This document shows positions 1-60,511 of a stretch of DNA of 60,511 nucleotides, piece by piece. Positions within the stretch are counted from its first letter, which is position 1; every line of letters starts with the position of its first letter. Location: assembly GCA_027064135.1 (NCBI GenBank), contig JAMOQG010000025.1, positions 1-60,511 on the forward strand, written 5' to 3'. Origin of the DNA: Peptostreptococcaceae bacterium (GTDB lineage Bacteria; Bacillota; Clostridia; Peptostreptococcales; Acidaminobacteraceae). A program made the translations under genes and the position numbers. The notes beneath the pieces were generated by a model, which saw only the letters and a program-made list of their open reading frames with translations, was not told where the DNA came from and did not search any database.

Positions 1-639
1 CTTCAGGGAGATCAATTTGATTCAATTATGAATTACCCTATTCAGACTGCATGTTATGAATATTTTGCAAAAGAAATTATTGATATTGAAACATTTAAAT
101 TTAAAGTAAATAGAACATATTTTGATTATGCAACACAGGTTAGTGAAGTTATGATGAACTTACTTGACAGTCATGATACACCAAGGTTTATCACTGAATC
201 TGGTGGAGATAGTAATAAACTTCTAATGGCATTTGTCTTTGAACTTTTTTATTTAGGATGTACTTCAGTGTATTATGGTACAGAAATTGGACTTGAAGGT
301 AAAATGGATCCAGAATGTAGACGAACAATGAAATGGGATAAAAACGATTGGAATATGTATTTATTTAATAATTATAAAAAACTTATAGATATTTCAAATA
401 AATTCGATGTAATAAAAAACGGAGAGTTTAGATGGCTTGAAAATAAGGATATATTATCATTTAAAAGATTTAATGATAATGAAGAAATTCATATTTACAT
501 TAATAACAGTAAGAAAAATATGAAAATTAGTTTGAAGAATGAAAATGAGTGTGAAGATTTATACATTTCTGAAATTATTGCTAAATCAAGTAAATTAAAA
601 TTATCTCCAGGTGAATTTAAAATTATTAAAATTAAATAA
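1..639 (+). CDS. GH13 alpha-amylase family glycosidase, C-terminal part (5' truncated by window edge)
   Basis: The reading frame is open from base 1 and encodes LQGDQFDSIMNYP before the first ATG at 28. That is the GDQFDSVMNYP-type strand of the GH13 barrel, so the gene enters from outside the window. The next visible block, LLDSHDTPRF, holds the conserved H-D pair next to the catalytic site of cyclomaltodextrinase, neopullulanase and related enzymes. YYGTEIGLEG follows, and then a C-terminal beta domain of about 90 residues. The likely role is cytoplasmic hydrolysis of maltodextrin-like alpha-glucans. A LacI-type regulator starts 14 bases downstream, which fits a sugar-utilisation operon. 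The precise substrate class cannot be told from this fragment. Confidence 0.88.
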   Translation, partial: LQGDQFDSIMNYPIQTACYEYFAKEIIDIETFKFKVNRTYFDYATQVSEVMMNLLDSHDTPRFITESGGDSNKLLMAFVFELFYLGCTSVYYGTEIGLEGKMDPECRRTMKWDKNDWNMYLFNNYKKLIDISNKFDVIKNGEFRWLENKDILSFKRFNDNEEIHIYINNSKKNMKISLKNENECEDLYISEIIAKSSKLKLSPGEFKIIKIK

Positions 640-653
640 AAGAGGTGTGAATA

Positions 654-1655
654 ATGAACGTTACTATGAAAGATGTTGCTATAAAAGCTAATGTTTCAAC
701 ATCTACAGTGTCACGAGTTATTTCTGGAAACAAGAAAATTAGTGATGATACTAGAAAAAAAGTTTTTAAAGTGATGGAGGAGCTTAATTATCATCCAAAT
801 GTAAGCGCTAGAAATTTAGCTAGAAGTAAAACTAGAACTCTTGGTTTAATTCTTCCAAGTGCAACTAAAGAGTTTCTTCATAATCCGTTTTTTATTAAAG
901 TAATTGCTGGAATTAGTAAATTTGCTAAAGAGAATGATTATTATATTATGTATAGCAATACTGAAAATGAGGATGATGAAATAGATACTCTTAATCATTT
1001 TATACGTGCTGGAGTAGTTGATGGAATAATTTTAACGACGGTAAGATTAAATGATAAAAGTATTGAACTTTTGAGAAGTTTAGATATGCCATATGTAACA
1101 ATAGGAAGACAGAGAAAATATAAAGATTCATTATGGGTTGATAATGATAATGTTAATGCAATGTATAATTTAACCGAGCATCTTATTAAAAAAGGGAAAA
1201 AAAATATAGCATTTATTGGTGGAAATATTAAATATAATGTAACTAATGATAGATTGAACGGATATGAAAAAGCACTTAATGATAATAAAATTGCTTTTAA
1301 TAATGGTATGGTTGAAGAAGCTGAATACTTAGAAAAATCAGGATATGATGCATTTAAACGAATAATTTCAAAATTTGAAGTGGATGCTGTTGTAACAACA
1401 GATGATGTTTTGGCATTTGGTGTTTATAAAGTAATTGAAGAAAGAAATTTAACAAAAAACATTGCTGTTGCTGGGTTTAATAATACACCTTTAGCTGAAT
1501 ATAGAAAACCAACATTGACGTCAGTAGATATTTTAGAAGAGGAACTTGGATATAATGCAGCTAAGCTTTTAATTGAAAAACTTGAAAATGGAAATGCCGA
1601 AATTACTAATTATATAGTTGATACTAAATTAATAGTTAGAGAATCAACATTATAA
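654..1655 (+). CDS. LacI/GalR-family transcriptional regulator (MalR/CcpA-like)
   Basis: A 333-residue protein with the standard LacI layout. The N-terminal helix-turn-helix reads TMKDVAIKANVSTSTVSRVI, a hinge helix follows near residues 50-60 (NVSARNLARSKT), and a periplasmic-binding-protein-like effector domain covers about 62-330. The ATG at 654 is preceded by AGAGGTG. It lies 14 bases behind the glycosidase and is followed by a terminator, so the two are probably co-transcribed. By family and context it probably represses alpha-glucan or maltose genes. The effector is not visible in the sequence. Confidence 0.88.
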   Translation: MNVTMKDVAIKANVSTSTVSRVISGNKKISDDTRKKVFKVMEELNYHPNVSARNLARSKTRTLGLILPSATKEFLHNPFFIKVIAGISKFAKENDYYIMYSNTENEDDEIDTLNHFIRAGVVDGIILTTVRLNDKSIELLRSLDMPYVTIGRQRKYKDSLWVDNDNVNAMYNLTEHLIKKGKKNIAFIGGNIKYNVTNDRLNGYEKALNDNKIAFNNGMVEEAEYLEKSGYDAFKRIISKFEVDAVVTTDDVLAFGVYKVIEERNLTKNIAVAGFNNTPLAEYRKPTLTSVDILEEELGYNAAKLLIEKLENGNAEITNYIVDTKLIVRESTL

Positions 1656-1662
1656 ATATCTG

Positions 1663-1695
1663 CCAATTAAAGATTTTTTTTAGTTGGTTTTTTTA
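1663..1695 (+). terminator. Intrinsic terminator after lacI-type regulator
   Basis: CCAATTAAA pairs with TTTAGTTGG (one G-U pair) around a short loop, and a run of seven T follows. It closes the glycosidase-regulator operon. Confidence 0.8.
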
Positions 1696-1718
1696 TTATT
1701 TTTTTCATCAACTTACCT

Positions 1719-1746
1719 TTGCATTAATAAATAATAATTATATAAT
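1719..1746 (+). promoter_or_regulatory. Sigma-A-type promoter for the LDH-like/flavoprotein/AmrS operon
   Basis: TTGCAT (1719-1724), a 16-base spacer and a perfect TATAAT (1741-1746), 32 bases before the ATG at 1778. A 21-base stretch covering the spacer and -10 recurs at the bmp promoter near 27.45 kb. Confidence 0.6.
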
Positions 1747-1777
1747 GTAATTATTAAAGGGTTAATTGGAGGGGAAA

Positions 1778-3022
1778 ATGAATTATTATAAAATAAATGG
1801 GAAAACTTGTTTTTCAGTAAATGAATATAATTATGAGAAAATTGACGAAATTGAATTTGAAAAATGTTTGAAAGAAATATATTTTCTATATGAAGGCAAA
1901 GTGGGAAGAACAAATAATTCTTTAATTGTTACTAGCGTTAATGAATTATTTACTGCTACAGAAGATATTGAAGAGCTTTCAATATTGAAAATGAAAGAAA
2001 ATATTATTGATGAAGAAATAAGTAATTTTATAAAAGAAAAAATTAAAGAAAAGAAAGTTATAAAATTAAATATTTCATATGGTATTAACTTTGATGAAAA
2101 TATTTTTAAAAGTAAAAAAGTAAATTTACTTGGTTTAGGAGATGTTGGTGGTACACTTTTAATTGGACTTCGATTGTTAGGAAAAGGAATAATTGAGGAA
2201 ATTGGTATTTATGATTTAAATGAAGATAGGATGAAAAGATATGAAATGGAATTAAACCAAATTGTATTTCCAAATGATAGCGATCTTCCAAAAATAAAAA
2301 TTATAGGTGTGGATGATTTATTTAATTGTGATGCATTTATTTTTACTGCTTCAAAATTTGTACCAGAAGTTGGAAATGAAAAGACAGATGTTAGAATGAT
2401 TCAGTATCAAGCAAATAAAAAAATTGTTACTATTTATGCAAAAATGGCAAGAAAGTTGAAATATAAAGGTATGTTTTTTGTTGTTTCTGATCCTGTGGAT
2501 TTGCTTTGTAATGTAGTTTACTATGAATCTAATTCAAATGATTTAAATGAATTTGATGGTTTTGGTCTTCTTCCGAATAAAGTAAGAGGTTTTGGTCTTG
2601 GTGTTATGAATGGAAGAGCAAATTATTATTCAGAAAAGATGAATGTGAATTATAAAAATGAAGGAAGAGTATTTGGACCTCATGGAAGCGGATTAATTGT
2701 TGCTGATAGTATTAAAAAGTATAGCGATATAAATTCATTGGAACTTCAGAAAAAAGTGATAGAAGCAAATTTAAGAGTTAGAGATGCAGGTTTTAAACCA
2801 TATATTGCTCCAGCATTGTCATCTGGAGCGCTTTCAATTATTGAAACTTTAAAAGGCAATTATAATTATTCAACAGTGTTTATTGATGGAATTTATTGGG
2901 GAGTAAGAAATAAATTAATCAATGGTTCAGTTGAAATTGAAAGACTTGATTTATCAGAAGATTTACTTTTTAGAATAAAAAAATCTTATATGGATTTGAG
3001 GAAAATTTATGAAGAAAATTAA
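1778..3022 (+). CDS. Lactate/malate dehydrogenase-like NAD-binding protein
   Basis: A 414-residue protein. An in-frame TTG at 1766 lies inside the Shine-Dalgarno GGAGGGG, so the ATG at 1778 is chosen. About 110 residues of unrecognised N-terminal sequence precede a Rossmann start, VNLLGLGDVGG, at residues 115-125. Later come YDLNEDR (the acidic end of beta-2), an SDPVDLL segment like the NPVD of LDH/MDH, and GPHGSG, which resembles the catalytic-His loop (GEHG in LDH). This places it in the LDH/MDH superfamily, but the extra N-terminus and the altered loop make true lactate or malate dehydrogenase activity uncertain. The next gene starts 14 bases before this one ends, so translation is coupled with the flavoprotein. 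Confidence 0.65.
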   Translation: MNYYKINGKTCFSVNEYNYEKIDEIEFEKCLKEIYFLYEGKVGRTNNSLIVTSVNELFTATEDIEELSILKMKENIIDEEISNFIKEKIKEKKVIKLNISYGINFDENIFKSKKVNLLGLGDVGGTLLIGLRLLGKGIIEEIGIYDLNEDRMKRYEMELNQIVFPNDSDLPKIKIIGVDDLFNCDAFIFTASKFVPEVGNEKTDVRMIQYQANKKIVTIYAKMARKLKYKGMFFVVSDPVDLLCNVVYYESNSNDLNEFDGFGLLPNKVRGFGLGVMNGRANYYSEKMNVNYKNEGRVFGPHGSGLIVADSIKKYSDINSLELQKKVIEANLRVRDAGFKPYIAPALSSGALSIIETLKGNYNYSTVFIDGIYWGVRNKLINGSVEIERLDLSEDLLFRIKKSYMDLRKIYEEN

Positions 3023-4049
3023 AATTTTAGTTTTTAATGAAAATGATATATTAAAAGAAATGATAAATACATTTTCAAATGAAGTTGAATGTGAAATTAT
3101 ATATGATAGTTGTTATGAAAAAATTTCTTTTTCAGATGAAAAACTAGTTTTAGCATTCAGTACTGATTCAATTGGAAGTAATATTAATTTAATGAAATTC
3201 ATTAAAAAGTTAAAAGATAATAATGTTTTTTTTAATAATTCATATGGTGCTTTATTAGTTAATTCGAAAAGTGATTTATATTCAAAAACATTATCACAGC
3301 AAGTAGTTTTTTTAATGAATCGGATGGGTCTTGTTTTTATAGGTCAACCTATGATTGAAACAATAAAAGATTATTTGAATTATGAAACATGGCAGAAAGT
3401 TTATATTGATAAAACTTTAAAAGAAATATGTGACATTCAGATTATAAATTTAGCTAAAAGATTTTATAAATTTAAAAAAAATAAAATAAAAAATCCTAAA
3501 ATTTTAGTTCTTCATGCTTCATCGCATCATACATCAAATACTTTGATGCTTTGGAATATGATTAAAAAACATTTGGAAGGGTATATTATCAATGAAATAG
3601 AAATAGATGATGGGCAAATAACCGATTGTAATGGTTGTCCTTTTGAAATGTGTTTGCACTTTGCTGAAAAAAACAGCTGCTATTATGGTGGTGTTATTTT
3701 AGAAAACATTTTACCTGCTATTGAAGAAAGTGACTATATTGTATGGATATGTCCAAATTATAATGATTCAATTTCTGCAAAATTAATGGCTGTAATTAAT
3801 AGAATGACAGTTCTTTATAGAAGAATGTCTTTACATGAAAAAACTATATTTTCAGTAATTATATCTGGAAATTCTGGAAGTGATTCTGTTGCAAAACAAC
3901 TTATAAGTGGTTTAAATCTTAATAAAGGGATGATTTTAGCTCCTGAATTTGCAATTATGGAGATTGCAAATGACTCTGGTAAAATTATAAAAGTAGCTGG
4001 AATAGAGAAACGTGCAGCTGATTTTGCTAATAAAATAAAAAGATATTAG
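3009..4049 (+). CDS. Flavodoxin-fold NAD(P)H-dependent FMN oxidoreductase-like protein with extra N-terminal domain
   Basis: A 346-residue protein. Residues 1-155 have no family I recognise. From about residue 160 a flavodoxin-like fold begins: ILVLHASSHHTSNT is a phosphate-binding loop of the NADPH-dependent FMN reductase type, DCNGCPFEMC is a Cys cluster like those of iron-sulfur flavoproteins, and IVWICPNYNDSISAKLMAVINR is the following flavin-contact strand and helix. Such proteins transfer electrons through FMN, sometimes with an Fe-S cluster. Start at 3009 overlaps the dehydrogenase-like gene, and the radical SAM gene follows 8 bases after the stop. This suggests a redox pathway of three dedicated enzymes, substrate unknown. 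Confidence 0.6.
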   Translation: MKKIKILVFNENDILKEMINTFSNEVECEIIYDSCYEKISFSDEKLVLAFSTDSIGSNINLMKFIKKLKDNNVFFNNSYGALLVNSKSDLYSKTLSQQVVFLMNRMGLVFIGQPMIETIKDYLNYETWQKVYIDKTLKEICDIQIINLAKRFYKFKKNKIKNPKILVLHASSHHTSNTLMLWNMIKKHLEGYIINEIEIDDGQITDCNGCPFEMCLHFAEKNSCYYGGVILENILPAIEESDYIVWICPNYNDSISAKLMAVINRMTVLYRRMSLHEKTIFSVIISGNSGSDSVAKQLISGLNLNKGMILAPEFAIMEIANDSGKIIKVAGIEKRAADFANKIKRY

Positions 4050-4057
4050 AGGTGACT

Positions 4058-4906
4058 ATGAAAGAGGCAATGTTTTATACAAAACTTGAAAATAAAACTG
4101 TTAAATGTAATTTATGTCCAAATGAATGTATTATAGAAAATAATAATATTGGTATTTGCAGAGTAAAAAAAAATATCGATGGGATTCTATATGCTATTTC
4201 CTATGGTGAAATTTCTGGTTACAGTTTAGACCCTATAGAAAAAAAACCTATTAAAGATTATAAACCTGGAAGTTATATATTTTCAATAGGATCTTATGGT
4301 TGTAATTTAAAATGTAAATTTTGCCAGAATTATGAAATTTCACAAGGCAATCCTAATACACTTTATTTTTCACCAAATGAGATTGTTGAAAAAGCTAAAA
4401 AATATAAAGAAAGCATAGGGATAGCATATACTTATAATGAACCAATTGTAAATTATGAATTTGTTTTAGATTGTTTAAAACTTGCAAAAAAAGGGAATCT
4501 TGATAATGTATTAGTAACGAATGGTTTTATTAATGAAGAACCTTTAAAAGAGCTTTTAAAGTATGTTGATGCAGTAAATATAGATTTAAAAGCTTTTAAT
4601 GATAATTTTTATAGTAAAATTTGTAGTGGCAATATTGAACCGGTTAAAAAGAGTATTAAAATTGCTGCAGAAATGACTCATGTAGAATTAACAGTTTTAC
4701 TTATTGATAATCTAAATACAGACAAAAATGAATTGATTAGTATGTTTAAATGGATAAAAAAAATTGATAATACAATTCCAGTTCATTTATCTAGGTATTT
4801 TCCAAGATATTTTATGAAGAATCCACCAACTAAGAATAGTACTATGTTAGAAGTATTTTCGATTGCAGGAAAATATTTGAAAAATGTATATTTAGGAAAT
4901 ATTTAG
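4058..4906 (+). CDS. AmrS-type (AmmeMemoRadiSam / PFL-activase-like) radical SAM enzyme, short form
   Basis: A 282-residue protein. The start is ATG 4058 behind AGAGGTG; an upstream GTG lies in the ribosome site. Four cysteines near the N-terminus (17, 20, 24, 34) form the extra CxxC module typical of AmrS. The SAM cluster motif is CNLKCKFC (C82, C86, C89). Further family features are TYNEP, the LVTNGF strand and the VNIDLKAF strand. AmrS-like proteins normally continue past the YLGN motif into a CxxC tail, but here the stop follows YLGNI directly, so about 40-50 residues appear to be missing. The AMMECR1 and Memo partners are not in the window. Family membership is well supported; substrate unknown. 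Confidence 0.78.
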   Translation: MKEAMFYTKLENKTVKCNLCPNECIIENNNIGICRVKKNIDGILYAISYGEISGYSLDPIEKKPIKDYKPGSYIFSIGSYGCNLKCKFCQNYEISQGNPNTLYFSPNEIVEKAKKYKESIGIAYTYNEPIVNYEFVLDCLKLAKKGNLDNVLVTNGFINEEPLKELLKYVDAVNIDLKAFNDNFYSKICSGNIEPVKKSIKIAAEMTHVELTVLLIDNLNTDKNELISMFKWIKKIDNTIPVHLSRYFPRYFMKNPPTKNSTMLEVFSIAGKYLKNVYLGNI

Positions 4907-4914
4907 AAAAAAGA

Positions 4915-4943
4915 TTGAATATTCTGAAAAAATATGATATTAT
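4915..4943 (+). promoter_or_regulatory. Sigma-A-type promoter for the tandem-unit non-coding RNA
   Basis: TTGAAT (4915-4920), an exact 17-base spacer and TATTAT (4938-4943) begin 9 bases after the radical SAM stop. Transcription would start near 4950, and no credible coding frame lies downstream before the terminator. Confidence 0.6.
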
Positions 4944-4949
4944 ATATGC

Positions 4950-5214
4950 ACATAGAAAAAGAACGAATTTCACAGTGAAATTCAAGGTACATGATAAGGG
5001 GTGATGCCACCAACATAGTGTAGAGAAACAAAGAACAAGTAAAGTGTTATTAAATGTCGTAGTAGGGAATTTCATAGTGAGATTTCAAGAAGGGTATTAT
5101 GTTTTTTTAAAGGGGATGATGCCACCAAAGACTTTAATGAGGATGATTTGTTGATGATTGAATTTAGTATTTAATAGGTAACTTTCTAAGAATTAATGGA
5201 AAGTTACCTATTTT
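4950..5214 (+). ncRNA. Probable structured non-coding RNA with two similar units
   Basis: About 265 nt with its own promoter and a strong terminator and no plausible ORF. Two units share the order GAATTTCA-AGTGA-ATTTCAAG (4974 and 5069 regions), a variable stretch, then GGGG-TGATGCCACCAA (near 4996-5012 and 5113-5128). The first half of unit 1, GAATTTCAC/GTGAAATTC, is a perfect inverted repeat. Unit 2 can be closed by TTATTAAA-GTC with GACTTTAATGA. The conserved TGATGCCACCAA in both copies points to RNA constraint. I could not match it to glycine, fluoride, cobalamin, c-di-GMP, TPP or 6S consensus from memory. It may be a known class that I do not recall, such as the raiA motif. Confidence 0.5.
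5173..5212. terminator. Strong bidirectional terminator between ncRNA and ttcA-like gene
   Basis: Perfect 14-bp stem AATAGGTAACTTTC / GAAAGTTACCTATT, then TTTTGTTGTT on the plus strand. It ends the non-coding RNA and lies just past the stop of the convergent minus-strand gene. Confidence 0.85.
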
Positions 5215-5218
5215 GTTG

Positions 5219-5929
5219 TTAAAAAAGATTAAATTGATCTTTGTTTTTAAGTGCTTTTTCAATGCTTGTTTTTGAACCTTTAAATTTCGGATATGTTTCT
5301 TTTAAAAATTCTTTTATTTCTTCTCTTTTAGTATTCTTATCAACAGTGCAGTTGCTTTTTATTATTGGTATATCATGATTTTTTATAAATGTATTGATTA
5401 AATGTTCATCAACTTCGTAAAAAGGTCTAATTATTGTTACATCAGTTCTAGATAGATATGAACTGATTTGAAATGTATTAAGGCGACCACTATATAGCAT
5501 ATTCATAAAAAATGTTTCAATTTTATCATCTTTATGGTGTCCAAGTGCAATTTTTTTGATTCCAAGTCTGTTTGCAACAGAAGCTAATGCTCCTCTTCGC
5601 ATATTTGCGCATAATGCACAGGGACTTTTTTCTTTTTTTATATCAAATACAACAGTTTCTATGTCAGAGTATTCAATAGTTAATTCTACGCCAAGCGAAT
5701 TACAAAATTCTTCAATAATTTTATTATCTTCTTCTTTTTCAAAACCTATATTTATTTTAATTGCATGAAGATTAAATTTGATGTTACTAAATTTCTGAAA
5801 TTTTTTAAGTTCATACAATAATGTCATGCTATCTTTTCCACCTGAAATTCCTACACCAATTGTTTCGCCTTCTTCAATCAAGTTGTGTTTATTAACAGTA
5901 TTTCTTAGTATACCAAGTATTTTTTTCAT
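5219..5929 (-). CDS. TtcA/TilS-family PP-loop ATPase (tRNA 2-thiocytidine-like thiolation)
   Basis: A 236-residue protein starting at ATG 5929 behind AGGAAAGAGG; the frame is open 36 bases further upstream but without a better start. The PP-loop is SGGKDS (residues 29-34), which adenylates a tRNA base. A CxxC pair (C104, C107 in CALC) and a later Cys near 193 (KSNCTVD) match the three Fe-S-binding cysteines of the TtcA group. GHHKDDKIETFFMN is the second conserved ATPase segment. The protein probably thiolates a tRNA base. It could belong to a neighbouring TtcA-like subgroup instead of 2-thiocytidine synthase itself. The gene stands alone between two terminators. Confidence 0.8.
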   Translation of the reverse strand: MKKILGILRNTVNKHNLIEEGETIGVGISGGKDSMTLLYELKKFQKFSNIKFNLHAIKINIGFEKEEDNKIIEEFCNSLGVELTIEYSDIETVVFDIKKEKSPCALCANMRRGALASVANRLGIKKIALGHHKDDKIETFFMNMLYSGRLNTFQISSYLSRTDVTIIRPFYEVDEHLINTFIKNHDIPIIKSNCTVDKNTKREEIKEFLKETYPKFKGSKTSIEKALKNKDQFNLF

Positions 5930-5952
5930 GAAATCCTCTTTCCTCAATAAAA

Positions 5953-5978
5953 AGCTCAAAACCATTAGGTTCTGAGCT
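5953..5978 (-). terminator. Intrinsic terminator of the membrane pseudokinase-like gene
   Basis: On the minus strand AGCTCAGAACC / GGTTTTGAGCT (one G-U) closes a hairpin with loop TAAT, followed by TTTTTATT. Confidence 0.8.
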
Positions 5979-5986
5979 ATAAAATA

Positions 5987-7600
5987 TTATTTATATGCAT
6001 CTATTGCAATGTCGTCTATCCATATAGTAGAATCTTCAGTTTGTATTGAAATGATTAAATTTTCAACATTTGATGTATTAAGGTTGAAACTTATCATTTC
6101 CCATGTGTTTTCTAAAGAAGGTATATGGGTAATTGTTTTTACAAATTGTTCAGTATTTCCATTCATACCTTTAAAAGTTAAATTAATTGGGTTTCTTGAG
6201 TCTGATTTAATAAATAATGATACTGAAACATCATGTTTCATTAAAATATCTTTTAATACTATTTCACCATTTTTATTATCACCTGTAAAATCAAATTTAA
6301 GTGATTTATTTCCACTTTTTTTATTTTCATAATCATCAATAATATTGTCACTTTCATATGATATTGTGAAATTTTCTAATTTTTCACTAACTGAAGCACT
6401 TTCTATAGTATTTTCATCAAGCGGGTTCATTTCATTAATCGCATAATAGAATTCTTCTGTATAAGTGTCAGACCAATTTCCTTTTTCATCTTGAATTCTT
6501 AGAGAAATAATATAAGTCCCTTCATTTTTAAACCCTATCATTATTGATTTTTCATTAAATGATGCTAATTCTTCATCTTTTGAAAAGAATTTCCATTCAT
6601 AATTATAATTAGTGTTGTCCTTAGTGTTTGCTGTGAATCTAAAATTTTCGCCAACTTTTTCTTTAACAAATGATGTTTTAAATTCTTTTTCAGAACTAGT
6701 ATTATTTAGGCTAATATTTTTTAGAAAAAAACCACCTATTAATAAGAAAAATACTATAATTGCAGGTATTAAGAATTTATTTTTTCCTTTTTTATTTTCT
6801 TTTTCTAATTCTAAGTCTAAGTCTAAGTCGTTATCATCAATAAAACCTAAACTTGATAATTCAATTTCTGAATCATTATCTGAGTTGATTGAAATTTCTT
6901 CTTCAGTCTTTTCTTTGCTTTCTATTTCTAAATTGTTTTCAGTAGGCATTGGAATTAACTTTGAGTCATCTTTGTCAATATCATCAAAATAATGTGTTTC
7001 ATCTGTATTATAATGAGTATTGAATATATTTACTATTTCTTCAATTGAATGGTAAAAAAATGAACCGTTTAATAAAGTCTCAATAAATTCATCTTCCTCA
7101 AGTAGAAGATGAAGTACTTTTCCGATTTCTTTCGTAACTTCAGTAAATTGAATTTCATCAAGAGTTGATAGTATTATAAGTTCATTTAAATATAACTCAC
7201 CATTGTCAATATTGATTTGTTTATGATCAACAAGTATTTTTTTGAAAGTATTATTCAAAGAATTATATTGTGAACAGTAATTTAAATATTTTTTAGCTAT
7301 TTTAATTCTTGTATTTTTTGAAATTTCCATACTTTGCAAATAATCTTCTAACGTAATACCTTCATGATATTCAGTTACAAAAGTGATAGTATTTTCATCT
7401 TCAGAGATATATAAAAGATTTTGTAGTGAATTTTCCAGATGAATTTTTAAATCATCTTCAAGTGAATTAATTTTATTAATAGTATTTACTACTACAATAC
7501 TTTCAGTATCGCTGATTTTAGTTCCCATTTGAATTTCGTTATATTGATTTTTTTCATAAGTTTCAATAACATTATAGTTTTCTTTGATAAAAGTATCCAT
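5987..7600 (-). CDS. Single-pass membrane protein: pseudokinase-like cytoplasmic domain, PKD-like and carbohydrate-binding-like outer domains
   Basis: A 537-residue protein, ATG 7600 behind AGGGGGA. Residues 1-190 read like a worn-down protein kinase: FVTEYHEGITLEDYLQS resembles the hinge and alpha-D region and a later helical lobe follows, but no HRD or DFG catalytic motif is seen. Residues 205-272 form an acidic linker including a DLDLDLEL run. A basic stop-transfer KKGKNK and a hydrophobic span at about 277-297 predict one membrane segment. Outside are a PKD-like beta domain (about 310-390, with YEWKF and GTYIISLRI) and a jelly-roll-like domain (about 400-537, NKSLKFDF...WIDDIAIDAY) similar to carbohydrate-binding modules. 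It may sense cell-wall or glycan ligands. Function not known. Confidence 0.55.
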   Translation of the reverse strand: MDTFIKENYNVIETYEKNQYNEIQMGTKISDTESIVVVNTINKINSLEDDLKIHLENSLQNLLYISEDENTITFVTEYHEGITLEDYLQSMEISKNTRIKIAKKYLNYCSQYNSLNNTFKKILVDHKQINIDNGELYLNELIILSTLDEIQFTEVTKEIGKVLHLLLEEDEFIETLLNGSFFYHSIEEIVNIFNTHYNTDETHYFDDIDKDDSKLIPMPTENNLEIESKEKTEEEISINSDNDSEIELSSLGFIDDNDLDLDLELEKENKKGKNKFLIPAIIVFFLLIGGFFLKNISLNNTSSEKEFKTSFVKEKVGENFRFTANTKDNTNYNYEWKFFSKDEELASFNEKSIMIGFKNEGTYIISLRIQDEKGNWSDTYTEEFYYAINEMNPLDENTIESASVSEKLENFTISYESDNIIDDYENKKSGNKSLKFDFTGDNKNGEIVLKDILMKHDVSVSLFIKSDSRNPINLTFKGMNGNTEQFVKTITHIPSLENTWEMISFNLNTSNVENLIISIQTEDSTIWIDDIAIDAYK

Positions 7601-7615
7601 AAATCCCCCTTTATA

Positions 7616-7647
7616 CTTATATTTTTATTATACAATAAAAATATAAG
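7616..7647. promoter_or_regulatory. Perfect 14-bp inverted repeat overlapping a minus-strand promoter
   Basis: CTTATATTTTTATT (7616-7629) and its exact complement AATAAAAATATAAG (7634-7647) are separated by 4 bases. On the minus strand the centre contains TATAAT, about 30 bases before the start of the membrane pseudokinase-like gene. It can act as an operator or as an mRNA hairpin. Confidence 0.45.
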
Positions 7648-7713
7648 AAGATAAATAATTATTAATAAATTGTGTGACTAAATGTATTTGACTTATAGAG
7701 GATTATAATGATA

Positions 7714-7746
7714 AACTTAAAACAAACGGAGGTTTGTTTTTAAGTT
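7714..7746 (+). promoter_or_regulatory. 5'-UTR hairpin with GGAG in the loop, before the SbcD-like gene
   Basis: AACTTAAAACAAAC pairs with GTTTGTTTTTAAGTT (one bulged T) around the loop GGAG. A TATAAT at 7704-7709 would start transcription almost at the hairpin foot. The real ribosome site, TTAGGAG, follows directly after the stem. Confidence 0.45.
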
Positions 7747-7759
7747 AGGAGAAAAAACT

Positions 7760-8908
7760 ATGAAATTATTACATATTTCAGATATACATTTTGGAGTGAA
7801 ATTTTTAAATAAAAATGAAATATTAAGAGAAAAATTAAAAGAAGCTCAATATACTGCTTTTAAAAAAGTTATTGAATATTCAATTAATAATAAAATTGAT
7901 GGATTGCTTATAGCAGGTGATCTTTTTGATGGAGAATATAGACCTTTGAAAGCAGAAAGGTTTTTACTTGAGGAATTTAGAAAATTAAATGATAATAATG
8001 TTAAAGTGTTTTATTCATTAGGGAATCATGATTCAAATAAAACTTTTAAAGAAAACTTTTTAGTGGAGTTTCCTGATAATGTAAAAATATTCAATAAAGA
8101 AAGAAGTGAATCGTATTTATTAAATGATACAATATATATTCATTCAAGTGGACATCAAAATAATATTGAAAATAGAAATTTAATAAAAGATTTTCCTAAA
8201 TCTAAAAAAGGATATTATAATGTGGGTTTAGTCCATTGTTCGGTGGTTGGAAACGTTAACGAAGGCGATAAATATTTACCTACTACACGAGAAGAACTTG
8301 AAAATACAGATTATGATTATTGGGCTTTAGGGCATATTCATAAAAATATGAGAATTAGTGATAAAATTTATTATTCAGGTTCGCTTCAAGGATTACATTC
8401 AAAAGAAACTGATAAAAAAGGTGGAATGTTGATAGATTTTGAAAATGATTATACGACAATTGATTTTATAGAATTTGGAGTGATTGATTTTATTGATTTA
8501 GAAATTGATTTTAATAATTACAGCATAAGAAGTAAAAATGAATTAATAGATTTAATTGAGGAAAAAACAAAATTTCTTATAAAAGAAAGTATAATAAAAA
8601 TATATTTTAAAGGTGTTACAATGTTTTATGATGATTTAAAAGATGAAATGATACTTAAAGAAATTGAAGAAATTATTTTAAGAAATAAATTGATTTTAGA
8701 TATTCAAATTAATATTCAGGAAATCAGAAAAAAAATTGATTATAATGAATATATTAAAAATAATAATATTTTAGGTTATATTGAGAAAAACTATTCAAAT
8801 GATAAAATTATAGAGAAAATAATGGAAGAGAATAAAATTAAAAAAATTGATAAGAATATCTTAGAAAGAATTCTAAACAGAATGGTTGGTATTGAAGATG
8901 AAATTTAA
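7760..8908 (+). CDS. SbcD/YhaO-like DNA repair metallophosphoesterase
   Basis: A 382-residue protein, ATG behind TTAGGAG. The metal-binding motifs of the calcineurin-like nuclease fold appear in order: DIHFG (8-12), GDLFD, GNHDSN, LVHCSV and LGHIHK. A smaller C-terminal domain (about 260-370), rich in I, E and K, would contact the partner ATPase. SbcD, Mre11 and YhaO proteins are dsDNA end nucleases working with an SMC-like ATPase, and that partner overlaps the end of this gene by 11 bases. Together they should process DNA ends or hairpins. Confidence 0.87.
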   Translation: MKLLHISDIHFGVKFLNKNEILREKLKEAQYTAFKKVIEYSINNKIDGLLIAGDLFDGEYRPLKAERFLLEEFRKLNDNNVKVFYSLGNHDSNKTFKENFLVEFPDNVKIFNKERSESYLLNDTIYIHSSGHQNNIENRNLIKDFPKSKKGYYNVGLVHCSVVGNVNEGDKYLPTTREELENTDYDYWALGHIHKNMRISDKIYYSGSLQGLHSKETDKKGGMLIDFENDYTTIDFIEFGVIDFIDLEIDFNNYSIRSKNELIDLIEEKTKFLIKESIIKIYFKGVTMFYDDLKDEMILKEIEEIILRNKLILDIQINIQEIRKKIDYNEYIKNNNILGYIEKNYSNDKIIEKIMEENKIKKIDKNILERILNRMVGIEDEI

Positions 8909-11354
8909 AAATATTGAATTGATTTCCTATGGGGGATTAATAAATAAAAAAATTGAATTTGGAGAAAATACAAATTTGATATTTGGTAAAAATGAATCCG
9001 GTAAAAGCACTATAATGAATGCAATTTATAATATTTTATATGGTATTTATCCTGTTGATAGAGAAAAAAACAAAAAAGTGAATTGGTATAATAATAAATT
9101 GGAATTAAAAGCAAATATTATAATAAAAAATCAGGAGTTTGAAGTAATAAGATCATTAAATACAAATGTTGTTGGAACGGTTTCTTCTTTAGATAAAATT
9201 GAGAAAATAAATAATGGTAATTTAAAAATTACTAATGATATTCCAAAATATTTATATATGGATTTATATTGTCTTAATAGCAAAAAAATGATTAATCTTG
9301 AAGAAAATATATGGAATAAAGTTGATAATAATTTGATATTTTCTTATAATGATTCATTTATTAAAAATCCTCAAACAGTTATTAAAGAAATTGAAAATGA
9401 TTTATTCGGGATATGGCGCGATTCTAATAGAGGAAAATTTAGACTTAAAGAAATTGATGAGGAAATTATAAAATTCAGAAATGAAAGAAATGTATTAATA
9501 AATAAATACAATGAATTGAAAGATGATATTAAAAAATATCATACTTTAATTCACAATATCGAATCTCATGAAATTGAAATTAAAAAGAAAGTTATTATAA
9601 AAAATAAAATAGAAAGTATTTTACCAATTGCAAATATTATTCTTGAGATTAATGACTTAAAAGAAAAATATTTTAAATTTGATGAATATAAATTGATTAG
9701 TAAAAATATTATTGAAAAATTAGCAATTGATGAAGAAAAAGGAAAATATTTAGAAGAAACATTAGAAAATATTGATTCTGAAATTGAAATTATTAAATTG
9801 AAATTTGAAAAATATTCAGAAATAGAATTATTGATTGAAAAAGATATGGATGTAATTCTTCTTATGGCTAATTTATACGAAAAAATTATAAAAGAAAAAC
9901 AAGAATTTGATGAAAATATATATTTTGAAAAGTCAAAAAAAAAGGAATATAAAAAACTTTATTATCAAATTTTTAATAAAAGTTTTAGTAATGAAAATTT
10001 TGATGAATTTAAAAACATTAATTTATTGAATTTAAAAATTAATAATAAGATAAATATAAAAAAACTGATCATTAGTTTAATTTCAATTGTTCTAGGATTT
10101 ATTTTCTATTATAATAATAAAATTGCTATTGCTTTGGTAGTAGCGTCTTTAGGATTAGGTTTTTTATTTAATACTGTTTCTATGGGAATGGGTAAAACTA
10201 ACAATATTAACGGTGTTAAAATAAATGAAGATTCGTTTATAAAACTTCAAAAATTAAAAGATTTAGAGTATGAAATAATTTCAGTAAATGAAGAAAATAA
10301 AAGAAAAGAAGAATACTATAAAAATAAATTTAGTGAGTTAAGTAGTTTTTTTATGAAATATTCTACAACAGAAAATCTTGATTACAATGTTAAAAAAATT
10401 ATTGAAACAAGTAAAATAATAAATGGAAAAAGGAATAATGATGAAAAAAACGAATATTTTTTAAATCAATTAGCGGAAAATAGAAAAAATAATCATGAAA
10501 AATTTATTAAAATTGAAAATAATATTAAGAATACTAATGAAGTGTTAATTGAGTTTGCTAAAGGCACCATTCAAGAGGGAATAAATTATTTCACTGAAAA
10601 TATAAAAATTGATAGTAAAATAGAATTGTTAGAAGAAAAATTAAATAATATTGAAAACAGTAATGTAAAAATAAATGAGTACAATGAATTGGAAGACGAA
10701 ATAAATATTTCTTCTTATGGAGTAATAAAAAATGAAATTGCTGAATTAAATGATTTACTTAATAATGAAAAAATTGAAGAGTTTAAACTTAAAAAAACAA
10801 TTGATGATAATGTTAATGAAGATATTATTAATGAAATTGATACTAAGATTGAGCTTTTAAATATTGAAAAAAAAGAATTATTAAAAGAAAAAGATAATTT
10901 GATATTTATGAGAGAATTAATTAAATTATCTGATATGAAGTTTAAAGAAGATAATCAACCTGATATTGTTAGGAAAGTAAATGAATTTTTTAATGTTTTT
11001 ACTAGTGGTAAATATGATAAAATATTATTAGATGAAATTAGTAAAGATATTTTTATTAAATTGGAAAATTTTAATAAGGATATTAATGATGATTTTAGTA
11101 AAGGTACTACAGATCAACTTTTTTTAGCCTTAAGACTTGCATTAATTGAACATTATGAAAAAGATGTAAAATTACCAATTGTACTAGATGAAATTTTTGC
11201 AAATTGGGATGATGAAAGAATTGAAAATTTTATTAAATTATTAAGTAGAATTTCAAATGAAAGGCAGTTTATAATTTTAACATGTAAAAGTAGTGTGATA
11301 GAATCGTTTAATAATTCTTCAAAATTGGATTTTGATTTAATAACAATGGATTGA
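8898..11354 (+). CDS. SbcC/Rad50-like ATPase of the YhaN type
   Basis: An 818-residue protein. ATG 8898 is chosen over an in-frame TTG at 8886. Walker A is FGKNESGKST (29-38), coiled coil covers about 170-390 and 450-690, the ABC signature region is FSKGTTDQLFLALRLALIE and Walker B is LPIVLDEIFANWDDE. Between the coils are two adjacent hydrophobic spans (about residues 390-435: ISLISIVLGFIFYY and ALVVASLGLGFLF), a feature of YhaN-type proteins rather than of classical SbcC, which has a zinc hook. It is likely the ATPase partner of the preceding nuclease, possibly membrane-associated. Confidence 0.82.
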   Translation: MKFKNIELISYGGLINKKIEFGENTNLIFGKNESGKSTIMNAIYNILYGIYPVDREKNKKVNWYNNKLELKANIIIKNQEFEVIRSLNTNVVGTVSSLDKIEKINNGNLKITNDIPKYLYMDLYCLNSKKMINLEENIWNKVDNNLIFSYNDSFIKNPQTVIKEIENDLFGIWRDSNRGKFRLKEIDEEIIKFRNERNVLINKYNELKDDIKKYHTLIHNIESHEIEIKKKVIIKNKIESILPIANIILEINDLKEKYFKFDEYKLISKNIIEKLAIDEEKGKYLEETLENIDSEIEIIKLKFEKYSEIELLIEKDMDVILLMANLYEKIIKEKQEFDENIYFEKSKKKEYKKLYYQIFNKSFSNENFDEFKNINLLNLKINNKINIKKLIISLISIVLGFIFYYNNKIAIALVVASLGLGFLFNTVSMGMGKTNNINGVKINEDSFIKLQKLKDLEYEIISVNEENKRKEEYYKNKFSELSSFFMKYSTTENLDYNVKKIIETSKIINGKRNNDEKNEYFLNQLAENRKNNHEKFIKIENNIKNTNEVLIEFAKGTIQEGINYFTENIKIDSKIELLEEKLNNIENSNVKINEYNELEDEINISSYGVIKNEIAELNDLLNNEKIEEFKLKKTIDDNVNEDIINEIDTKIELLNIEKKELLKEKDNLIFMRELIKLSDMKFKEDNQPDIVRKVNEFFNVFTSGKYDKILLDEISKDIFIKLENFNKDINDDFSKGTTDQLFLALRLALIEHYEKDVKLPIVLDEIFANWDDERIENFIKLLSRISNERQFIILTCKSSVIESFNNSSKLDFDLITMD

Positions 11355-11365
11355 GAGTGATAATT

Positions 11366-11614
11366 ATGAATGACAGAGAATTTGAAAAAAACAGGCAGCA
11401 AATTTTAAAGAATGTAAAATTAAATAATGGTAATAATCAGAGTAATGGTAGTAAAGAAAAATTATGGAAATATGAAATATTGAAATATAGAAAACAAAAA
11501 AGAATTGAGCGTTTTTTTATGATTGGATCTATTGCAGGAATATTAAGTTTAATAATAAATTTAATATTGAATTACTCTAAAATTATGGATTTTATAGTAG
11601 GAATAATTCGATAA
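11366..11614 (+). CDS. Small membrane protein of unknown function
   Basis: An 82-residue protein; ATG 11366 is preceded by GAGAGTGA, and the upstream in-frame TTG overlaps the previous stop. The first 50 residues are polar and basic (NRQQILKNVKLNNGNNQ, KYRKQKRIERF), followed by one hydrophobic segment at about 53-68 and possibly a second to the C-terminus. It probably belongs to the SbcD/YhaN-like operon. I recognise no family. Confidence 0.6.
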   Translation: MNDREFEKNRQQILKNVKLNNGNNQSNGSKEKLWKYEILKYRKQKRIERFFMIGSIAGILSLIINLILNYSKIMDFIVGIIR

Positions 11615-11712
11615 AATGTATGCTAATGTAAAGTTTGAAATTGTGGTTTACAAAATTTCTCTCTAGTGCTAGAATGTATATAGTATAAAAAAGAAGGATA
11701 AAATAAATACAC

Positions 11713-11756
11713 CCACTATATACAGTGGGTGCCTTCTTAAGACATATATATAGTGG
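11713..11756 (+). promoter_or_regulatory. Pair of NrdR-box-like sites upstream of nrdD
   Basis: The first site is a 20-base near-perfect palindrome (11711-11730) whose core CTATATACAGTG fits the NrdR consensus CWATATATWGTG well. The second, ATATATATAGTGGG, is centred 28 bases downstream and has one mismatch at the first C. NrdR is known to repress ribonucleotide reductase genes through paired boxes. The second box overlaps the ribosome-binding region of nrdD. Confidence 0.55.
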
Positions 11757-11763
11757 GGGTATT

Positions 11764-13812
11764 ATGATTGAGTTAAAAGTTGTGAAACGTAATAATGAAC
11801 TGGTTATGTACAATGGTAATAAAATAATTTCTGCTATTGATGCATCGATGTATGAAAGTAAAAAAGGTGTAGATAATAGAATTTCAAATATTATTGAAAA
11901 TGAAATAAGACAGAATATTTTAATTGAAGATAGAATGTTTAATGTTGAAGAAATTAGTGATTTAACTGAGAAATTATTAATGAAATATGAAAGATATGAT
12001 GCTGCAAAAAGATTTATTTTATATAGAGATGAACATAAGAAAATGAGAGAAGGAACTAGAGAATTTTATTTAGATAAAATAGATAGTTATATTAATAGAA
12101 GTGATTGGCGTGTAAAAGAAAATTCGAATGCTCATTATAGTTATGGTGCTTTAAATAGATATATAACTGAAATGCCTTCTAGAGATTATTGGTTATATAG
12201 AGTTTATAATAAAAGAATTAGAGATGCTTTTAATAATGGTGATTTTCATATTCATGATTTAGGTGGATTAACTATTTATTGTTGTGGATATTCACTTCTT
12301 GATGTAATTGTTAAAGGGATTAGAGGAATAAGTAATATTCCAACATCGAAACCAGCTAAACATTTTAGAAGTTTATTAGCTCAAGTTGCAAATTTAACTA
12401 CAATTTTTCAAAATGAAATAATGGGTGCTGTTGCTTTTAGCTCTTTTGATACATTAACTGCACCATTTGTTAAAGAAGAAGGTTTAACTTATCAAGAGGT
12501 TTTCCAGGCGATGCAAGGATTCATTTTTCAAATAAATTCAAATTCAAGAATGGGTGCAGAACCCGCATTTAGTAATTTAACTTTTGATTTAGTGGTTCCT
12601 AGAGATATGGCAAAAAGAAGTGTTGTAGTTGCAGGAAAGCCATTAGATTATAATTATGGAGAATGTCAAAAAGAAATGGATATGATTAATCAAGCATTTT
12701 ATCAAATAATGCTTGATGGAGATGCTGAAGGCGCACCGTTTCCTTATCCAATTCCAACTTACAATATTCATGAAAAATTTGAATGGGATAATGAGATTCA
12801 TGATAATTTATGGGAAATGGCAGGTAAATATGGTATTCCATATTTTGCAAATTTTATTAATTCTGACATGGATCCTGAAGATGCAAGAAGTATGTGTTGT
12901 AGACTTAGACTTGATAAAAGAGAACTTGTTAAAAGAAATGGTGGCCTTTTCGGTTCTGGTGAAAAAACAGGTTCAATTGGTGTAGTAACACTCGATTTAC
13001 CTCGTTATGGTTATAAAGCGAATACAAAACAAGAACTTTTCGATATGATTGAGAAAAATATGATTATTGCAAAAGAGTCTTTAGAAATAAAAAGAATATT
13101 TTTAGAAAAACAATTGGAAAACGGATTATTACCAGCTTTTTCTGAGTATGTTGGAACATTAAATAATCATTTTAGTACTATTGGTTATGTTGGTGCAAAT
13201 GAAATGTGTATGAATTTTCTAGGAAAAGGAATAAAAAGTGATGAAGGATATAATTTAACATTTGAAATGTTAGAATTTATGAGAGACATTTTAAAGGATT
13301 TCCAAGAACAAACTGATAATTTATATAATTTAGAAGCTACTCCGGCTGAAAGTACAGCATATAAATTAGCCAAAAAAGATGTTGAGTTATTTGGTGATAA
13401 AATATTTACACAAGGCGAAAATGCTCCGTATTATACAAATTCATGCCATATTCCTGTTAAAGAAGTTGAAAATATTGATCTTCTTTATAAACATCAACAT
13501 GAATTACAAGAACTTCATACTGGTGGAACAGTAATTCATAATTATTTAGAAACTTCAATTAGTGGAGCTAAAGCAAAAGAAATAATTAAATATGTTTCAT
13601 ACAAATATAAAGCTCCTTATACATCGCTAAGTCCTGTTTACTCGACATGTAGTGAACATGGTTTCTTAAGTGGATTCTTTGAGAAATGTCCATATTGTGG
13701 AAAAGATACAGAAAGTTATCAAAGAATCACTGGATATATTAGACCTATAAGTCAATTTAATGATGGAAAAGCGGAAGAATTTAAAGATAGAAAACAAATT
13801 CAGGTGGGATAA
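11764..13812 (+). CDS. nrdD: Anaerobic (class III) ribonucleoside-triphosphate reductase
   Basis: A 682-residue protein, ATG 11764 behind GTGGGGG. Residues 1-95 are an ATP-cone (VVKRNNELVMYNGNKIISAI), the allosteric dATP/ATP domain. The glycyl-radical enzyme barrel follows, with FHIHDLGG and SRMGAEPAFSNLTFD. The C-terminus carries CSEHG and CPYCG, the zinc-binding cysteines, then RITGYIRP, the segment with the radical-bearing glycine. It makes dNTPs from NTPs with formate as reductant and only works without oxygen. nrdG starts one base after its stop, so the activase is co-translated. NrdR-like boxes precede the gene. Confidence 0.95.
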   Translation: MIELKVVKRNNELVMYNGNKIISAIDASMYESKKGVDNRISNIIENEIRQNILIEDRMFNVEEISDLTEKLLMKYERYDAAKRFILYRDEHKKMREGTREFYLDKIDSYINRSDWRVKENSNAHYSYGALNRYITEMPSRDYWLYRVYNKRIRDAFNNGDFHIHDLGGLTIYCCGYSLLDVIVKGIRGISNIPTSKPAKHFRSLLAQVANLTTIFQNEIMGAVAFSSFDTLTAPFVKEEGLTYQEVFQAMQGFIFQINSNSRMGAEPAFSNLTFDLVVPRDMAKRSVVVAGKPLDYNYGECQKEMDMINQAFYQIMLDGDAEGAPFPYPIPTYNIHEKFEWDNEIHDNLWEMAGKYGIPYFANFINSDMDPEDARSMCCRLRLDKRELVKRNGGLFGSGEKTGSIGVVTLDLPRYGYKANTKQELFDMIEKNMIIAKESLEIKRIFLEKQLENGLLPAFSEYVGTLNNHFSTIGYVGANEMCMNFLGKGIKSDEGYNLTFEMLEFMRDILKDFQEQTDNLYNLEATPAESTAYKLAKKDVELFGDKIFTQGENAPYYTNSCHIPVKEVENIDLLYKHQHELQELHTGGTVIHNYLETSISGAKAKEIIKYVSYKYKAPYTSLSPVYSTCSEHGFLSGFFEKCPYCGKDTESYQRITGYIRPISQFNDGKAEEFKDRKQIQVG

Positions 13813-13813
13813 T

Positions 13814-14275
13814 ATGATAAAATATAAAGGTATAATTCATAATATTTTAAATGACGCACCATTTATAGGAGCATTACTTATTGCTCCAACGTGCAGTCGT
13901 GGTTGCAAGAATTGTATTAATGAACATTTAAAACATAATGGAATTTTATATGAGGAATCAGCTGAGGATATTATTAAAAAAGTTAAATCTAATGGACTCA
14001 ATAGAGGAATAATAATGTCTGGACTTGAATGGACTGAATCACCAGAGTCTATGGTTAAACTAATTGATGAAGCTTTAAAGAATAATTTAGAAGTAATATT
14101 ATATACTCATAATGATGAGGATGTATTTTTAAGTAAATTCCCAAATTTAAGAAAAAAGGAAATATATATTAAGTATGGTAAATATGAAGAAGATATGAAA
14201 GCTGCTGAAAATATTCATTTCGGAGTTAGATTAGCAACAACTAATCAATATATCAAATATTACGGAGCCTGTTAA
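13814..14275 (+). CDS. nrdG: Anaerobic ribonucleotide reductase activating protein (radical SAM)
   Basis: A 153-residue protein starting at ATG 13814, behind the CAGGTGG that overlaps the end of nrdD. The radical SAM motif is CSRGCKNC, binding the 4Fe-4S cluster that cleaves S-adenosylmethionine and puts the radical on NrdD. The MSGLEWTE segment matches the conserved glycine-rich strand of NrdG. The length is normal for a minimal NrdG. The terminator stem overlaps its last codons and stop. Confidence 0.9.
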   Translation: MIKYKGIIHNILNDAPFIGALLIAPTCSRGCKNCINEHLKHNGILYEESAEDIIKKVKSNGLNRGIIMSGLEWTESPESMVKLIDEALKNNLEVILYTHNDEDVFLSKFPNLRKKEIYIKYGKYEEDMKAAENIHFGVRLATTNQYIKYYGAC

Positions 14276-14288
14276 GGCTTCGTTTTTT
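14263..14288 (+). terminator. Terminator of nrdDG, overlapping the nrdG stop codon
   Basis: CGGAGCC pairs with GGCTTCG (one G-U) and a TTTTTT run follows. The 5' arm and loop lie inside the nrdG coding sequence. Confidence 0.75.
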
Positions 14289-14358
14289 CACGAATAAATA
14301 TGATTAGATAATTATCATATGGGGTATAAATTAATGAATGTTATTGAAAGGGGAATTT

Positions 14359-17106
14359 ATGGATAATAATAAAAATTATTATAATTTAGAAGTCAATAAA
14401 GTGCTTGAAAAACTAGAAACTTCAATTTCTGGTTTAACAGATGAAGAAGTAAAAAGAAGAATAGATAAATATGGAAAAAATGTTCTTAAAAGTGGGAAAA
14501 AGACTTCACTTTTTATTTTGTTTTTAAATCAATTTAAGGATGTACTAGTGGTATTACTTCTTGTTGCTGCTGCTATGTCATTATTAATTCACAATTATAT
14601 TGATGGAGGAATAATGATTACTATTGCAGTAATTAATTCAGCAATTGGTTTTTTTCAGGAATTTAAAGCTGAAAAAATAATGGAATCATTAAATGAGTTA
14701 ATAAAGTCGCCATCAAAAGTAATTAGAAATAATGAATTATCAGAAATTGAACAAAGCGAGTTAACAATTGGTGATATTGTTAGTTTAGAAGAAGGAGATA
14801 AAATACCAGCGGATATCAGAATGATAGAATGTTATAATTTAAGAATGGTTGAAGTATCCTTAACTGGTGAATCAATGCCTCAGGAAAAACATAGTAATCA
14901 TATTGAAGGTGAGCTTGCTTTAGGTGATAGAGATAACATGGGCTTTTTAGGAACAAATGTTGCTTCAGGTTCTGCTAAAGGTGTGGTAGTAGCTATTGGA
15001 ATGGATACGGAGATGGGTAAAATTGCTTCTATGACACAGGAAGAAGATACTTCAAAATCTCCGCTTCAAAAAGAATTAGGTTCTGTTGCAAATAAAGTTG
15101 CTTTATTTGCAGTTATTATTGGTTTTATTCTTTTTGGAATAAGTATGCTAAGAGGTCTTGGATTAAATTTTGCTTTAATCTACGGTCTTGGGATTGCAGT
15201 TGCAGTTGTTCCTCAAGCACTACCTATGCAAACAACTGTTGCTCTTTCTAAAGGTGTAGATAGATTATCAAAGAGAAATGCAGTTGTAAAAAAATTAGCA
15301 TCTGTTGAAACTCTTGGATCTACAAATGTTATTGCCACTGATAAAACAGGCACGTTAACAAAAAATGAAATGACAGTTCAAAAAGTTTGGTTTGATAATA
15401 AAGAATATGATGTAACAGGATTAGGATATAAACCTGAAGGTGATATTTTAAATGCTGAAGGCGCTAAACTTACAAATGAAGAAATAAAGAATCTTGAAAT
15501 AATGTTTGATTCAGCAACAATGGCTTCAAATGCAGAAATTCATAAGCCTGATGAAAAACATTCAGGATGGTATCCTATTGGGGATCCAACTGAAGCAGCT
15601 CTTATTACTCTTTCTACAAAACTGGGAACTAGAGCTATTAATGAAGATGAAGAAAATCCGGAATTACATGAATTCAGTTTTGATTCGGTTAGAAAAAGAA
15701 TGAGTTCTATAAGACAATTTGATAGTGAAAAAGTTCTTACTATGAAAGGTGCTATGGATAGTGTTCTTTCAATTACAAAATATATGTATAAAGATGGTAA
15801 AGAAGTTGAAATAACAGAAGAAGATAAAAATACACTAAATGATTTAAATGAGAAATATTCAAAACAAGCTTTAAGAGTGTTAGCGATTGCTTATAGAAAA
15901 TTAAATTCAGATTTAACGGATTATGTTCTAGAAGAAGTTGAAAAAGATGTAGTTTTATTAGGTTTAGTTGCTATGATTGATCCACCTAAAGAAGGTGTAA
16001 AAGAAGCGATAATTAACTCGCATGAAGCATTCATTGATACTTATATTATGACTGGAGATCATTCTGTTACTGCTCAAGCAATTGGAAAAGAGATAAATTT
16101 ATCAACTGATGGTAAAGAAGTTCCTGTATATTTATCAAAAGATTTAAATGAAATGACTGATAATGAATTAGGTGAAATAATGAAAAATAATCATTCATTA
16201 ATTTTTTCAAGAGTTTCTCCAAAAGATAAATTAAGGATCGTTAAAATTTTAAAAAGTCAAGATAAAGTAGTTGCTGTAACTGGAGATGGAGTTAATGATG
16301 CGCCAGCATTAAAAAGTGCTCATATTGGAGTTGCGATGGGCCAGATGGGTACCGATGTAACTAAAGAAGCTGCTGAACTTATTTTATTAGATGACAGTTA
16401 TCCTACTTTAGTTCATGCTATTAAAGAAGGTAGAACAATTTATAATAATTTGAAAAAAACAATTATTGCTTCTTTAACTTCAAATGCAGCTGAATTAGCA
16501 ATTGTATTAATTGGACTTGTTCTTGGTGCAATATTTAATTTGCCTGTTCCAATTTTAGCAATACAAATTTTATCAATTGATTTATTAGGTGAAATTTTAC
16601 CACTTACTGCATTAACTTATGATAAAGGAGCGGATTCATTAATGAGTATTCCGCCAAGAAAACAAGGCGATCATATTGTAAATAAAAGTTCATTTACTGA
16701 AATACTATTTTTTGGGTTTTTAATGGGTATTCTTGCATATATTAATTTTAGTATTTTTATTACTAAAAATGGAGTTAATGAAGTAATACCAGGAAGTATT
16801 TTATATAGACAAGCTACTACTATTTCTTTCTTAACAATTATTATTACACAGTGGATAAATATTATGTCTAGAAGATATGATTTAATAAGTATATTTAATA
16901 AAAACTTCTTTTCGAATAAAAAAATGCTTAATGCGGTTTTAATATCTGTTATTGCAGTGTTATTTGTTACAAATATGCCAATTGTTAATGTTTTTATGGG
17001 ATATTCAAGTATTGGTCTTTCTAGTTGGATGACTATTTTATTTACTGGAGTTATATTTTTATTGGCACATGAAATTTTAAAATACTTTAAAAGAAAAAAA
17101 GCATAA
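14359..17106 (+). CDS. P2-type cation-transporting ATPase with Gln in the TM4 ion-site motif
   Basis: A 915-residue protein, ATG 14359 behind GAAAGGGG. An N-terminal cation-ATPase domain (ISGLTDEEVKRRIDKYGKNVL) is followed by TM1-2, the actuator loop SLTGESMPQ, DKTGTLT with the phosphorylated D328, the hinge TGDGVNDAPALKSAHIGVAMG, and TM5-10. It is SERCA/PMR1-like in layout. However, the TM4 motif is PQALP (285-289) instead of PEGLP, so the ion-binding glutamate of Ca2+ pumps is replaced by glutamine. TM6 reads SIDLLGEILP. Substrate may therefore not be Ca2+. It is a monocistronic gene with its own terminator. Confidence 0.85.
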   Translation: MDNNKNYYNLEVNKVLEKLETSISGLTDEEVKRRIDKYGKNVLKSGKKTSLFILFLNQFKDVLVVLLLVAAAMSLLIHNYIDGGIMITIAVINSAIGFFQEFKAEKIMESLNELIKSPSKVIRNNELSEIEQSELTIGDIVSLEEGDKIPADIRMIECYNLRMVEVSLTGESMPQEKHSNHIEGELALGDRDNMGFLGTNVASGSAKGVVVAIGMDTEMGKIASMTQEEDTSKSPLQKELGSVANKVALFAVIIGFILFGISMLRGLGLNFALIYGLGIAVAVVPQALPMQTTVALSKGVDRLSKRNAVVKKLASVETLGSTNVIATDKTGTLTKNEMTVQKVWFDNKEYDVTGLGYKPEGDILNAEGAKLTNEEIKNLEIMFDSATMASNAEIHKPDEKHSGWYPIGDPTEAALITLSTKLGTRAINEDEENPELHEFSFDSVRKRMSSIRQFDSEKVLTMKGAMDSVLSITKYMYKDGKEVEITEEDKNTLNDLNEKYSKQALRVLAIAYRKLNSDLTDYVLEEVEKDVVLLGLVAMIDPPKEGVKEAIINSHEAFIDTYIMTGDHSVTAQAIGKEINLSTDGKEVPVYLSKDLNEMTDNELGEIMKNNHSLIFSRVSPKDKLRIVKILKSQDKVVAVTGDGVNDAPALKSAHIGVAMGQMGTDVTKEAAELILLDDSYPTLVHAIKEGRTIYNNLKKTIIASLTSNAAELAIVLIGLVLGAIFNLPVPILAIQILSIDLLGEILPLTALTYDKGADSLMSIPPRKQGDHIVNKSSFTEILFFGFLMGILAYINFSIFITKNGVNEVIPGSILYRQATTISFLTIIITQWINIMSRRYDLISIFNKNFFSNKKMLNAVLISVIAVLFVTNMPIVNVFMGYSSIGLSSWMTILFTGVIFLLAHEILKYFKRKKA

Positions 17107-17128
17107 AAATATTTACAGAATATAAAAG

Positions 17129-17165
17129 AATTGCCATATCAATTGATATGGCAATTTGTTTTTCT
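17129..17165. terminator. Terminator after the P-type ATPase
   Basis: Perfect stem AATTGCCATATC / GATATGGCAATT with loop AATT, then TTGTTTTTC on the plus strand. Confidence 0.85.
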
Positions 17166-17563
17166 ATTTATACCAGAAGGATTCGAGATTTACTCCTAAA
17201 CCATCAGCAACTCTATTAACATAAGCATAATAAGCAACTATTTGGTTATTATCTAAAATATAAACATCAGAAAAATCAACGTTTCTTAATGTAATTACAT
17301 CTCGTTCAATCATTTTCCCAGGTTCTTTTGTAAGTTTTACCGCATATAAAACATCACTTTATTTTTTTTGGATATTTGCTTTAGTATAATTTTCTTTTAA
17401 TTGCTCCATAAATCATTAAATGAGTTTCTAAAGTTTTAGGATGTTAACTGTGTATTTTTAAAATATTATCAATAATTACAGAATCATCGCTGTTTTTTAT
17501 ATGATCATATAGTTTTCTTAATTCACCAGTCGAATTTTCATAATCAATTGTTTTAATTTACAT
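17164..17563 (-). pseudogene. Decayed AhpD/carboxymuconolactone-decarboxylase-like peroxidase gene
   Basis: Conceptual minus-strand translation gives IKTIDYENSTGELRKLYDHI, then NILKIHS-stop-HPKTLETHLMIYGAIK. After two more stops and a frame change comes VAYYAYVNRVADGLGVNLE. These are the start, middle and end of AhpD-like 'peroxidase-related' proteins. The stretch that should hold the catalytic CxxC is missing, there are several stops, and codon 2 is itself TAA. It is a relic. Confidence 0.6.
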
Positions 17564-17747
17564 ATTGGCACCTTTTTAACTTGTATATAAACAGTTTAAA
17601 ATGCATATAAGGATTTGTCAATTATTTCCATCTTAATTTGTAAATATAAATGTAAGTAAAAAATAATATTAATTATTAATTTATTGCAAGTTAGAAATAA
17701 TTTAAGTATAATATTATATAGGTATATAGAATTATTAGGAGGAAAAA
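17564..17747. other. Intergenic region before the chemoreceptor gene
   Basis: AT-rich, no ORF. A TATAAT-like sequence around 17708-17715 and the ribosome site AGGAGGAAAAA lie just before the ATG at 17748. No other element is seen. Confidence 0.4.
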
Positions 17748-19748
17748 ATGTTGAAATCAATCAAAGCAAAATTATCTGTATTGTCTGTTTTACTTTTAGT
17801 AATATCTTTAGGAATTGTAGGAGTAGTTTCTCTTTATTATTTAATTAATGAAACTGAAGAGTTTGTTAATGATAAACTAACTGAATTAACAGAAATGTCT
17901 AGTGAAATTATAAATGATGAAATTAATGAAGCGGGTTTAATAACAAAATTAATTACTGGAAATCCTCAAATAAGTGAATTGATTCAAGGAAATGAAGAAG
18001 TAAGAAATGATGTTTTTAAATATATTTCTAATCAAAGAATAGAAGCAAAAGATATTCTTGAAACTATAATGGTTACTGATAAAAATGGTAAAGCAATTAT
18101 TTCAAGTGATGATAAAAATTATACAGCTGATTTAAGTTCAAGGGAATATATAAAAGAAGCGGTTAATTCAGGTAATAGTTCTAAAAGTAATGTATTAATT
18201 TCAAAAGCTACTAATAATGCTGTAATTGTTATGGCGGTACCTGTTAAAAGCAATGGGAAAGTTATAGGTACAGTAATCGCATCGGTTAATTTTGAATTGA
18301 TTTCAAATGTTGCAGAAAATATTAAAGTGTTTAATTCAGGCTATGCTTATATGTTTGATTTAAATGGACTTGTGCTTCAACATCCTAAAAAAGAATTTGA
18401 ATTTAATGCTAATATTTTAGAGCTTGGCGTGCCGGAAATGAAAGGTGTTTTGGAGGATGTTAATGCAGGAAAAGCTGGAGAAGTTTTTTATAATTATAAT
18501 GGAGTAAAAAAATATGTTAGATATGAAAGAGTTGGTGATTGGGGATTTGCAGTAACAGCAGATTATGATGATTATATGAGTAGTGCTCAAGAGGTTCGCA
18601 ATATTATAATAATGATTTTAGTAGCTAGTATAATTATTGCAAGTGTAGTTTCTTATATATTTACTAATAATATTATAGTTAAACCACTATTAGGATTAAA
18701 AAAAGAAATGGAATTTGCTGGTGAAGGAGATTTTAGTCGTGAGGTTATAATAAAAGGAAAAGATGAAATATCAGATATTGGAAGATCTTATATAAAAATG
18801 ACAGATAAATTAAAAGATTTATTTATTAAAATTAATAATGGTAGCATGGATGTAAGTGCATCTAGTCAAGAATTAAGTGCTACTGTAGAAGAAATAGATG
18901 CGCAAGTTCAATCAGTAAATACAGCAACACAAGAAATTGCATCTGATATGGAACAAACAGCAGCTGCGGTTGAAGAAATAAATGCAACTGGAACGCAAAT
19001 ATTAAATTACGCAAATGGATTAATGGAAGATGCAACTAATGGAGAAAAAGAATCAAATGAAATATTTAAAAGAGCAAATGAAATGAAAACTACTGTAGTT
19101 AAATCAAAAGAAGAAACTGATGAAATATATGCAATTCGAGAAAAAGGAATTAAAGAAGCTTTAGAAAAAGCAAAAGTAATAAAAGATATTAAAGTAATGG
19201 CAGATACAATACAATCAATTGCTGAACAAACAAATTTATTAGCATTAAATGCTGCAATTGAAGCTGCAAGAGCTGGGGAGCATGGAAAAGGTTTTGCAGT
19301 AGTAGCAGATGAAGTTAGAAAATTAGCGGAAGAATCAACAAAAACTGTTGTTCAAATTAATCAGATGGTAGCAGAAGTAAATGTTGCATTTGATGATGTT
19401 TCGATTAATTCAGAGAGTTTATTAAGTTTTATTGATGATAAAATTATTCCTGATTATCAAATGTTAATTGGAGTTGGTGAACAATATTTAAATGATTCAA
19501 AAATATTTAATGAATTAGCAAATGAAATTAATACTCAAGCAAATGAAATAAATTGTTCGATTGAACAGATTACTGATGCACTTGAATCGGTATCTAAAAC
19601 AGTAGATGATGTTACCTCAAATAGTATGGATATATCAGCACAAACAGAGGAAGTAACAAAAGCAATTGATGAAGTTGCGAAAGTTGCTATATCTCAAGCT
19701 GAGTTGTCTGAAGAATTAAATTTAAATGTAAGTGTATTTAAATTGTAA
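17748..19748 (+). CDS. Methyl-accepting chemotaxis protein with dCache sensor
   Basis: A 666-residue protein, ATG behind AGGAGGAAAAA. TM1 lies at about 8-32. A dCache-type periplasmic region (35-280) contains the [13 protein letters not shown]-like segment ([18 protein letters not shown]) and the [15 protein letters not shown] repeat strand. TM2 is at about 285-308, then HAMP ([15 protein letters not shown]) and a long cytoplasmic coiled coil. The signalling tip is intact: [20 protein letters not shown], then [18 protein letters not shown], which binds CheA and CheW. Ligand unknown, though dCache receptors often bind amino acids or organic acids. A 23-bp terminator stem follows it. Confidence 0.92.
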
Positions 19749-19823
19749 GAAAATAGCATTTCGTGAAAGCAATTAAAAATGTAAAATTAAGGTAATGTAG
19801 TAAAAAATATATAAAATAATAAT

Positions 19824-19884
19824 AGCCTTTCATTCTTATAATTAATATAGTAAAATTAATTATAAAAGTGGAGGGCTTTTTATA
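19824..19884 (+). terminator. Long terminator hairpin after the chemoreceptor
   Basis: Arms from 19824 and up to 19877 pair over about 23 positions with one mismatch (starting AGCC and ending GGCT), loop near 19847-19854, then TTTTTATAT. Confidence 0.75.
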
Positions 19885-21490
19885 TATTGATGGATATTTC
19901 TGCTTATATTGGGTATAGAATACGCAGTTGATGAATTAAAAATATTTAAAATAGAGTATAAATTAGGAGAAGGGTTAATTTGACAAGTTGGAAAAGATTT
20001 AAAATTAATTTTATTAGAAAATAATAATAATGACTATATTGAAATAAACTCTGCAGTTGCAAAAATTCATTTGAAAAATATTCTTATATATCCTATTTGT
20101 GATAATGATAATCAAATTGTAGCTGTTGTTGAAATTGCTTAGTTAGAGAAAATGAACGATGAAGATTTACAATTTTTAGAAACATCAAAAGAAAGAATGT
20201 ATTCAAATTATATGAGAATAATAAATAAAGAGGATATTTTAGAATTATTAGAATTAATAAATAACTTGTTAGATATTTCAAAAATTGAGAGTGGGAAAGT
20301 TGATTTAACGTTTGATAAAATTTCCACAAATGAATTAAGTGAGAAAATGGAAATTAAATTTAATGAAATGTTTAAGAAAAAAGAAATTGAGTATTTAGTA
20401 TGGGATAATACTAAAATTAATTTTTGATAAAAGCGATATTGAAGAGTATGATTTAAAAATATCAGTTATTGATTTGGGAAGAGGTATTAATAATGATAAA
20501 TTAAATATTATTTTTGAAAAATTTAGACAAGTTGATGGAACTATTACAAGAGAATTTGGCGGAACTGGATTAGGGTTATCACTAATTTCTGAACTTGCAA
20601 GTTTACTAAAGGGTAAAATAACTGTTAAAAGCAATGTTAACGAAGGAAGTGTTTTTTCAATATATATTCCAAGTAATATGGGAGATATAAAAACTATTAA
20701 TAATGAAAATGATAAAGCTAGTTTTTCAATGGAAAATAATATGAATTTGCTTACTTAAAGATAAATCAACGATTTTATTAATTGAGGATGATTTAGAATT
20801 TGTAGAAATAATAAAACCATATATTACTTCTTTTGGATATCAAGTATTAGTTGCTAATACTAGTATGGAAGGTGTTAAAATAGCATCTGAAATTCATCCT
20901 AATGGTATAATTTTAGATCTTGTACTTCCAGATGTTAATGGTGCAAAAGTAATTAAGGAAATTAAAACGAAACCCGAAACAAGAAATATTCCAATCCATA
21001 TATTGTTTGTAAAGGATAATGATGAATAAATCACATTAAATATGTTCGATGCAATAATTCTTGATTTAGTTTTTGATGAAGGATCTGGATGGGATGTATG
21101 TGAATATGTTAAAAAAATAATATTAAAATTTCAATAATTATATATACTGCAAAAACATTATCTGAAAATGAATATCGCAAATTAGAAATGTACCCAGAAA
21201 GTATTATATTGAAAAATTCTGATTCAATTGGCAGGTTACTTGAAGAAGTAGCAATATTTATGCATAAGGTTCATGATTGGAAATTTGATATCAAACTTCT
21301 AAATGAAAATAGATTTCAATTTTTAGAAAACAAAAAAATTCTTGTATGTGATGATAATAATAGAATTAAATTTTTTAGATGTTGATATTGTGCCGTTATG
21401 GATTATTAATAGTATAAGTTTGTTAATTCAAAAAAAGGAGAAGAATTTGTAATAATTAGAACAAATTCAGAAAATTTAAGTGTTTATTTA
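19885..21490 (+). pseudogene. Wrecked hybrid sensor histidine kinase (GAF - HisKA - HATPase - REC - REC remnants)
   Basis: Reading across stops and frame changes gives ordered domain pieces. A GAF-like part (about 19932-20200) has in-frame TGA and TAG: LGEGLI-stop-QVGKDLK, then ILIYPICDNDNQIVAVVEIA-stop. The HisKA end (20152-20427) has LLDISKIESGKVDL but lacks the H-box. The HATPase C-half (20430-20758) has IFEKFRQVDGTITREFGGTGLGLS. A REC domain (about 20762-21030) has ILLIEDDLEF and ILDLVLPDVNG. Traces of a second REC (21031-21370) include ILDLVFDEGSGWDV. It was one large hybrid kinase, now dead, of the same orientation and theme as the following signalling genes. Confidence 0.75.
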
Positions 21491-21566
21491 TGGAAATTAA
21501 AAATTCTATTATAAATTTGGTTATGATTTTAGAAATTATAAATTTAGAAATATTAAAAAGGCAATT

Positions 21567-22277
21567 ATGCGAGTAATGAAAAAGAATGGAATAAATAAGT
21601 TTGAAGAAGTATGTGAATTAATTATTAATAATAATGAAGTTTGTGAGTGTTTTATTAGCGAAATGTCAATAAATGTAACACAGTTTTTTAGAGATGAATG
21701 TTTTTATAAAATTTTAAGAGATGATATTTTTAAAAATATGAGTTCAAAATATGAATTTAAAATTTGGAGTGTTGGTTGTGCAAATGGAATGGAACCATAT
21801 TCAATTGCAATAATATATGAAATGGGATTATTAAATAAATGCATCATATATGCAACAGATTTTAATGAATCTGTTTTAAAAGAAGCAGAAAACGGGATTT
21901 ATTCAAACGATATTAAAAAAGAGTTAGAGTTAAATTATAAAAAAGTAGGCGGAAAATTTTCAGTGATGGATTATTTTAATGAATATGATAAGTGCTTTGA
22001 AGTTAAATCAATAATTAAAGAAAAAGTCTATTTTTTTAAACACAATTTGACAGTTGATAAAGTATTTAACGAATTTGATTTTATTATTTGTCGTAATGTT
22101 TTTATATATTTTGATAATAAATTAAAGAAAAAAACTCTCGATTTATTTTTGAATTCTTTAAAAGATGTTGGAATTTTGGCATTAGGTAAAAACGAATCAC
22201 TTAATAGTAATTTTCAAACAGATTTTATTCAATATAAAAAAGGATGTTGTATTTACAAGAAAGGATTTAATAAGTAG
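21567..22277 (+). CDS. CheR-type chemotaxis methyltransferase, N-terminus probably damaged
   Basis: A 236-residue frame from ATG 21567. The family motifs are present: INVTQFFRDE, the SAM-binding IWSVGCANGMEPYSIAI, YATDFNES and FIICRNVFIYFDN. CheR methylates receptor glutamates. Upstream in the same frame, YKFGYDFRNYKFRNIKKAI is the conserved CheR N-terminal helix region, but it runs into a stop at 21498. A different frame from ATG 21490 gives MEIKNSII, so a frameshift near 21505 seems to have cut off the original start. Translation from 21567 would lose the N-terminal helices. It may be non-functional or reduced. Confidence 0.6.
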   Translation: MRVMKKNGINKFEEVCELIINNNEVCECFISEMSINVTQFFRDECFYKILRDDIFKNMSSKYEFKIWSVGCANGMEPYSIAIIYEMGLLNKCIIYATDFNESVLKEAENGIYSNDIKKELELNYKKVGGKFSVMDYFNEYDKCFEVKSIIKEKVYFFKHNLTVDKVFNEFDFIICRNVFIYFDNKLKKKTLDLFLNSLKDVGILALGKNESLNSNFQTDFIQYKKGCCIYKKGFNK

Positions 22278-22286
22278 GGGGTTATT

Positions 22287-23771
22287 ATGAAAGTTTTTAA
22301 AATAATGTTTGTTGAAGACAATATTAATAATGTTAAAGCGAGGGAAGCAATCATTAAAGGAATTAAAGGGTGTGAATGTTCCTTTTATTTAACAGGGGAA
22401 GATGCACTTAAAGGTTTATTAGAAAATGATTTCAATTTAATATTGATGGATTTAAATTTACCAGATATTAATGGTTACGAGCTTATAAAAATTATTAAAA
22501 ATAAAAAATTCACATCTCATATTCCCGTTATTTTTGTAACTGGAGTTTATATGACAGAAGCAGATAAAAAAAGGGGATACGAGTTAGGTGCAGTTGATTA
22601 TATTTTCAAACCATGTACTGAAATCGAATTAACAAATAAAATTTTTCAATATAGAAATTCGTATTATGAAATTCAAGAATTAATGGAAGAGTTGATTAAA
22701 AAAAATGTAGATCTTAAAAAACAAAATCAAATATTAAGGAAAAATTATTATGAGATAGAATTCTTAAATTTTCACGATAATTTAACACAATTATATAGTA
22801 GAAATTATTTTAAAACTTTTATAAATGGAATAGATATTGAAAAAAGATTACCTTTTGCTTTAATGGTTATTGATATTAACAAATTGAAAGTAATTAATGA
22901 TGTATTTGGGCATAAGAAAGGTGATGAAGTTATTGTATCTACGGCAAAATTCTTAACGGAAACATTCGAGAAACATGGTGTAATTTTTAGATGGGAAGGT
23001 GATGAATTTTTAGTATTTATGCCAAATGTTAAAAACGAGTTAGCAAAAAAAATATATTTAGGAATTATTGATTTTGTTAATATACCAGCTAAAGGGTTTG
23101 AAATTAGCCTTTCTGCAGGTTTGTCATTTATAAATGATAAAAAAGAAGCTGATAATATTGTTAAATTAATCGAGATAACGGAAAACAAAATGTATAGAAA
23201 TAAATTGTTAAACGTTAATAGTAATAGAGGATGTTTTTTAGAGACATTGAAAGAATCTTTATTTGAAAAGGATTTTGAAACTAAAATGCATACTGAACGA
23301 GTAAAGAATATACTTTTAGTAGTTGCAAAAAAAATGAATTTAAAAGCGGATATAGTTGATGAAATTACTCTTATCGCATTATTGCATGATATTGGAAAAT
23401 TAGCAATACCTGAAGAAATATTAATGAAAAAAGAAAAATTAACAAATGATGAGTGGGAATTGATTAAACAACATCCTGAAAAAGGTTATAATATTTGTAT
23501 AACTATTCCAGAGCTTCGTTCTGTTGCTGAAAAGATATTAGCTCACCATGAGAGATTTGATGGTAAAGGATATCCAAAAGGGCTAAAAGGAGATGAAATA
23601 CCACTTTTATCACGTATGCTATCTATTGCGGATTCTTATGATGTTATGGTAAGTGGGAGGCCATATCAAAAAGCAAAAACACATAAAGAGGCTATTGATG
23701 AAATAATAAGATGTAAAGGTACACAATTTGATCCTGAATTAGTTGAATGGTTTATTTCTATTATGCTTTAA
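22287..23771 (+). CDS. Response regulator with degenerate GGDEF and HD-GYP phosphodiesterase domains
   Basis: A 494-residue protein, ATG behind GTAGGGGG. REC covers residues 4-125 with phospho-acceptor D55 (LILMDLNLPD) and FKP near the end. A coiled linker follows, then a GGDEF domain (about 160-300) whose signature is EGDEF (237-241), the first Gly replaced. The C-terminal HD-GYP domain (about 318-490) has LLHDIGKLAIP and HHERFDGKGYPKGLKG intact. It should hydrolyse cyclic di-GMP on phosphorylation, with the GGDEF part probably regulatory. It lies 9 bases after the CheR frame in a signalling run. Confidence 0.88.
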   Translation: MKVFKIMFVEDNINNVKAREAIIKGIKGCECSFYLTGEDALKGLLENDFNLILMDLNLPDINGYELIKIIKNKKFTSHIPVIFVTGVYMTEADKKRGYELGAVDYIFKPCTEIELTNKIFQYRNSYYEIQELMEELIKKNVDLKKQNQILRKNYYEIEFLNFHDNLTQLYSRNYFKTFINGIDIEKRLPFALMVIDINKLKVINDVFGHKKGDEVIVSTAKFLTETFEKHGVIFRWEGDEFLVFMPNVKNELAKKIYLGIIDFVNIPAKGFEISLSAGLSFINDKKEADNIVKLIEITENKMYRNKLLNVNSNRGCFLETLKESLFEKDFETKMHTERVKNILLVVAKKMNLKADIVDEITLIALLHDIGKLAIPEEILMKKEKLTNDEWELIKQHPEKGYNICITIPELRSVAEKILAHHERFDGKGYPKGLKGDEIPLLSRMLSIADSYDVMVSGRPYQKAKTHKEAIDEIIRCKGTQFDPELVEWFISIML

Positions 23772-23794
23772 GTGATTAAAGATTGGAGGGAATT

Positions 23795-24997
23795 TTGGAA
23801 GATAGTATTGAAAAAAGAAAAATTTTATTTGTTGATGATGAGAAACAAATATTAAAATCTTTAAGAAGAGTTTTTTTTAAAAGTGATTATAATTGTTTTT
23901 ATGCTGATAGTGGGGAAAAAGCTTTAAAAATTTTAAATGAATATAATATTAATTTAATAATTTCAGATGTTAGAATGCCAGAGATGGATGGATTTGAATT
24001 ATTAAAAAAAGTAAAAGATGATTACCCAGAAGTTATTAGATTGATTTTAAGTGGTTATTCAAAAAAAGAAGATGTAGTAGATGCATTAGGAAAGAATTTA
24101 ATGAGAACTTATTTACAAAAGCCTTGGAATAATAGTGAACTTTTGAATATTATTAGAAAAGTTTTTGAATTTGAAGATATAATAGCTGATGAAAAATTAT
24201 TAGAATATTTTAATAATTTAGAATCATTACCCACTGTTCCTGAAATATATATAAAAATAAATAAAATGATTGATAAGAATGAATCGGTTGAAAAGATTTC
24301 CGATGAAATTGAAAAAGATCAATCACTTTCAGTAGCTATATTAAAAATAGCTAATTCCGCATTTTATGATAATAATATAGGTTCTGTTAAACAAGCAATA
24401 ATGTATGTTGGTTTAACTAATCTTAAAAATATAATATTAAGTAATAGTGTTTTTAATTCTGAAAACGTAGATAATATGAAAGATTTATGGAAACATGCTT
24501 TACTTACAAATAAAATCGCTGGGTTTATTTATAAAAAAATATTATTAAAAAAAATTCCTGAGCTTTATTCTTCTGCAGGTTTATTGCATGATATTGGAAG
24601 AGTAGTAATAATGAATTATTTTGAAAACGAAAATAGAAATATGGATATATTACTTAATAATAATCCTGTTGATTTAAAAATTAGAATTCAATATGAAAAT
24701 GAAATGATTGGATTTGATCATGTTAAGATTGGCGGATATTTATTAAATTGGTGGGGTATACCTTATCCAATAATCGAAACTGCAATGTTTCATCATGATC
24801 CTTTAAATGATGTTGTAATTAATAAAGAAATTGTTTCAGTAATACATTTAGCAAATATATTATCATGGAGAATTCTTAAGCCAGATATGATAAAAGATGA
24901 TATAGATATTAGAGTATTTAATTATTTAGAGATTCCTGAAGACAAATTTTATAAAAAAATTGATGAATTTATGGAATTAGAATCTAATAACATTTAA
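23795..24997 (+). CDS. Response regulator with HDOD output domain
   Basis: A 400-residue protein. TTG 23795 is chosen because GGAGGG lies four bases before it; the upstream in-frame TTG at 23783 overlaps that site. REC covers 8-125, phospho-acceptor D58 in IISDVRMPEMDG, and a QKPW motif closes it. HDOD covers about 135-395: LPTVPEIYIKI, AILKIANSAFY, AGLLHDIGRVV. RpfG-like REC proteins of this sort with HDOD output act in motility or c-di-GMP-related signalling without a known catalytic reaction. The next gene starts within 16 bases. Confidence 0.85.
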   Translation: MEDSIEKRKILFVDDEKQILKSLRRVFFKSDYNCFYADSGEKALKILNEYNINLIISDVRMPEMDGFELLKKVKDDYPEVIRLILSGYSKKEDVVDALGKNLMRTYLQKPWNNSELLNIIRKVFEFEDIIADEKLLEYFNNLESLPTVPEIYIKINKMIDKNESVEKISDEIEKDQSLSVAILKIANSAFYDNNIGSVKQAIMYVGLTNLKNIILSNSVFNSENVDNMKDLWKHALLTNKIAGFIYKKILLKKIPELYSSAGLLHDIGRVVIMNYFENENRNMDILLNNNPVDLKIRIQYENEMIGFDHVKIGGYLLNWWGIPYPIIETAMFHHDPLNDVVINKEIVSVIHLANILSWRILKPDMIKDDIDIRVFNYLEIPEDKFYKKIDEFMELESNNI

Positions 24998-25012
24998 TTG
25001 GAGAGTGGTAAA

Positions 25013-26092
25013 ATGAATGTGGATATGAAAAAATATAATGTTTTATTTGTTGATGATGAACTTCAAGTGCTAAAAGCGATAAAAAGAGGAGTTCATTTAG
25101 AAGAATATAATAAATTCTTTGCGAATTCTGGAAAAGAAGCGCTTGAAATAATAAAAAATAACAATATTTCAGTAGTTGTGTCAGATATGAAAATGCCTGA
25201 AATGGATGGAATACAATTATTAAAGAAAGTAAATGAAATAGATAAGGATATAAAAAAAATCATTTTATCGGGGTATGCAAGTACAGCTCAAGTAATAGCA
25301 AGTGTTAATATTACTAATATTGATAAATTCATTTTAAAACCTTGGGATTTGGAAACAGAATTAAAACCTATGATAAGAGAAGAACTTAGGAAATATGATG
25401 AAAATTTAATTACTAAAACGAATGTTATTTCTATTGAAAAAAGAAATGAATTATTTATAAGAATGATAGAAAGTAATAAAAACTCATTTTTAGAAATTGA
25501 AAGCGATTTTAAAAATGTTATTAAACTATTTAAAATGATGTCTAGTTATCTATATTTATTAACAAATGATATGCAAAATGAATTAATTACAATTGTTCAA
25601 ATGAAAGAAGAATTAAATTATTTGGAATCGATTGTTATTGAATTTATTAATAGGATGCCTTTAACAAAATATCATTTTAATTTGAAATATTTTAAAGATA
25701 GATTAAGTTCATTTTTAAAAACAAAATATTCATCTAAATATGAAATTGCTAATTCAAAAATTAGCATTAATAGTGAAATTAGTGATTATTATGAATTCCA
25801 TATAAAATTTGATTATATTTTTATGATTTCGGAAATTATTATAAATAATGTTTTTAGAAAAAATCTAAATTCTAAAATTGAATTAGAAATAAAGAATTTG
25901 AGTGATGAAAATAATATTATTTTTATTTATAAAATTAATTCTATGGAATCAAAAAATAGCATAAGAAATAATACTAATTTAATTATATTAAAAGTTTTTG
26001 CTAAAATGCTAAATGGCGAAATTAATTTTATAGAAAAAGAAAATAATTTAGATATAATAACACTTGAAATTCACAAAAGAATTGAGGAATGA
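25013..26092 (+). CDS. Response regulator with divergent C-terminal domain, perhaps histidine-kinase-like
   Basis: A 359-residue protein. ATG 25013 sits behind GGAGAGTGG. REC covers 7-125 with D58 (VVSDMKMPEMDG), closely similar to the REC of the previous gene and also ending in KPW. Residues 150-355 have no motif I can name. Helices such as ELNYLESIVIEFINRM followed by FMISEIIINNVFRKN and LIILKVFAKMLNGEI are arranged like the dimerisation and ATPase parts of a sensor kinase, but no H-box, N-box or G-box is clear. It may be a pseudokinase-type output. The next gene starts one base after its stop. Confidence 0.65.
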   Translation: MNVDMKKYNVLFVDDELQVLKAIKRGVHLEEYNKFFANSGKEALEIIKNNNISVVVSDMKMPEMDGIQLLKKVNEIDKDIKKIILSGYASTAQVIASVNITNIDKFILKPWDLETELKPMIREELRKYDENLITKTNVISIEKRNELFIRMIESNKNSFLEIESDFKNVIKLFKMMSSYLYLLTNDMQNELITIVQMKEELNYLESIVIEFINRMPLTKYHFNLKYFKDRLSSFLKTKYSSKYEIANSKISINSEISDYYEFHIKFDYIFMISEIIINNVFRKNLNSKIELEIKNLSDENNIIFIYKINSMESKNSIRNNTNLIILKVFAKMLNGEINFIEKENNLDIITLEIHKRIEE

Positions 26093-26093
26093 T

Positions 26094-27383
26094 ATGAAAA
26101 TAATAATTATTGATGATTCAAAAATGATGCTTACTATGGCTGAAAAATTATTATATGAAAATTTATATAGGATTGAAATTGAAACATTTAAAAATCCTGT
26201 TGAAGCACTTGAAAGGATAAGAAAAAGCAATGTGGATTTAGTGATAACTGATTTAATTATGAAAGAAATGAATGGAATTGAAGTGGTAAAAGAAATAAAA
26301 GGAAATAAAAAATTAGAACATATTAAAGTTTTAATAGTAACATCAATTATGGATTATGATACATTGATGAAATGTTATGAATATGGGGCTTCGGATTATA
26401 TTTTAAAACCGTTCAATAAAAACGAATTAATAGCTCGAGTAAGAAATGCGTTAAGAGAAATAAGTTTACAAAAAAAACTTGCTGGCAGATTAGAAGATAT
26501 TAATTATCAACATGAAAAGTTAAAAGAAGCAAATGAAAAATTGAAAGTTACTCAATCTGCTTTAATTCAAAAAGAACAATTAGCCGGAATTGGTCAATTA
26601 GCTGCTGGAGTGGCACATGAAATGAATAATCCTTTAGGGTTTATAATTAGTAATTTTAATATGTTAAATCAATATGTTGAAATATTTTTAAAATTAATGA
26701 ATAAATATGATGATTTAGAATTAGAAGATGAAAATATTAAAAAATTTAAACTTGAAAATGATTATGATTTTATAATAGATGATTTTTCTGAGTTGCTAAG
26801 CGATACTAATTCAGGACTTGCTAGATTGAAAGATATTGTGAAAAGTTTAAAAGGTTTTTCTAGAATTAACGATTTTAAAGAACTTACAGAATTTGATATT
26901 AATGAAGGAATAAGAGAAACTTTAATAATAACAAAGAATGAATATAAATATATTGCTGATGTGGAAACAAATTTTGCTGAAATTCCTAAAATTCAAGCTT
27001 TTGGTGGAGAGATAAATCAGGTTTTTTTAAACTTGATTGTTAATGGAGTATATGCTATAAAAAAGATGGTAGATAAAGCAGATAAAGAAAACAAAGATGT
27101 TGAACGAGGAAAAATTACTATTAAAACAAGTGAAATATCTGATTATGTTGTGATAGAGTTTACTGATAATGGTTGTGGAATGAAAAAAGAAGTGTTAACA
27201 AAAATATTTAATCCGTTTTATACTACAAAACCAATTGGAACTGGCACAGGATTAGGTTTAAGTATAAGTTATGATGTTATTACTAATAAGCATAATGGAC
27301 GCATAGAAGTTGATTCAATAGTAGATGTTGGTACAACTTTTACAATTTATCTGCCAAAATATCAGAAGAAAACGAATGATTAG
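26094..27383 (+). CDS. Hybrid: N-terminal REC domain plus histidine kinase
   Basis: A 429-residue protein, ATG 26094 behind TTGAGGAATG. REC covers 2-120, D53 in VITDLIMKEMNG, FKPFNKNEL at the end. A coiled coil (125-165) leads to HisKA with GVAHEMNNPLG (H175). HATPase follows: QVFLNLIVNGVYAI is the N-box, DNGCGM the G1 box and GTGTGLGLS the G2 box. With REC in front, it is likely driven by another kinase or sits in a phosphorelay. It ends the chain of four REC-bearing genes. Confidence 0.88.
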   Translation: MKIIIIDDSKMMLTMAEKLLYENLYRIEIETFKNPVEALERIRKSNVDLVITDLIMKEMNGIEVVKEIKGNKKLEHIKVLIVTSIMDYDTLMKCYEYGASDYILKPFNKNELIARVRNALREISLQKKLAGRLEDINYQHEKLKEANEKLKVTQSALIQKEQLAGIGQLAAGVAHEMNNPLGFIISNFNMLNQYVEIFLKLMNKYDDLELEDENIKKFKLENDYDFIIDDFSELLSDTNSGLARLKDIVKSLKGFSRINDFKELTEFDINEGIRETLIITKNEYKYIADVETNFAEIPKIQAFGGEINQVFLNLIVNGVYAIKKMVDKADKENKDVERGKITIKTSEISDYVVIEFTDNGCGMKKEVLTKIFNPFYTTKPIGTGTGLGLSISYDVITNKHNGRIEVDSIVDVGTTFTIYLPKYQKKTND

Positions 27384-27745
27384 TATAATAGTAAATTTTC
27401 AATAATTATTAACATATGAATATAATGTTGATAAAAATGAATAATAATTATATAATGTAAATGTCTTTAATAAATGTTATTAAAGTGAGTTACTATAAAA
27501 TATACCAATAATTTAGAAATTGATTTGATTTGTAGAAATAACACAAACTAAAATATACATATAACTAAAAATAGCAAGTAATTAAATCTATTATTTGTTA
27601 AGTAATTATGATGTAATGTTTTATTTTTGGCGTTATAATAAAATTAGTTTAAAAAAACGTTTTTAACTATTTATTGAAAAATGTTTTAAATGGTAAAAAT
27701 ATGGTATATTTTAAAAATGTTAGTGTATATAATAAGGGAGGAAAA
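27384..27745 (+). promoter_or_regulatory. bmp operon promoter (27428-27456) and ~285-nt untranslated leader
   Basis: TTGATA (27428-27433), an exact 17-base spacer and TATAAT (27451-27456) make a strong promoter about 290 bases before the lipoprotein start. The leader begins with the hairpin CTTTAATA/TATTAAAG and later has a long AT-rich stretch and an AAAAACGTTTTT palindrome. I see no purine-riboswitch core. No ORF fits the leader. Confidence 0.55.
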
Positions 27746-28855
27746 ATGAAAAAATTTTTAGTAATGTTATTAGTGTTATCACTTGTGATGACTGCATTCG
27801 TAGGATGCGCAAAGAAAGAGGAACCGGTTAAAACAGAAGAACCTGCTAAGACTGAAGAACCTGCTAAGACTGAAGAACCAGCTGCTGCTGAGCCGGTTGT
27901 TGAAACACCTGACTTTACAGTTGGTTTAGTTACTGATGTTGGTGGTATTGATGATAAATCTTTCAACCAAGGTACTTGGGAAGGAATTGTAAGATTTGCT
28001 GAAGATACTGGCGTAAAAACTAAATATTTACAATCTGCATCAGATGCTGATTATAATCCAAATTTAGCTACATTCTCTGATGAAGAATTAGATTTAATTG
28101 TTGCACCTGGATTCTTATTTGCTGATGCAATGAGTGAAGTTGCAGGTAATTTCCCAGATCAAAAATATTTAATTATTGATTCGGTTGTTGGCGACAGACC
28201 AAATCTTGTTAGCGCAGTATTTGCTGAAAATGAAGGATCTTTCTTAACTGGTGTTGCTGCTGCTTTAAAAGCTGATGAAGCTGGAAAAGACACAGTAGGA
28301 TTTATTGGTGGAATGGACTTTGATTTAATACAAAAATTTGAAGCTGGATTTGAAGCTGGTGTTGCTGCAGTTAATCCTGATATGAAAGTTTTAATTGAGT
28401 ATGCTGGATCATTCTCTGACACTCAAATTGGACAAACTTTAGCTGCTAAGATGTTTGATCAAGGTGCTTACATTATTTATCACGCTGCTGGTGGAACTGG
28501 AAATGGTTTAATTAAAGAAGCTAAAGATAGAAGAACTAATGGTGAAGATGTTTGGGCTATTGGTGTAGATAGAGATCAATATGCTGATGGTATTTATGAT
28601 GGAGATAATTCTGCAGTTCTTACTTCTATGATGAAAAGAGTAGACGTTGCTGCTTATGACGTTGCTGCTAAAACTTTAGCTGGAGAATTCCCAGGTGGAG
28701 AAGTATTAGTTTATAGTTTGGCTAATGATGGTGTTGGAATCCCTGCTGAAAACCCTAACTTATCAGATGAGATTGTTAACACTGTTAATGAATATAAAAC
28801 AAAAGTAATTTCAGGAGAAATTGAAGTTCCTGTATTACCTAATCGTTTGAAATAG
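27746..28855 (+). CDS. BMP-family substrate-binding lipoprotein of a nucleoside ABC importer
   Basis: A 369-residue protein; ATG 27746 behind AAGGGAGG. The signal peptide MKKFLVMLLVLSLVMTAF ends in lipobox residues before C21. A linker of three AKTEEP-like repeats (about 27-45) tethers the domain. The mature part, FTVGLVTDVGGIDDKSFNQG, is the hallmark of BmpA/PnrA/Med proteins, which bind purine nucleosides. It should deliver nucleosides to the ATPase and two permeases that follow, as in the NupABC/BmpA system. A terminator lies between it and the ATPase gene, which would make the lipoprotein more abundant than the other components. Confidence 0.9.
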   Translation: MKKFLVMLLVLSLVMTAFVGCAKKEEPVKTEEPAKTEEPAKTEEPAAAEPVVETPDFTVGLVTDVGGIDDKSFNQGTWEGIVRFAEDTGVKTKYLQSASDADYNPNLATFSDEELDLIVAPGFLFADAMSEVAGNFPDQKYLIIDSVVGDRPNLVSAVFAENEGSFLTGVAAALKADEAGKDTVGFIGGMDFDLIQKFEAGFEAGVAAVNPDMKVLIEYAGSFSDTQIGQTLAAKMFDQGAYIIYHAAGGTGNGLIKEAKDRRTNGEDVWAIGVDRDQYADGIYDGDNSAVLTSMMKRVDVAAYDVAAKTLAGEFPGGEVLVYSLANDGVGIPAENPNLSDEIVNTVNEYKTKVISGEIEVPVLPNRLK

Positions 28856-28866
28856 TTAAAGCTATT

Positions 28867-28900
28867 AAAAGCCAAGACAATTTGATCTTGGCTTTTTTTA
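28867..28900 (+). terminator. Terminator/attenuator between the BMP lipoprotein and its ATPase gene
   Basis: AAGCCAAGA / TCTTGGCTT with an 8-base loop and a TTTTTTT tail. Read-through or a separate promoter must serve the downstream genes. Confidence 0.85.
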
Positions 28901-29003
28901 CATACTGATAAAAAAAAATACATACCTAATCAAAATATTTTCAAAAAGAAAGTTATAAAAGTTAGTGGTATTTGTAGAAGAATTTAAAGAGACAGGAGAG
29001 ATT

Positions 29004-30527
29004 ATGAATTATGTAATTGAAATGCTTAATATTACAAAAGAATTTCCTGGCATTAAAGCAAATGATAATGTTACTTTACAAGTTAAGGATGGAGAAATAC
29101 ATGCTTTACTTGGCGAGAATGGTGCTGGAAAATCAACTCTAATGAGTGTTTTATTTGGTTTATACCAACCTGAAGAAGGTAAAATTTTAATAAAGGGGAA
29201 AGAGGTAAATGTTAAAAATCCAAATGTTGCGAATGAACATGGTATTGGAATGGTGCATCAGCATTTCAAATTAGTTCATAATTTTACTGTAACAGAAAAC
29301 ATTATTTTAGGACTTGAACCTAAAAAATCATTTGGTAGAATTGATATTGATGCTGCAGCTAAAAAAGTTGCAAAAATCAGTGATAAATATGGATTAAGTG
29401 TTGACCCACATGCTAAAATTGAAGATATTACTGTTGGAATGCAGCAAAGAGTAGAAATACTAAAGATGCTTTATAGAAATGCAGAAATTTTAATATTTGA
29501 TGAACCGACAGCAGTATTAACTCCACAAGAAATAAGAGAGCTTATGGGAATTATGAAAGAACTTGTAAAAGAGGGGAAATCAATAATTTTAATTACTCAC
29601 AAATTAAAAGAAATTAAAGAGGTTGCTGATCGTTGTTCTGTTTTAAGAAGAGGAAAATATATTGGTACTGTTGATGTTGGAAGTGTTTCTGAAGAAGAAA
29701 TGGCTGAAATGATGGTTGGTCGTGAAGTAAGTTTTGAAGTTGAAAAAGGACCTGCAAATCCAACTGATGTAGTATTGAAAATAGAAAATTTAAATGTGCT
29801 TGATTCACGAAAGCTTCTAGCAGTTAAAAACCTTAATTTGGAAGTTAAAGCAGGTGAGATTTTATGTATAGCTGGAATTGACGGTAATGGACAGTCTGAA
29901 TTGATACAAGCTATTACTGGATTAAAGAAAATTGAATCCGGAAAAATATTATTTGAAGGTACAAATATAGAACATGAATCTATTAGAAATAGAACTCTTT
30001 TAGGAATTGGACATATTCCAGAAGATAGACATAAACATGGATTGGTTTTAGATTTTTCAGTTGAACAGAATTTTATTTTACAAAATTATTTTCAAGAACC
30101 TTATTCGATAAAAGGAATTATTCAACCTGATGCAATACGTGCTTATTCAGAAAAATTAATTGAAATGTTTGATGTAAGAAGTGGCCAAGGTAGTATTACT
30201 GAAGCAAGAAGTATGTCAGGTGGAAATCAGCAAAAAGCAATTATTGCAAGAGAGATTGATAGATCTCCTAAATTATTAATCGCTGCTCAACCTACTAGAG
30301 GGCTTGATGTTGGTGCTATTGAATATATACATGAAAGATTAATTGAAGAAAGAGATGCTGGAAAAGCAGTATTATTAATGTCTTTAGAAATGGAAGAAGT
30401 ATTAAATGTTTCAGATCGTATAGCAGTTATTTATGAAGGTGAAATTGTAGGGATTCTTAATGCTAGCGAAACTGATGAAAATGAGATAGGACTTATGATG
30501 TCTGGTGCTAAGAGAGGAAAGGTATAA
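29004..30527 (+). CDS. Nucleoside ABC importer ATP-binding protein (duplicated ATPase, NupA/YufO-like)
   Basis: A 507-residue protein with two ABC domains, ATG 29004 behind ACAGGAGAG. The first domain has Walker A GENGAGKST, VGMQQRVEILK as signature and LIFDEPTAVLTP as Walker B. The second has GIDGNGQSEL in the Walker A position, SMSGGNQQK as signature and AAQPTRGLDVG in the Walker B region. The altered second Walker A and AAQPTRGLD are typical of sugar and nucleoside CUT2/BMP-type ATPases. The permease gene starts 3 bases downstream. Confidence 0.9.
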   Translation: MNYVIEMLNITKEFPGIKANDNVTLQVKDGEIHALLGENGAGKSTLMSVLFGLYQPEEGKILIKGKEVNVKNPNVANEHGIGMVHQHFKLVHNFTVTENIILGLEPKKSFGRIDIDAAAKKVAKISDKYGLSVDPHAKIEDITVGMQQRVEILKMLYRNAEILIFDEPTAVLTPQEIRELMGIMKELVKEGKSIILITHKLKEIKEVADRCSVLRRGKYIGTVDVGSVSEEEMAEMMVGREVSFEVEKGPANPTDVVLKIENLNVLDSRKLLAVKNLNLEVKAGEILCIAGIDGNGQSELIQAITGLKKIESGKILFEGTNIEHESIRNRTLLGIGHIPEDRHKHGLVLDFSVEQNFILQNYFQEPYSIKGIIQPDAIRAYSEKLIEMFDVRSGQGSITEARSMSGGNQQKAIIAREIDRSPKLLIAAQPTRGLDVGAIEYIHERLIEERDAGKAVLLMSLEMEEVLNVSDRIAVIYEGEIVGILNASETDENEIGLMMSGAKRGKV

Positions 30528-30530
30528 AAA

Positions 30531-31631
30531 ATGAAAAAAATTTATGACTATATACTAGATGAAAAAAATCATCATTTTATTATTCCTGCAATTTCCATAA
30601 TTCTTGGTTTCTTAGTAGGAAGTATAATTATGATTTTTTCAGGATTAAACCCTCTTGATATGTTTGCATCAATTATAAGAGGAGTTTTTGGAATTACTTT
30701 AAGTAAAATTGGTACTGGTAAAGCAATATTTAATGCAAGATATCTTGGTGAATATTTTGTTTTTGCAATGCCTATTATTTTAACTGGTTTATCTGTAGCA
30801 TTTGCTTTTAGAACAGGACTCTTTAATATTGGTGCTGAAGGACAAATGATTGTTGGATCTTTTGCTTCAGTTGTAGTTGCTATTCTTGTTCCATTGCCAC
30901 CGGTATTATTATTACCTTTAGTAATACTTGCTGGCGCATTGGCAGGAGCTATTTGGGGATTTGTTCCTGGGATTTTAAAAGCAAAATATAATGTACATGA
31001 AGTTGTAGTTACAATAATGATGAACTATATTGCATTATTTATGACTAATTATTATTTGAAAAAACTTCCTGGAAGTACAAATTCAAAAACAGTTGCACTT
31101 GTAAAAGGAGCAACTTTAAAAAGTGATTTTTTATCTGATATAACAAACCATTCAAGACTTAATTGGGGTTTTATTTTAGTTATTATAGCTGTGTTTTCAT
31201 TCTGGTATATTATTGAAAAAACTACATTTGGTTATGAATTAAAAGCTGTTGGATATAATCCAGATGCCGCAAAATATGCTGGTATTAAAGTAAATTCTAG
31301 AGCAGCTTTATCAATGGTAATTGCAGGAGCATATGCAGGACTAGGTGGAACTGTTTTAGCAATTGGAACGTTTGGTTATGGTCGTGTTTTACCGCAGGCT
31401 GAAGGGTATGGGTTTACAGGGATTGCTGTAGCTTTAGTTGGAGGTAATACTGCTGCGGGATCATTATTAGGTGGATTACTGTTTGGAGCATTAAACGCAG
31501 CACAGCCTATTATGCAGTCTAGTGGAATTCCTAAGGATATTGCTGTAATTATTAGTTCTATGATTATTTTATTTATAGCTATGCAAAATGGTATAAAAAT
31601 GCTGTTAGAACGTTTGAAAGGGGGTAAATAA
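30531..31631 (+). CDS. Nucleoside ABC importer permease 1 (NupB/YufP-like)
   Basis: A 366-residue polytopic membrane protein with about 9-10 hydrophobic spans. RTGLFNIGAEGQM is the family motif of BMP-type permeases and NVHEVVVTIMMNYIA is the conserved loop before the ATPase-coupling helices. It overlaps the next permease by one base (TAATG), so both are made together as the heterodimeric channel. Confidence 0.9.
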   Translation: MKKIYDYILDEKNHHFIIPAISIILGFLVGSIIMIFSGLNPLDMFASIIRGVFGITLSKIGTGKAIFNARYLGEYFVFAMPIILTGLSVAFAFRTGLFNIGAEGQMIVGSFASVVVAILVPLPPVLLLPLVILAGALAGAIWGFVPGILKAKYNVHEVVVTIMMNYIALFMTNYYLKKLPGSTNSKTVALVKGATLKSDFLSDITNHSRLNWGFILVIIAVFSFWYIIEKTTFGYELKAVGYNPDAAKYAGIKVNSRAALSMVIAGAYAGLGGTVLAIGTFGYGRVLPQAEGYGFTGIAVALVGGNTAAGSLLGGLLFGALNAAQPIMQSSGIPKDIAVIISSMIILFIAMQNGIKMLLERLKGGK

Positions 31632-32578
31632 TGGAAGTTATATATTCTATGATGACGTTAACGTTAATTTTTTCAACTCCTATTATAATTACTGCAATTG
31701 GTGGAATGTTTTCAGAACGAAGTGGTGTTGTAAATGTTGCTCTTGAAGGTATTATGATGATTGGTGGATTTACTGCTGCAACATCAATAGTATTTCTAGA
31801 AAAATCAACTTCTTTTGCACCATGGATTGCACTTTTATTTGGTTTAATTGCAGGTGTTTTAATATCTCTTGTACATGCATATATTAGTATTAATTTAGGA
31901 GCTGAACAGGTTATTTCTGGTACAGCTATAAACTTATTGGCTGGAGGTTTAACTGTATATTTATCTCAAGTAATTTTTCATCAACAAAGAACACAGAGCT
32001 TTGAGACTGGTTTTATTAAAACTACTTATCCAGGGTTAAGTAAAATACCTATTATTGGAAGAATATTTTTTGAAAATATTTATCCAACTGTATATATTGC
32101 TTTGATTATAGTTATAGCTAGTTGGTATGTTCTTTATAAAACACCGTTTGGTCTTCGATTAAGAGCAACTGGTGAGCATCCACAGGCTGTCGATAGTGTG
32201 GGTATTAGTGTTTATAAAATGCGATATATTGGAGTTTTACTTTCAGGTGCACTTGGTGGACTTGGAGGAGCTATAATGGTATTAACATTTGATACTCAAT
32301 ATACAATTGGAAGTATCCATGGTGTTGGTTTTATTGCTTTAGCATCATTGATATTTGGTAAATGGAAACCTGCTGGAGTACTTGGAGCAAGTTTATTCTT
32401 TGGATTTTCACAAATACTTAGTGTTTATTCAACGGATTTCGCATTTCTTGCAAAATTTCCACAAGAATTTTTCAAAATTTTACCATATTTATTAACAATT
32501 GTTGCTCTATTGATATTTAGTGGTAGTTCAGTTGGACCAAAAGCTGCTGGAGAACCTTACGACAAAGGACAAAGATAA
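31631..32578 (+). CDS. Nucleoside ABC importer permease 2 (NupC/YufQ-like)
   Basis: A 315-residue membrane protein with FSERSGVVNVALEGIMMIGG, the counterpart of the RTGLFNIGAEG motif, and LGAEQVISGTAINLLAGG, the coupling loop. The region GALGGLGGAIMVL is also conserved. It completes the lipoprotein-ATPase-permease-permease set and is followed by a strong terminator. Confidence 0.9.
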   Translation: MEVIYSMMTLTLIFSTPIIITAIGGMFSERSGVVNVALEGIMMIGGFTAATSIVFLEKSTSFAPWIALLFGLIAGVLISLVHAYISINLGAEQVISGTAINLLAGGLTVYLSQVIFHQQRTQSFETGFIKTTYPGLSKIPIIGRIFFENIYPTVYIALIIVIASWYVLYKTPFGLRLRATGEHPQAVDSVGISVYKMRYIGVLLSGALGGLGGAIMVLTFDTQYTIGSIHGVGFIALASLIFGKWKPAGVLGASLFFGFSQILSVYSTDFAFLAKFPQEFFKILPYLLTIVALLIFSGSSVGPKAAGEPYDKGQR

Positions 32579-32586
32579 TCAATAGT

Positions 32587-32622
32587 AAAAACGTTTAGAT
32601 TCTATGAATCTAAACGTTTTTT
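32587..32622 (+). terminator. Terminator of the nucleoside importer operon
   Basis: AAAACGTTTAGATTC / GAATCTAAACGTTTT with a 3-base loop and a continuing T run. Confidence 0.88.
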
Positions 32623-32710
32623 GTCTAATGTAAAAGTTATATGTTCTAATATCTGTTTTATCTTTATTTTAGTCTTTTTTATGATATAATCGTTTTATGG
32701 AGGAAATATT

Positions 32711-34060
32711 ATGAAAATGGGATTTAACCTGGAATTGTCGCAAAGACAAGAACTTGTGATGACAACTGAATTAAGGCAGGCTATAGAAATTTTACAATAT
32801 AATTCTGTTGAATTAAATCAATTTATTGAGGAACAATTATTGGAAAATCCGACCTTGGAAAAAGATACTATTGATGAAAAAATCGAAAAAATAGATTGGG
32901 ATGCTGTTAGCGATGACAGTTATCACAATAGATATGATGATGTTTCATATAGTACTGATTATGAAGACTATAATTATGAAGAATTTGTATCAAAAAATAT
33001 GGATTTGAAAGAATTTTTAGAAACACAACTTGTTTTTTCAAATTTAGATGAAAAATATTATGATATCGCTAGATATTTGATTAATAGTGTCGGAGTAAAT
33101 GGATATTTAGAATATGATAACGAAAAAATTCATAAGGAATTTAATATTTCAGATGAAATGATTAATGAAGTTATTTTATATTTACAAGAATTTGAACCGG
33201 TTGGAGTTTGTGCTAGAGATATTAAGGAATGTCTTCTAATTCAATTATATAGAAAAGATGAAGATAATATCATTGCAAAGAAGATTGTTAATAATTATTT
33301 AGAGGATTTATCAGAAAATAATTTAAAAAAAATTGCTGAAGAAATTAATCAACCTGTTCATAAAATTCAAGAAATTGTTGATTATATAAAAACTTTAGAA
33401 CCTAAACCCGGAAGAATTTTCAATAGTGTCAATACGAAATATATTGAACCTGATGTAATAGTTGAAAAGGTTGAAGAAGAATATAGAATTACAATTTCAA
33501 ATTATACTGCGCCAAGACTTTTTTTAAGTTCGTTTTATAAGAAAATTGTAAAAGATAGTAAAACAAAAGAAAATGAAAAAGAGTACATTAAAAAGAAAAT
33601 GCAAAAAGCATTATTTTTAATCAAAAGTATTGAACAAAGAAGAGAGACTATTTATAGAGTGGTAGAAGAAATAGTTAAGAAGCAATATGATTTTTTTGAA
33701 AAAGGTGCACTTTTTTTAAAAACTTTAAATATGAAGGATGTTGCAGATGCTATTGAAGTTCATGAATCAACTGTAAGCAGAACTGCTAATGGCAAGTATC
33801 TTCAATGTTCATACGGTTTATTTGAACTTAAATATTTTTTTCAGGCTGGCATTCAAACTGAAAATGGTGGTATTTCAGCTGAAAGTATTAAACTTTTAAT
33901 TAAAAAGATGATAAATGAAGAAGATAAAAGTCATCCAATAAGTGATCAAAAAATAACGGATAAGTTAGATCAATTTGGGATATCTTGTTCAAGAAGAACT
34001 ATTACAAAATATAGGGAAGCAATTAGAATTAAATCATCTAGAAAAAGAAAAAGATTTTAA
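32711..34060 (+). CDS. rpoN: RNA polymerase sigma-54 factor
   Basis: A 449-residue protein, ATG behind TGGAGGAAATATT. The N-terminal Gln-rich activator-contact region reads LSQRQELVMTTELRQAIEILQYN. An acidic stretch (about 55-90), the core-binding domain, the helix-turn-helix LNMKDVADAIEVHESTVSRT and the RpoN box SRRTITKYREAIRI, which reads the -24 element, all follow. It needs bacterial enhancer-binding activators, none of which is in this window. A TATAAT lies about 20 bases before the ribosome site. It precedes the glycolytic operon, as in several Bacillota. Confidence 0.95.
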   Translation: MKMGFNLELSQRQELVMTTELRQAIEILQYNSVELNQFIEEQLLENPTLEKDTIDEKIEKIDWDAVSDDSYHNRYDDVSYSTDYEDYNYEEFVSKNMDLKEFLETQLVFSNLDEKYYDIARYLINSVGVNGYLEYDNEKIHKEFNISDEMINEVILYLQEFEPVGVCARDIKECLLIQLYRKDEDNIIAKKIVNNYLEDLSENNLKKIAEEINQPVHKIQEIVDYIKTLEPKPGRIFNSVNTKYIEPDVIVEKVEEEYRITISNYTAPRLFLSSFYKKIVKDSKTKENEKEYIKKKMQKALFLIKSIEQRRETIYRVVEEIVKKQYDFFEKGALFLKTLNMKDVADAIEVHESTVSRTANGKYLQCSYGLFELKYFFQAGIQTENGGISAESIKLLIKKMINEEDKSHPISDQKITDKLDQFGISCSRRTITKYREAIRIKSSRKRKRF

Positions 34061-34128
34061 AAAGACTTGATAAATTTCCTGAGTATGTTATTATTATGAG
34101 GTGGGAAGTTTATTTTTTTTGGCTCGAA

Positions 34129-34163
34129 CGGGACAAATATCGCAGCAGGGACAGAACAAGTCC
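34129..34163 (+). promoter_or_regulatory. CggR operator-like site in the cggR-gap leader
   Basis: CGGGACAAATAT, then 18 bases on AGGGAC-N6-AGTCC. This matches the CGGGAC-N6-TGTC repeats known for CggR; the second copy is better than the first. It lies behind a TTGATA-type promoter near 34069 and 14 bases before the cggR start, so CggR should repress its own operon. Confidence 0.65.
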
Positions 34164-34176
34164 GAGGAGTATTGAA

Positions 34177-35241
34177 ATGAATGAAAATAAATCTAAAACA
34201 GGGGATTTTTTAAAAGTTCTATTTAAATTAGCACCTGAATTTCAAGAAACATTTATCGAAAGATATGAGATATTGAAAATTGTAAATATGATTGAGCCCG
34301 TTGGAAGAAGAATATTATCAGTGAAAATGGATATTTCTGAAAGAATCATTAGAAAAGAAACTGATAAATTAAAAGAAAATAAATTATTAGACACTACATT
34401 AAAGGGTATGATAATTACTGACGAGGGTAAAAAAGTATTAGAAGAAATTGATAAGCTTTACCATATGTTTAAAGGTATTGACGAAAGCGAAAAAATATTA
34501 GCTGATTATTTAGGGATAAAAAAAGTAATAATTGCACCTCTTAATTTAGATGATAATAAAATGGTTCTAAATTCAATTGGTGAATGTGCTTCAAAGTATC
34601 TTATGAAAATAATTGTTGATAAATCAATTATTGGAATAACAGGTGGTTCTTCTGTTCAAAGTGTAATTGAAAGATTAAATGTAAAAAGTAAGAAATATTG
34701 TAATGTAAAAATAGTACCGACTCGTGGAAGTCTTGGAGACAAAGCGGAATATCAGTCAAATACATTAGCAGAAATTTTAGCTAATAAATTATTTTGTGGA
34801 TATAAATTATTATCTACGCCGGACAAATTGTCTGAAGAAACAATAAAAGAGTTACAAAATGAGCCTGAGATAAGAGAAACAATCGGTTTAATAAATAATA
34901 TTGATACTTTAGTATTTGGGATTGGTAGATCTGATGTGATGGCAAAACGAAGAGGCTTATGTTCAAGTGAGAAGGAAATGATTCGAAAAAAAGGTGCTGT
35001 TGCTGAAGCATTTGGATATTATTTTAACTCATTAGGAGAAGTTGTGCATGAAATCAATACAATAGGTATTGATTTACATAAATTTAAACAAACTAAGAAT
35101 TTGATTGCTGTTGCAGGAGGCGTTGAAAAAGTTGAAGCAATACGTGCAATAACAAGATTGGATTCGAAACTGGTATTAGTGACAGATGAGAATGTTGCTA
35201 GCAAAATTTTAAAGGATTTTAGGAGGAGAAAGAATGGCTAA
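34177..35241 (+). CDS. cggR: Central glycolytic genes regulator CggR (SorC family)
   Basis: A 354-residue protein. ATG 34177 follows CCGAGGAG; the frame is open upstream, but that part is the operator and not conserved protein. The DNA-binding part (about 1-85) includes MIEPVGRRILSVKMDISERI. The SorC-type sugar-phosphate domain (90-350) has GITGGSSVQSVIE, VPTRGSLG and LVFGIGRSDVM. In Bacillus, CggR is released by fructose-1,6-bisphosphate. Its last 8 bases overlap gap. Confidence 0.9.
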   Translation: MNENKSKTGDFLKVLFKLAPEFQETFIERYEILKIVNMIEPVGRRILSVKMDISERIIRKETDKLKENKLLDTTLKGMIITDEGKKVLEEIDKLYHMFKGIDESEKILADYLGIKKVIIAPLNLDDNKMVLNSIGECASKYLMKIIVDKSIIGITGGSSVQSVIERLNVKSKKYCNVKIVPTRGSLGDKAEYQSNTLAEILANKLFCGYKLLSTPDKLSEETIKELQNEPEIRETIGLINNIDTLVFGIGRSDVMAKRRGLCSSEKEMIRKKGAVAEAFGYYFNSLGEVVHEINTIGIDLHKFKQTKNLIAVAGGVEKVEAIRAITRLDSKLVLVTDENVASKILKDFRRRKNG

Positions 35242-36232
35242 TGTAGCAATTAATGGTTTTGGAAGAATTGGAAGAAGTTTTTTAAGATTGGTTACTTCAA
35301 GAAAAGAAATGGGTTTAAATGTAGTAGCAATCAATGATTTAACAAGTGTAGAAAATTTAGCTTACTTATTGAAATATGACTCAGTTCAAGGAAGATTTGA
35401 TGGAACTGTTGAAGTTGCAGATGGAAATTTAGTTGTAAATGGAAATGTTATTAAAGTTACAGCAGTGAGAAATCCTGTTGAATTACCTTGGGCTGAAAAT
35501 AATGTTGATTTAGTAATTGAATCTACAGGAGTGTTTAGAAAAAGAGAGCAAGTTGCTATGCATTTAGAAGCTGGAGCTAAAAAAGTTATTTTAACAGTAC
35601 CTGCTAAAGATAAATTAGATAACACTATTGTATTAGGTGTAAATGATGATGAATTAAAAGATACTGATTTAATTGTTTCAAATGCTTCTTGTACTACAAA
35701 CTGTTTTGCACCAGTATGTAAAGTTATTGATGAAGCTTTTGGAATAGAAAAAGGTTTAATGACTACTATTCATGGATATACAAATGATCAAGTTGTATTA
35801 GATGGTCCTGCTGCAAACATGAGAAGAGGAAGAACATCTGCTGAAAACATTATTCCTACAACTACAGGAGCTGCAATTGCAACTACTAAAGTATTACCTA
35901 GTTTAGAAGGGAAAATTGATGGAATGGCAATGAGAGTTCCAGTACCATGTGGTTCTTGTGTTGATGTTGTATTTACGTTATCTAAAGACGTTACAGTTGA
36001 AGAAGTTAATGCTGCTTTTAAAACTGCTTCAGAGGGTTCATTAAAAGGTATTTTGGGATATACAGAAGACGAAATTGTTTCTACTGATATTTTAGGAATT
36101 TCAGAATCTTCATTAATTGATGCATTATCTACTAAAGTGATTAATGGAAATATGGTTAAAGTTATTTCATGGTATGATAATGAGTTAAGCTATACTAATA
36201 GAGTTGTAGATTTAGCTTTAAGATTAGTTTAA
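35234..36232 (+). CDS. gap: Glyceraldehyde-3-phosphate dehydrogenase
   Basis: A 332-residue protein, ATG inside the end of cggR behind AGGAGGAG. VAINGFGRIGRSFLR is the NAD-binding start. SNASCTTNCFAPV carries the catalytic Cys, HGYTNDQ the His, and WYDNELSYTNR closes the active site. It converts glyceraldehyde-3-phosphate to 1,3-bisphosphoglycerate with NAD+. It is first of the five lower-glycolysis enzymes in order, and a hairpin separates it from pgk. Confidence 0.97.
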   Translation: MANVAINGFGRIGRSFLRLVTSRKEMGLNVVAINDLTSVENLAYLLKYDSVQGRFDGTVEVADGNLVVNGNVIKVTAVRNPVELPWAENNVDLVIESTGVFRKREQVAMHLEAGAKKVILTVPAKDKLDNTIVLGVNDDELKDTDLIVSNASCTTNCFAPVCKVIDEAFGIEKGLMTTIHGYTNDQVVLDGPAANMRRGRTSAENIIPTTTGAAIATTKVLPSLEGKIDGMAMRVPVPCGSCVDVVFTLSKDVTVEEVNAAFKTASEGSLKGILGYTEDEIVSTDILGISESSLIDALSTKVINGNMVKVISWYDNELSYTNRVVDLALRLV

Positions 36233-36250
36233 TAGTAAATAATAATAAAT

Positions 36251-36270
36251 AGCCCTGTGAAAACAGGGCT
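36251..36270 (+). other. gap-pgk intercistronic hairpin without U-tract
   Basis: AGCCCTG / CAGGGCT with loop TGAAAA, followed by AAAATTGC, not a T run. It is more likely an mRNA processing or stabilising element than a full terminator, allowing gap to be made at a different level from pgk. Confidence 0.55.
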
Positions 36271-36301
36271 AAAATTGCTTTATAGTTATTTGGAGGTTTA
36301 T

Positions 36302-37498
36302 ATGCTAAATAAAAAAACAGTTGAAGATATAAATGTAAATGGTAAAAAAGTACTAGTAAGATGTGATTTCAATGTTCCATTAAACGATAAGTTTGAAATA
36401 ACAGATGAAAGCAGAATCGAGGGAGCACTTCCTACAATAAAATACTTATTAAAAAATAATGCTAAAGTTATTTTATGTTCACATTTGGGAAGGCCAAAAG
36501 GTGAAGCAAAAAAAGAATTCAGTTTGGCACCAGTTGCTAAAAGATTAGACGAAATATTAGATACAAAAGTTATATTTGCAGCTGATGACGAAGTTGTTGG
36601 AACAAATGCAAAAGAAGCCACAAATAATATGGAAAACGGAGAAATAGTTTTACTTGAAAATACACGTTACAGAAAAGAAGAAAAGAAAAATGGAGAAGAA
36701 TTTGCTAAGGAATTGGCATCATTAGCTGATATATATGTAAATGATGCATTTGGTACTGCACATCGTGCACATGCTTCAACAGAAGGTATTACTAAATTTA
36801 TGGATGAAAGTGTATCTGGATATTTAATTCAGAAAGAAATCAGATTTTTAGGGAATGCTGTTGAAACTCCAAAAAGACCATTTGTTGCAATTTTAGGTGG
36901 AGCTAAAGTATCTGATAAAATTGCAGTTATTGAAAACTTACTTGATAAAGTGGATTCAATATTAATTGGTGGAGGAATGGCTTATACATTTTTAAAAGCC
37001 CAAGGATATACAATTGGTACTTCACTAGTTGAAGAAGATAGACTTGATTATGCTTTAGAAATGATTGAACAGGCAAAAGTTAAAAATGTTAATTTTGTTT
37101 TACCGGTTGACCATATTGTTGGTGCGGAATTTTCAAAAGATACTGAGCCAATTAAAACAGAAGATCAAAACATTAAGGATGGTTATATGGGACTTGATAT
37201 AGGACCAAAAACTGCTGATTTGTTTAAAGATATAATTAAAGATGCAAAAACAATAATTTGGAATGGGCCAATGGGTGTATTTGAATTTGAAAATTTTGCA
37301 AATGGCACAATTAGTGTAGCAAGTGAAATGGCTAATACTGACGCAATTACAATTATTGGTGGCGGCGATAGTGCAACTGCTGTAAACACTTTGGGATTTG
37401 GAGATAAAATGTCTCATATTTCAACTGGTGGTGGAGCATCACTTGTATTTTTAGAAGGAAAAGAATTGCCTGGAATAATGGCTTTAGATAATAAATAA
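36302..37498 (+). CDS. pgk: Phosphoglycerate kinase
   Basis: A 398-residue protein, ATG 36302 behind [17 protein letters not shown] is the substrate-binding N-terminal motif, followed by SHLGRPKG and the ATP-site regions [23 protein letters not shown] and [10 protein letters not shown]. It makes ATP from 1,3-bisphosphoglycerate. The 18-base gap to tpiA carries a new GGAGG. Confidence 0.97.
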
Positions 37499-37515
37499 TA
37501 ATTTGGAGGTTTAGA

Positions 37516-38262
37516 ATGAGAAAACCATTTATAGCTGGAAATTGGAAAATGAATATGACTATTAAAGAAGGGCTTGAGTATATTAATGAATTTAAAGATT
37601 TAGTTAAAGATGCTGAGGCTGAAGTAGGAGTATGTGTTCCAGCAACTATGTTAAAAGATTTAGTTGAAGCTGCAAAAGGAACAAATATTAAAATTGGAGC
37701 TCAAAATATGCATTTTGAAAATAGCGGTGCTTTTACAGGTGAAATCGCACCAAAAATGTTAAAAGAAATTGGAGTTGATTATGTAATAATCGGACATTCT
37801 GAAAGAAGAATGTATTATAACGAAACAAATGAAACAGTAAATAAAAAAGTTCTTAAAGCAATTGAAGTAGAAATAGATCCTATTTTATGTGTTGGTGAAT
37901 CTTTAGAATTAAGAGAATCTGGTGAAATGAAACCTTTTGTTAAAGAACAAATTGTTAAAGCATTTGAAAATGTGAAAGCTGAAGATGTAAGTAAAGTTGT
38001 TGTTGCTTATGAACCAATTTGGGCTATAGGCACTGGAAAAACAGCTACTGCTGATCAAGCGAATGAAATGACAGCTTTTGTTAGAGAAACTATTAAATCA
38101 TTGTATGATCAAACTGTTGCTGATGCAGTGAGAATTCAGTATGGTGGAAGTGTTAAACCTGCAAATGTAAAAGAGATTATGTCAAAATCTGATATTGATG
38201 GTGCTTTAGTAGGTGGAGCTAGTTTAGTAGCTGATACATTCTCAAAAGTCGCAGTTTATTAA
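37516..38262 (+). CDS. tpiA: Triosephosphate isomerase
   Basis: A 248-residue protein. The start RKPFIAGNWKMN contains the active-site N and K, GHSERR carries the His, VVAYEPIWAIGTGKTA carries the catalytic Glu, and YGGSVKP is the phosphate loop. It interconverts DHAP and glyceraldehyde-3-phosphate. ATG follows TTTGGAGG, in the middle of the glycolytic operon. Confidence 0.97.
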   Translation: MRKPFIAGNWKMNMTIKEGLEYINEFKDLVKDAEAEVGVCVPATMLKDLVEAAKGTNIKIGAQNMHFENSGAFTGEIAPKMLKEIGVDYVIIGHSERRMYYNETNETVNKKVLKAIEVEIDPILCVGESLELRESGEMKPFVKEQIVKAFENVKAEDVSKVVVAYEPIWAIGTGKTATADQANEMTAFVRETIKSLYDQTVADAVRIQYGGSVKPANVKEIMSKSDIDGALVGGASLVADTFSKVAVY

Positions 38263-38274
38263 AGGAGTGATTAT

Positions 38275-41092
<2,818 letters not shown>

Positions 41093-41122
41093 TATTAACA
41101 AAACAAATTCATATAAATAATT

Positions 41123-41150
41123 GAGAGGTTCCTATTGTAGGAACCTCTCA
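41123..41150 (+). terminator. Hairpin after eno
   Basis: GAGAGGTTCCTA / TAGGAACCTCTC with a 3-base loop. Only ATTAATG follows, so the U-tract is poor; it may also protect the mRNA 3' end. Confidence 0.6.
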
Positions 41151-41272
41151 TTAATGAAATTCATATAACTAAAATGTAACGGGTTTCTTTACAGAAAATA
41201 ATTAAATTGTTTGATTTTTACATCTTACTGTGTTAAGATTATTTTGCAATTAAAAAAGAAGGAGGGGTTAGT

Positions 41273-41506
41273 ATGACTTCAACAATTATAACAGTGATAT
41301 TGGTAATATCTGCTTTAGTGTTAATAGCAAGTATATTATTACAATCTGGTAAAACAGCTGGATTATCAGGTTCAATCGGCGGCGGTGCTGAGCAACTTAT
41401 GGGAAAAAATAAAGCTAGAGGATATGATAAAGTTTTTGATAAAATTACAAAAGTAGCAGCAATTTCTTTCATGTTAAGTGCATTAATTTTAGTTATAGTG
41501 CAATAA
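41273..41506 (+). CDS. secG: Preprotein translocase subunit SecG
   Basis: A 77-residue protein with two hydrophobic spans (about 4-24 and 55-76) around the conserved loop LLQSGKTAGLSGSIGGGAEQLMGKNKARG. It helps SecYEG and SecA move proteins across the membrane. ATG is preceded by AAGGAGGGG. It stands between the glycolytic operon and hppA, and secG next to eno or rnr is common in Bacillota. Confidence 0.93.
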   Translation: MTSTIITVILVISALVLIASILLQSGKTAGLSGSIGGGAEQLMGKNKARGYDKVFDKITKVAAISFMLSALILVIVQ

Positions 41507-41540
41507 TTAATAAAAGTAAAAATTTTCTGGAGGGGAGAAT

Positions 41541-43529
41541 ATGAATTTTGTTATGGTTGCAATTTTAGCGGGGGTAATCGCGCTTATTTTTGCATATTTT
41601 ACTGCGGTCAATAAAGTTAATAAAATGGAAGTAGGCACTGAACGAATGGAAGAGTTATCTATGTACATTCACGAAGGTGCTATGACTTTTTTAAAGAGTG
41701 AATATAAGGTGTTGGTATTTTTTGCAGCTGCTATGAGTGCTATTATTGCATGGGGATTAGGTCCTAAAACTGCATTAGCATTTGTACTAGGTGCATTATT
41801 TTCTGCTATGGCAGGATTTTTTGGAATGAAAGTAGCAACTGCTGCTAATGTAAGAACTGCAAATGCTGCTTATACAAGTGGTATGAATAAAGCACTAAAA
41901 ATTGCTTTTTCAGGTGGTGTTGTTATGGGAATGTCAGTTGTTGGACTTGGTATTTCAGGAATTGGAATATTATATTTAGCATTTGGTGATCCAACTATTT
42001 TAACTGGTTTTGGACTTGGTGCTTCTTCAATAGCATTATTTTCAAGAGTAGGTGGAGGTATTTATACAAAAGCTGCTGATGTTGGTGCTGATCTTGTAGG
42101 AAAAGTTGAAACAGGTATTCCTGAAGATGATCCTAGAAATCCAGCAACAATTGCTGATAATGTTGGAGATAATGTTGGAGACGTTGCTGGAATGGGTGCC
42201 GATCTTTTTGAATCATATGTAGGATCTATTATTGCATCAATGGTTTTAGGAACTATAATGTTTACAGGAGATAAGGGTGTTTTATTTCCATTAGTTTTAG
42301 CTGCAATTGGTATTATTAGTTCAATTGTTGGGACTTTTTTTGTTAAAGGTAATGATAGCTCAAATCCACATAAAGCATTAAAAATGAGCACTTATGTTAG
42401 TGGTATTTTAGTAACTATTGGAGCATTTATACTTAGTAAAATTTTCTTTGGTGAATTTAATATAGCGTATTCAGTAGTAACAGGTTTATTAGTTGGTATA
42501 TTAATTGGTGTTTCAACTGAGTATTATACTTCTGATGAATATAAACATGTAAAAGAAATTGCAGAACAGGCGAAAACTGGTGCTGCTACTACAATTATTT
42601 CTGGTCTTGCGGTAGGTATGTATTCAACAGCTATACCAATTATATTAATATCAATAGGAACACTTGCTGCATATAGTTTTAGTGGATTATATGGTATTGC
42701 AATAGCTGCAGTAGGAATGCTTTCAACAACTGGAATTACAGTTGCGGTAGATGCATATGGCCCAATTGCTGATAATGCTGGTGGAATTGCTGAAATGGCT
42801 GAACTTCCAGAAGAAGTAAGAACGATAACTGACAAACTAGATTCAGTTGGAAATACAACTGCTGCAATAGGAAAAGGTTTTGCCATAGGATCTGCTGCAC
42901 TTACTGCTTTAGCATTATTTACATCATATGCGCAAGTTGTAGGGTTAACTAAAATCAATATTTTAGAACCTACAGTTGTAGTTGGATTGTTTATAGGTGG
43001 AATGCTTCCATTTGTATTTTCTGCAATGACTATGAATTCAGTAGGTAAAGCTGCACAAGAAATGATTATTGAAGTAAGAAGACAATTTAAAGAAATACCA
43101 GGAATTTTAGAAGGCAAAGCAAAACCTGAGTATAATAAATGTGTTGAAATCAGTACAAAAGCAGCGTTACATGAAATGGTTTTACCAGGAGTTATGGCTG
43201 TACTTTCTCCATTAGCAATGGGTTTTATTTTAGGACCTGCTGCTTTAGGTGGAATGTTAGTTGGAGCGTTAATTACTGGTGTTCCTTTATCAATATTTAT
43301 GTCAAATGCCGGTGGTGCTTGGGATAATGCTAAAAAATATATTGGTTCAGGAGTTCATGGTGGAAAAGGTAGTGATGCTCACAATGCAAGTATAGTTGGT
43401 GACACTGTAGGTGATCCATTTAAGGATACATCTGGTCCAGCAATTAATATCTTGATAAAATTGATGACAATTGTATCGTTAGTGTTTGCGCCACTATTTA
43501 TGAAGTTTGGACATTTAATGTTTAATTAA
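41541..43529 (+). CDS. hppA: Membrane-bound K+-type ion-pumping pyrophosphatase
   Basis: A 662-residue protein with about 15-16 membrane spans. Substrate-site motifs [11 protein letters not shown] (from residue 180) and [27 protein letters not shown] are intact, as is the late [13 protein letters not shown] with [23 protein letters not shown]. At [10 protein letters not shown] (from 437) the residue after GNTT is Ala, where K+-independent enzymes have Lys, so this is the K+-dependent class. That class includes Na+ pumps as well as H+ pumps; the ion cannot be settled here. It uses PPi to energise the membrane. Confidence 0.94.
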
Positions 43530-43534
43530 TAATT

Positions 43535-43562
43535 ACGGAGATTAATTTCTCCGTTTTTTTTT
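43535..43562 (+). terminator. Terminator of hppA
   Basis: ACGGAGA / TTCTCCGT pairing with a short loop and a run of nine or more T. Confidence 0.88.
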
Positions 43563-43599
43563 GATGATTTTAATAGAAAAATAAATTAAGTTTAATATA

Positions 43600-43617
43600 T
43601 AATAAATTTGGTATAAT
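43600..43617 (+). promoter_or_regulatory. Extended -10 promoter upstream of rnr
   Basis: TTTGGTATAAT with TATAAT at 43612-43617 and a TG extension; the -35 is weak. The same TGGTATAAT form occurs before nuoE. Confidence 0.5.
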
Positions 43618-43663
43618 AGATGTAGTATATACATAGTGAAATTATAATATGGGAAGTGATAAA

Positions 43664-45775
43664 ATGAGCATTGAAAATAAAATTATGGAGTATATTATTG
43701 ATAATAAATTACCTCCAATGTTTGATCATGAAATTGCAAGAGCGTTTGATATTGATAAAAAAGATTCGGTTGAATTTCAAAAAATACTTACTAAACTTGT
43801 TGAGGAAGGTAAGTTGTTTTATTCTAGAAAGAAAAAATATGGTCTTCCAGAATTTTTTGGGGTAGTTGTAGGTAGACTTGAAATTGCAAAAAAAGGATTT
43901 GGATTTGTTATTACTGATAATCCTGAAGAATCTGATATTTTTATACCTCGAAGTAATCTTAATGGTGGTATGCATGATGATATTGTTTCAGTAAAGATTC
44001 TAAATGAAAGTGATAATGGAAAGAAAAAAGAAGGGGAAATTGTTGGTATCATAAAAAAGGGCAATTCTCAAATAGTTGGAGTATTTCAAAAAGCAAATGG
44101 ATTTGGGTTTATTGTACCTGATGATAAAAGAATAAATTGGGATTTATTTGTTCCAGGAAATTTAACTAAAAATTGTCAAGATGGATACAAAGTCATTGCT
44201 GACGTAATTAAATGGCCTATTGATGATAAGAATCCTGAAGGAAAAATAATTGAAATTCTTGGACCTAGTAATGATCCTTTTGTTGAAGAAGAAGCAATAA
44301 TAAGAGCGGCTGGTGTAAGACAAGGATTTAGTAAAAAAATAATTAATAAAGCGAATGAGTTAAGCGAAGAAATTACAGAAGATGAAATAAAAAAACGTGT
44401 TGATTATAGAAATATTACAACAGTTACAATTGATGGTGCAGATGCAAGAGATTTTGATGATGCTATATCAATTAAGCAAACTGAAACTGGTTTTACACTT
44501 TGGGTTCATATTGCAGATGTATCACATTATGTTACAGAAGGCAGTGTTTTAGATACAGAAGCTTTAAAAAGAGCTACAAGTATTTATTTGCCTGATAGAG
44601 TTATACCTATGTTTGTTGAAAGAATATCAAATAATTTATGTAGTTTAATGCCAAAAGTAGATAGACTTACTCTTTCTGTAAAAATGGAAATTGACAAAGT
44701 TGGAACTGTTACTTCTTATGAAATAAATAATGCAATAATTAATTCGAATGAGAGAATGACATATGAAGATGTTACAAATATATTAAATAAAAGTGATAAC
44801 GAGAATTTAAAAAAATATGATTATATTAAAGATGAATTTTTTGTTATGGCTGATCTTGCAAAGATTCTTAATAAAAAGAGATTTGCAAGAGGCGCAATAG
44901 ATTTTGATTTTCCAGAAACAAAATTAGCATTAGATGAAAAAGGATATATTACAGATATTTATCAATACGAACGTGGAGAGTCAAATAGAATTATAGAAGA
45001 ATTTATGTTATTAACAAATGAAGTAATTGCTGAACATGTATATTGGCTTGAATATCCTTCTGTCTATAGGGTTCATGAAGATCCTGATGAAAGTAAAATT
45101 AGTGATTTTAAAAAATTTGTATATAATCTTGGATATACATTAAAAGGGAGTGAAGGAGAACTTCATCCTAAAAAAATTCAAGAATTATTAGAAGCAGTAA
45201 AAGGTAAACCAGAAGAGTATATTATTAGTAAAATGATGTTAAGATCATTAAAACAAGCAAGATATTCAAGTAAAAATGAAGGTCATTTTGGTTTAGCGGC
45301 TGAATATTATACACATTTTACTTCACCAATTAGAAGGTATCCAGACTTACAAATTCATAGAATTATTAAATTAATAATAGATAATAAAATGACGAAAAAA
45401 CAGATCGAATTTCTTCAAAAGAAAGTAGAAGATGTATCAGAGATTTCTTCTGAAAATGAAAGAATTGCTGAAAGACTTGAAAGAGATGTTAAGGATCTTA
45501 AAAAAGCTGAATATATGAAAAAGCATATTGGTGATGAATTTAATGGTGTAATATCTTCAGTTACAGGTTTTGGAATGTTTATTCAACTTGAAAATACAGT
45601 TGAAGGGTTAGTAAGACTTGAGGATTTAAAAGATGATTATTATGAATATATACCTGAACATTTGAAATTAGTAGGTAAAATGACTAAAAACGAATATAAA
45701 TTAGGTCAAACGGTAAAAGTAATAGTTGAAAAGGTAAGTGTTAAAAATAGAGAAATTGATTTTAAATTAATTTAA
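43664..45775 (+). CDS. rnr: Ribonuclease R
   Basis: A 703-residue protein. ATG 43664 is preceded by GGGAAGTGA; the ATG at 43649 overlaps that site. A winged-helix N-terminus (1-65), two cold-shock domains with GFGFVITD and GFGFIVPDD, the RNB catalytic domain with TIDGADARDFDDAI (metal-binding aspartates) and HFTSPIRRYPDLQIHR, and a C-terminal S1 domain (VISSVTGFGMFIQLE). It degrades structured RNA 3' to 5' and works with tmRNA in clearing non-stop mRNAs, which fits smpB and ssrA nearby. Confidence 0.96.
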   Translation: MSIENKIMEYIIDNKLPPMFDHEIARAFDIDKKDSVEFQKILTKLVEEGKLFYSRKKKYGLPEFFGVVVGRLEIAKKGFGFVITDNPEESDIFIPRSNLNGGMHDDIVSVKILNESDNGKKKEGEIVGIIKKGNSQIVGVFQKANGFGFIVPDDKRINWDLFVPGNLTKNCQDGYKVIADVIKWPIDDKNPEGKIIEILGPSNDPFVEEEAIIRAAGVRQGFSKKIINKANELSEEITEDEIKKRVDYRNITTVTIDGADARDFDDAISIKQTETGFTLWVHIADVSHYVTEGSVLDTEALKRATSIYLPDRVIPMFVERISNNLCSLMPKVDRLTLSVKMEIDKVGTVTSYEINNAIINSNERMTYEDVTNILNKSDNENLKKYDYIKDEFFVMADLAKILNKKRFARGAIDFDFPETKLALDEKGYITDIYQYERGESNRIIEEFMLLTNEVIAEHVYWLEYPSVYRVHEDPDESKISDFKKFVYNLGYTLKGSEGELHPKKIQELLEAVKGKPEEYIISKMMLRSLKQARYSSKNEGHFGLAAEYYTHFTSPIRRYPDLQIHRIIKLIIDNKMTKKQIEFLQKKVEDVSEISSENERIAERLERDVKDLKKAEYMKKHIGDEFNGVISSVTGFGMFIQLENTVEGLVRLEDLKDDYYEYIPEHLKLVGKMTKNEYKLGQTVKVIVEKVSVKNREIDFKLI

Positions 45776-45786
45776 TATAATAAAAG

Positions 45787-45810
45787 AAATCCCCAAAAAT
45801 GGGGATTTTC
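45787..45810. terminator. Bidirectional terminator between rnr and the convergent hypothetical gene
   Basis: AAATCCCC / GGGGATTT with a 6-base loop, TTTTC on the plus strand and TTTCTTTTA on the minus strand. Confidence 0.85.
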
Positions 45811-46214
45811 TATTTAAATCTTAAAAATTCAAGTCTAGTATAAGCAACAATAAGCTGTGAATCAATATTGTTAATAATTGCTTCTTTATCAACAAATTCA
45901 TATTTTTCTTCATCAAATTTGTAATCCATTTTAGAAATATTTATACTATAAAGATAATATGTTTTTTTACTATCTTTACTTGCTTGGCATATGCCAAGAT
46001 TCATAAAGTTATTTTCAACACTATCAATACTCAATAATGTATCTGTTTTTTCTTTAATAAATTTTCTTATATCCATTTCATCGCTAAATTCGAAGGATAT
46101 TGAACAATGATCAGGATGTTGATCCCAATTTTCAATAGTTTCATTTTTTATTAAATATTCTTTTTGACCTCTTTTACTACAATATGGCAGGATTACAATT
46201 TCTTTTGTTTTCAT
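45810..46214 (-). CDS. Hypothetical protein
   Basis: A 134-residue soluble protein, ATG 46214 behind AAGGGGTGA. The pattern EIVILPYCSKRGQKEYLIKNE at the start, then mixed alpha/beta with SISFEFSDEMDIRKFIKEK, resembles a small sensor or Nudix-like fold, but there is no Nudix box and I assign no family. It lies between rnr and smpB on the opposite strand and has its own promoter region. Confidence 0.6.
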   Translation of the reverse strand: MKTKEIVILPYCSKRGQKEYLIKNETIENWDQHPDHCSISFEFSDEMDIRKFIKEKTDTLLSIDSVENNFMNLGICQASKDSKKTYYLYSINISKMDYKFDEEKYEFVDKEAIINNIDSQLIVAYTRLEFLRFK

Positions 46215-46280
46215 AAAATCACCCCTTTATTAATATATATATACCAAATATTTCAGTAATATAACAAATAAATGCAAATC

Positions 46281-46309
46281 TTGATTTAATTAATGAATTA
46301 TGTTAATAT
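46281..46309 (+). promoter_or_regulatory. Promoter of smpB-ssrA
   Basis: TTGATT (46281-46286), a 17-base spacer and TAATAT (46304-46309), about 30 bases before smpB. tmRNA starts 4 bases after smpB ends, so both are probably transcribed from here. Confidence 0.5.
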
Positions 46310-46339
46310 TAAGGATGTGCAAAGAGATTGGAGATTATC

Positions 46340-46798
46340 ATGGAATATTATAAGTTAATAAGTAATAATAAAAAAGCAAGATTTGAATATTTCATTAAAT
46401 CTACTGTAGAAGCTGGAATTGTATTAACTGGTACAGAAGTAAAAGCGATAAGAATGGGTAGAGCTTCAATATCTGAATCATATGCTGAAATAAAAGATGG
46501 TGAAATGTTTATAAATGGTATGAATATTAGCCCATATTCTAAGGGCAATATATATAACCAAGAACCTTTAAGAACAAGAAAACTTCTTCTTCATAAAAAG
46601 GAAATTGAAAAACTGTTTAGAATGGTTCAACAAAAATCTTTTACTTTGGTCCCTACCAAATTATATATTAATAATCAAGGTAGAGTTAAGGTTGAAATTG
46701 CATTAGCACAAGGAAAGAAAATCCATGATAAAAGACATGTCATGGCTGAAAAAGATTCAAAGCGCCGTATTGAAAGGGCTTTAAGCGAGAAATACTAA
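46340..46798 (+). CDS. smpB: SsrA-binding protein SmpB
   Basis: A 152-residue protein; ATG 46340 behind TTGGAG. NKKARFEYFI, GIVLTGTEVKAIRMGRASI and the RKLLLHKKEI strand are the family core. The basic tail KIHDKRHVMAEKDSKRRIERAL mimics mRNA in the decoding channel. It loads tmRNA into stalled ribosomes; the tmRNA gene follows directly. Confidence 0.96.
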   Translation: MEYYKLISNNKKARFEYFIKSTVEAGIVLTGTEVKAIRMGRASISESYAEIKDGEMFINGMNISPYSKGNIYNQEPLRTRKLLLHKKEIEKLFRMVQQKSFTLVPTKLYINNQGRVKVEIALAQGKKIHDKRHVMAEKDSKRRIERALSEKY

Positions 46799-46801
46799 TA
46801 A

Positions 46802-47165
46802 GGGGGCGTACAGGTTTCGACAGGAAGAGGATTTACTATAGTAGCGAGTCGTGTTTATTGTATCTGGGGTACACGTTAAAGAACTGGGTATACAAATTTT
46901 AAATGCTGAAAATAATTTAGCTTACGCTGCGTAATATTCGCAGTTACTGTTATAGGGGGTTTGGTCTCAGCAACTTATAACGGTCACTAACTAAGACCCT
47001 CTTGAAAAGGACGTTCCGACTTGAATAGAGTAAATTGGAAATAACTCAAATACTAGCTTGTCATTGGGCGAGTATGCGGGTGAAAAATCAAATCAATGTC
47101 TGCACTCGGAGAATCTATTTTAAATATCTTTTTGGACGTGGGTTCGATTCCCACCGCCTTCACCA
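46802..47165 (+). ncRNA. ssrA: tmRNA (transfer-messenger RNA)
   Basis: The 5' end GGGGGCGTACAGGTTTCGAC pairs with the 3' acceptor CGCCTTC-ACCA, and the T-arm GTGGGTTCGATTCCCAC is intact; CCA is encoded. The tag frame reads GCT GAA AAT AAT TTA GCT TAC GCT GCG TAA, giving AENNLAYAA. The ending YAA differs from the common LAA but is still a small hydrophobic degron. It rescues stalled ribosomes with SmpB and RNase R. Confidence 0.95.
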
Positions 47166-47182
47166 AAAATAAAAAACATTAG

Positions 47183-47212
47183 AAATCTTACTATTACAGT
47201 AAGATTTTTTTG
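47183..47212 (+). terminator. Terminator of ssrA
   Basis: AAATCTTACT pairs with AGTAAGATTT around ATTAC, followed by TTTTTTG. Confidence 0.85.
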
Positions 47213-47594
47213 TAAAAAATAAAGAAATATAATACCCTATATATAAAACTCTTACTTTCTTTTTTTCTTTTTTAATGTCAACCATTATAGGTATTTCTAC
47301 TTCATGAATCTGCTTCATTGCTGCTTGTTTACTTATTACATCGGTTGTATTTGTAGCTAATTTACCGCTTGCTCAATAACTCGTATCTACTGCGTTTTCA
47401 ATGCCGTTCTAACACTGTATTAATTATAAAATATATTAGAATAACAAATGGACTCCCAAATATAGGGTTTTTTCTCATTTGAAAATTTCTTCAATTGTAT
47501 TAGTCAATTCTTTTCTTACTATTTGAAAGTGCAATACTAAATGATATTTCTCTACTTATTGCCGTATTATTTATTGTCGGTTGGCTAGTTACTA
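47213..47594 (-). mobile_element. Possible remnant of an ISLre2-type transposase gene, otherwise non-coding
   Basis: The minus strand at about 47260-47400 reads ENAVDTSY-stop-ASGKLATNTTDVISKQ, continuing AAMKQIHEVEIPIMVDIKKE. This resembles the middle of UPF0236/ISLre2 transposases from memory. There are stops and no full ORF, and no inverted ends were found. The rest of the stretch shows nothing. It borders the bacteriocin-like island. Confidence 0.3.
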
Positions 47595-48227
47595 TTATGA
47601 ATTTTGTCCCATTATTTTTGGTCTTGAAATCATATGAATTTTATTTGATGGAATAGAGCATAGCATATAAAGCCCGATGATTAATGATATAGCACATAGT
47701 GGCCAAAAAAATATATCGTATTTTTCGGGTACAATTCGCCATATATATGGAGCAAAATTAGAAAACATGTGTAATGTTATGGGTACATATAAAGATTCAA
47801 ATTTATAATAAAAGAAACCAAATATAAGACCTAATATTATTGTTGGAAATAGTTGATATAAATTAAAATGTGCTATTCCAAATATTAATGCTTGCAAGAA
47901 AAGAGAAATTTTAATACTAAATAGCGAGGTTAATTTTGTTTGGATTAATTTACGGAATATATATTCTTCAATTATTGGAGTAATAAGACTTACATCAATT
48001 ATAGTAAGAAAAATATTGTTATACTGAGCCATTTTAGCCATTTCTTCAAATCCTTTTTCTGTAGATATAAATAATTTAACAAAAATTATAACAATATGTC
48101 CAACAAATTGTGTTCCAATACCAAGAAAAATAAAAGTTATAATTGTGCTATAAGAAAATTTAGATTTGTGTTGTATAAAATAAAATACAAATAATAAAAT
48201 TGTAATTATTGCAATAAAAAAATTCAT
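47595..48227 (-). CDS. CPBP-family intramembrane metalloprotease (bacteriocin immunity/processing candidate)
   Basis: A 210-residue protein with about 6 hydrophobic spans. The CPBP (Abi/CAAX protease) motifs are in place: IEEYIFRK with E87, E88 and R92, FGIAHF with H120, and LHMFSN with H153 and N157. In bacteriocin loci such proteins often serve as self-immunity or as maturation proteases. It follows the peptide gene on the same strand after 65 bases with a hairpin between them. It is clearly related to the second CPBP protein at 52.4 kb (compare QALIFGIAHFNLYQL and QAMLFSLIHFNISQL). Confidence 0.8.
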   Translation of the reverse strand: MNFFIAIITILLFVFYFIQHKSKFSYSTIITFIFLGIGTQFVGHIVIIFVKLFISTEKGFEEMAKMAQYNNIFLTIIDVSLITPIIEEYIFRKLIQTKLTSLFSIKISLFLQALIFGIAHFNLYQLFPTIILGLIFGFFYYKFESLYVPITLHMFSNFAPYIWRIVPEKYDIFFWPLCAISLIIGLYMLCSIPSNKIHMISRPKIMGQNS

Positions 48228-48256
48228 AGATTCTCGCTTTCCTATATTATAAAGAT

Positions 48257-48284
48257 ATTGCAGGAAACATATATTTCCTGCAAT
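48257..48284 (-). terminator. Hairpin between bacteriocin-like peptide and CPBP gene
   Basis: ATTGCAGGAAA / TTTCCTGCAAT, a perfect 11-bp stem with a 6-base loop. The U-tract on the minus strand (ATATCTTT) is weak, so it may act as a partial terminator or protect the peptide mRNA. Confidence 0.6.
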
Positions 48285-48292
48285 AATTGCGT

Positions 48293-48481
48293 TTATTTTC
48301 CGCTATAGTTACCATCATAACTTACGTGATAAACTTTTCCACCTCTGTGTACATTTCTTTCATAAGGTGTTGATGCAATTTTTTTTATTACAAAATCAAT
48401 AGCTTTACCCGCCACATAATCAATAGCGAATCCCCCTCCATCAACTTGCATCATTTCTTCATTTGTCATTTCTTTAAACAT
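48293..48481 (-). CDS. Bacteriocin-like peptide with double-glycine leader
   Basis: A 62-residue precursor, ATG 48481 behind a strong AGGAGG. The leader MFKEMTNEEMMQVDGG is typical of class II bacteriocins and related exported peptides: acidic, with E/M/V-D-G-G at the end, the cleavage site of C39 peptidases. The core would be 46 residues, GFAIDYVAGKAIDFVIKKIA then a polar basic tail with VHRGGKVYHVSYDGNYSGK. It has no cysteine, so no lanthionine or disulfide is expected. The amphipathic first half with AxxGxxxxF spacing suits membrane insertion. A dedicated C39 exporter is encoded divergently. Target and activity unknown. Confidence 0.72.
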   Translation of the reverse strand: MFKEMTNEEMMQVDGGGFAIDYVAGKAIDFVIKKIASTPYERNVHRGGKVYHVSYDGNYSGK

Positions 48482-48636
48482 TTATTACCTCCTATAATAC
48501 TAACATAATATTTCAACAGTTTCTATGGCCAATAGAATTTTATTAACAGATTTTTGATAACCTGTTAATAAATATACTAATAAAAAGAAAATACAATGTC
48601 AAGAAAAATTCAAAAAAAAAAACAAATGTAAAGATG

Positions 48637-48665
48637 TTGACACGTAATCTCAATTACTATATGAT
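48637..48665 (+). promoter_or_regulatory. Strong promoter for the exporter operon
   Basis: TTGACA (48637-48642), a 17-base spacer and TATGAT (48660-48665), 72 bases before the transporter start. The peptide gene leaves in the other direction from the same 255-base region. Confidence 0.65.
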
Positions 48666-48736
48666 ATATTTTGTTATACAAAGTTTATATGTATGTTTTG
48701 TGTAAAAATAATATAAAAAATATTTTGAGGTGAAAA

Positions 48737-50941
48737 ATGATAAACATATTTAAGAAAAAGTATTATTGTGTTAAACAACATGACATAACAGACTGTGGAG
48801 CAGCATGTTTAGCAACAATATCTAAACAACATGGCTTAAAAATACCAATAACAAAAATAAGAGAAATAGCAGGAACAGACAAACAAGGAACAAATGCATA
48901 TGGAGTAATAAAAGCAGCAGAAGAAATAGGATACAGTGCAAAAGGAGTCAAAGGAGATAAAGAAGCATTTTTCTCGGATTTTCCACTTCCAGCAATAGCA
49001 CATGTAGTAATGGAAGGTAGCTTACTTCACTATGTAGTAATACATGAAATAGATAAAAAGAAAGATAAAATAATAATAGCAGATCCTGGAAAAGGATTAG
49101 TAAATTATACTTTAGAGGAGTTTTTTGAACTTTGGACAGGTGTATTAATATTAATGACTCCTACAGCAAAATTTGAAAAGGGTGATGAAACAACAAGTAT
49201 ATTTAAAAGATTCTTTGGATTATTAAAACCACAAAAAAAGTTTTTAATACATATATTTTTTGCATCAATAATATATACAATACTTGGAATACTAGGAGCA
49301 TTTTATTTTAAATTTTTACTTGATGATATAGTACCAGGTAATTTAAGAAATACATTACATATAATAAGTATAGGAATAATACTTCTACATATTTTTAAAA
49401 TAATATTAAATGCGTTTAGAAGCCATTTATTACTATACTTAAGTCAAAAGATAGATATACCAATGAATCTAGGATATTATAACCATGTATTAGATTTACC
49501 AATGAATTTTTTTGGAACAAGAAAAACAGGAGAAATTATATCAAGATTCATGGATGCATCTAAAATAAGACAAGCAATATCAGGAGCAACACTTACAATA
49601 ATGATAGATACATTAATGGCAATAGTAGGCGGAATAATACTATATCAATATAATAGTATGTTATTTGGAGTTGCACTTATAATGCTTATACTTTATGCAG
49701 TAGTAGTATTTGCATTTAATAAGCCAATAAAAGAAATAAATAGAGAACAAATGGAAGATAATTCAGAACTTACATCTTATTTAGTAGAATCACTAAATGG
49801 AATACAAACAGTAAAATCATTTAATGCAGAAAGAGAATCAAAATTAAAAACAGAAAGAAAATTTATAAAATTACTTAAATCAATATTTAAAGGTGGAATG
49901 ATAGATAATTTGCGTGGATCAATAACTGCAAGTATAGGATCAATAGGCGGAGTAGTAATACTATGGATAGGAGTTATTAATGTATTAGATGGGAAATTAA
50001 CATTTGGACAACTCTTAGTATTTCAATCATTACTTGCTTACTTTATAGATCCAGTTAAAAATTTAATTAATCTACAACCAATGATGCAAATGGCAATAGT
50101 AGCATCAGATAGACTAGGAGAAATATTAGATTTGGAAATAGAAAAAACAAAAGAAGAATTTAAAAAACTTAAACCAAGTAAAATAGAAGGAAAAGTAGAA
50201 ATAAGAAATTTAGACTTCAAATATGGAACAAGAGAATTAGTACTTAAAAATATAAATATGAAAGTAAATAAAGGTGAAAAAATAGCTTTAGTAGGAGAAA
50301 GTGGATCAGGAAAAACAACACTTGTAAAATTACTTCTTAAACTATATGAAACAGATAAAGGTGAGATATTAATAGATGATAATAATATTAAAGATATTAA
50401 TCTTGAAGTATTAAGAGAAAAAATAGCATATGTACCACAAGAAACATTTTTATTTAGTGGAAGCATAAGAGAAAATTTAGAATTAGGAGCAAAAAATATT
50501 AGTTTTGAAGAAATAATTGAAGCTTCAAAACTTGCCAAAGCACATGATTTTATAAATAAATTACCACTTAGATATGAAACTAGATTAGAAGAAAATGGAA
50601 CTAATTTATCAGGAGGACAAAGACAAAGATTATCAATAGTAAGAGCAATACTAAAAAAACCAGATGTTTTAATATTAGATGAAGCAACAAGTAATTTAGA
50701 TTCAATAACAGAAAAAGCAATAGAAGAAACAATAGAGAAAACAACAGAAAATATTACTACATTTATAATAGCACATAGATTAAGTACAATAATGAGATGC
50801 GATAGAATATTTGTTATGGATGAAGGTAAAATAATAGAATCAGGAACACATAAAAAACTAATAGAAAACAAAGGTAAATATTATGATTTATGGCAAGGGC
50901 AAAAGTATGAAGAAATAACAATAACGGAGGAAATTAAGTGA
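48737..50941 (+). CDS. Peptidase-containing ABC transporter (C39 peptidase, bacteriocin exporter)
   Basis: A 734-residue protein, ATG behind TTTTGAGGTG. The C39 peptidase domain (1-140) has KQHDITDCGAACLA with Q14 and C20, the LHYVV His (H98) and ADPG Asp (D116), a complete catalytic set. Six membrane spans (about 165-450) are followed by the ATPase domain: Walker A GESGSGKTT from about 520, LSGGQRQRLS, LILDEATSNLD. It would cut double-glycine leaders and export the peptide. Codon choice is different from neighbours, with heavy use of ATA, ACA and GCA, suggesting horizontal origin. The next gene overlaps by 4 bases. Confidence 0.92.
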   Translation: MINIFKKKYYCVKQHDITDCGAACLATISKQHGLKIPITKIREIAGTDKQGTNAYGVIKAAEEIGYSAKGVKGDKEAFFSDFPLPAIAHVVMEGSLLHYVVIHEIDKKKDKIIIADPGKGLVNYTLEEFFELWTGVLILMTPTAKFEKGDETTSIFKRFFGLLKPQKKFLIHIFFASIIYTILGILGAFYFKFLLDDIVPGNLRNTLHIISIGIILLHIFKIILNAFRSHLLLYLSQKIDIPMNLGYYNHVLDLPMNFFGTRKTGEIISRFMDASKIRQAISGATLTIMIDTLMAIVGGIILYQYNSMLFGVALIMLILYAVVVFAFNKPIKEINREQMEDNSELTSYLVESLNGIQTVKSFNAERESKLKTERKFIKLLKSIFKGGMIDNLRGSITASIGSIGGVVILWIGVINVLDGKLTFGQLLVFQSLLAYFIDPVKNLINLQPMMQMAIVASDRLGEILDLEIEKTKEEFKKLKPSKIEGKVEIRNLDFKYGTRELVLKNINMKVNKGEKIALVGESGSGKTTLVKLLLKLYETDKGEILIDDNNIKDINLEVLREKIAYVPQETFLFSGSIRENLELGAKNISFEEIIEASKLAKAHDFINKLPLRYETRLEENGTNLSGGQRQRLSIVRAILKKPDVLILDEATSNLDSITEKAIEETIEKTTENITTFIIAHRLSTIMRCDRIFVMDEGKIIESGTHKKLIENKGKYYDLWQGQKYEEITITEEIK

Positions 50942-52395
50942 AAGAAATTAGTATAAATCTTAGTGAAATATCTGAAAGCAGAGAAGTAATGGAATCAAAA
51001 CCATATCCAGTAGTCATATACTTTATATATTTAATATTAAGTATATTATTAATTTCTTTTACATGGATGTATTTCTCAGAAATAGATATAGTTGTAAAAG
51101 GAAATGGAATAATAAGACCTGTTGAAGGTGTAAGTGTAATTAAGAATAAAGTAACAGGAAAATTAGAAGAGCAGAATATAAAAGAAGGAAAAGAAGTTAA
51201 GAAAGGAGATATTTTATTTATAATAGAACATGAAGAACTTAAATCTACAAAATCTTTATTAGCAAATGAAATAGAATCTGAAACTATAACTTTGAATAAT
51301 TTAATTAAATACAAAAAAAGTATCATTGAGAGAAAAAATTTATTTGATAAAGACAATGAACATGAACAAGAATTTTATTATAAATATATCGAATTCTCCG
51401 AAAACTTAATTAGTTTAAATGAGACAATAAATTCAGAACAAAAAAGATTAATAGTTTTAAATGAAAAAATTAGAAATATAAATCTTTTAAAATTATCAAT
51501 TAAAGAAGAAACAGATAAATTTAATAAGGAAAGTACATATTCATTAAAATTAAAAGAATATGAATTAAGAAAAGAAGAATTAAATCAAAATTCAGAAGAA
51601 CTAAAAAATAAATATGAAACTAATCAAATATTGTTTGAGAAAGACGCTATTTCAGAAAATGCATTAAAAGTAAGTAAAGCAACTTATGAAAATTCAAAAC
51701 TTAAATTCAATCAATATAGTAATTCGTTTAAGAATAATCTTAATATGGAAGAAGAAGGAATAAATTTAGAAATACAAAATTTAAGGACAAGTTTAAATAA
51801 ATTAACAGCAAAGGTGAATAGTAGTGTAGAAACTAACTTACCTATTGAAACAAAAGAAATGGTGAAAATAGATGATCAAATAAAAGTAAAAGAAAAAGCA
51901 TTAAGAAATGTAAAAAATGATTTAAATAGTACAGAGCTAAATATTGATAAATGTATTATTAAAGCAGAAATAAACGGAGTGATAAATCTTAAAAAGAAAA
52001 TATTATTAGGAGATTACATTAGTGGTGGAGAAATAATAGCAAATATAATTCCTAAAAACAATCAAAAGTATAAAGTAGAAATATCAATGCCAGAAAGAGA
52101 AATATCAAATATTGAAGTAGGAGATATAATTAAATATAAATTTAACTCTCTTCCATACAAAGAATATGGAATGCTAAAAGGAAAAGTTATTACAATAAGC
52201 GAAGATTCCATATTCAATGAAGTAAATGGAATAAATAGTTATATTATTAAAGCTGATGTAGAAAATAAAAATTTATATAGCTATAAAGGTAAAAAAGCAA
52301 ATCTAAAAATAGGAATGACTTGTGAAGCACAAGTAATTACAAAATCAAAGAAAGTCTTATTCTATTTACTAGAAAAAATTGACTTATGGGATTAG
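50938..52395 (+). CDS. HlyD-family secretion adaptor (bacteriocin exporter accessory)
   Basis: A 485-residue protein starting at GTG 50938, coupled to the transporter through the GTGA overlap and GGAGG upstream. One membrane span (about 25-48) near the N-terminus, a lipoyl-like half motif VVKGNGIIRPVEGVSVIKN, a long coiled coil (about 85-300) and the second lipoyl half (KAEINGVINLKKKILLGDYI) followed by a beta-barrel with SMPEREISNIEVGD. Such adaptors (ComB/LcnD-like) help C39 transporters move peptides across the envelope. Note the same A-rich codon bias, weaker than in the transporter. Confidence 0.85.
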   Translation: MKEISINLSEISESREVMESKPYPVVIYFIYLILSILLISFTWMYFSEIDIVVKGNGIIRPVEGVSVIKNKVTGKLEEQNIKEGKEVKKGDILFIIEHEELKSTKSLLANEIESETITLNNLIKYKKSIIERKNLFDKDNEHEQEFYYKYIEFSENLISLNETINSEQKRLIVLNEKIRNINLLKLSIKEETDKFNKESTYSLKLKEYELRKEELNQNSEELKNKYETNQILFEKDAISENALKVSKATYENSKLKFNQYSNSFKNNLNMEEEGINLEIQNLRTSLNKLTAKVNSSVETNLPIETKEMVKIDDQIKVKEKALRNVKNDLNSTELNIDKCIIKAEINGVINLKKKILLGDYISGGEIIANIIPKNNQKYKVEISMPEREISNIEVGDIIKYKFNSLPYKEYGMLKGKVITISEDSIFNEVNGINSYIIKADVENKNLYSYKGKKANLKIGMTCEAQVITKSKKVLFYLLEKIDLWD

Positions 52396-52409
52396 TTGGA
52401 GGAGAAAAA

Positions 52410-53213
52410 ATGAATACAAAAATTAAAGCAATATTATCAAGTGTAGGATTAGTTACAGGTTATTTTCTAGCTCAAATGGCAGCTAGTGTTGGAATAGGTA
52501 TATACTATGGAATAAAAGCAGCAAAAATAGGAGTAGATATAGATGTACAAGAAATTGAAAGTATTGCTAAGTCTCATCCTTCAATAATTCTTATGAGTTT
52601 TGTGGGTTTATTATTTTTACTATTAGTTTTTAAGATTAAAAAAGTAAAAATAAAAGAGTATATATCAATTAAGAAAATTAACATAAACCAAATGTTTTTA
52701 TTTATTTGTTATGGATTTGGATTTCAAGTTGTTTCAGGGATAGCAAATTTAACGGTTAATCATTTTCATAATATAGAAAAAAGTGCTGAGAGTATACAAG
52801 AAACTTTGATAAGTGGAAATATATTTACTACAGTTATTATAATATCAATAGTTCTTGCACCAATAATTGAAGAGTTATTATTTAGAGGTATGATTCTTAA
52901 AAAATTAAACAATCATATTAATACAAAATTAGCTATTGTTATTCAAGCAATGTTATTTAGTTTAATTCATTTTAATATCTCTCAATTAGTTCCTACATTA
53001 TTATTAGGTATATTTCTAGGAATATGTTATATAAAATTTGATAATATTATTGCTCCTATAATAGTACATTTAGTTTTCAATAGTATTGGAATTACAATTA
53101 TGGTTATTCCAGAAAGTTTGCAAATTTATTTTTCATATGTAATTATTGCTAGTGCATTTGCATCAGTAATATTATCAATGAAAAGATTAGAAAGTGTAAA
53201 AGCTAATAGTTAA
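52410..53213 (+). CDS. CPBP-family intramembrane metalloprotease, second copy
   Basis: A 267-residue protein; ATG 52410 behind TTGGAGGAG, 14 bases after the adaptor. About seven hydrophobic spans. IEELLFRG (E154, E155, R159), FSLIHFN (H187) and IVHLVFNS are the CPBP motifs. It ends the exporter operon and is followed by a terminator. Being related to the CPBP gene beside the peptide, it could give immunity or take part in processing; which of the two does what cannot be decided. Confidence 0.82.
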   Translation: MNTKIKAILSSVGLVTGYFLAQMAASVGIGIYYGIKAAKIGVDIDVQEIESIAKSHPSIILMSFVGLLFLLLVFKIKKVKIKEYISIKKININQMFLFICYGFGFQVVSGIANLTVNHFHNIEKSAESIQETLISGNIFTTVIIISIVLAPIIEELLFRGMILKKLNNHINTKLAIVIQAMLFSLIHFNISQLVPTLLLGIFLGICYIKFDNIIAPIIVHLVFNSIGITIMVIPESLQIYFSYVIIASAFASVILSMKRLESVKANS

Positions 53214-53240
53214 TAGAAAAATGTATGGAGTTATAAGAAA

Positions 53241-53273
53241 AATATGAATCATAAATCGATTCATATTTTTTTG
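53241..53273 (+). terminator. Terminator of the exporter operon
   Basis: AATATGAATC / GATTCATATT, a perfect 10-bp stem with a 7-base loop, then TTTTTTTG. Confidence 0.85.
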
Positions 53274-53482
53274 TTTTCACTACTTATTTCTAAAGTATCT
53301 CCATGTTCATTTTCTATTTTAGAATCATTTTTAGAATTTTCAGTTTGCTTTATTTGATTGACAATTTGTTTGCCTTTTACCTTTAATTTGGCCATTTCAG
53401 TTGTATCACCATTTTTTTGTACCTGAGTATATTGACTTTTTATTGCCGAAACTCTAGGGTCATTTAAATTAACATTAGACGT
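53261..53482 (-). pseudogene. Small hydrophilic ORF whose start codon is ACG
   Basis: The frame encodes about 73 residues: SNVNLNDPRVSAIKSQYTQV, later TTEMAKLKVKGKQIVNQIKQ, with an acidic polar tail. AAGGAGG lies at ideal distance before an ACG (53480-53482) where an ATG would be expected, and no other start is in frame until an internal ATG. It looks like a real small gene that lost its start codon by one base change, or a rare ACG start. Family not recognised. Confidence 0.4.
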
Positions 53483-53923
53483 GTAATACCTCCTTTTGAT
53501 GTTTTATTCATTGAATACAGTTTATCATAAAGATAAATGATTAACTGTAACATATGATACAGTTAATTAAATGTAATTTTATTTTTGTTTTTATCAAAAA
53601 TTGCATTTGCTTTTTCGATTACACTTAAAACAAAAATAGATTTATCCTGTTCTTCTGATAAAATGGCTATACCCCGTGTGTTCTAGAATGTTGAAAAAAG
53701 GATTCCATTATTAGTTGTAGAGTTGTAATTTAATACCTCTTAAAACATAAGATTAATTGCACAATAAATAGTACAGTTAAATAGAAAAAGGATATATTAA
53801 TTCGAAAGTTAAATTTTAAATTGATATATCCTTTTTATAATTAATAGGTTAATATTATATTAATTAATTTAGTTTAATAAATGTGGTATAATTTGATTAA
53901 TAAATTTAACTTAAGGGGGAATT
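53483..53923. other. Largely non-coding spacer with a gene relic and a hairpin
   Basis: On the minus strand about 53570-53680 reads GIAILSEEQDKSIFVLSVIE, then KANAIFDKNKNKITFN-stop, a short relic without a start. A hairpin AAAAAGGATATAT / ATATATCCTTTTT spans 53785-53836 and can terminate in both directions. TATAAT at 53887-53892 with a TG extension is the likely promoter for the following operon. Confidence 0.45.
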
Positions 53924-54409
53924 ATGAATATTAACGAGAAGCAAATAAACGAGATATTAATAAAATTTGAATATAATAGTGATTCGCTTATTCCAATTTT
54001 GCGTGAGGTTCAGAAATTGAATGATGAAAAGTATATTTCAAGAGAAGTTGCAATATATATTGCAGATGAAATTAACGTTACGCATAGCAGAATATATGAA
54101 GTAATGACTTTTTTTGATGCTATAAATACTGAACCAAAAGGGAGAAATCATATTCAAATATGTGAAAGCTCAGTTTGTAAAATAAATGGTATGGATAGTA
54201 TTGAAGAATGTTTAGTTAACGAACTAAAAATTAATGTAGGAGAGGTGACAAAAGATAAGGAATTTTCTTTAGATTATACACCTTGTTTTGGGGCATGTGA
54301 TGTAGCTCCAGCATTAAGAATTAATAAAAAAGTTTATGGTAATTTAACTCCAGATAAAATTAAAGTGATAATAGAGAAGCTAAGAGGTGATACTATTGAA
54401 AGTGTCTAA
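53924..54409 (+). CDS. nuoE: NuoE/HydC-like 2Fe-2S thioredoxin-fold subunit
   Basis: A 161-residue protein, ATG behind AAGGGGG. The helical N-terminus (LIPILREVQKLNDEKYISREV) and the thioredoxin-like 2Fe-2S domain with CESSVC and later CFGACDVAP match the 24-kDa subunit of complex I and of NAD-linked hydrogenases and formate dehydrogenases. It passes electrons between the flavin subunit and the rest. The NuoF gene overlaps its end by 14 bases. Confidence 0.9.
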   Translation: MNINEKQINEILIKFEYNSDSLIPILREVQKLNDEKYISREVAIYIADEINVTHSRIYEVMTFFDAINTEPKGRNHIQICESSVCKINGMDSIEECLVNELKINVGEVTKDKEFSLDYTPCFGACDVAPALRINKKVYGNLTPDKIKVIIEKLRGDTIESV

Positions 54410-55664
54410 TAAATTTGTTACTGATAATTTTGAAAAAAATGTAAAAATAGATATTGATAAATATATTGAGTTGGGTGGATTCGTAGCTTTAAAGAAAGCA
54501 ATTTCTAATGGAAGTGAATTCGTAATTAATGAAATTAAAAAAGCTAATTTATTAGGAAGAGGTGGAGCGGCGTACCCAACATGGAAAAAACTTGAAGCTG
54601 CACATAATAGAGTTAGTAACGAAAAATATCTTATTTGTAATGCTGATGAAGGTGAACCAGGAACTTTTAAAGATAGAGATTTATTAATATTGGATCCATA
54701 TAAAGTTATTGAAGGAATGATAATTACTGGTTTTACAATTGGTTCTTCGGAAAGTTATATTTATGTACGTGAAGAATATGATTATGTACAACTGGAGCTT
54801 AATAAAGCAATTAAAAAAGCAAATGAATATGGTTATTTAGGTAATGATATTTTAGGAAGTGGATTTAATTTTAATATTCATGTGCATACTGGTGCTGGAT
54901 CTTATAATTGCGGTGAGACAACTGCGTTAATTGAATCTATGCATGGTAGATCTTGTAGATCAAGACTGAAAATACCAAGAGTTGGAGAAAAAGGATATAA
55001 AGGTAAACCAACGCTTATTAATAATGTTGAAACTTTAGCGTATATTACGGCAATTATTCAGAAAGGTTCTGATGAATATATTAAATTAGGAACTGATAAA
55101 AGTATTGGAACTAAAGTTATTGCATTATGTGGTAATGTTGTTAATTCTGGAACATATGAAGTACCATTTGGTGTAACAATAAATGAAATAATTAATAATT
55201 TAGGTGGTGGCATAAGAAATAACAATAAAGTGAAATTTGTGCAAGCGGGTGGAGCTTCTTGTTCAATAATTCCTGCTGAAATGTTTGATTTAGAATATTC
55301 ATATGAGTCTTTTAAAGAAAAAGATTTTCAAATTGGTTCTGGTTCTATGGTTGTTTGTGATGAAAGTATTAAATTAATTGATTATTTATTAGCAACTCAA
55401 AAGTTTTTTATGAATGAATCTTGTGGTAAATGCACTCCATGTAGAGAAGGGAATAAAAGATTAGTTGAAATTCTTACTAAAATTAGTAATGGTAATGGAA
55501 AAGTTGAAGACATTGATAAATTAGAATCATTATCTTTATCAATTAAAAGAAGCTCATTATGTGGATTAGGACAAACGTCTCCAAATGCATTATTATCAGT
55601 TATAAAAAATTATAGAGATGATTGTATAATGTATATTAATAAGGGGGATATAAATGAACGTTAA
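54396..55664 (+). CDS. nuoF: NuoF-like NADH-binding flavoprotein subunit
   Basis: A 422-residue protein. TTG 54396 is chosen because AGAGGTG lies just before it; GTG 54387 overlaps that site. The NADH-binding GRGGAAYPTWKK, FMN-binding NADEGEPGTFKDRD, GAGSYNCGETTALIES and the 4Fe-4S motif ESCGKCTPCREGN...CGLG are all present. It lacks the extra N-terminal and C-terminal ferredoxin domains found in HydB. It links the formate dehydrogenase below to NAD(H). The next gene overlaps by 11 bases. Confidence 0.92.
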   Translation: MKVSNKFVTDNFEKNVKIDIDKYIELGGFVALKKAISNGSEFVINEIKKANLLGRGGAAYPTWKKLEAAHNRVSNEKYLICNADEGEPGTFKDRDLLILDPYKVIEGMIITGFTIGSSESYIYVREEYDYVQLELNKAIKKANEYGYLGNDILGSGFNFNIHVHTGAGSYNCGETTALIESMHGRSCRSRLKIPRVGEKGYKGKPTLINNVETLAYITAIIQKGSDEYIKLGTDKSIGTKVIALCGNVVNSGTYEVPFGVTINEIINNLGGGIRNNNKVKFVQAGGASCSIIPAEMFDLEYSYESFKEKDFQIGSGSMVVCDESIKLIDYLLATQKFFMNESCGKCTPCREGNKRLVEILTKISNGNGKVEDIDKLESLSLSIKRSSLCGLGQTSPNALLSVIKNYRDDCIMYINKGDINER

Positions 55665-58341
55665 ACTTCAAATAAATAATCAAAATATAGAAATTGAAAA
55701 AGGGAGTACTGTTTTAGATGCTTGTAGAAAACTTAATATTAATATACCAACATTTTGTCATGACGACAGATTAAAAGCAAGTGGATCATGTAGAATGTGT
55801 GTTGTGGAAATAGAAGGAATGAGAAATTTAGCAACATCTTGTTCAGAAATTGCTAAAGAAGGAATGGTTGTTCAAACTCATTCTAAAAGAGTTATGGAAA
55901 GTAGAAAAGATATTTTAGAATTGCTTTGGGCTGATCATAAAAATGAATGTTTAACTTGTGAAGCTGCTGGTGACTGTAAATTGCAGGATTATTCATATGA
56001 ATATGATATTGATGCTGTTAACAAAGTGTATGAAGAAAAATTAGTTAATTATATTGATGATTCAAATAAATTTTATACATTTGATCCTGACAAATGTATT
56101 AAGTGTGGAAAATGTATAAGAGTGTGTGAAGAATTACAAGGTGTAAGTGCAATTTCATTTAGTGGTCGTGGTGCTGATATGCATGTGTCTCATCCTTTTG
56201 AAATGGGAATGGAATCATCAGCTTGTGTTTCTTGCGGGAATTGTGTAAATGTGTGTCCTACCGGAGCTTTACAAGAAAAATCTTATACAAAATTTAGATC
56301 ATGGGAAATTGATAAAAAAGTAAAAACAACTTGTACTTACTGTGGAGTTGGTTGTCAAATGGAATTAAATGTTAAAGGAAATGAAGTTGTTAAAATAACA
56401 CCAGCAGATGATGGTATTAATAATAAACTTTTATGTGTAAAAGGAAAATTTGCTTATAATTATATTAATCATAAAGATAGATTAAAAATGCCATTAATAA
56501 GAAAAGAAGGTAAATTAGTTGAAAGTTCATGGGATGAAGCTTTAGATTTAGTTGCATCAAAAATAAAAAATATAAAGAGTGAATCTGGTAGTGATGCTAT
56601 TGCAGGATTTTGTTCAGCGAGATGTACAAATGAAGATAATTATGTAATGCAAAAATTATTTAGAGGAGTTATTAAAACTAATAATATTGATCATTGTGCT
56701 CGACTCTGACATAGCTCAACAGTTGCAGGTCTTGCAGCTACATTTGGAAGCGGTGCTATGACTAATAGTATAGAAGAAATTGAGAATTCAGAAGTATTAT
56801 TTATAACTGGAACTAATACTACTGAAAACCATCCTGTAATAGGAACATTTATGAAAAAAGCAATTAAAAAAGGTGCGAAATTAATTGTAGCAGATCCAAG
56901 GAAAATTGAATTAGCAGAATATGCTGATGTATTTTTACAATTAAGACCAGGAACAAACATAGCTATGATTAATGGAATGACAAGCTATATTATTAAAAAC
57001 AAATTATATGATGAAAAGTATATTAACGAAAGAACTGAAAACTTTGATTTTGTAAAAGAAGAATTAAAGAATTTTTCAATTGAAGATGCTGCAATTATAT
57101 GTGATGTAGACGTAGAAGATTTAAAAAAAGCAGCAATAATTTATTCGAGTGGAAAAACTGCAGCTATTTATTATGCAATGGGTATAACTCAACATAGTAC
57201 AGGAACAGATAGTGTAAAATCAATAGCAAATTTAGCTATGATGTGTGGTAATATTGGAGTTGAAAATGGTGGAGTAAACCCACTTAGAGGGCAAAATAAT
57301 GTACAAGGAGCATGTGATGTAGGTGGATTACCTAATGTATATCCAGGATATCAAAAAGTAACAGATTTAAAAGCAAAAGAAAAATTTGAAGAAGCATGGA
57401 ATGTAGAAGGTTTATCTATAAAGAATGGATTAACTGTTCCTAAAGTAATGGATGGTGCTCATGATGGATCTATCAGATTTCTATATATTATGGGTGAAAA
57501 TCCTTTGGTCTCAGATCCTGATTTAAATCATGTTGAAGAATCATTTAATAATCTAGAGTTCTTAGTTGTACAAGATATATTTTTAACTGAAACAGCTCTT
57601 AAAGCTGATGTTGTATTACCAGCTGCATGTTTTGCTGAAAAAGAAGGAACATTTACAAATACTGAAAGAAGAATTCAAAGAGTTAGAAAAGCTGTAAATG
57701 CGCCAGGTGAAGCTAAAGAGGATTGGGAAATATTAAATGAAATAATGATAAGATTAGGATATAAGAATTTATTCGAAAATGCAAAAGAAATTATGGATGA
57801 GATAGCTTTAGTTACACCTCAATATGGCGGTATTAACTATGAGAGAATAGAAAAAAATGGTCTTCAATGGCCATGTCCAACAGTTGATCATCCGGGAACA
57901 AAATATCTTCATAAAGATGGTTTTGCAAAAGGTATTGGAACATTTTTCCCAATTAGTTATTCTGATCCGAAAGAATTAGAAGATGAGGAATATCCTTTAG
58001 TATTAACAACTGGAAGAGTTTTATATCATTATCATACTCGAACAATGACTGGAAAAAATGATGGATTAAATGAAATAGTGGGTGAAAGTTATATTGAAAT
58101 TTCGCCTGAAAAAGCAAAAGAATTAAATATAAGTAATGGAGAAACTGTAAGAGTATCATCAAGGAGAGGCGAAATAGAAGTATTAGCTAAAATAACAGAT
58201 ATAATTACAAAAAATATTGTATTTATGCCTTTTCATTTTGCAAAAGGAGCTGCAAATAGATTAACTAATGCTGTTTTAGATCCTGTTTCTAATATTCCTG
58301 AATTTAAGGTTTGTGCAGTTAATATTGAAAAAATAAAGTAG
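55654..58341 (+). CDS. fdhF: Selenocysteine formate dehydrogenase catalytic subunit with NuoG-like N-terminus
   Basis: An 895-residue protein, read through UGA at 56707-56709. N-terminal 2Fe-2S ferredoxin (C35, C46, C49, C63), NuoG-type His-Cys3 cluster (H95, C99, C102, C108), two 4Fe-4S motifs (C148-C158 and C191-C201), the catalytic-domain 4Fe-4S (C227, C230, C234, C261), then molybdopterin domains. Residue 352 is Sec in DHCARL-U-HSSTVAGL, exactly where Sec-FDHs have it, and the frame continues to a normal stop. Later GENPLVSDPD, ATTGRVLYHYHT-like TTGRVLYHYHTRTMTG. With NuoE and NuoF it should be an NAD-linked formate dehydrogenase that can also reduce CO2. It needs selenium and Mo or W. 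Confidence 0.93.
56707..56745 (+). promoter_or_regulatory. Selenocysteine UGA and bacterial SECIS hairpin
   Basis: UGA at 56707-56709 is followed by a stem-loop whose apical part TGCA-GGTCT-TGCA (56724-56736) has the GGUCU loop known from E. coli fdhF. The loop starts 21 bases after the U of UGA, the same distance as in E. coli fdhF as I recall it. SelB should bind it. Confidence 0.85.
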
Positions 58342-58410
58342 GTTGAATTTATATAGCGATTAAGAAGGCTAAAACAGATTATATTTACAGAATTAATATA
58401 TGTAATAATC

Positions 58411-58456
58411 AAAATGCTTTAATTGTATCAGTTGATATGATTAAAGCATTTTTTGT
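58411..58456 (+). terminator. Terminator of the formate dehydrogenase operon
   Basis: AATGCTTTAAT / ATTAAAGCATT stem, extended by TATCA / TGATA, with a TTTTTT tail. Confidence 0.85.
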
Positions 58457-58486
58457 ATAATTTTTTAAAATGGACAAAATAAGTTG

Positions 58487-58530
58487 TTGACAAATCCAGA
58501 ATACCGGTGTACTATACTAGTATAGCACTG
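58487..58530 (+). promoter_or_regulatory. Promoter with overlapping GntR (YtrA-type) operator palindrome
   Basis: TTGACA (58487-58492), a 17-base spacer and TACTAT (58510-58515). The -10 lies within the perfect palindrome CTATACTAGTATAG (58512-58525), flanked by GTGTA and CACTG. Binding there would block transcription of the following GntR-ABC operon. Confidence 0.65.
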
Positions 58531-58551
58531 ATGCACGAAAGGAGGCACTTA

Positions 58552-58899
58552 TTGAAATTTAATAATACGATACCAATTTATATTCAAATAATGAATTTAA
58601 TGATCGAAAAAATTGTAAGTAAAGAATTAAAAAAAGGTGATAAATTAAAGAGTGTCAGAGAGTATGCAATCGAATTAAATGTAAATGTAAATACTGTAAG
58701 AAATGCTTACGGAGGGCTAGAAGGAAAAGGTATAATATTTAAAAAACGAGGTATTGGAACTTTTGTTACCGAAGATATTAATATTATTGAAAAATTAAAA
58801 AGTGATTTATCATTAAGTGTGGTGAATGAATTTATTATGAAAATGGAAGCTTTAGGATATACTAAAGAAGAAATTCTAAAAAGGATTGAGGCGATATAG
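58552..58899 (+). CDS. GntR-family regulator, YtrA subfamily
   Basis: A 115-residue protein starting at TTG 58552, six bases after AAAGGAGG. The winged helix is clear: IPIYIQIMNLMIEKIV, GDKLKSVREYAIELNVNVNTVRNAYGGLEGKGII, RGIGTFV. The short C-terminal extension (about 40 residues, with LGYTKEEILKRI) is the YtrA type, which controls ABC-transporter genes. It likely represses its own operon through the palindrome at its promoter. The ABC gene starts right after its stop. Confidence 0.88.
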   Translation: MKFNNTIPIYIQIMNLMIEKIVSKELKKGDKLKSVREYAIELNVNVNTVRNAYGGLEGKGIIFKKRGIGTFVTEDINIIEKLKSDLSLSVVNEFIMKMEALGYTKEEILKRIEAI

Positions 58900-59595
58900 T
58901 TGATTACAAAAATTGAGAATTTAAATAAAAAATTCTATAATAAACAAGTTTTAAGTGATATTAATCTTGAAATTGAAAAAGGTAAAATTTATGGATTACT
59001 AGGTCCAAATGGAAGTGGTAAAACAACAATGATGCGAATAGTTGCTAATTTAATAAAAAATACTACTGGAAATGTAGAAGTAAATGGATTAGAGCTTGGA
59101 AAGCAAACTAAAAATATTGTGGCTTTTATGCCAACTTCAAATTTTTTTCCGAAATGGATGAAAGTTAAAAATGCAGTGGATTATTATAATGATTTTTATG
59201 AAGACTTTAATAGAGAAAAATGTATTGAAATACTTAAAAAAGTGGATATTGAAATGGATTTAAAAATAAAATCACTTTCAACAGGAATGACAGAAAAGTT
59301 TAAAATAGCATTAACAATGTCTAGAAATGCTCAACTTATATTACTTGATGAACCATTTAGTGGAATAGATATTATAGCAAAAGAGGATATCAAAAAGTTG
59401 ATAGTTGAAAATTTAACTGAAGAAAATGCAACTATAATTTCAAGTCATTTAATTGATGATATTGAGCCGATATTAGATGAAGTAATAATGATTAAAAAAG
59501 GGCAAATAGTGCTTAATGAGAATGTTGAAAGATTAAGAGAAGAAAAAGAAATGTCGATAATTGAGATTTATAAAGAGGTGTTTTTAAATGTTTAA
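58900..59595 (+). CDS. ABC transporter ATP-binding protein (YtrB-like)
   Basis: A 231-residue protein starting at TTG 58900 directly after the regulator's TAG, behind TTGAGGCG. Walker A GPNGSGKTT, a Q-loop region FMPTSNFFPKW, signature LSTGMTEKFKIALTM with LSTGM instead of LSGGQ, and Walker B LILLDEPFSGID. These are features of the small regulator-linked exporters induced by cell-envelope stress. The permease overlaps its end by 8 bases. Confidence 0.88.
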   Translation: MITKIENLNKKFYNKQVLSDINLEIEKGKIYGLLGPNGSGKTTMMRIVANLIKNTTGNVEVNGLELGKQTKNIVAFMPTSNFFPKWMKVKNAVDYYNDFYEDFNREKCIEILKKVDIEMDLKIKSLSTGMTEKFKIALTMSRNAQLILLDEPFSGIDIIAKEDIKKLIVENLTEENATIISSHLIDDIEPILDEVIMIKKGQIVLNENVERLREEKEMSIIEIYKEVFLNV

Positions 59596-60316
59596 TTTAA
59601 TAAAATATGATTGGATAAGAAAATGGATTTATGCGACAGGTGGTTTAGTTGTAATAGTATTTTTAAATATTGGTGTTTATTTTAAAGAATATACTCCAAC
59701 TGAACAAATAGGTGCATTAGTAGGGCTAAACATGTTGATATTATTTATAAGTTCTGTAGTTTTATTTATTTTGCATGTTAGAAAAATGAATAAACTTCTA
59801 TTTTCGGAAGAGGGACAATTTACATTTTTAACACCTTTAAATGGATATGAAATTTTAGGAGCAAATTTGCTTGGAGCTTTATTAGATATAATAATGTTAT
59901 TAGTAGTATTTGGAACAATACTACTTGTAAATATACAGTTTAACGATATGAATATTGTTAATGAAGCTGTAAGTTATATTCACGTTACAGGTGTAGATAT
60001 ATATGAATTAATTACAACTATATTAATAATGGGATTTTCTGGCTATAGTATGCTATTAGTAACAATATTTTTATCAATGATACTTGTAAAGACACTTTTT
60101 TATAATATAAAAGCAAAAAAAATTCTTTCATTTGTTGCATTTATATTTGTATCAAAGTTTAATTCAATGATTGTGGGAATGTTAAATAACACTAATATAC
60201 GACTTGAAAATATTGAAAATGAAATATTAATAATGAGTATGATTAAAGTACTTATAGTAGTTCTTCTATGGTATGGTATAAGTGGATATTTATTAGAAAA
60301 AAAAGTAAGTGCGTGA
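59588..60316 (+). CDS. ABC transporter membrane protein
   Basis: A 242-residue protein with six hydrophobic spans (about 14-34, 40-63, 88-112, 137-165, 175-195, 212-235). It starts NLIKYDWIRKW, which is typical of ABC-2-like permeases paired with YtrB-type ATPases. ATG follows AGAGGTG. It is the last gene of the GntR-ABC-permease operon, and a terminator follows. Substrate unknown; cell-wall-active peptides or lipids are the usual guess for the family. Confidence 0.8.
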   Translation: MFNLIKYDWIRKWIYATGGLVVIVFLNIGVYFKEYTPTEQIGALVGLNMLILFISSVVLFILHVRKMNKLLFSEEGQFTFLTPLNGYEILGANLLGALLDIIMLLVVFGTILLVNIQFNDMNIVNEAVSYIHVTGVDIYELITTILIMGFSGYSMLLVTIFLSMILVKTLFYNIKAKKILSFVAFIFVSKFNSMIVGMLNNTNIRLENIENEILIMSMIKVLIVVLLWYGISGYLLEKKVSA

Positions 60317-60324
60317 CAAATAAA

Positions 60325-60360
60325 AAAGCATCTATATCGATTTGATATAGATGCTTTAAA
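60325..60360 (+). terminator. Terminator stem, interrupted by the intron insertion
   Basis: AAAGCATCTATATC / GATATAGATGCTTT, a perfect 14-bp stem with a 5-base loop. The expected T run is short (TTT, then AAAATT) because the intron sequence starts a few bases on. Confidence 0.8.
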
Positions 60361-60363
60361 ATT

Positions 60364-60511
60364 GTGTGCCAGGCATGGCACTAGTCTAGCTGGTGTAAGT
60401 CCAGTCACAGGTATTTACCACCAAGTGTAGTGAACCACAAGTTGGTATCAGTAATGGTATAGATGAAGGCAGTGGTGTAGCGAAATTCTTGAGCCTACGA
60501 ACAGAAACTTG
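60364..60511 (+). mobile_element. 5' end of a group IIC-like intron (runs off the window)
   Basis: The sequence starts GTGTGCCAGGCATGGCAC, then AGTCTAGCTGGTGTAAGTCC, later GATGAAGGCAGTGG and CGAACAGAAACTTG. This follows the domain I layout of the Oceanobacillus iheyensis group IIC intron (GUGUGCC-GGCAUGG, AGUCUA, GAGAGUCC, ACACGAACUU) as I recall it. Its position immediately after a terminator stem is the known target choice of class C introns. The reverse transcriptase ORF and domain V would be beyond the end. Confidence 0.75.

Follow-up and report, generated by a model that had tools for sequence, protein, structure and literature searches.

A candidate new family of bacteriocin-like double-glycine peptides beside a C39 exporter in a Peptostreptococcaceae bacterium

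The gene order of class II bacteriocins with Abi/CPBP immunity is known from sakacin 23K and the plantaricins. Class IIa bacteriocins have a disulfide, and in LsbB the tail binds the receptor. The motif YGNGV marks the class IIa, pediocin-like bacteriocins (PMC3546714), and the Abi/CPBP proteins SkkI, PlnI and PlnL have been described as bacteriocin immunity proteins (PMC8538875). LsbB and enterocin K1 are described as having an amphiphilic N-terminal helix and an unstructured C-terminus, with RseP as the likely receptor (PMC5413573). For peptidase-containing exporters (PCATs), an account of PCAT1 gives the leader consensus L(-12)xxxE(-8)L(-7)xxxxGG and, for the substrate CtA, a leader of 24 residues with a cargo of 66 (PMC6959990).

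The window analysed here (the whole stretch of 60,511 nucleotides, from contig JAMOQG010000025.1 of a Peptostreptococcaceae bacterium) contains a peptide gene that runs divergently from the genes of an exporter and its adaptor (Table 1). This export gene set had been described from the open reading frames, and the ORF list confirms every one of them in its place. The GTG start of the HlyD-like gene overlaps the exporter stop, and there are ribosome sites for the peptide (AGGAGG, six bases 5' of its ATG) and the exporter (GAGGTG). The strong hairpin between the peptide and CPBP genes is possibly a partial terminator or an mRNA-end signal. Homology to the sole congener stops at 47173 and restarts at 58484, and the stretch 47173-47594 holds short interrupted frames only. 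The word island, used for the locus before, is partly apt, since the congener carries other DNA to the right of ssrA. On the other hand, the ssrA end occurs once in the window, where a second such repeat was looked for in vain, and no integrase was recognized by eye among the ORFs listed right of ssrA; a single mobile island is not evident.

Table 1. Positions of the features of the peptide locus in the window
Feature	Position	Strand	Basis or property
ssrA (tmRNA), left border of variable segment	46802-47165	+	ARAGORN
CPBP/Rce1-like membrane protein, 210 aa, directly behind peptide	47595-48227	-	ORF, Pfam
Strong hairpin between peptide and CPBP genes	48256-48285	-	terminator-like scan; 13 pairs, -16.9 kcal/mol
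Precursor peptide with GG leader, 62 aa	48293-48481	-	ORF list
Cys-free core, 46 residues	48296-48433	-	pI 9.4, charge +2.9
Conserved tail RNVHRGGKVYHVS, residues 42-54, predicted beta-hairpin	48320-48358	-	relatives and AlphaFold2
Leader MFKEMTNEEMMQVDGG, residues 1-16	48434-48481	-	register match to PCAT consensus; expected C39 cleavage after Gly16
Candidate sigma-70-type promoter of peptide, TTGACA-17-TAGTAT	48574-48602	-	10/12 matches, consensus alone
Candidate sigma-70-type promoter of exporter operon, TTGACA-17-TATGAT	48637-48665	+	11/12 matches, consensus alone
PCAT1-type C39 exporter, 734 aa	48737-50941	+	ORF, Pfam, NCBIfam
HlyD-like membrane-fusion/accessory protein, 485 aa	50938-52395	+	ORF, Pfam
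Second CPBP/Rce1-like membrane protein, 275 aa, end of exporter operon	52386-53213	+	ORF, Pfam

The exporter has the order C39-TMD-NBD in Pfam (Peptidase_C39 1.8e-38, ABC_membrane 1.1e-53, ABC_tran 1.3e-38), scores 688.4 against the cut-off of 523.85 of TIGR01193 in NCBIfam, and aligns with the PCAT1 structure 4ry2 at E 6.7e-264. Its C20, H98 and D116 align with PCAT1 as a catalytic Cys-His-Asp set; the catalytic Asp of PCAT1 is presumably D115. In the leader pocket A54 and I58 are conserved, and V136 stands where PCAT1 has G135, the contact of leader position -4. The adaptor matches HlyD_3 of Pfam (44.1 bits, 3.8e-11), and reaches 154.3 with TIGR01843 and 82.1 with TIGR01000, both below cut-off. 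Judged by sequence, the export machinery is the standard class II gene set, and its earlier assignment, as exporting either a signalling peptide or a class II bacteriocin, is well supported.

The leader fits the PCAT consensus with Met replacing Leu at -12 (M5) and -7 (M10), E9 standing at -8, V13 at -4 and G15-G16 at the end, and this register agrees with the cleavage expected originally. With its hydrophobic residues at -12, -7 and -4, acidic residue at -8 and GG at -2/-1, it is a leader of the double-glycine, C39-processed kind. Only one ORF of the window combines a GG leader in this register with a ribosome site, and of 150 dinucleotide shuffles 1 gave such an ORF; the leader exceeds chance expectation. 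Several family models reach it. Bacteriocin_IIc of Pfam gives 21 bits (E 3.5e-4), below gathering, in a match that ends at residue 23; TIGR01847 gives 18 bits against a cut-off of 15.7 on the leader only; and TIGR03949 (lactobin A/cerein 7B, class IIb) gives 22.0 bits against 21.5, over residues 2-18 and model positions 1-17 of 45. There are also weak matches in the leader region to ComC (E 0.014, Pfam) and BlpC (E 0.06, NCBIfam). No second GG peptide was found by the leader profile in the genome or by scanning the window.

Behind the leader the picture is different. The core (calculated mass 5092.7 average, 5089.6 monoisotopic) matched no model in Pfam, NCBIfam or PHROGs, where matches were to the leader only or lacking, and no core match was found when three of the four relatives described below (G027, G140 and G122) were scanned against family models. 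Nothing relevant was found among solved structures (best E 1.4 for the single sequence, nothing at E <= 1 for a three-row profile), and Foldseek with the weak peptide model gave no match at E <= 0.001. The core has neither Cys nor YGNGV, as was originally observed, which sets it apart from class IIa. Its supposed mismatch to two-peptide classes stands for the core, which is unmatched, but TIGR03949 was formally passed on the leader alone; in terms of class IIb lactobin A/cerein 7B there is the score, with neither core homology nor a second peptide. Closticin 574 was considered as a possible relative. The family is unnamed in the sources searched and, within them, the idea of a new family is supported; it would be a small, new family of a known bacteriocin-like kind. 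The core search and structure prediction proposed with that idea gave no curated core family, but the model is of low confidence and four relatives exist.

These relatives, recovered via profile searches in genomes G027, G140, G059 and G122, come from three GTDB families of one order, the window's own, and the window core is by these alignments no orphan. For none of the four did any of 5000 shuffles reach the score with the window core, whereas with 14 further GG cores from the order 207 to 955 of 1000 shuffles did, in tests on pairs already picked by the search. The per-genome E was 0.004 for both G140 and G122, which alone is not significant across 393 genomes, and G027 aligned significantly with the window but not with G140, G059 or G122. 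G027 carries RNVHRGGK(V/I)YHVS nearly exactly behind an unrelated front; 12 of 13 tail residues are identical to those of the window, and the 9 nucleotide changes in 13 codons leave 6 codons silently and 1 conservatively altered. In G140, of another GTDB family, a related core follows a GG leader; the peptide gene runs divergently from those of a complete exporter and an HlyD protein, and a CPBP gene lies behind it. G059 and G122 have helix and tail in common with the window; no GG leader was seen, their copies look broken at the starts, and other small membrane proteins lie behind the peptide. Near the G059 copy, two genes were read by eye as kinase-like (441 aa) and response-regulator-like (265 aa). 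The relatives' genomes have several GG peptides each, in arrays beside many exporter stubs. The mature domain stands with a GG leader and C39 exporter in some genomes and with no visible GG leader elsewhere, and the exporter 5' ends beside the relatives' peptide genes are truncated, as reshuffling would leave them.

In the order (393 genomes), 17 genomes had a match at E <= 0.05 to a two-row precursor profile and 16 to a three-row core profile. With the latter, matches in the window, G027 and G140 follow from how the profile was built, and G059 and G122 were new. In the class, 391 genomes gave 8 matches at E <= 0.02, and 291 genomes searched with the three-row profile gave 4 at E <= 0.01; in the phylum (398 genomes) the single match at E <= 0.001 to a two-row core profile was that of the window itself. 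These genome sets overlap. The other matches that were translated, a set exclusive of two short order-search loci (L014, L021) and four three-row-profile rows without a locus, were rejected: some joined a GG leader to another core, others were pieces of larger proteins, short chance-like frames or frames containing stops. G037 was also dropped (E 0.08, 449-aa frame). The tail also resembles PYERNFxxDGKxYHH, a stretch of proteins of 356-384 aa that we identify as ApbE; this was put down to chance, because an E of 0.002-0.01 per genome is to be expected at random over 291-393 genomes. Among plasmids the window peptide gave one irrelevant match (E 3) and the G122 and G140 peptides none; phages gave no match, and 0 of 93 and of 168 pattern stretches were confirmed in viral contigs. 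In a genome contig collection of 84,980 species, a scan that reaches close relatives only, 0 of 69 and of 99 pattern stretches were confirmed. G027 was not returned despite its RNVHRGGK, so its species may be absent from the collection, or the confirmation missed it.

The tail is the conserved part of the family. V44, G48, Y51 and V53 are constant in all five members, within the pattern Y.(R/K).V.(R/K).G..Y.V.Y.G, and the turn-like centre is NG, GG or QG, which suits a tight hairpin turn. VHRGGKVYHVS, the tail singled out at the beginning, is exact in one relative only; in the wider family V, R/K, G, Y, V and Y remain at constant distances. AlphaFold2 placed strands at precursor residues 40-46 and 49-55 in a weak, single-sequence model of low overall confidence (mean pLDDT 65.2, pTM 0.30), and we suggest, with low confidence, that the common tail may form a beta-hairpin behind a helix; G027 would have the same hairpin behind its unrelated front. 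The hydrophobic moment of the core front is 0.329 against a shuffle mean of 0.205, and 12.6% of 2000 shuffles reach it. The N-half, called amphipathic before, is only mildly so, and not beyond chance.

Both CPBP proteins match PF02517, the one behind the peptide with 70.7 bits (Rce1-like 1.3e-19; motifs EEYIFR, FGIAH and HMFSN) and the second with 78.1 bits (Rce1-like 6.4e-22), and they are 32% identical over 205 aa (E 3e-32). A membrane protein of PF02517 with intact motifs, its gene accompanying that of the peptide, fits immunity of the CPBP/Abi type. In G027 and G140 the CPBP protein encoded behind the peptide has ET...Q in place of EExxxR, and that of G027 is only distantly related to the window's (E 0.002); thus, shared peptide-specific immunity is not evident. 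The original prediction spoke of two CPBP proteases, and the motifs are indeed present, but the protease role was deduced from them. Since EExxxR, FxxxH and HxxxN are kept in both proteins and the second sits in the exporter operon, a CPBP protein might, instead of giving immunity, act as a further processing protease, trimming the peptide that is exported or setting it free. We regard this as quite improbable: the exporter C39 domain is complete, PCAT peptidase domains are described as removing the leader themselves (PMC6959990), and the Arg and second Glu are absent behind the G027 and G140 peptides. For the CPBP behind the peptide, immunity appears likelier.

The exported peptide could also be a signalling pheromone of the ComC/Blp type that is sensed by a histidine kinase and kills nothing. 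GG-leader peptides and C39 exporters serve signalling too, and the weak ComC and BlpC matches and the genes near the G059 relative point in this direction. This is nonetheless unlikely, because no kinase or regulator was recognized by eye among the window ORFs from ssrA to 53395, the sole LytTR match of the genome sits on another contig, a CPBP gene placed immediately after a peptide gene typically serves immunity, and a cationic core of 46 residues is long for a pheromone. Slightly less probable is a member of a multi-peptide, class IIb-like bacteriocin whose partner is absent or encoded elsewhere. TIGR03949 is barely over its cut-off and the relatives have several GG peptides per genome, but that match is confined to the leader, and the genome search and the window scan matched one GG peptide each. 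That the locus is a remnant, decayed or silent, as the interrupted frames at 47173-47594, the relatives' stubs and the broken starts in G059 and G122 might suggest, is very unlikely, given all five window genes intact, ribosome sites for peptide and exporter, divergent promoter-like sites and almost only silent tail changes against G027.

We consider it fairly probable that the product of the locus is a class II-like bacteriocin, unmodified and made of a single peptide, with a membrane-acting front, a recognition hairpin and CPBP self-protection; its most likely use is as a weapon against bacteria nearby. What can be read directly in the sequence is the gene order, which G140 repeats, the register of the leader, the active site and leader pocket of the exporter, and the conservation of the tail; killing, receptor binding and immunity are what we infer. 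The GG leader would dock on the exporter C39 domain and be cut after Gly16, and the cationic core would exit via the exporter with its HlyD-like partner. The hydrophobic, helical front may then act on the target membrane, and the tail, probably a beta-hairpin (Y.R.V.R.G..Y.V.Y.G), may recognize a docking molecule of related bacteria. The CPBP directly behind the peptide would protect the producer, and the second may help immunity or export. More tentatively, we suggest a new receptor-directed bacteriocin family, in which the hairpin tail binds a conserved docking molecule and a portable mature domain has its modules reshuffled by recombination. The original interpretation is thus partly supported overall, in the gene set and, within the sources searched, the new family. 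If the peptide is active, its family, marked by the conserved hairpin tail, would be an addition to the class II bacteriocins of little-studied anaerobes, the tail being a direct handle on the receptor. The exporter-stub arrays of the relatives suggest, in testable form, how repertoires of GG peptides become reshuffled.

Among described systems, Bacteriocin_IIc/TIGR03949 peptides (lactobin A, cerein 7B) resemble ours in the leader, whereas the core here is unmatched. Sakacin 23K and plantaricins EF/JK combine a GG peptide and a CPBP gene with a C39 exporter and accessory protein, as here; in contrast to them, our core has no curated family match, no second peptide was found and no regulator genes were recognized beside the peptide. 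The LsbB/enterocin K1 family is alike in the proposed helical front and C-terminal recognition part, but it is leaderless with an unstructured C-terminus, whereas our peptide has a GG leader and a predicted hairpin; it may work like that family but is not a member. In export there is a likeness to PCAT1/CtA of Clostridium thermocellum. The CtA leader and cargo are longer than the 16 and 46 residues here and the likeness covers exporter and leader, not cargo; exporter architecture, active site and, apart from the two Met, leader consensus are the same, and V at -4 beside V136 is consistent with the leader -4 contact reported for PCAT1.

All elements named in the original prediction, which had described a bacteriocin-like export island, were recovered at their coordinates in the ORF listing, and a Pfam search of the window proteins confirmed the C39, ABC membrane, ATPase, HlyD_3 and Rce1-like domains of the C39 exporter, the HlyD-like adaptor and the two CPBP proteins. 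A GG leader in register with a ribosome site occurred once in the window, compared to once in 150 dinucleotide-preserving shuffles. The predicted mature peptide has 46 residues, a pI of 9.4 and a charge of +2.9 at pH 7, and is free of Cys, as had been claimed. Its front had been called amphipathic; the first 20 core residues are indeed hydrophobic, but their helical moment was equalled in 12.6% of shuffles and does not exceed chance. AlphaFold2 on the single sequence modelled residues 17-36 as a helix and 40-46/49-55 as a hairpin (numbered as in the precursor, one above the model), with a mean pLDDT of 65.2, a pTM of 0.30 and a hairpin block reaching 87; a fold search with this model gave no match at E 0.001.

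Features of the window and of the relative genomes
Feature	Position	Strand	Remark
ssrA	46802-47165		cluster starts to its right
CPBP protein, 210 aa	47595-48227	-	ORF; 65 bases behind peptide gene
precursor peptide, 62 aa	48293-48481	-	ORF; AGGAGG six bases before ATG
exporter, 734 aa	48737-50941	+	ORF; divergent from peptide gene
HlyD-like protein, 485 aa	50938-52395	+	ORF; overlaps exporter gene
CPBP protein, 275 aa	52386-53213	+	ORF
repeated GG-peptide units, truncated exporter 5' ends, conserved leaders	L074 2288-13137, L075, L078, L079 (G017)
repeated GG-peptide units, truncated exporter 5' ends, conserved leaders	L006 8346-13967 (G027)
CPBP with ET...Q instead of EExxxR	L006 12427-12861 (G027)
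CPBP with ET...Q instead of EExxxR	L006 13190-13702 (G027)		directly follows tail-sharing peptide
CPBP with ET...Q instead of EExxxR	L084 392-865		two genes behind G140 peptide
core relative without visible GG leader	L102 15876-16057 (G059)
core relative without visible GG leader	L103 5399-5572 (G122)
1.9-kb insert right of ssrA with ATPase-like gene (by eye)	L051 4096-6066 (G001)

Among 41 genomes of the window's GTDB family, one of a different genus (G027) encodes MFNEMSNEEMMKCDGG followed by GRISDCIPMFKLIKTCVKITKFTSKISRPARNVHRGGKIYHVSAYTPK, matching the window peptide at 57% over 54 aa (E 7.1e-10). Leader and tail are common to both, and the front aligns poorly. Seven codons of the 13-residue tail differ, six silently and one as V/I, a pattern pointing to selection on the protein. 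The two other matches in this search were weak, one confined to the leader (also in G027) and one chance-like (G037). Beyond this family, a genome of GTDB family f11 (G140) encodes MLKEMNYQEIMETNGG and FNLGTFLIGAIIGGMIYDVTKRIVIGYINEPYTRIVTRQGQQYLVRYAG, and its core is identical to that of the window at 10 of 19 residues from PY to the last G. Two genomes of one genus in a third GTDB family (f9) were then newly matched by a three-row core profile, G059 at E 1.8e-7 and G122 at E 0.0044. Their peptides match each other strongly and share 19 of 41 (ungapped) and 11 of 36 core residues with the window, respectively. The score of the window core with each of the four relatives was reached in 0 of 5000 shuffles; for comparison with the G140 result, 14 other GG cores gave 207 to 955 of 1000. 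In shuffle-tested alignments G027 had no significant similarity to G140, G059 or G122. V44, G48, Y51 and V53 are invariant in the five-row alignment, as is I35, whose placement in G027 is doubtful. The tail centre reads RGGK, RQGQ, RNGI or KNGV; because Asn-Gly favours tight hairpin turns, the NG-type centres agree with the modelled hairpin. The window peptide belongs to a new family, which has five members here, in three GTDB families, and whose hairpin-like tail is conserved. Its novelty rests on searches of family libraries and genomes, which support the new family proposed originally; the literature was covered by topic, on GG peptides, PCAT1, LsbB/RseP, CPBP immunity, cassettes and closticin, and not by sequence.

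By eye, no GG leader is visible in the G059 and G122 relatives; a stop lies in frame upstream of the helix in G059, and a signal-peptide-like start lies just upstream, in a different frame, in G122. It is possible that these genes are broken or misread, or that their mature domain takes another export route. A small membrane protein gene follows the peptide in both (126 aa in G059, 104 aa in G122), with no family above its cut-off in the family scans, and kinase-like and regulator-like genes were seen by eye near the G059 peptide. A frame resembling the helix-plus-tail core in another genome (L092, G208) is interrupted by two stops (E 0.0097, three-row core profile); it may be a decayed copy or a chance match. 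A tail-like PYERNF..GK.YHH in 356-384-aa proteins of five loci (L034, L036, L037, L091 and L100), which we take to be ApbE, was put down to chance.

We consider it probable that the window locus makes a bacteriocin. That the peptides form a receptor-directed bacteriocin family, with the C-terminal beta-hairpin as a portable mature domain, seems rather unlikely. Both readings became slightly likelier once the G140 locus and the G059 and G122 relatives were found. The arrangement at the G140 locus is that of the window with one gene added: a full C39 exporter (737 aa) and a HlyD gene lie divergent from the peptide gene, behind which come a putative zincin peptidase of DUF3267 (61.3 bits over 27.1) and then a CPBP gene (45.1 over 22.4). 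PMC8538875 describes the CPBP/Abi proteins SkkI, PlnI and PlnL as immunity proteins, and PMC8692603 suspects this function for a CAAX/CPBP gene in the angicin locus. The two CPBP proteins of the window are immunity candidates. They retain EExxxR, FxxxH and HxxxN, and in a comparison of nine each has the other as its best match (32% over 205 aa, E 3e-32); the one behind the G027 peptide is distant (E 0.002). Behind the peptide the first motif is ETLIYQ in G027 and ETLLFQ in G140, compared to EExxxR in the window, and with this replacement such proteins are perhaps not proteases.

C39 matches occurred in 7 of the 41 genomes. G017 had ten, of which six lie in short frames (188-367 aa only), and G027 had five, four in 82-109-aa frames, two interrupted by a stop. 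Four of the six short G017 frames each have a divergently oriented GG peptide beside them; the leaders of these peptides are nearly identical (MFKELEMEEMMDVNGG and variants), and two of the four cores are related whereas the others differ. For the remaining two short frames, on a 4.3-kb contig, the scan found no peptide gene. The conserved DNA, read in G017 from sequence with ambiguous bases, spans the leader codons, the intergenic region and the exporter 5' part, and is about 85-86% identical to a full-length copy. These arrays look like cassette turnover or duplication scars, and we read the exporter stubs as leftovers of peptide/immunity module turnover. The window holds one intact unit. 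Other peptide types were also seen. A GG-type precursor with repeated YGIQP units occurs at L029 7726-9861 (G151), followed by a 513-aa radical SAM/SPASM-like protein (by eye) in a possible RiPP cluster, and at L031 3065-3325 (G088). GG-leader peptides with Cys-rich cores (e.g. NCPNGH...CKNCP), with a C39 exporter in the same stretches (L081, G039; L082, G038), are another type in the window's GTDB family.

The sole congener compared, G001, is 93% identical to the window up to 47173 and rejoins it at 58484; between these points it carries 1.9 kb of different DNA, at whose end 31 bp of the ssrA 3' end are repeated exactly. The corresponding window segment includes hydrogenase/formate-dehydrogenase-like genes (by eye). 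The site right of ssrA is variable, and we read ssrA as a hot spot in this genus. The term island is partly supported by the variable site; the ssrA end occurs only once in the window. From ssrA to the CPBP gene (47173-47594) there are only short, interrupted frames, possibly gene remnants. A 13-pair hairpin between the peptide and CPBP genes would be compatible with differential expression. Promoter-like sites facing apart, TTGACA-17-TAGTAT (-) and TTGACA-17-TATGAT (+), lie in the intergenic region, a pair notable by quality and place only, since the scan gave 17 sites compared to 14.2 expected. No kinase or regulator gene was recognised by eye adjoining them, and the only LytTR match of this genome is on another contig.

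The export machinery is of the ordinary class II type. The exporter scored 688.4 bits against TIGR01193 (cut-off 523.85), and among solved structures it is closest to PCAT1 (4ry2, E 6.7e-264), whose catalytic C21 and H99 map to C20 and H98, and whose D115, the third catalytic residue, maps to D116. With M at both -12 and -7, E at -8, V at -4 and its GG pair at -2/-1, the window leader MFKEMTNEEMMQVDGG is in the register of PCAT substrates, L(-12)xxxE(-8)L(-7)xxxxGG, as given in PMC6959990. This register, with the exporter residues mapped on PCAT1, makes cleavage after Gly16 and export very likely. According to the same paper, PCAT1 A55 and I59 hold the -7 and -12 leader residues and G135 is the -4 contact; A55 and I59 correspond to A54 and I58 in the window exporter, whereas G135 is replaced by V136, facing a leader with V at -4.
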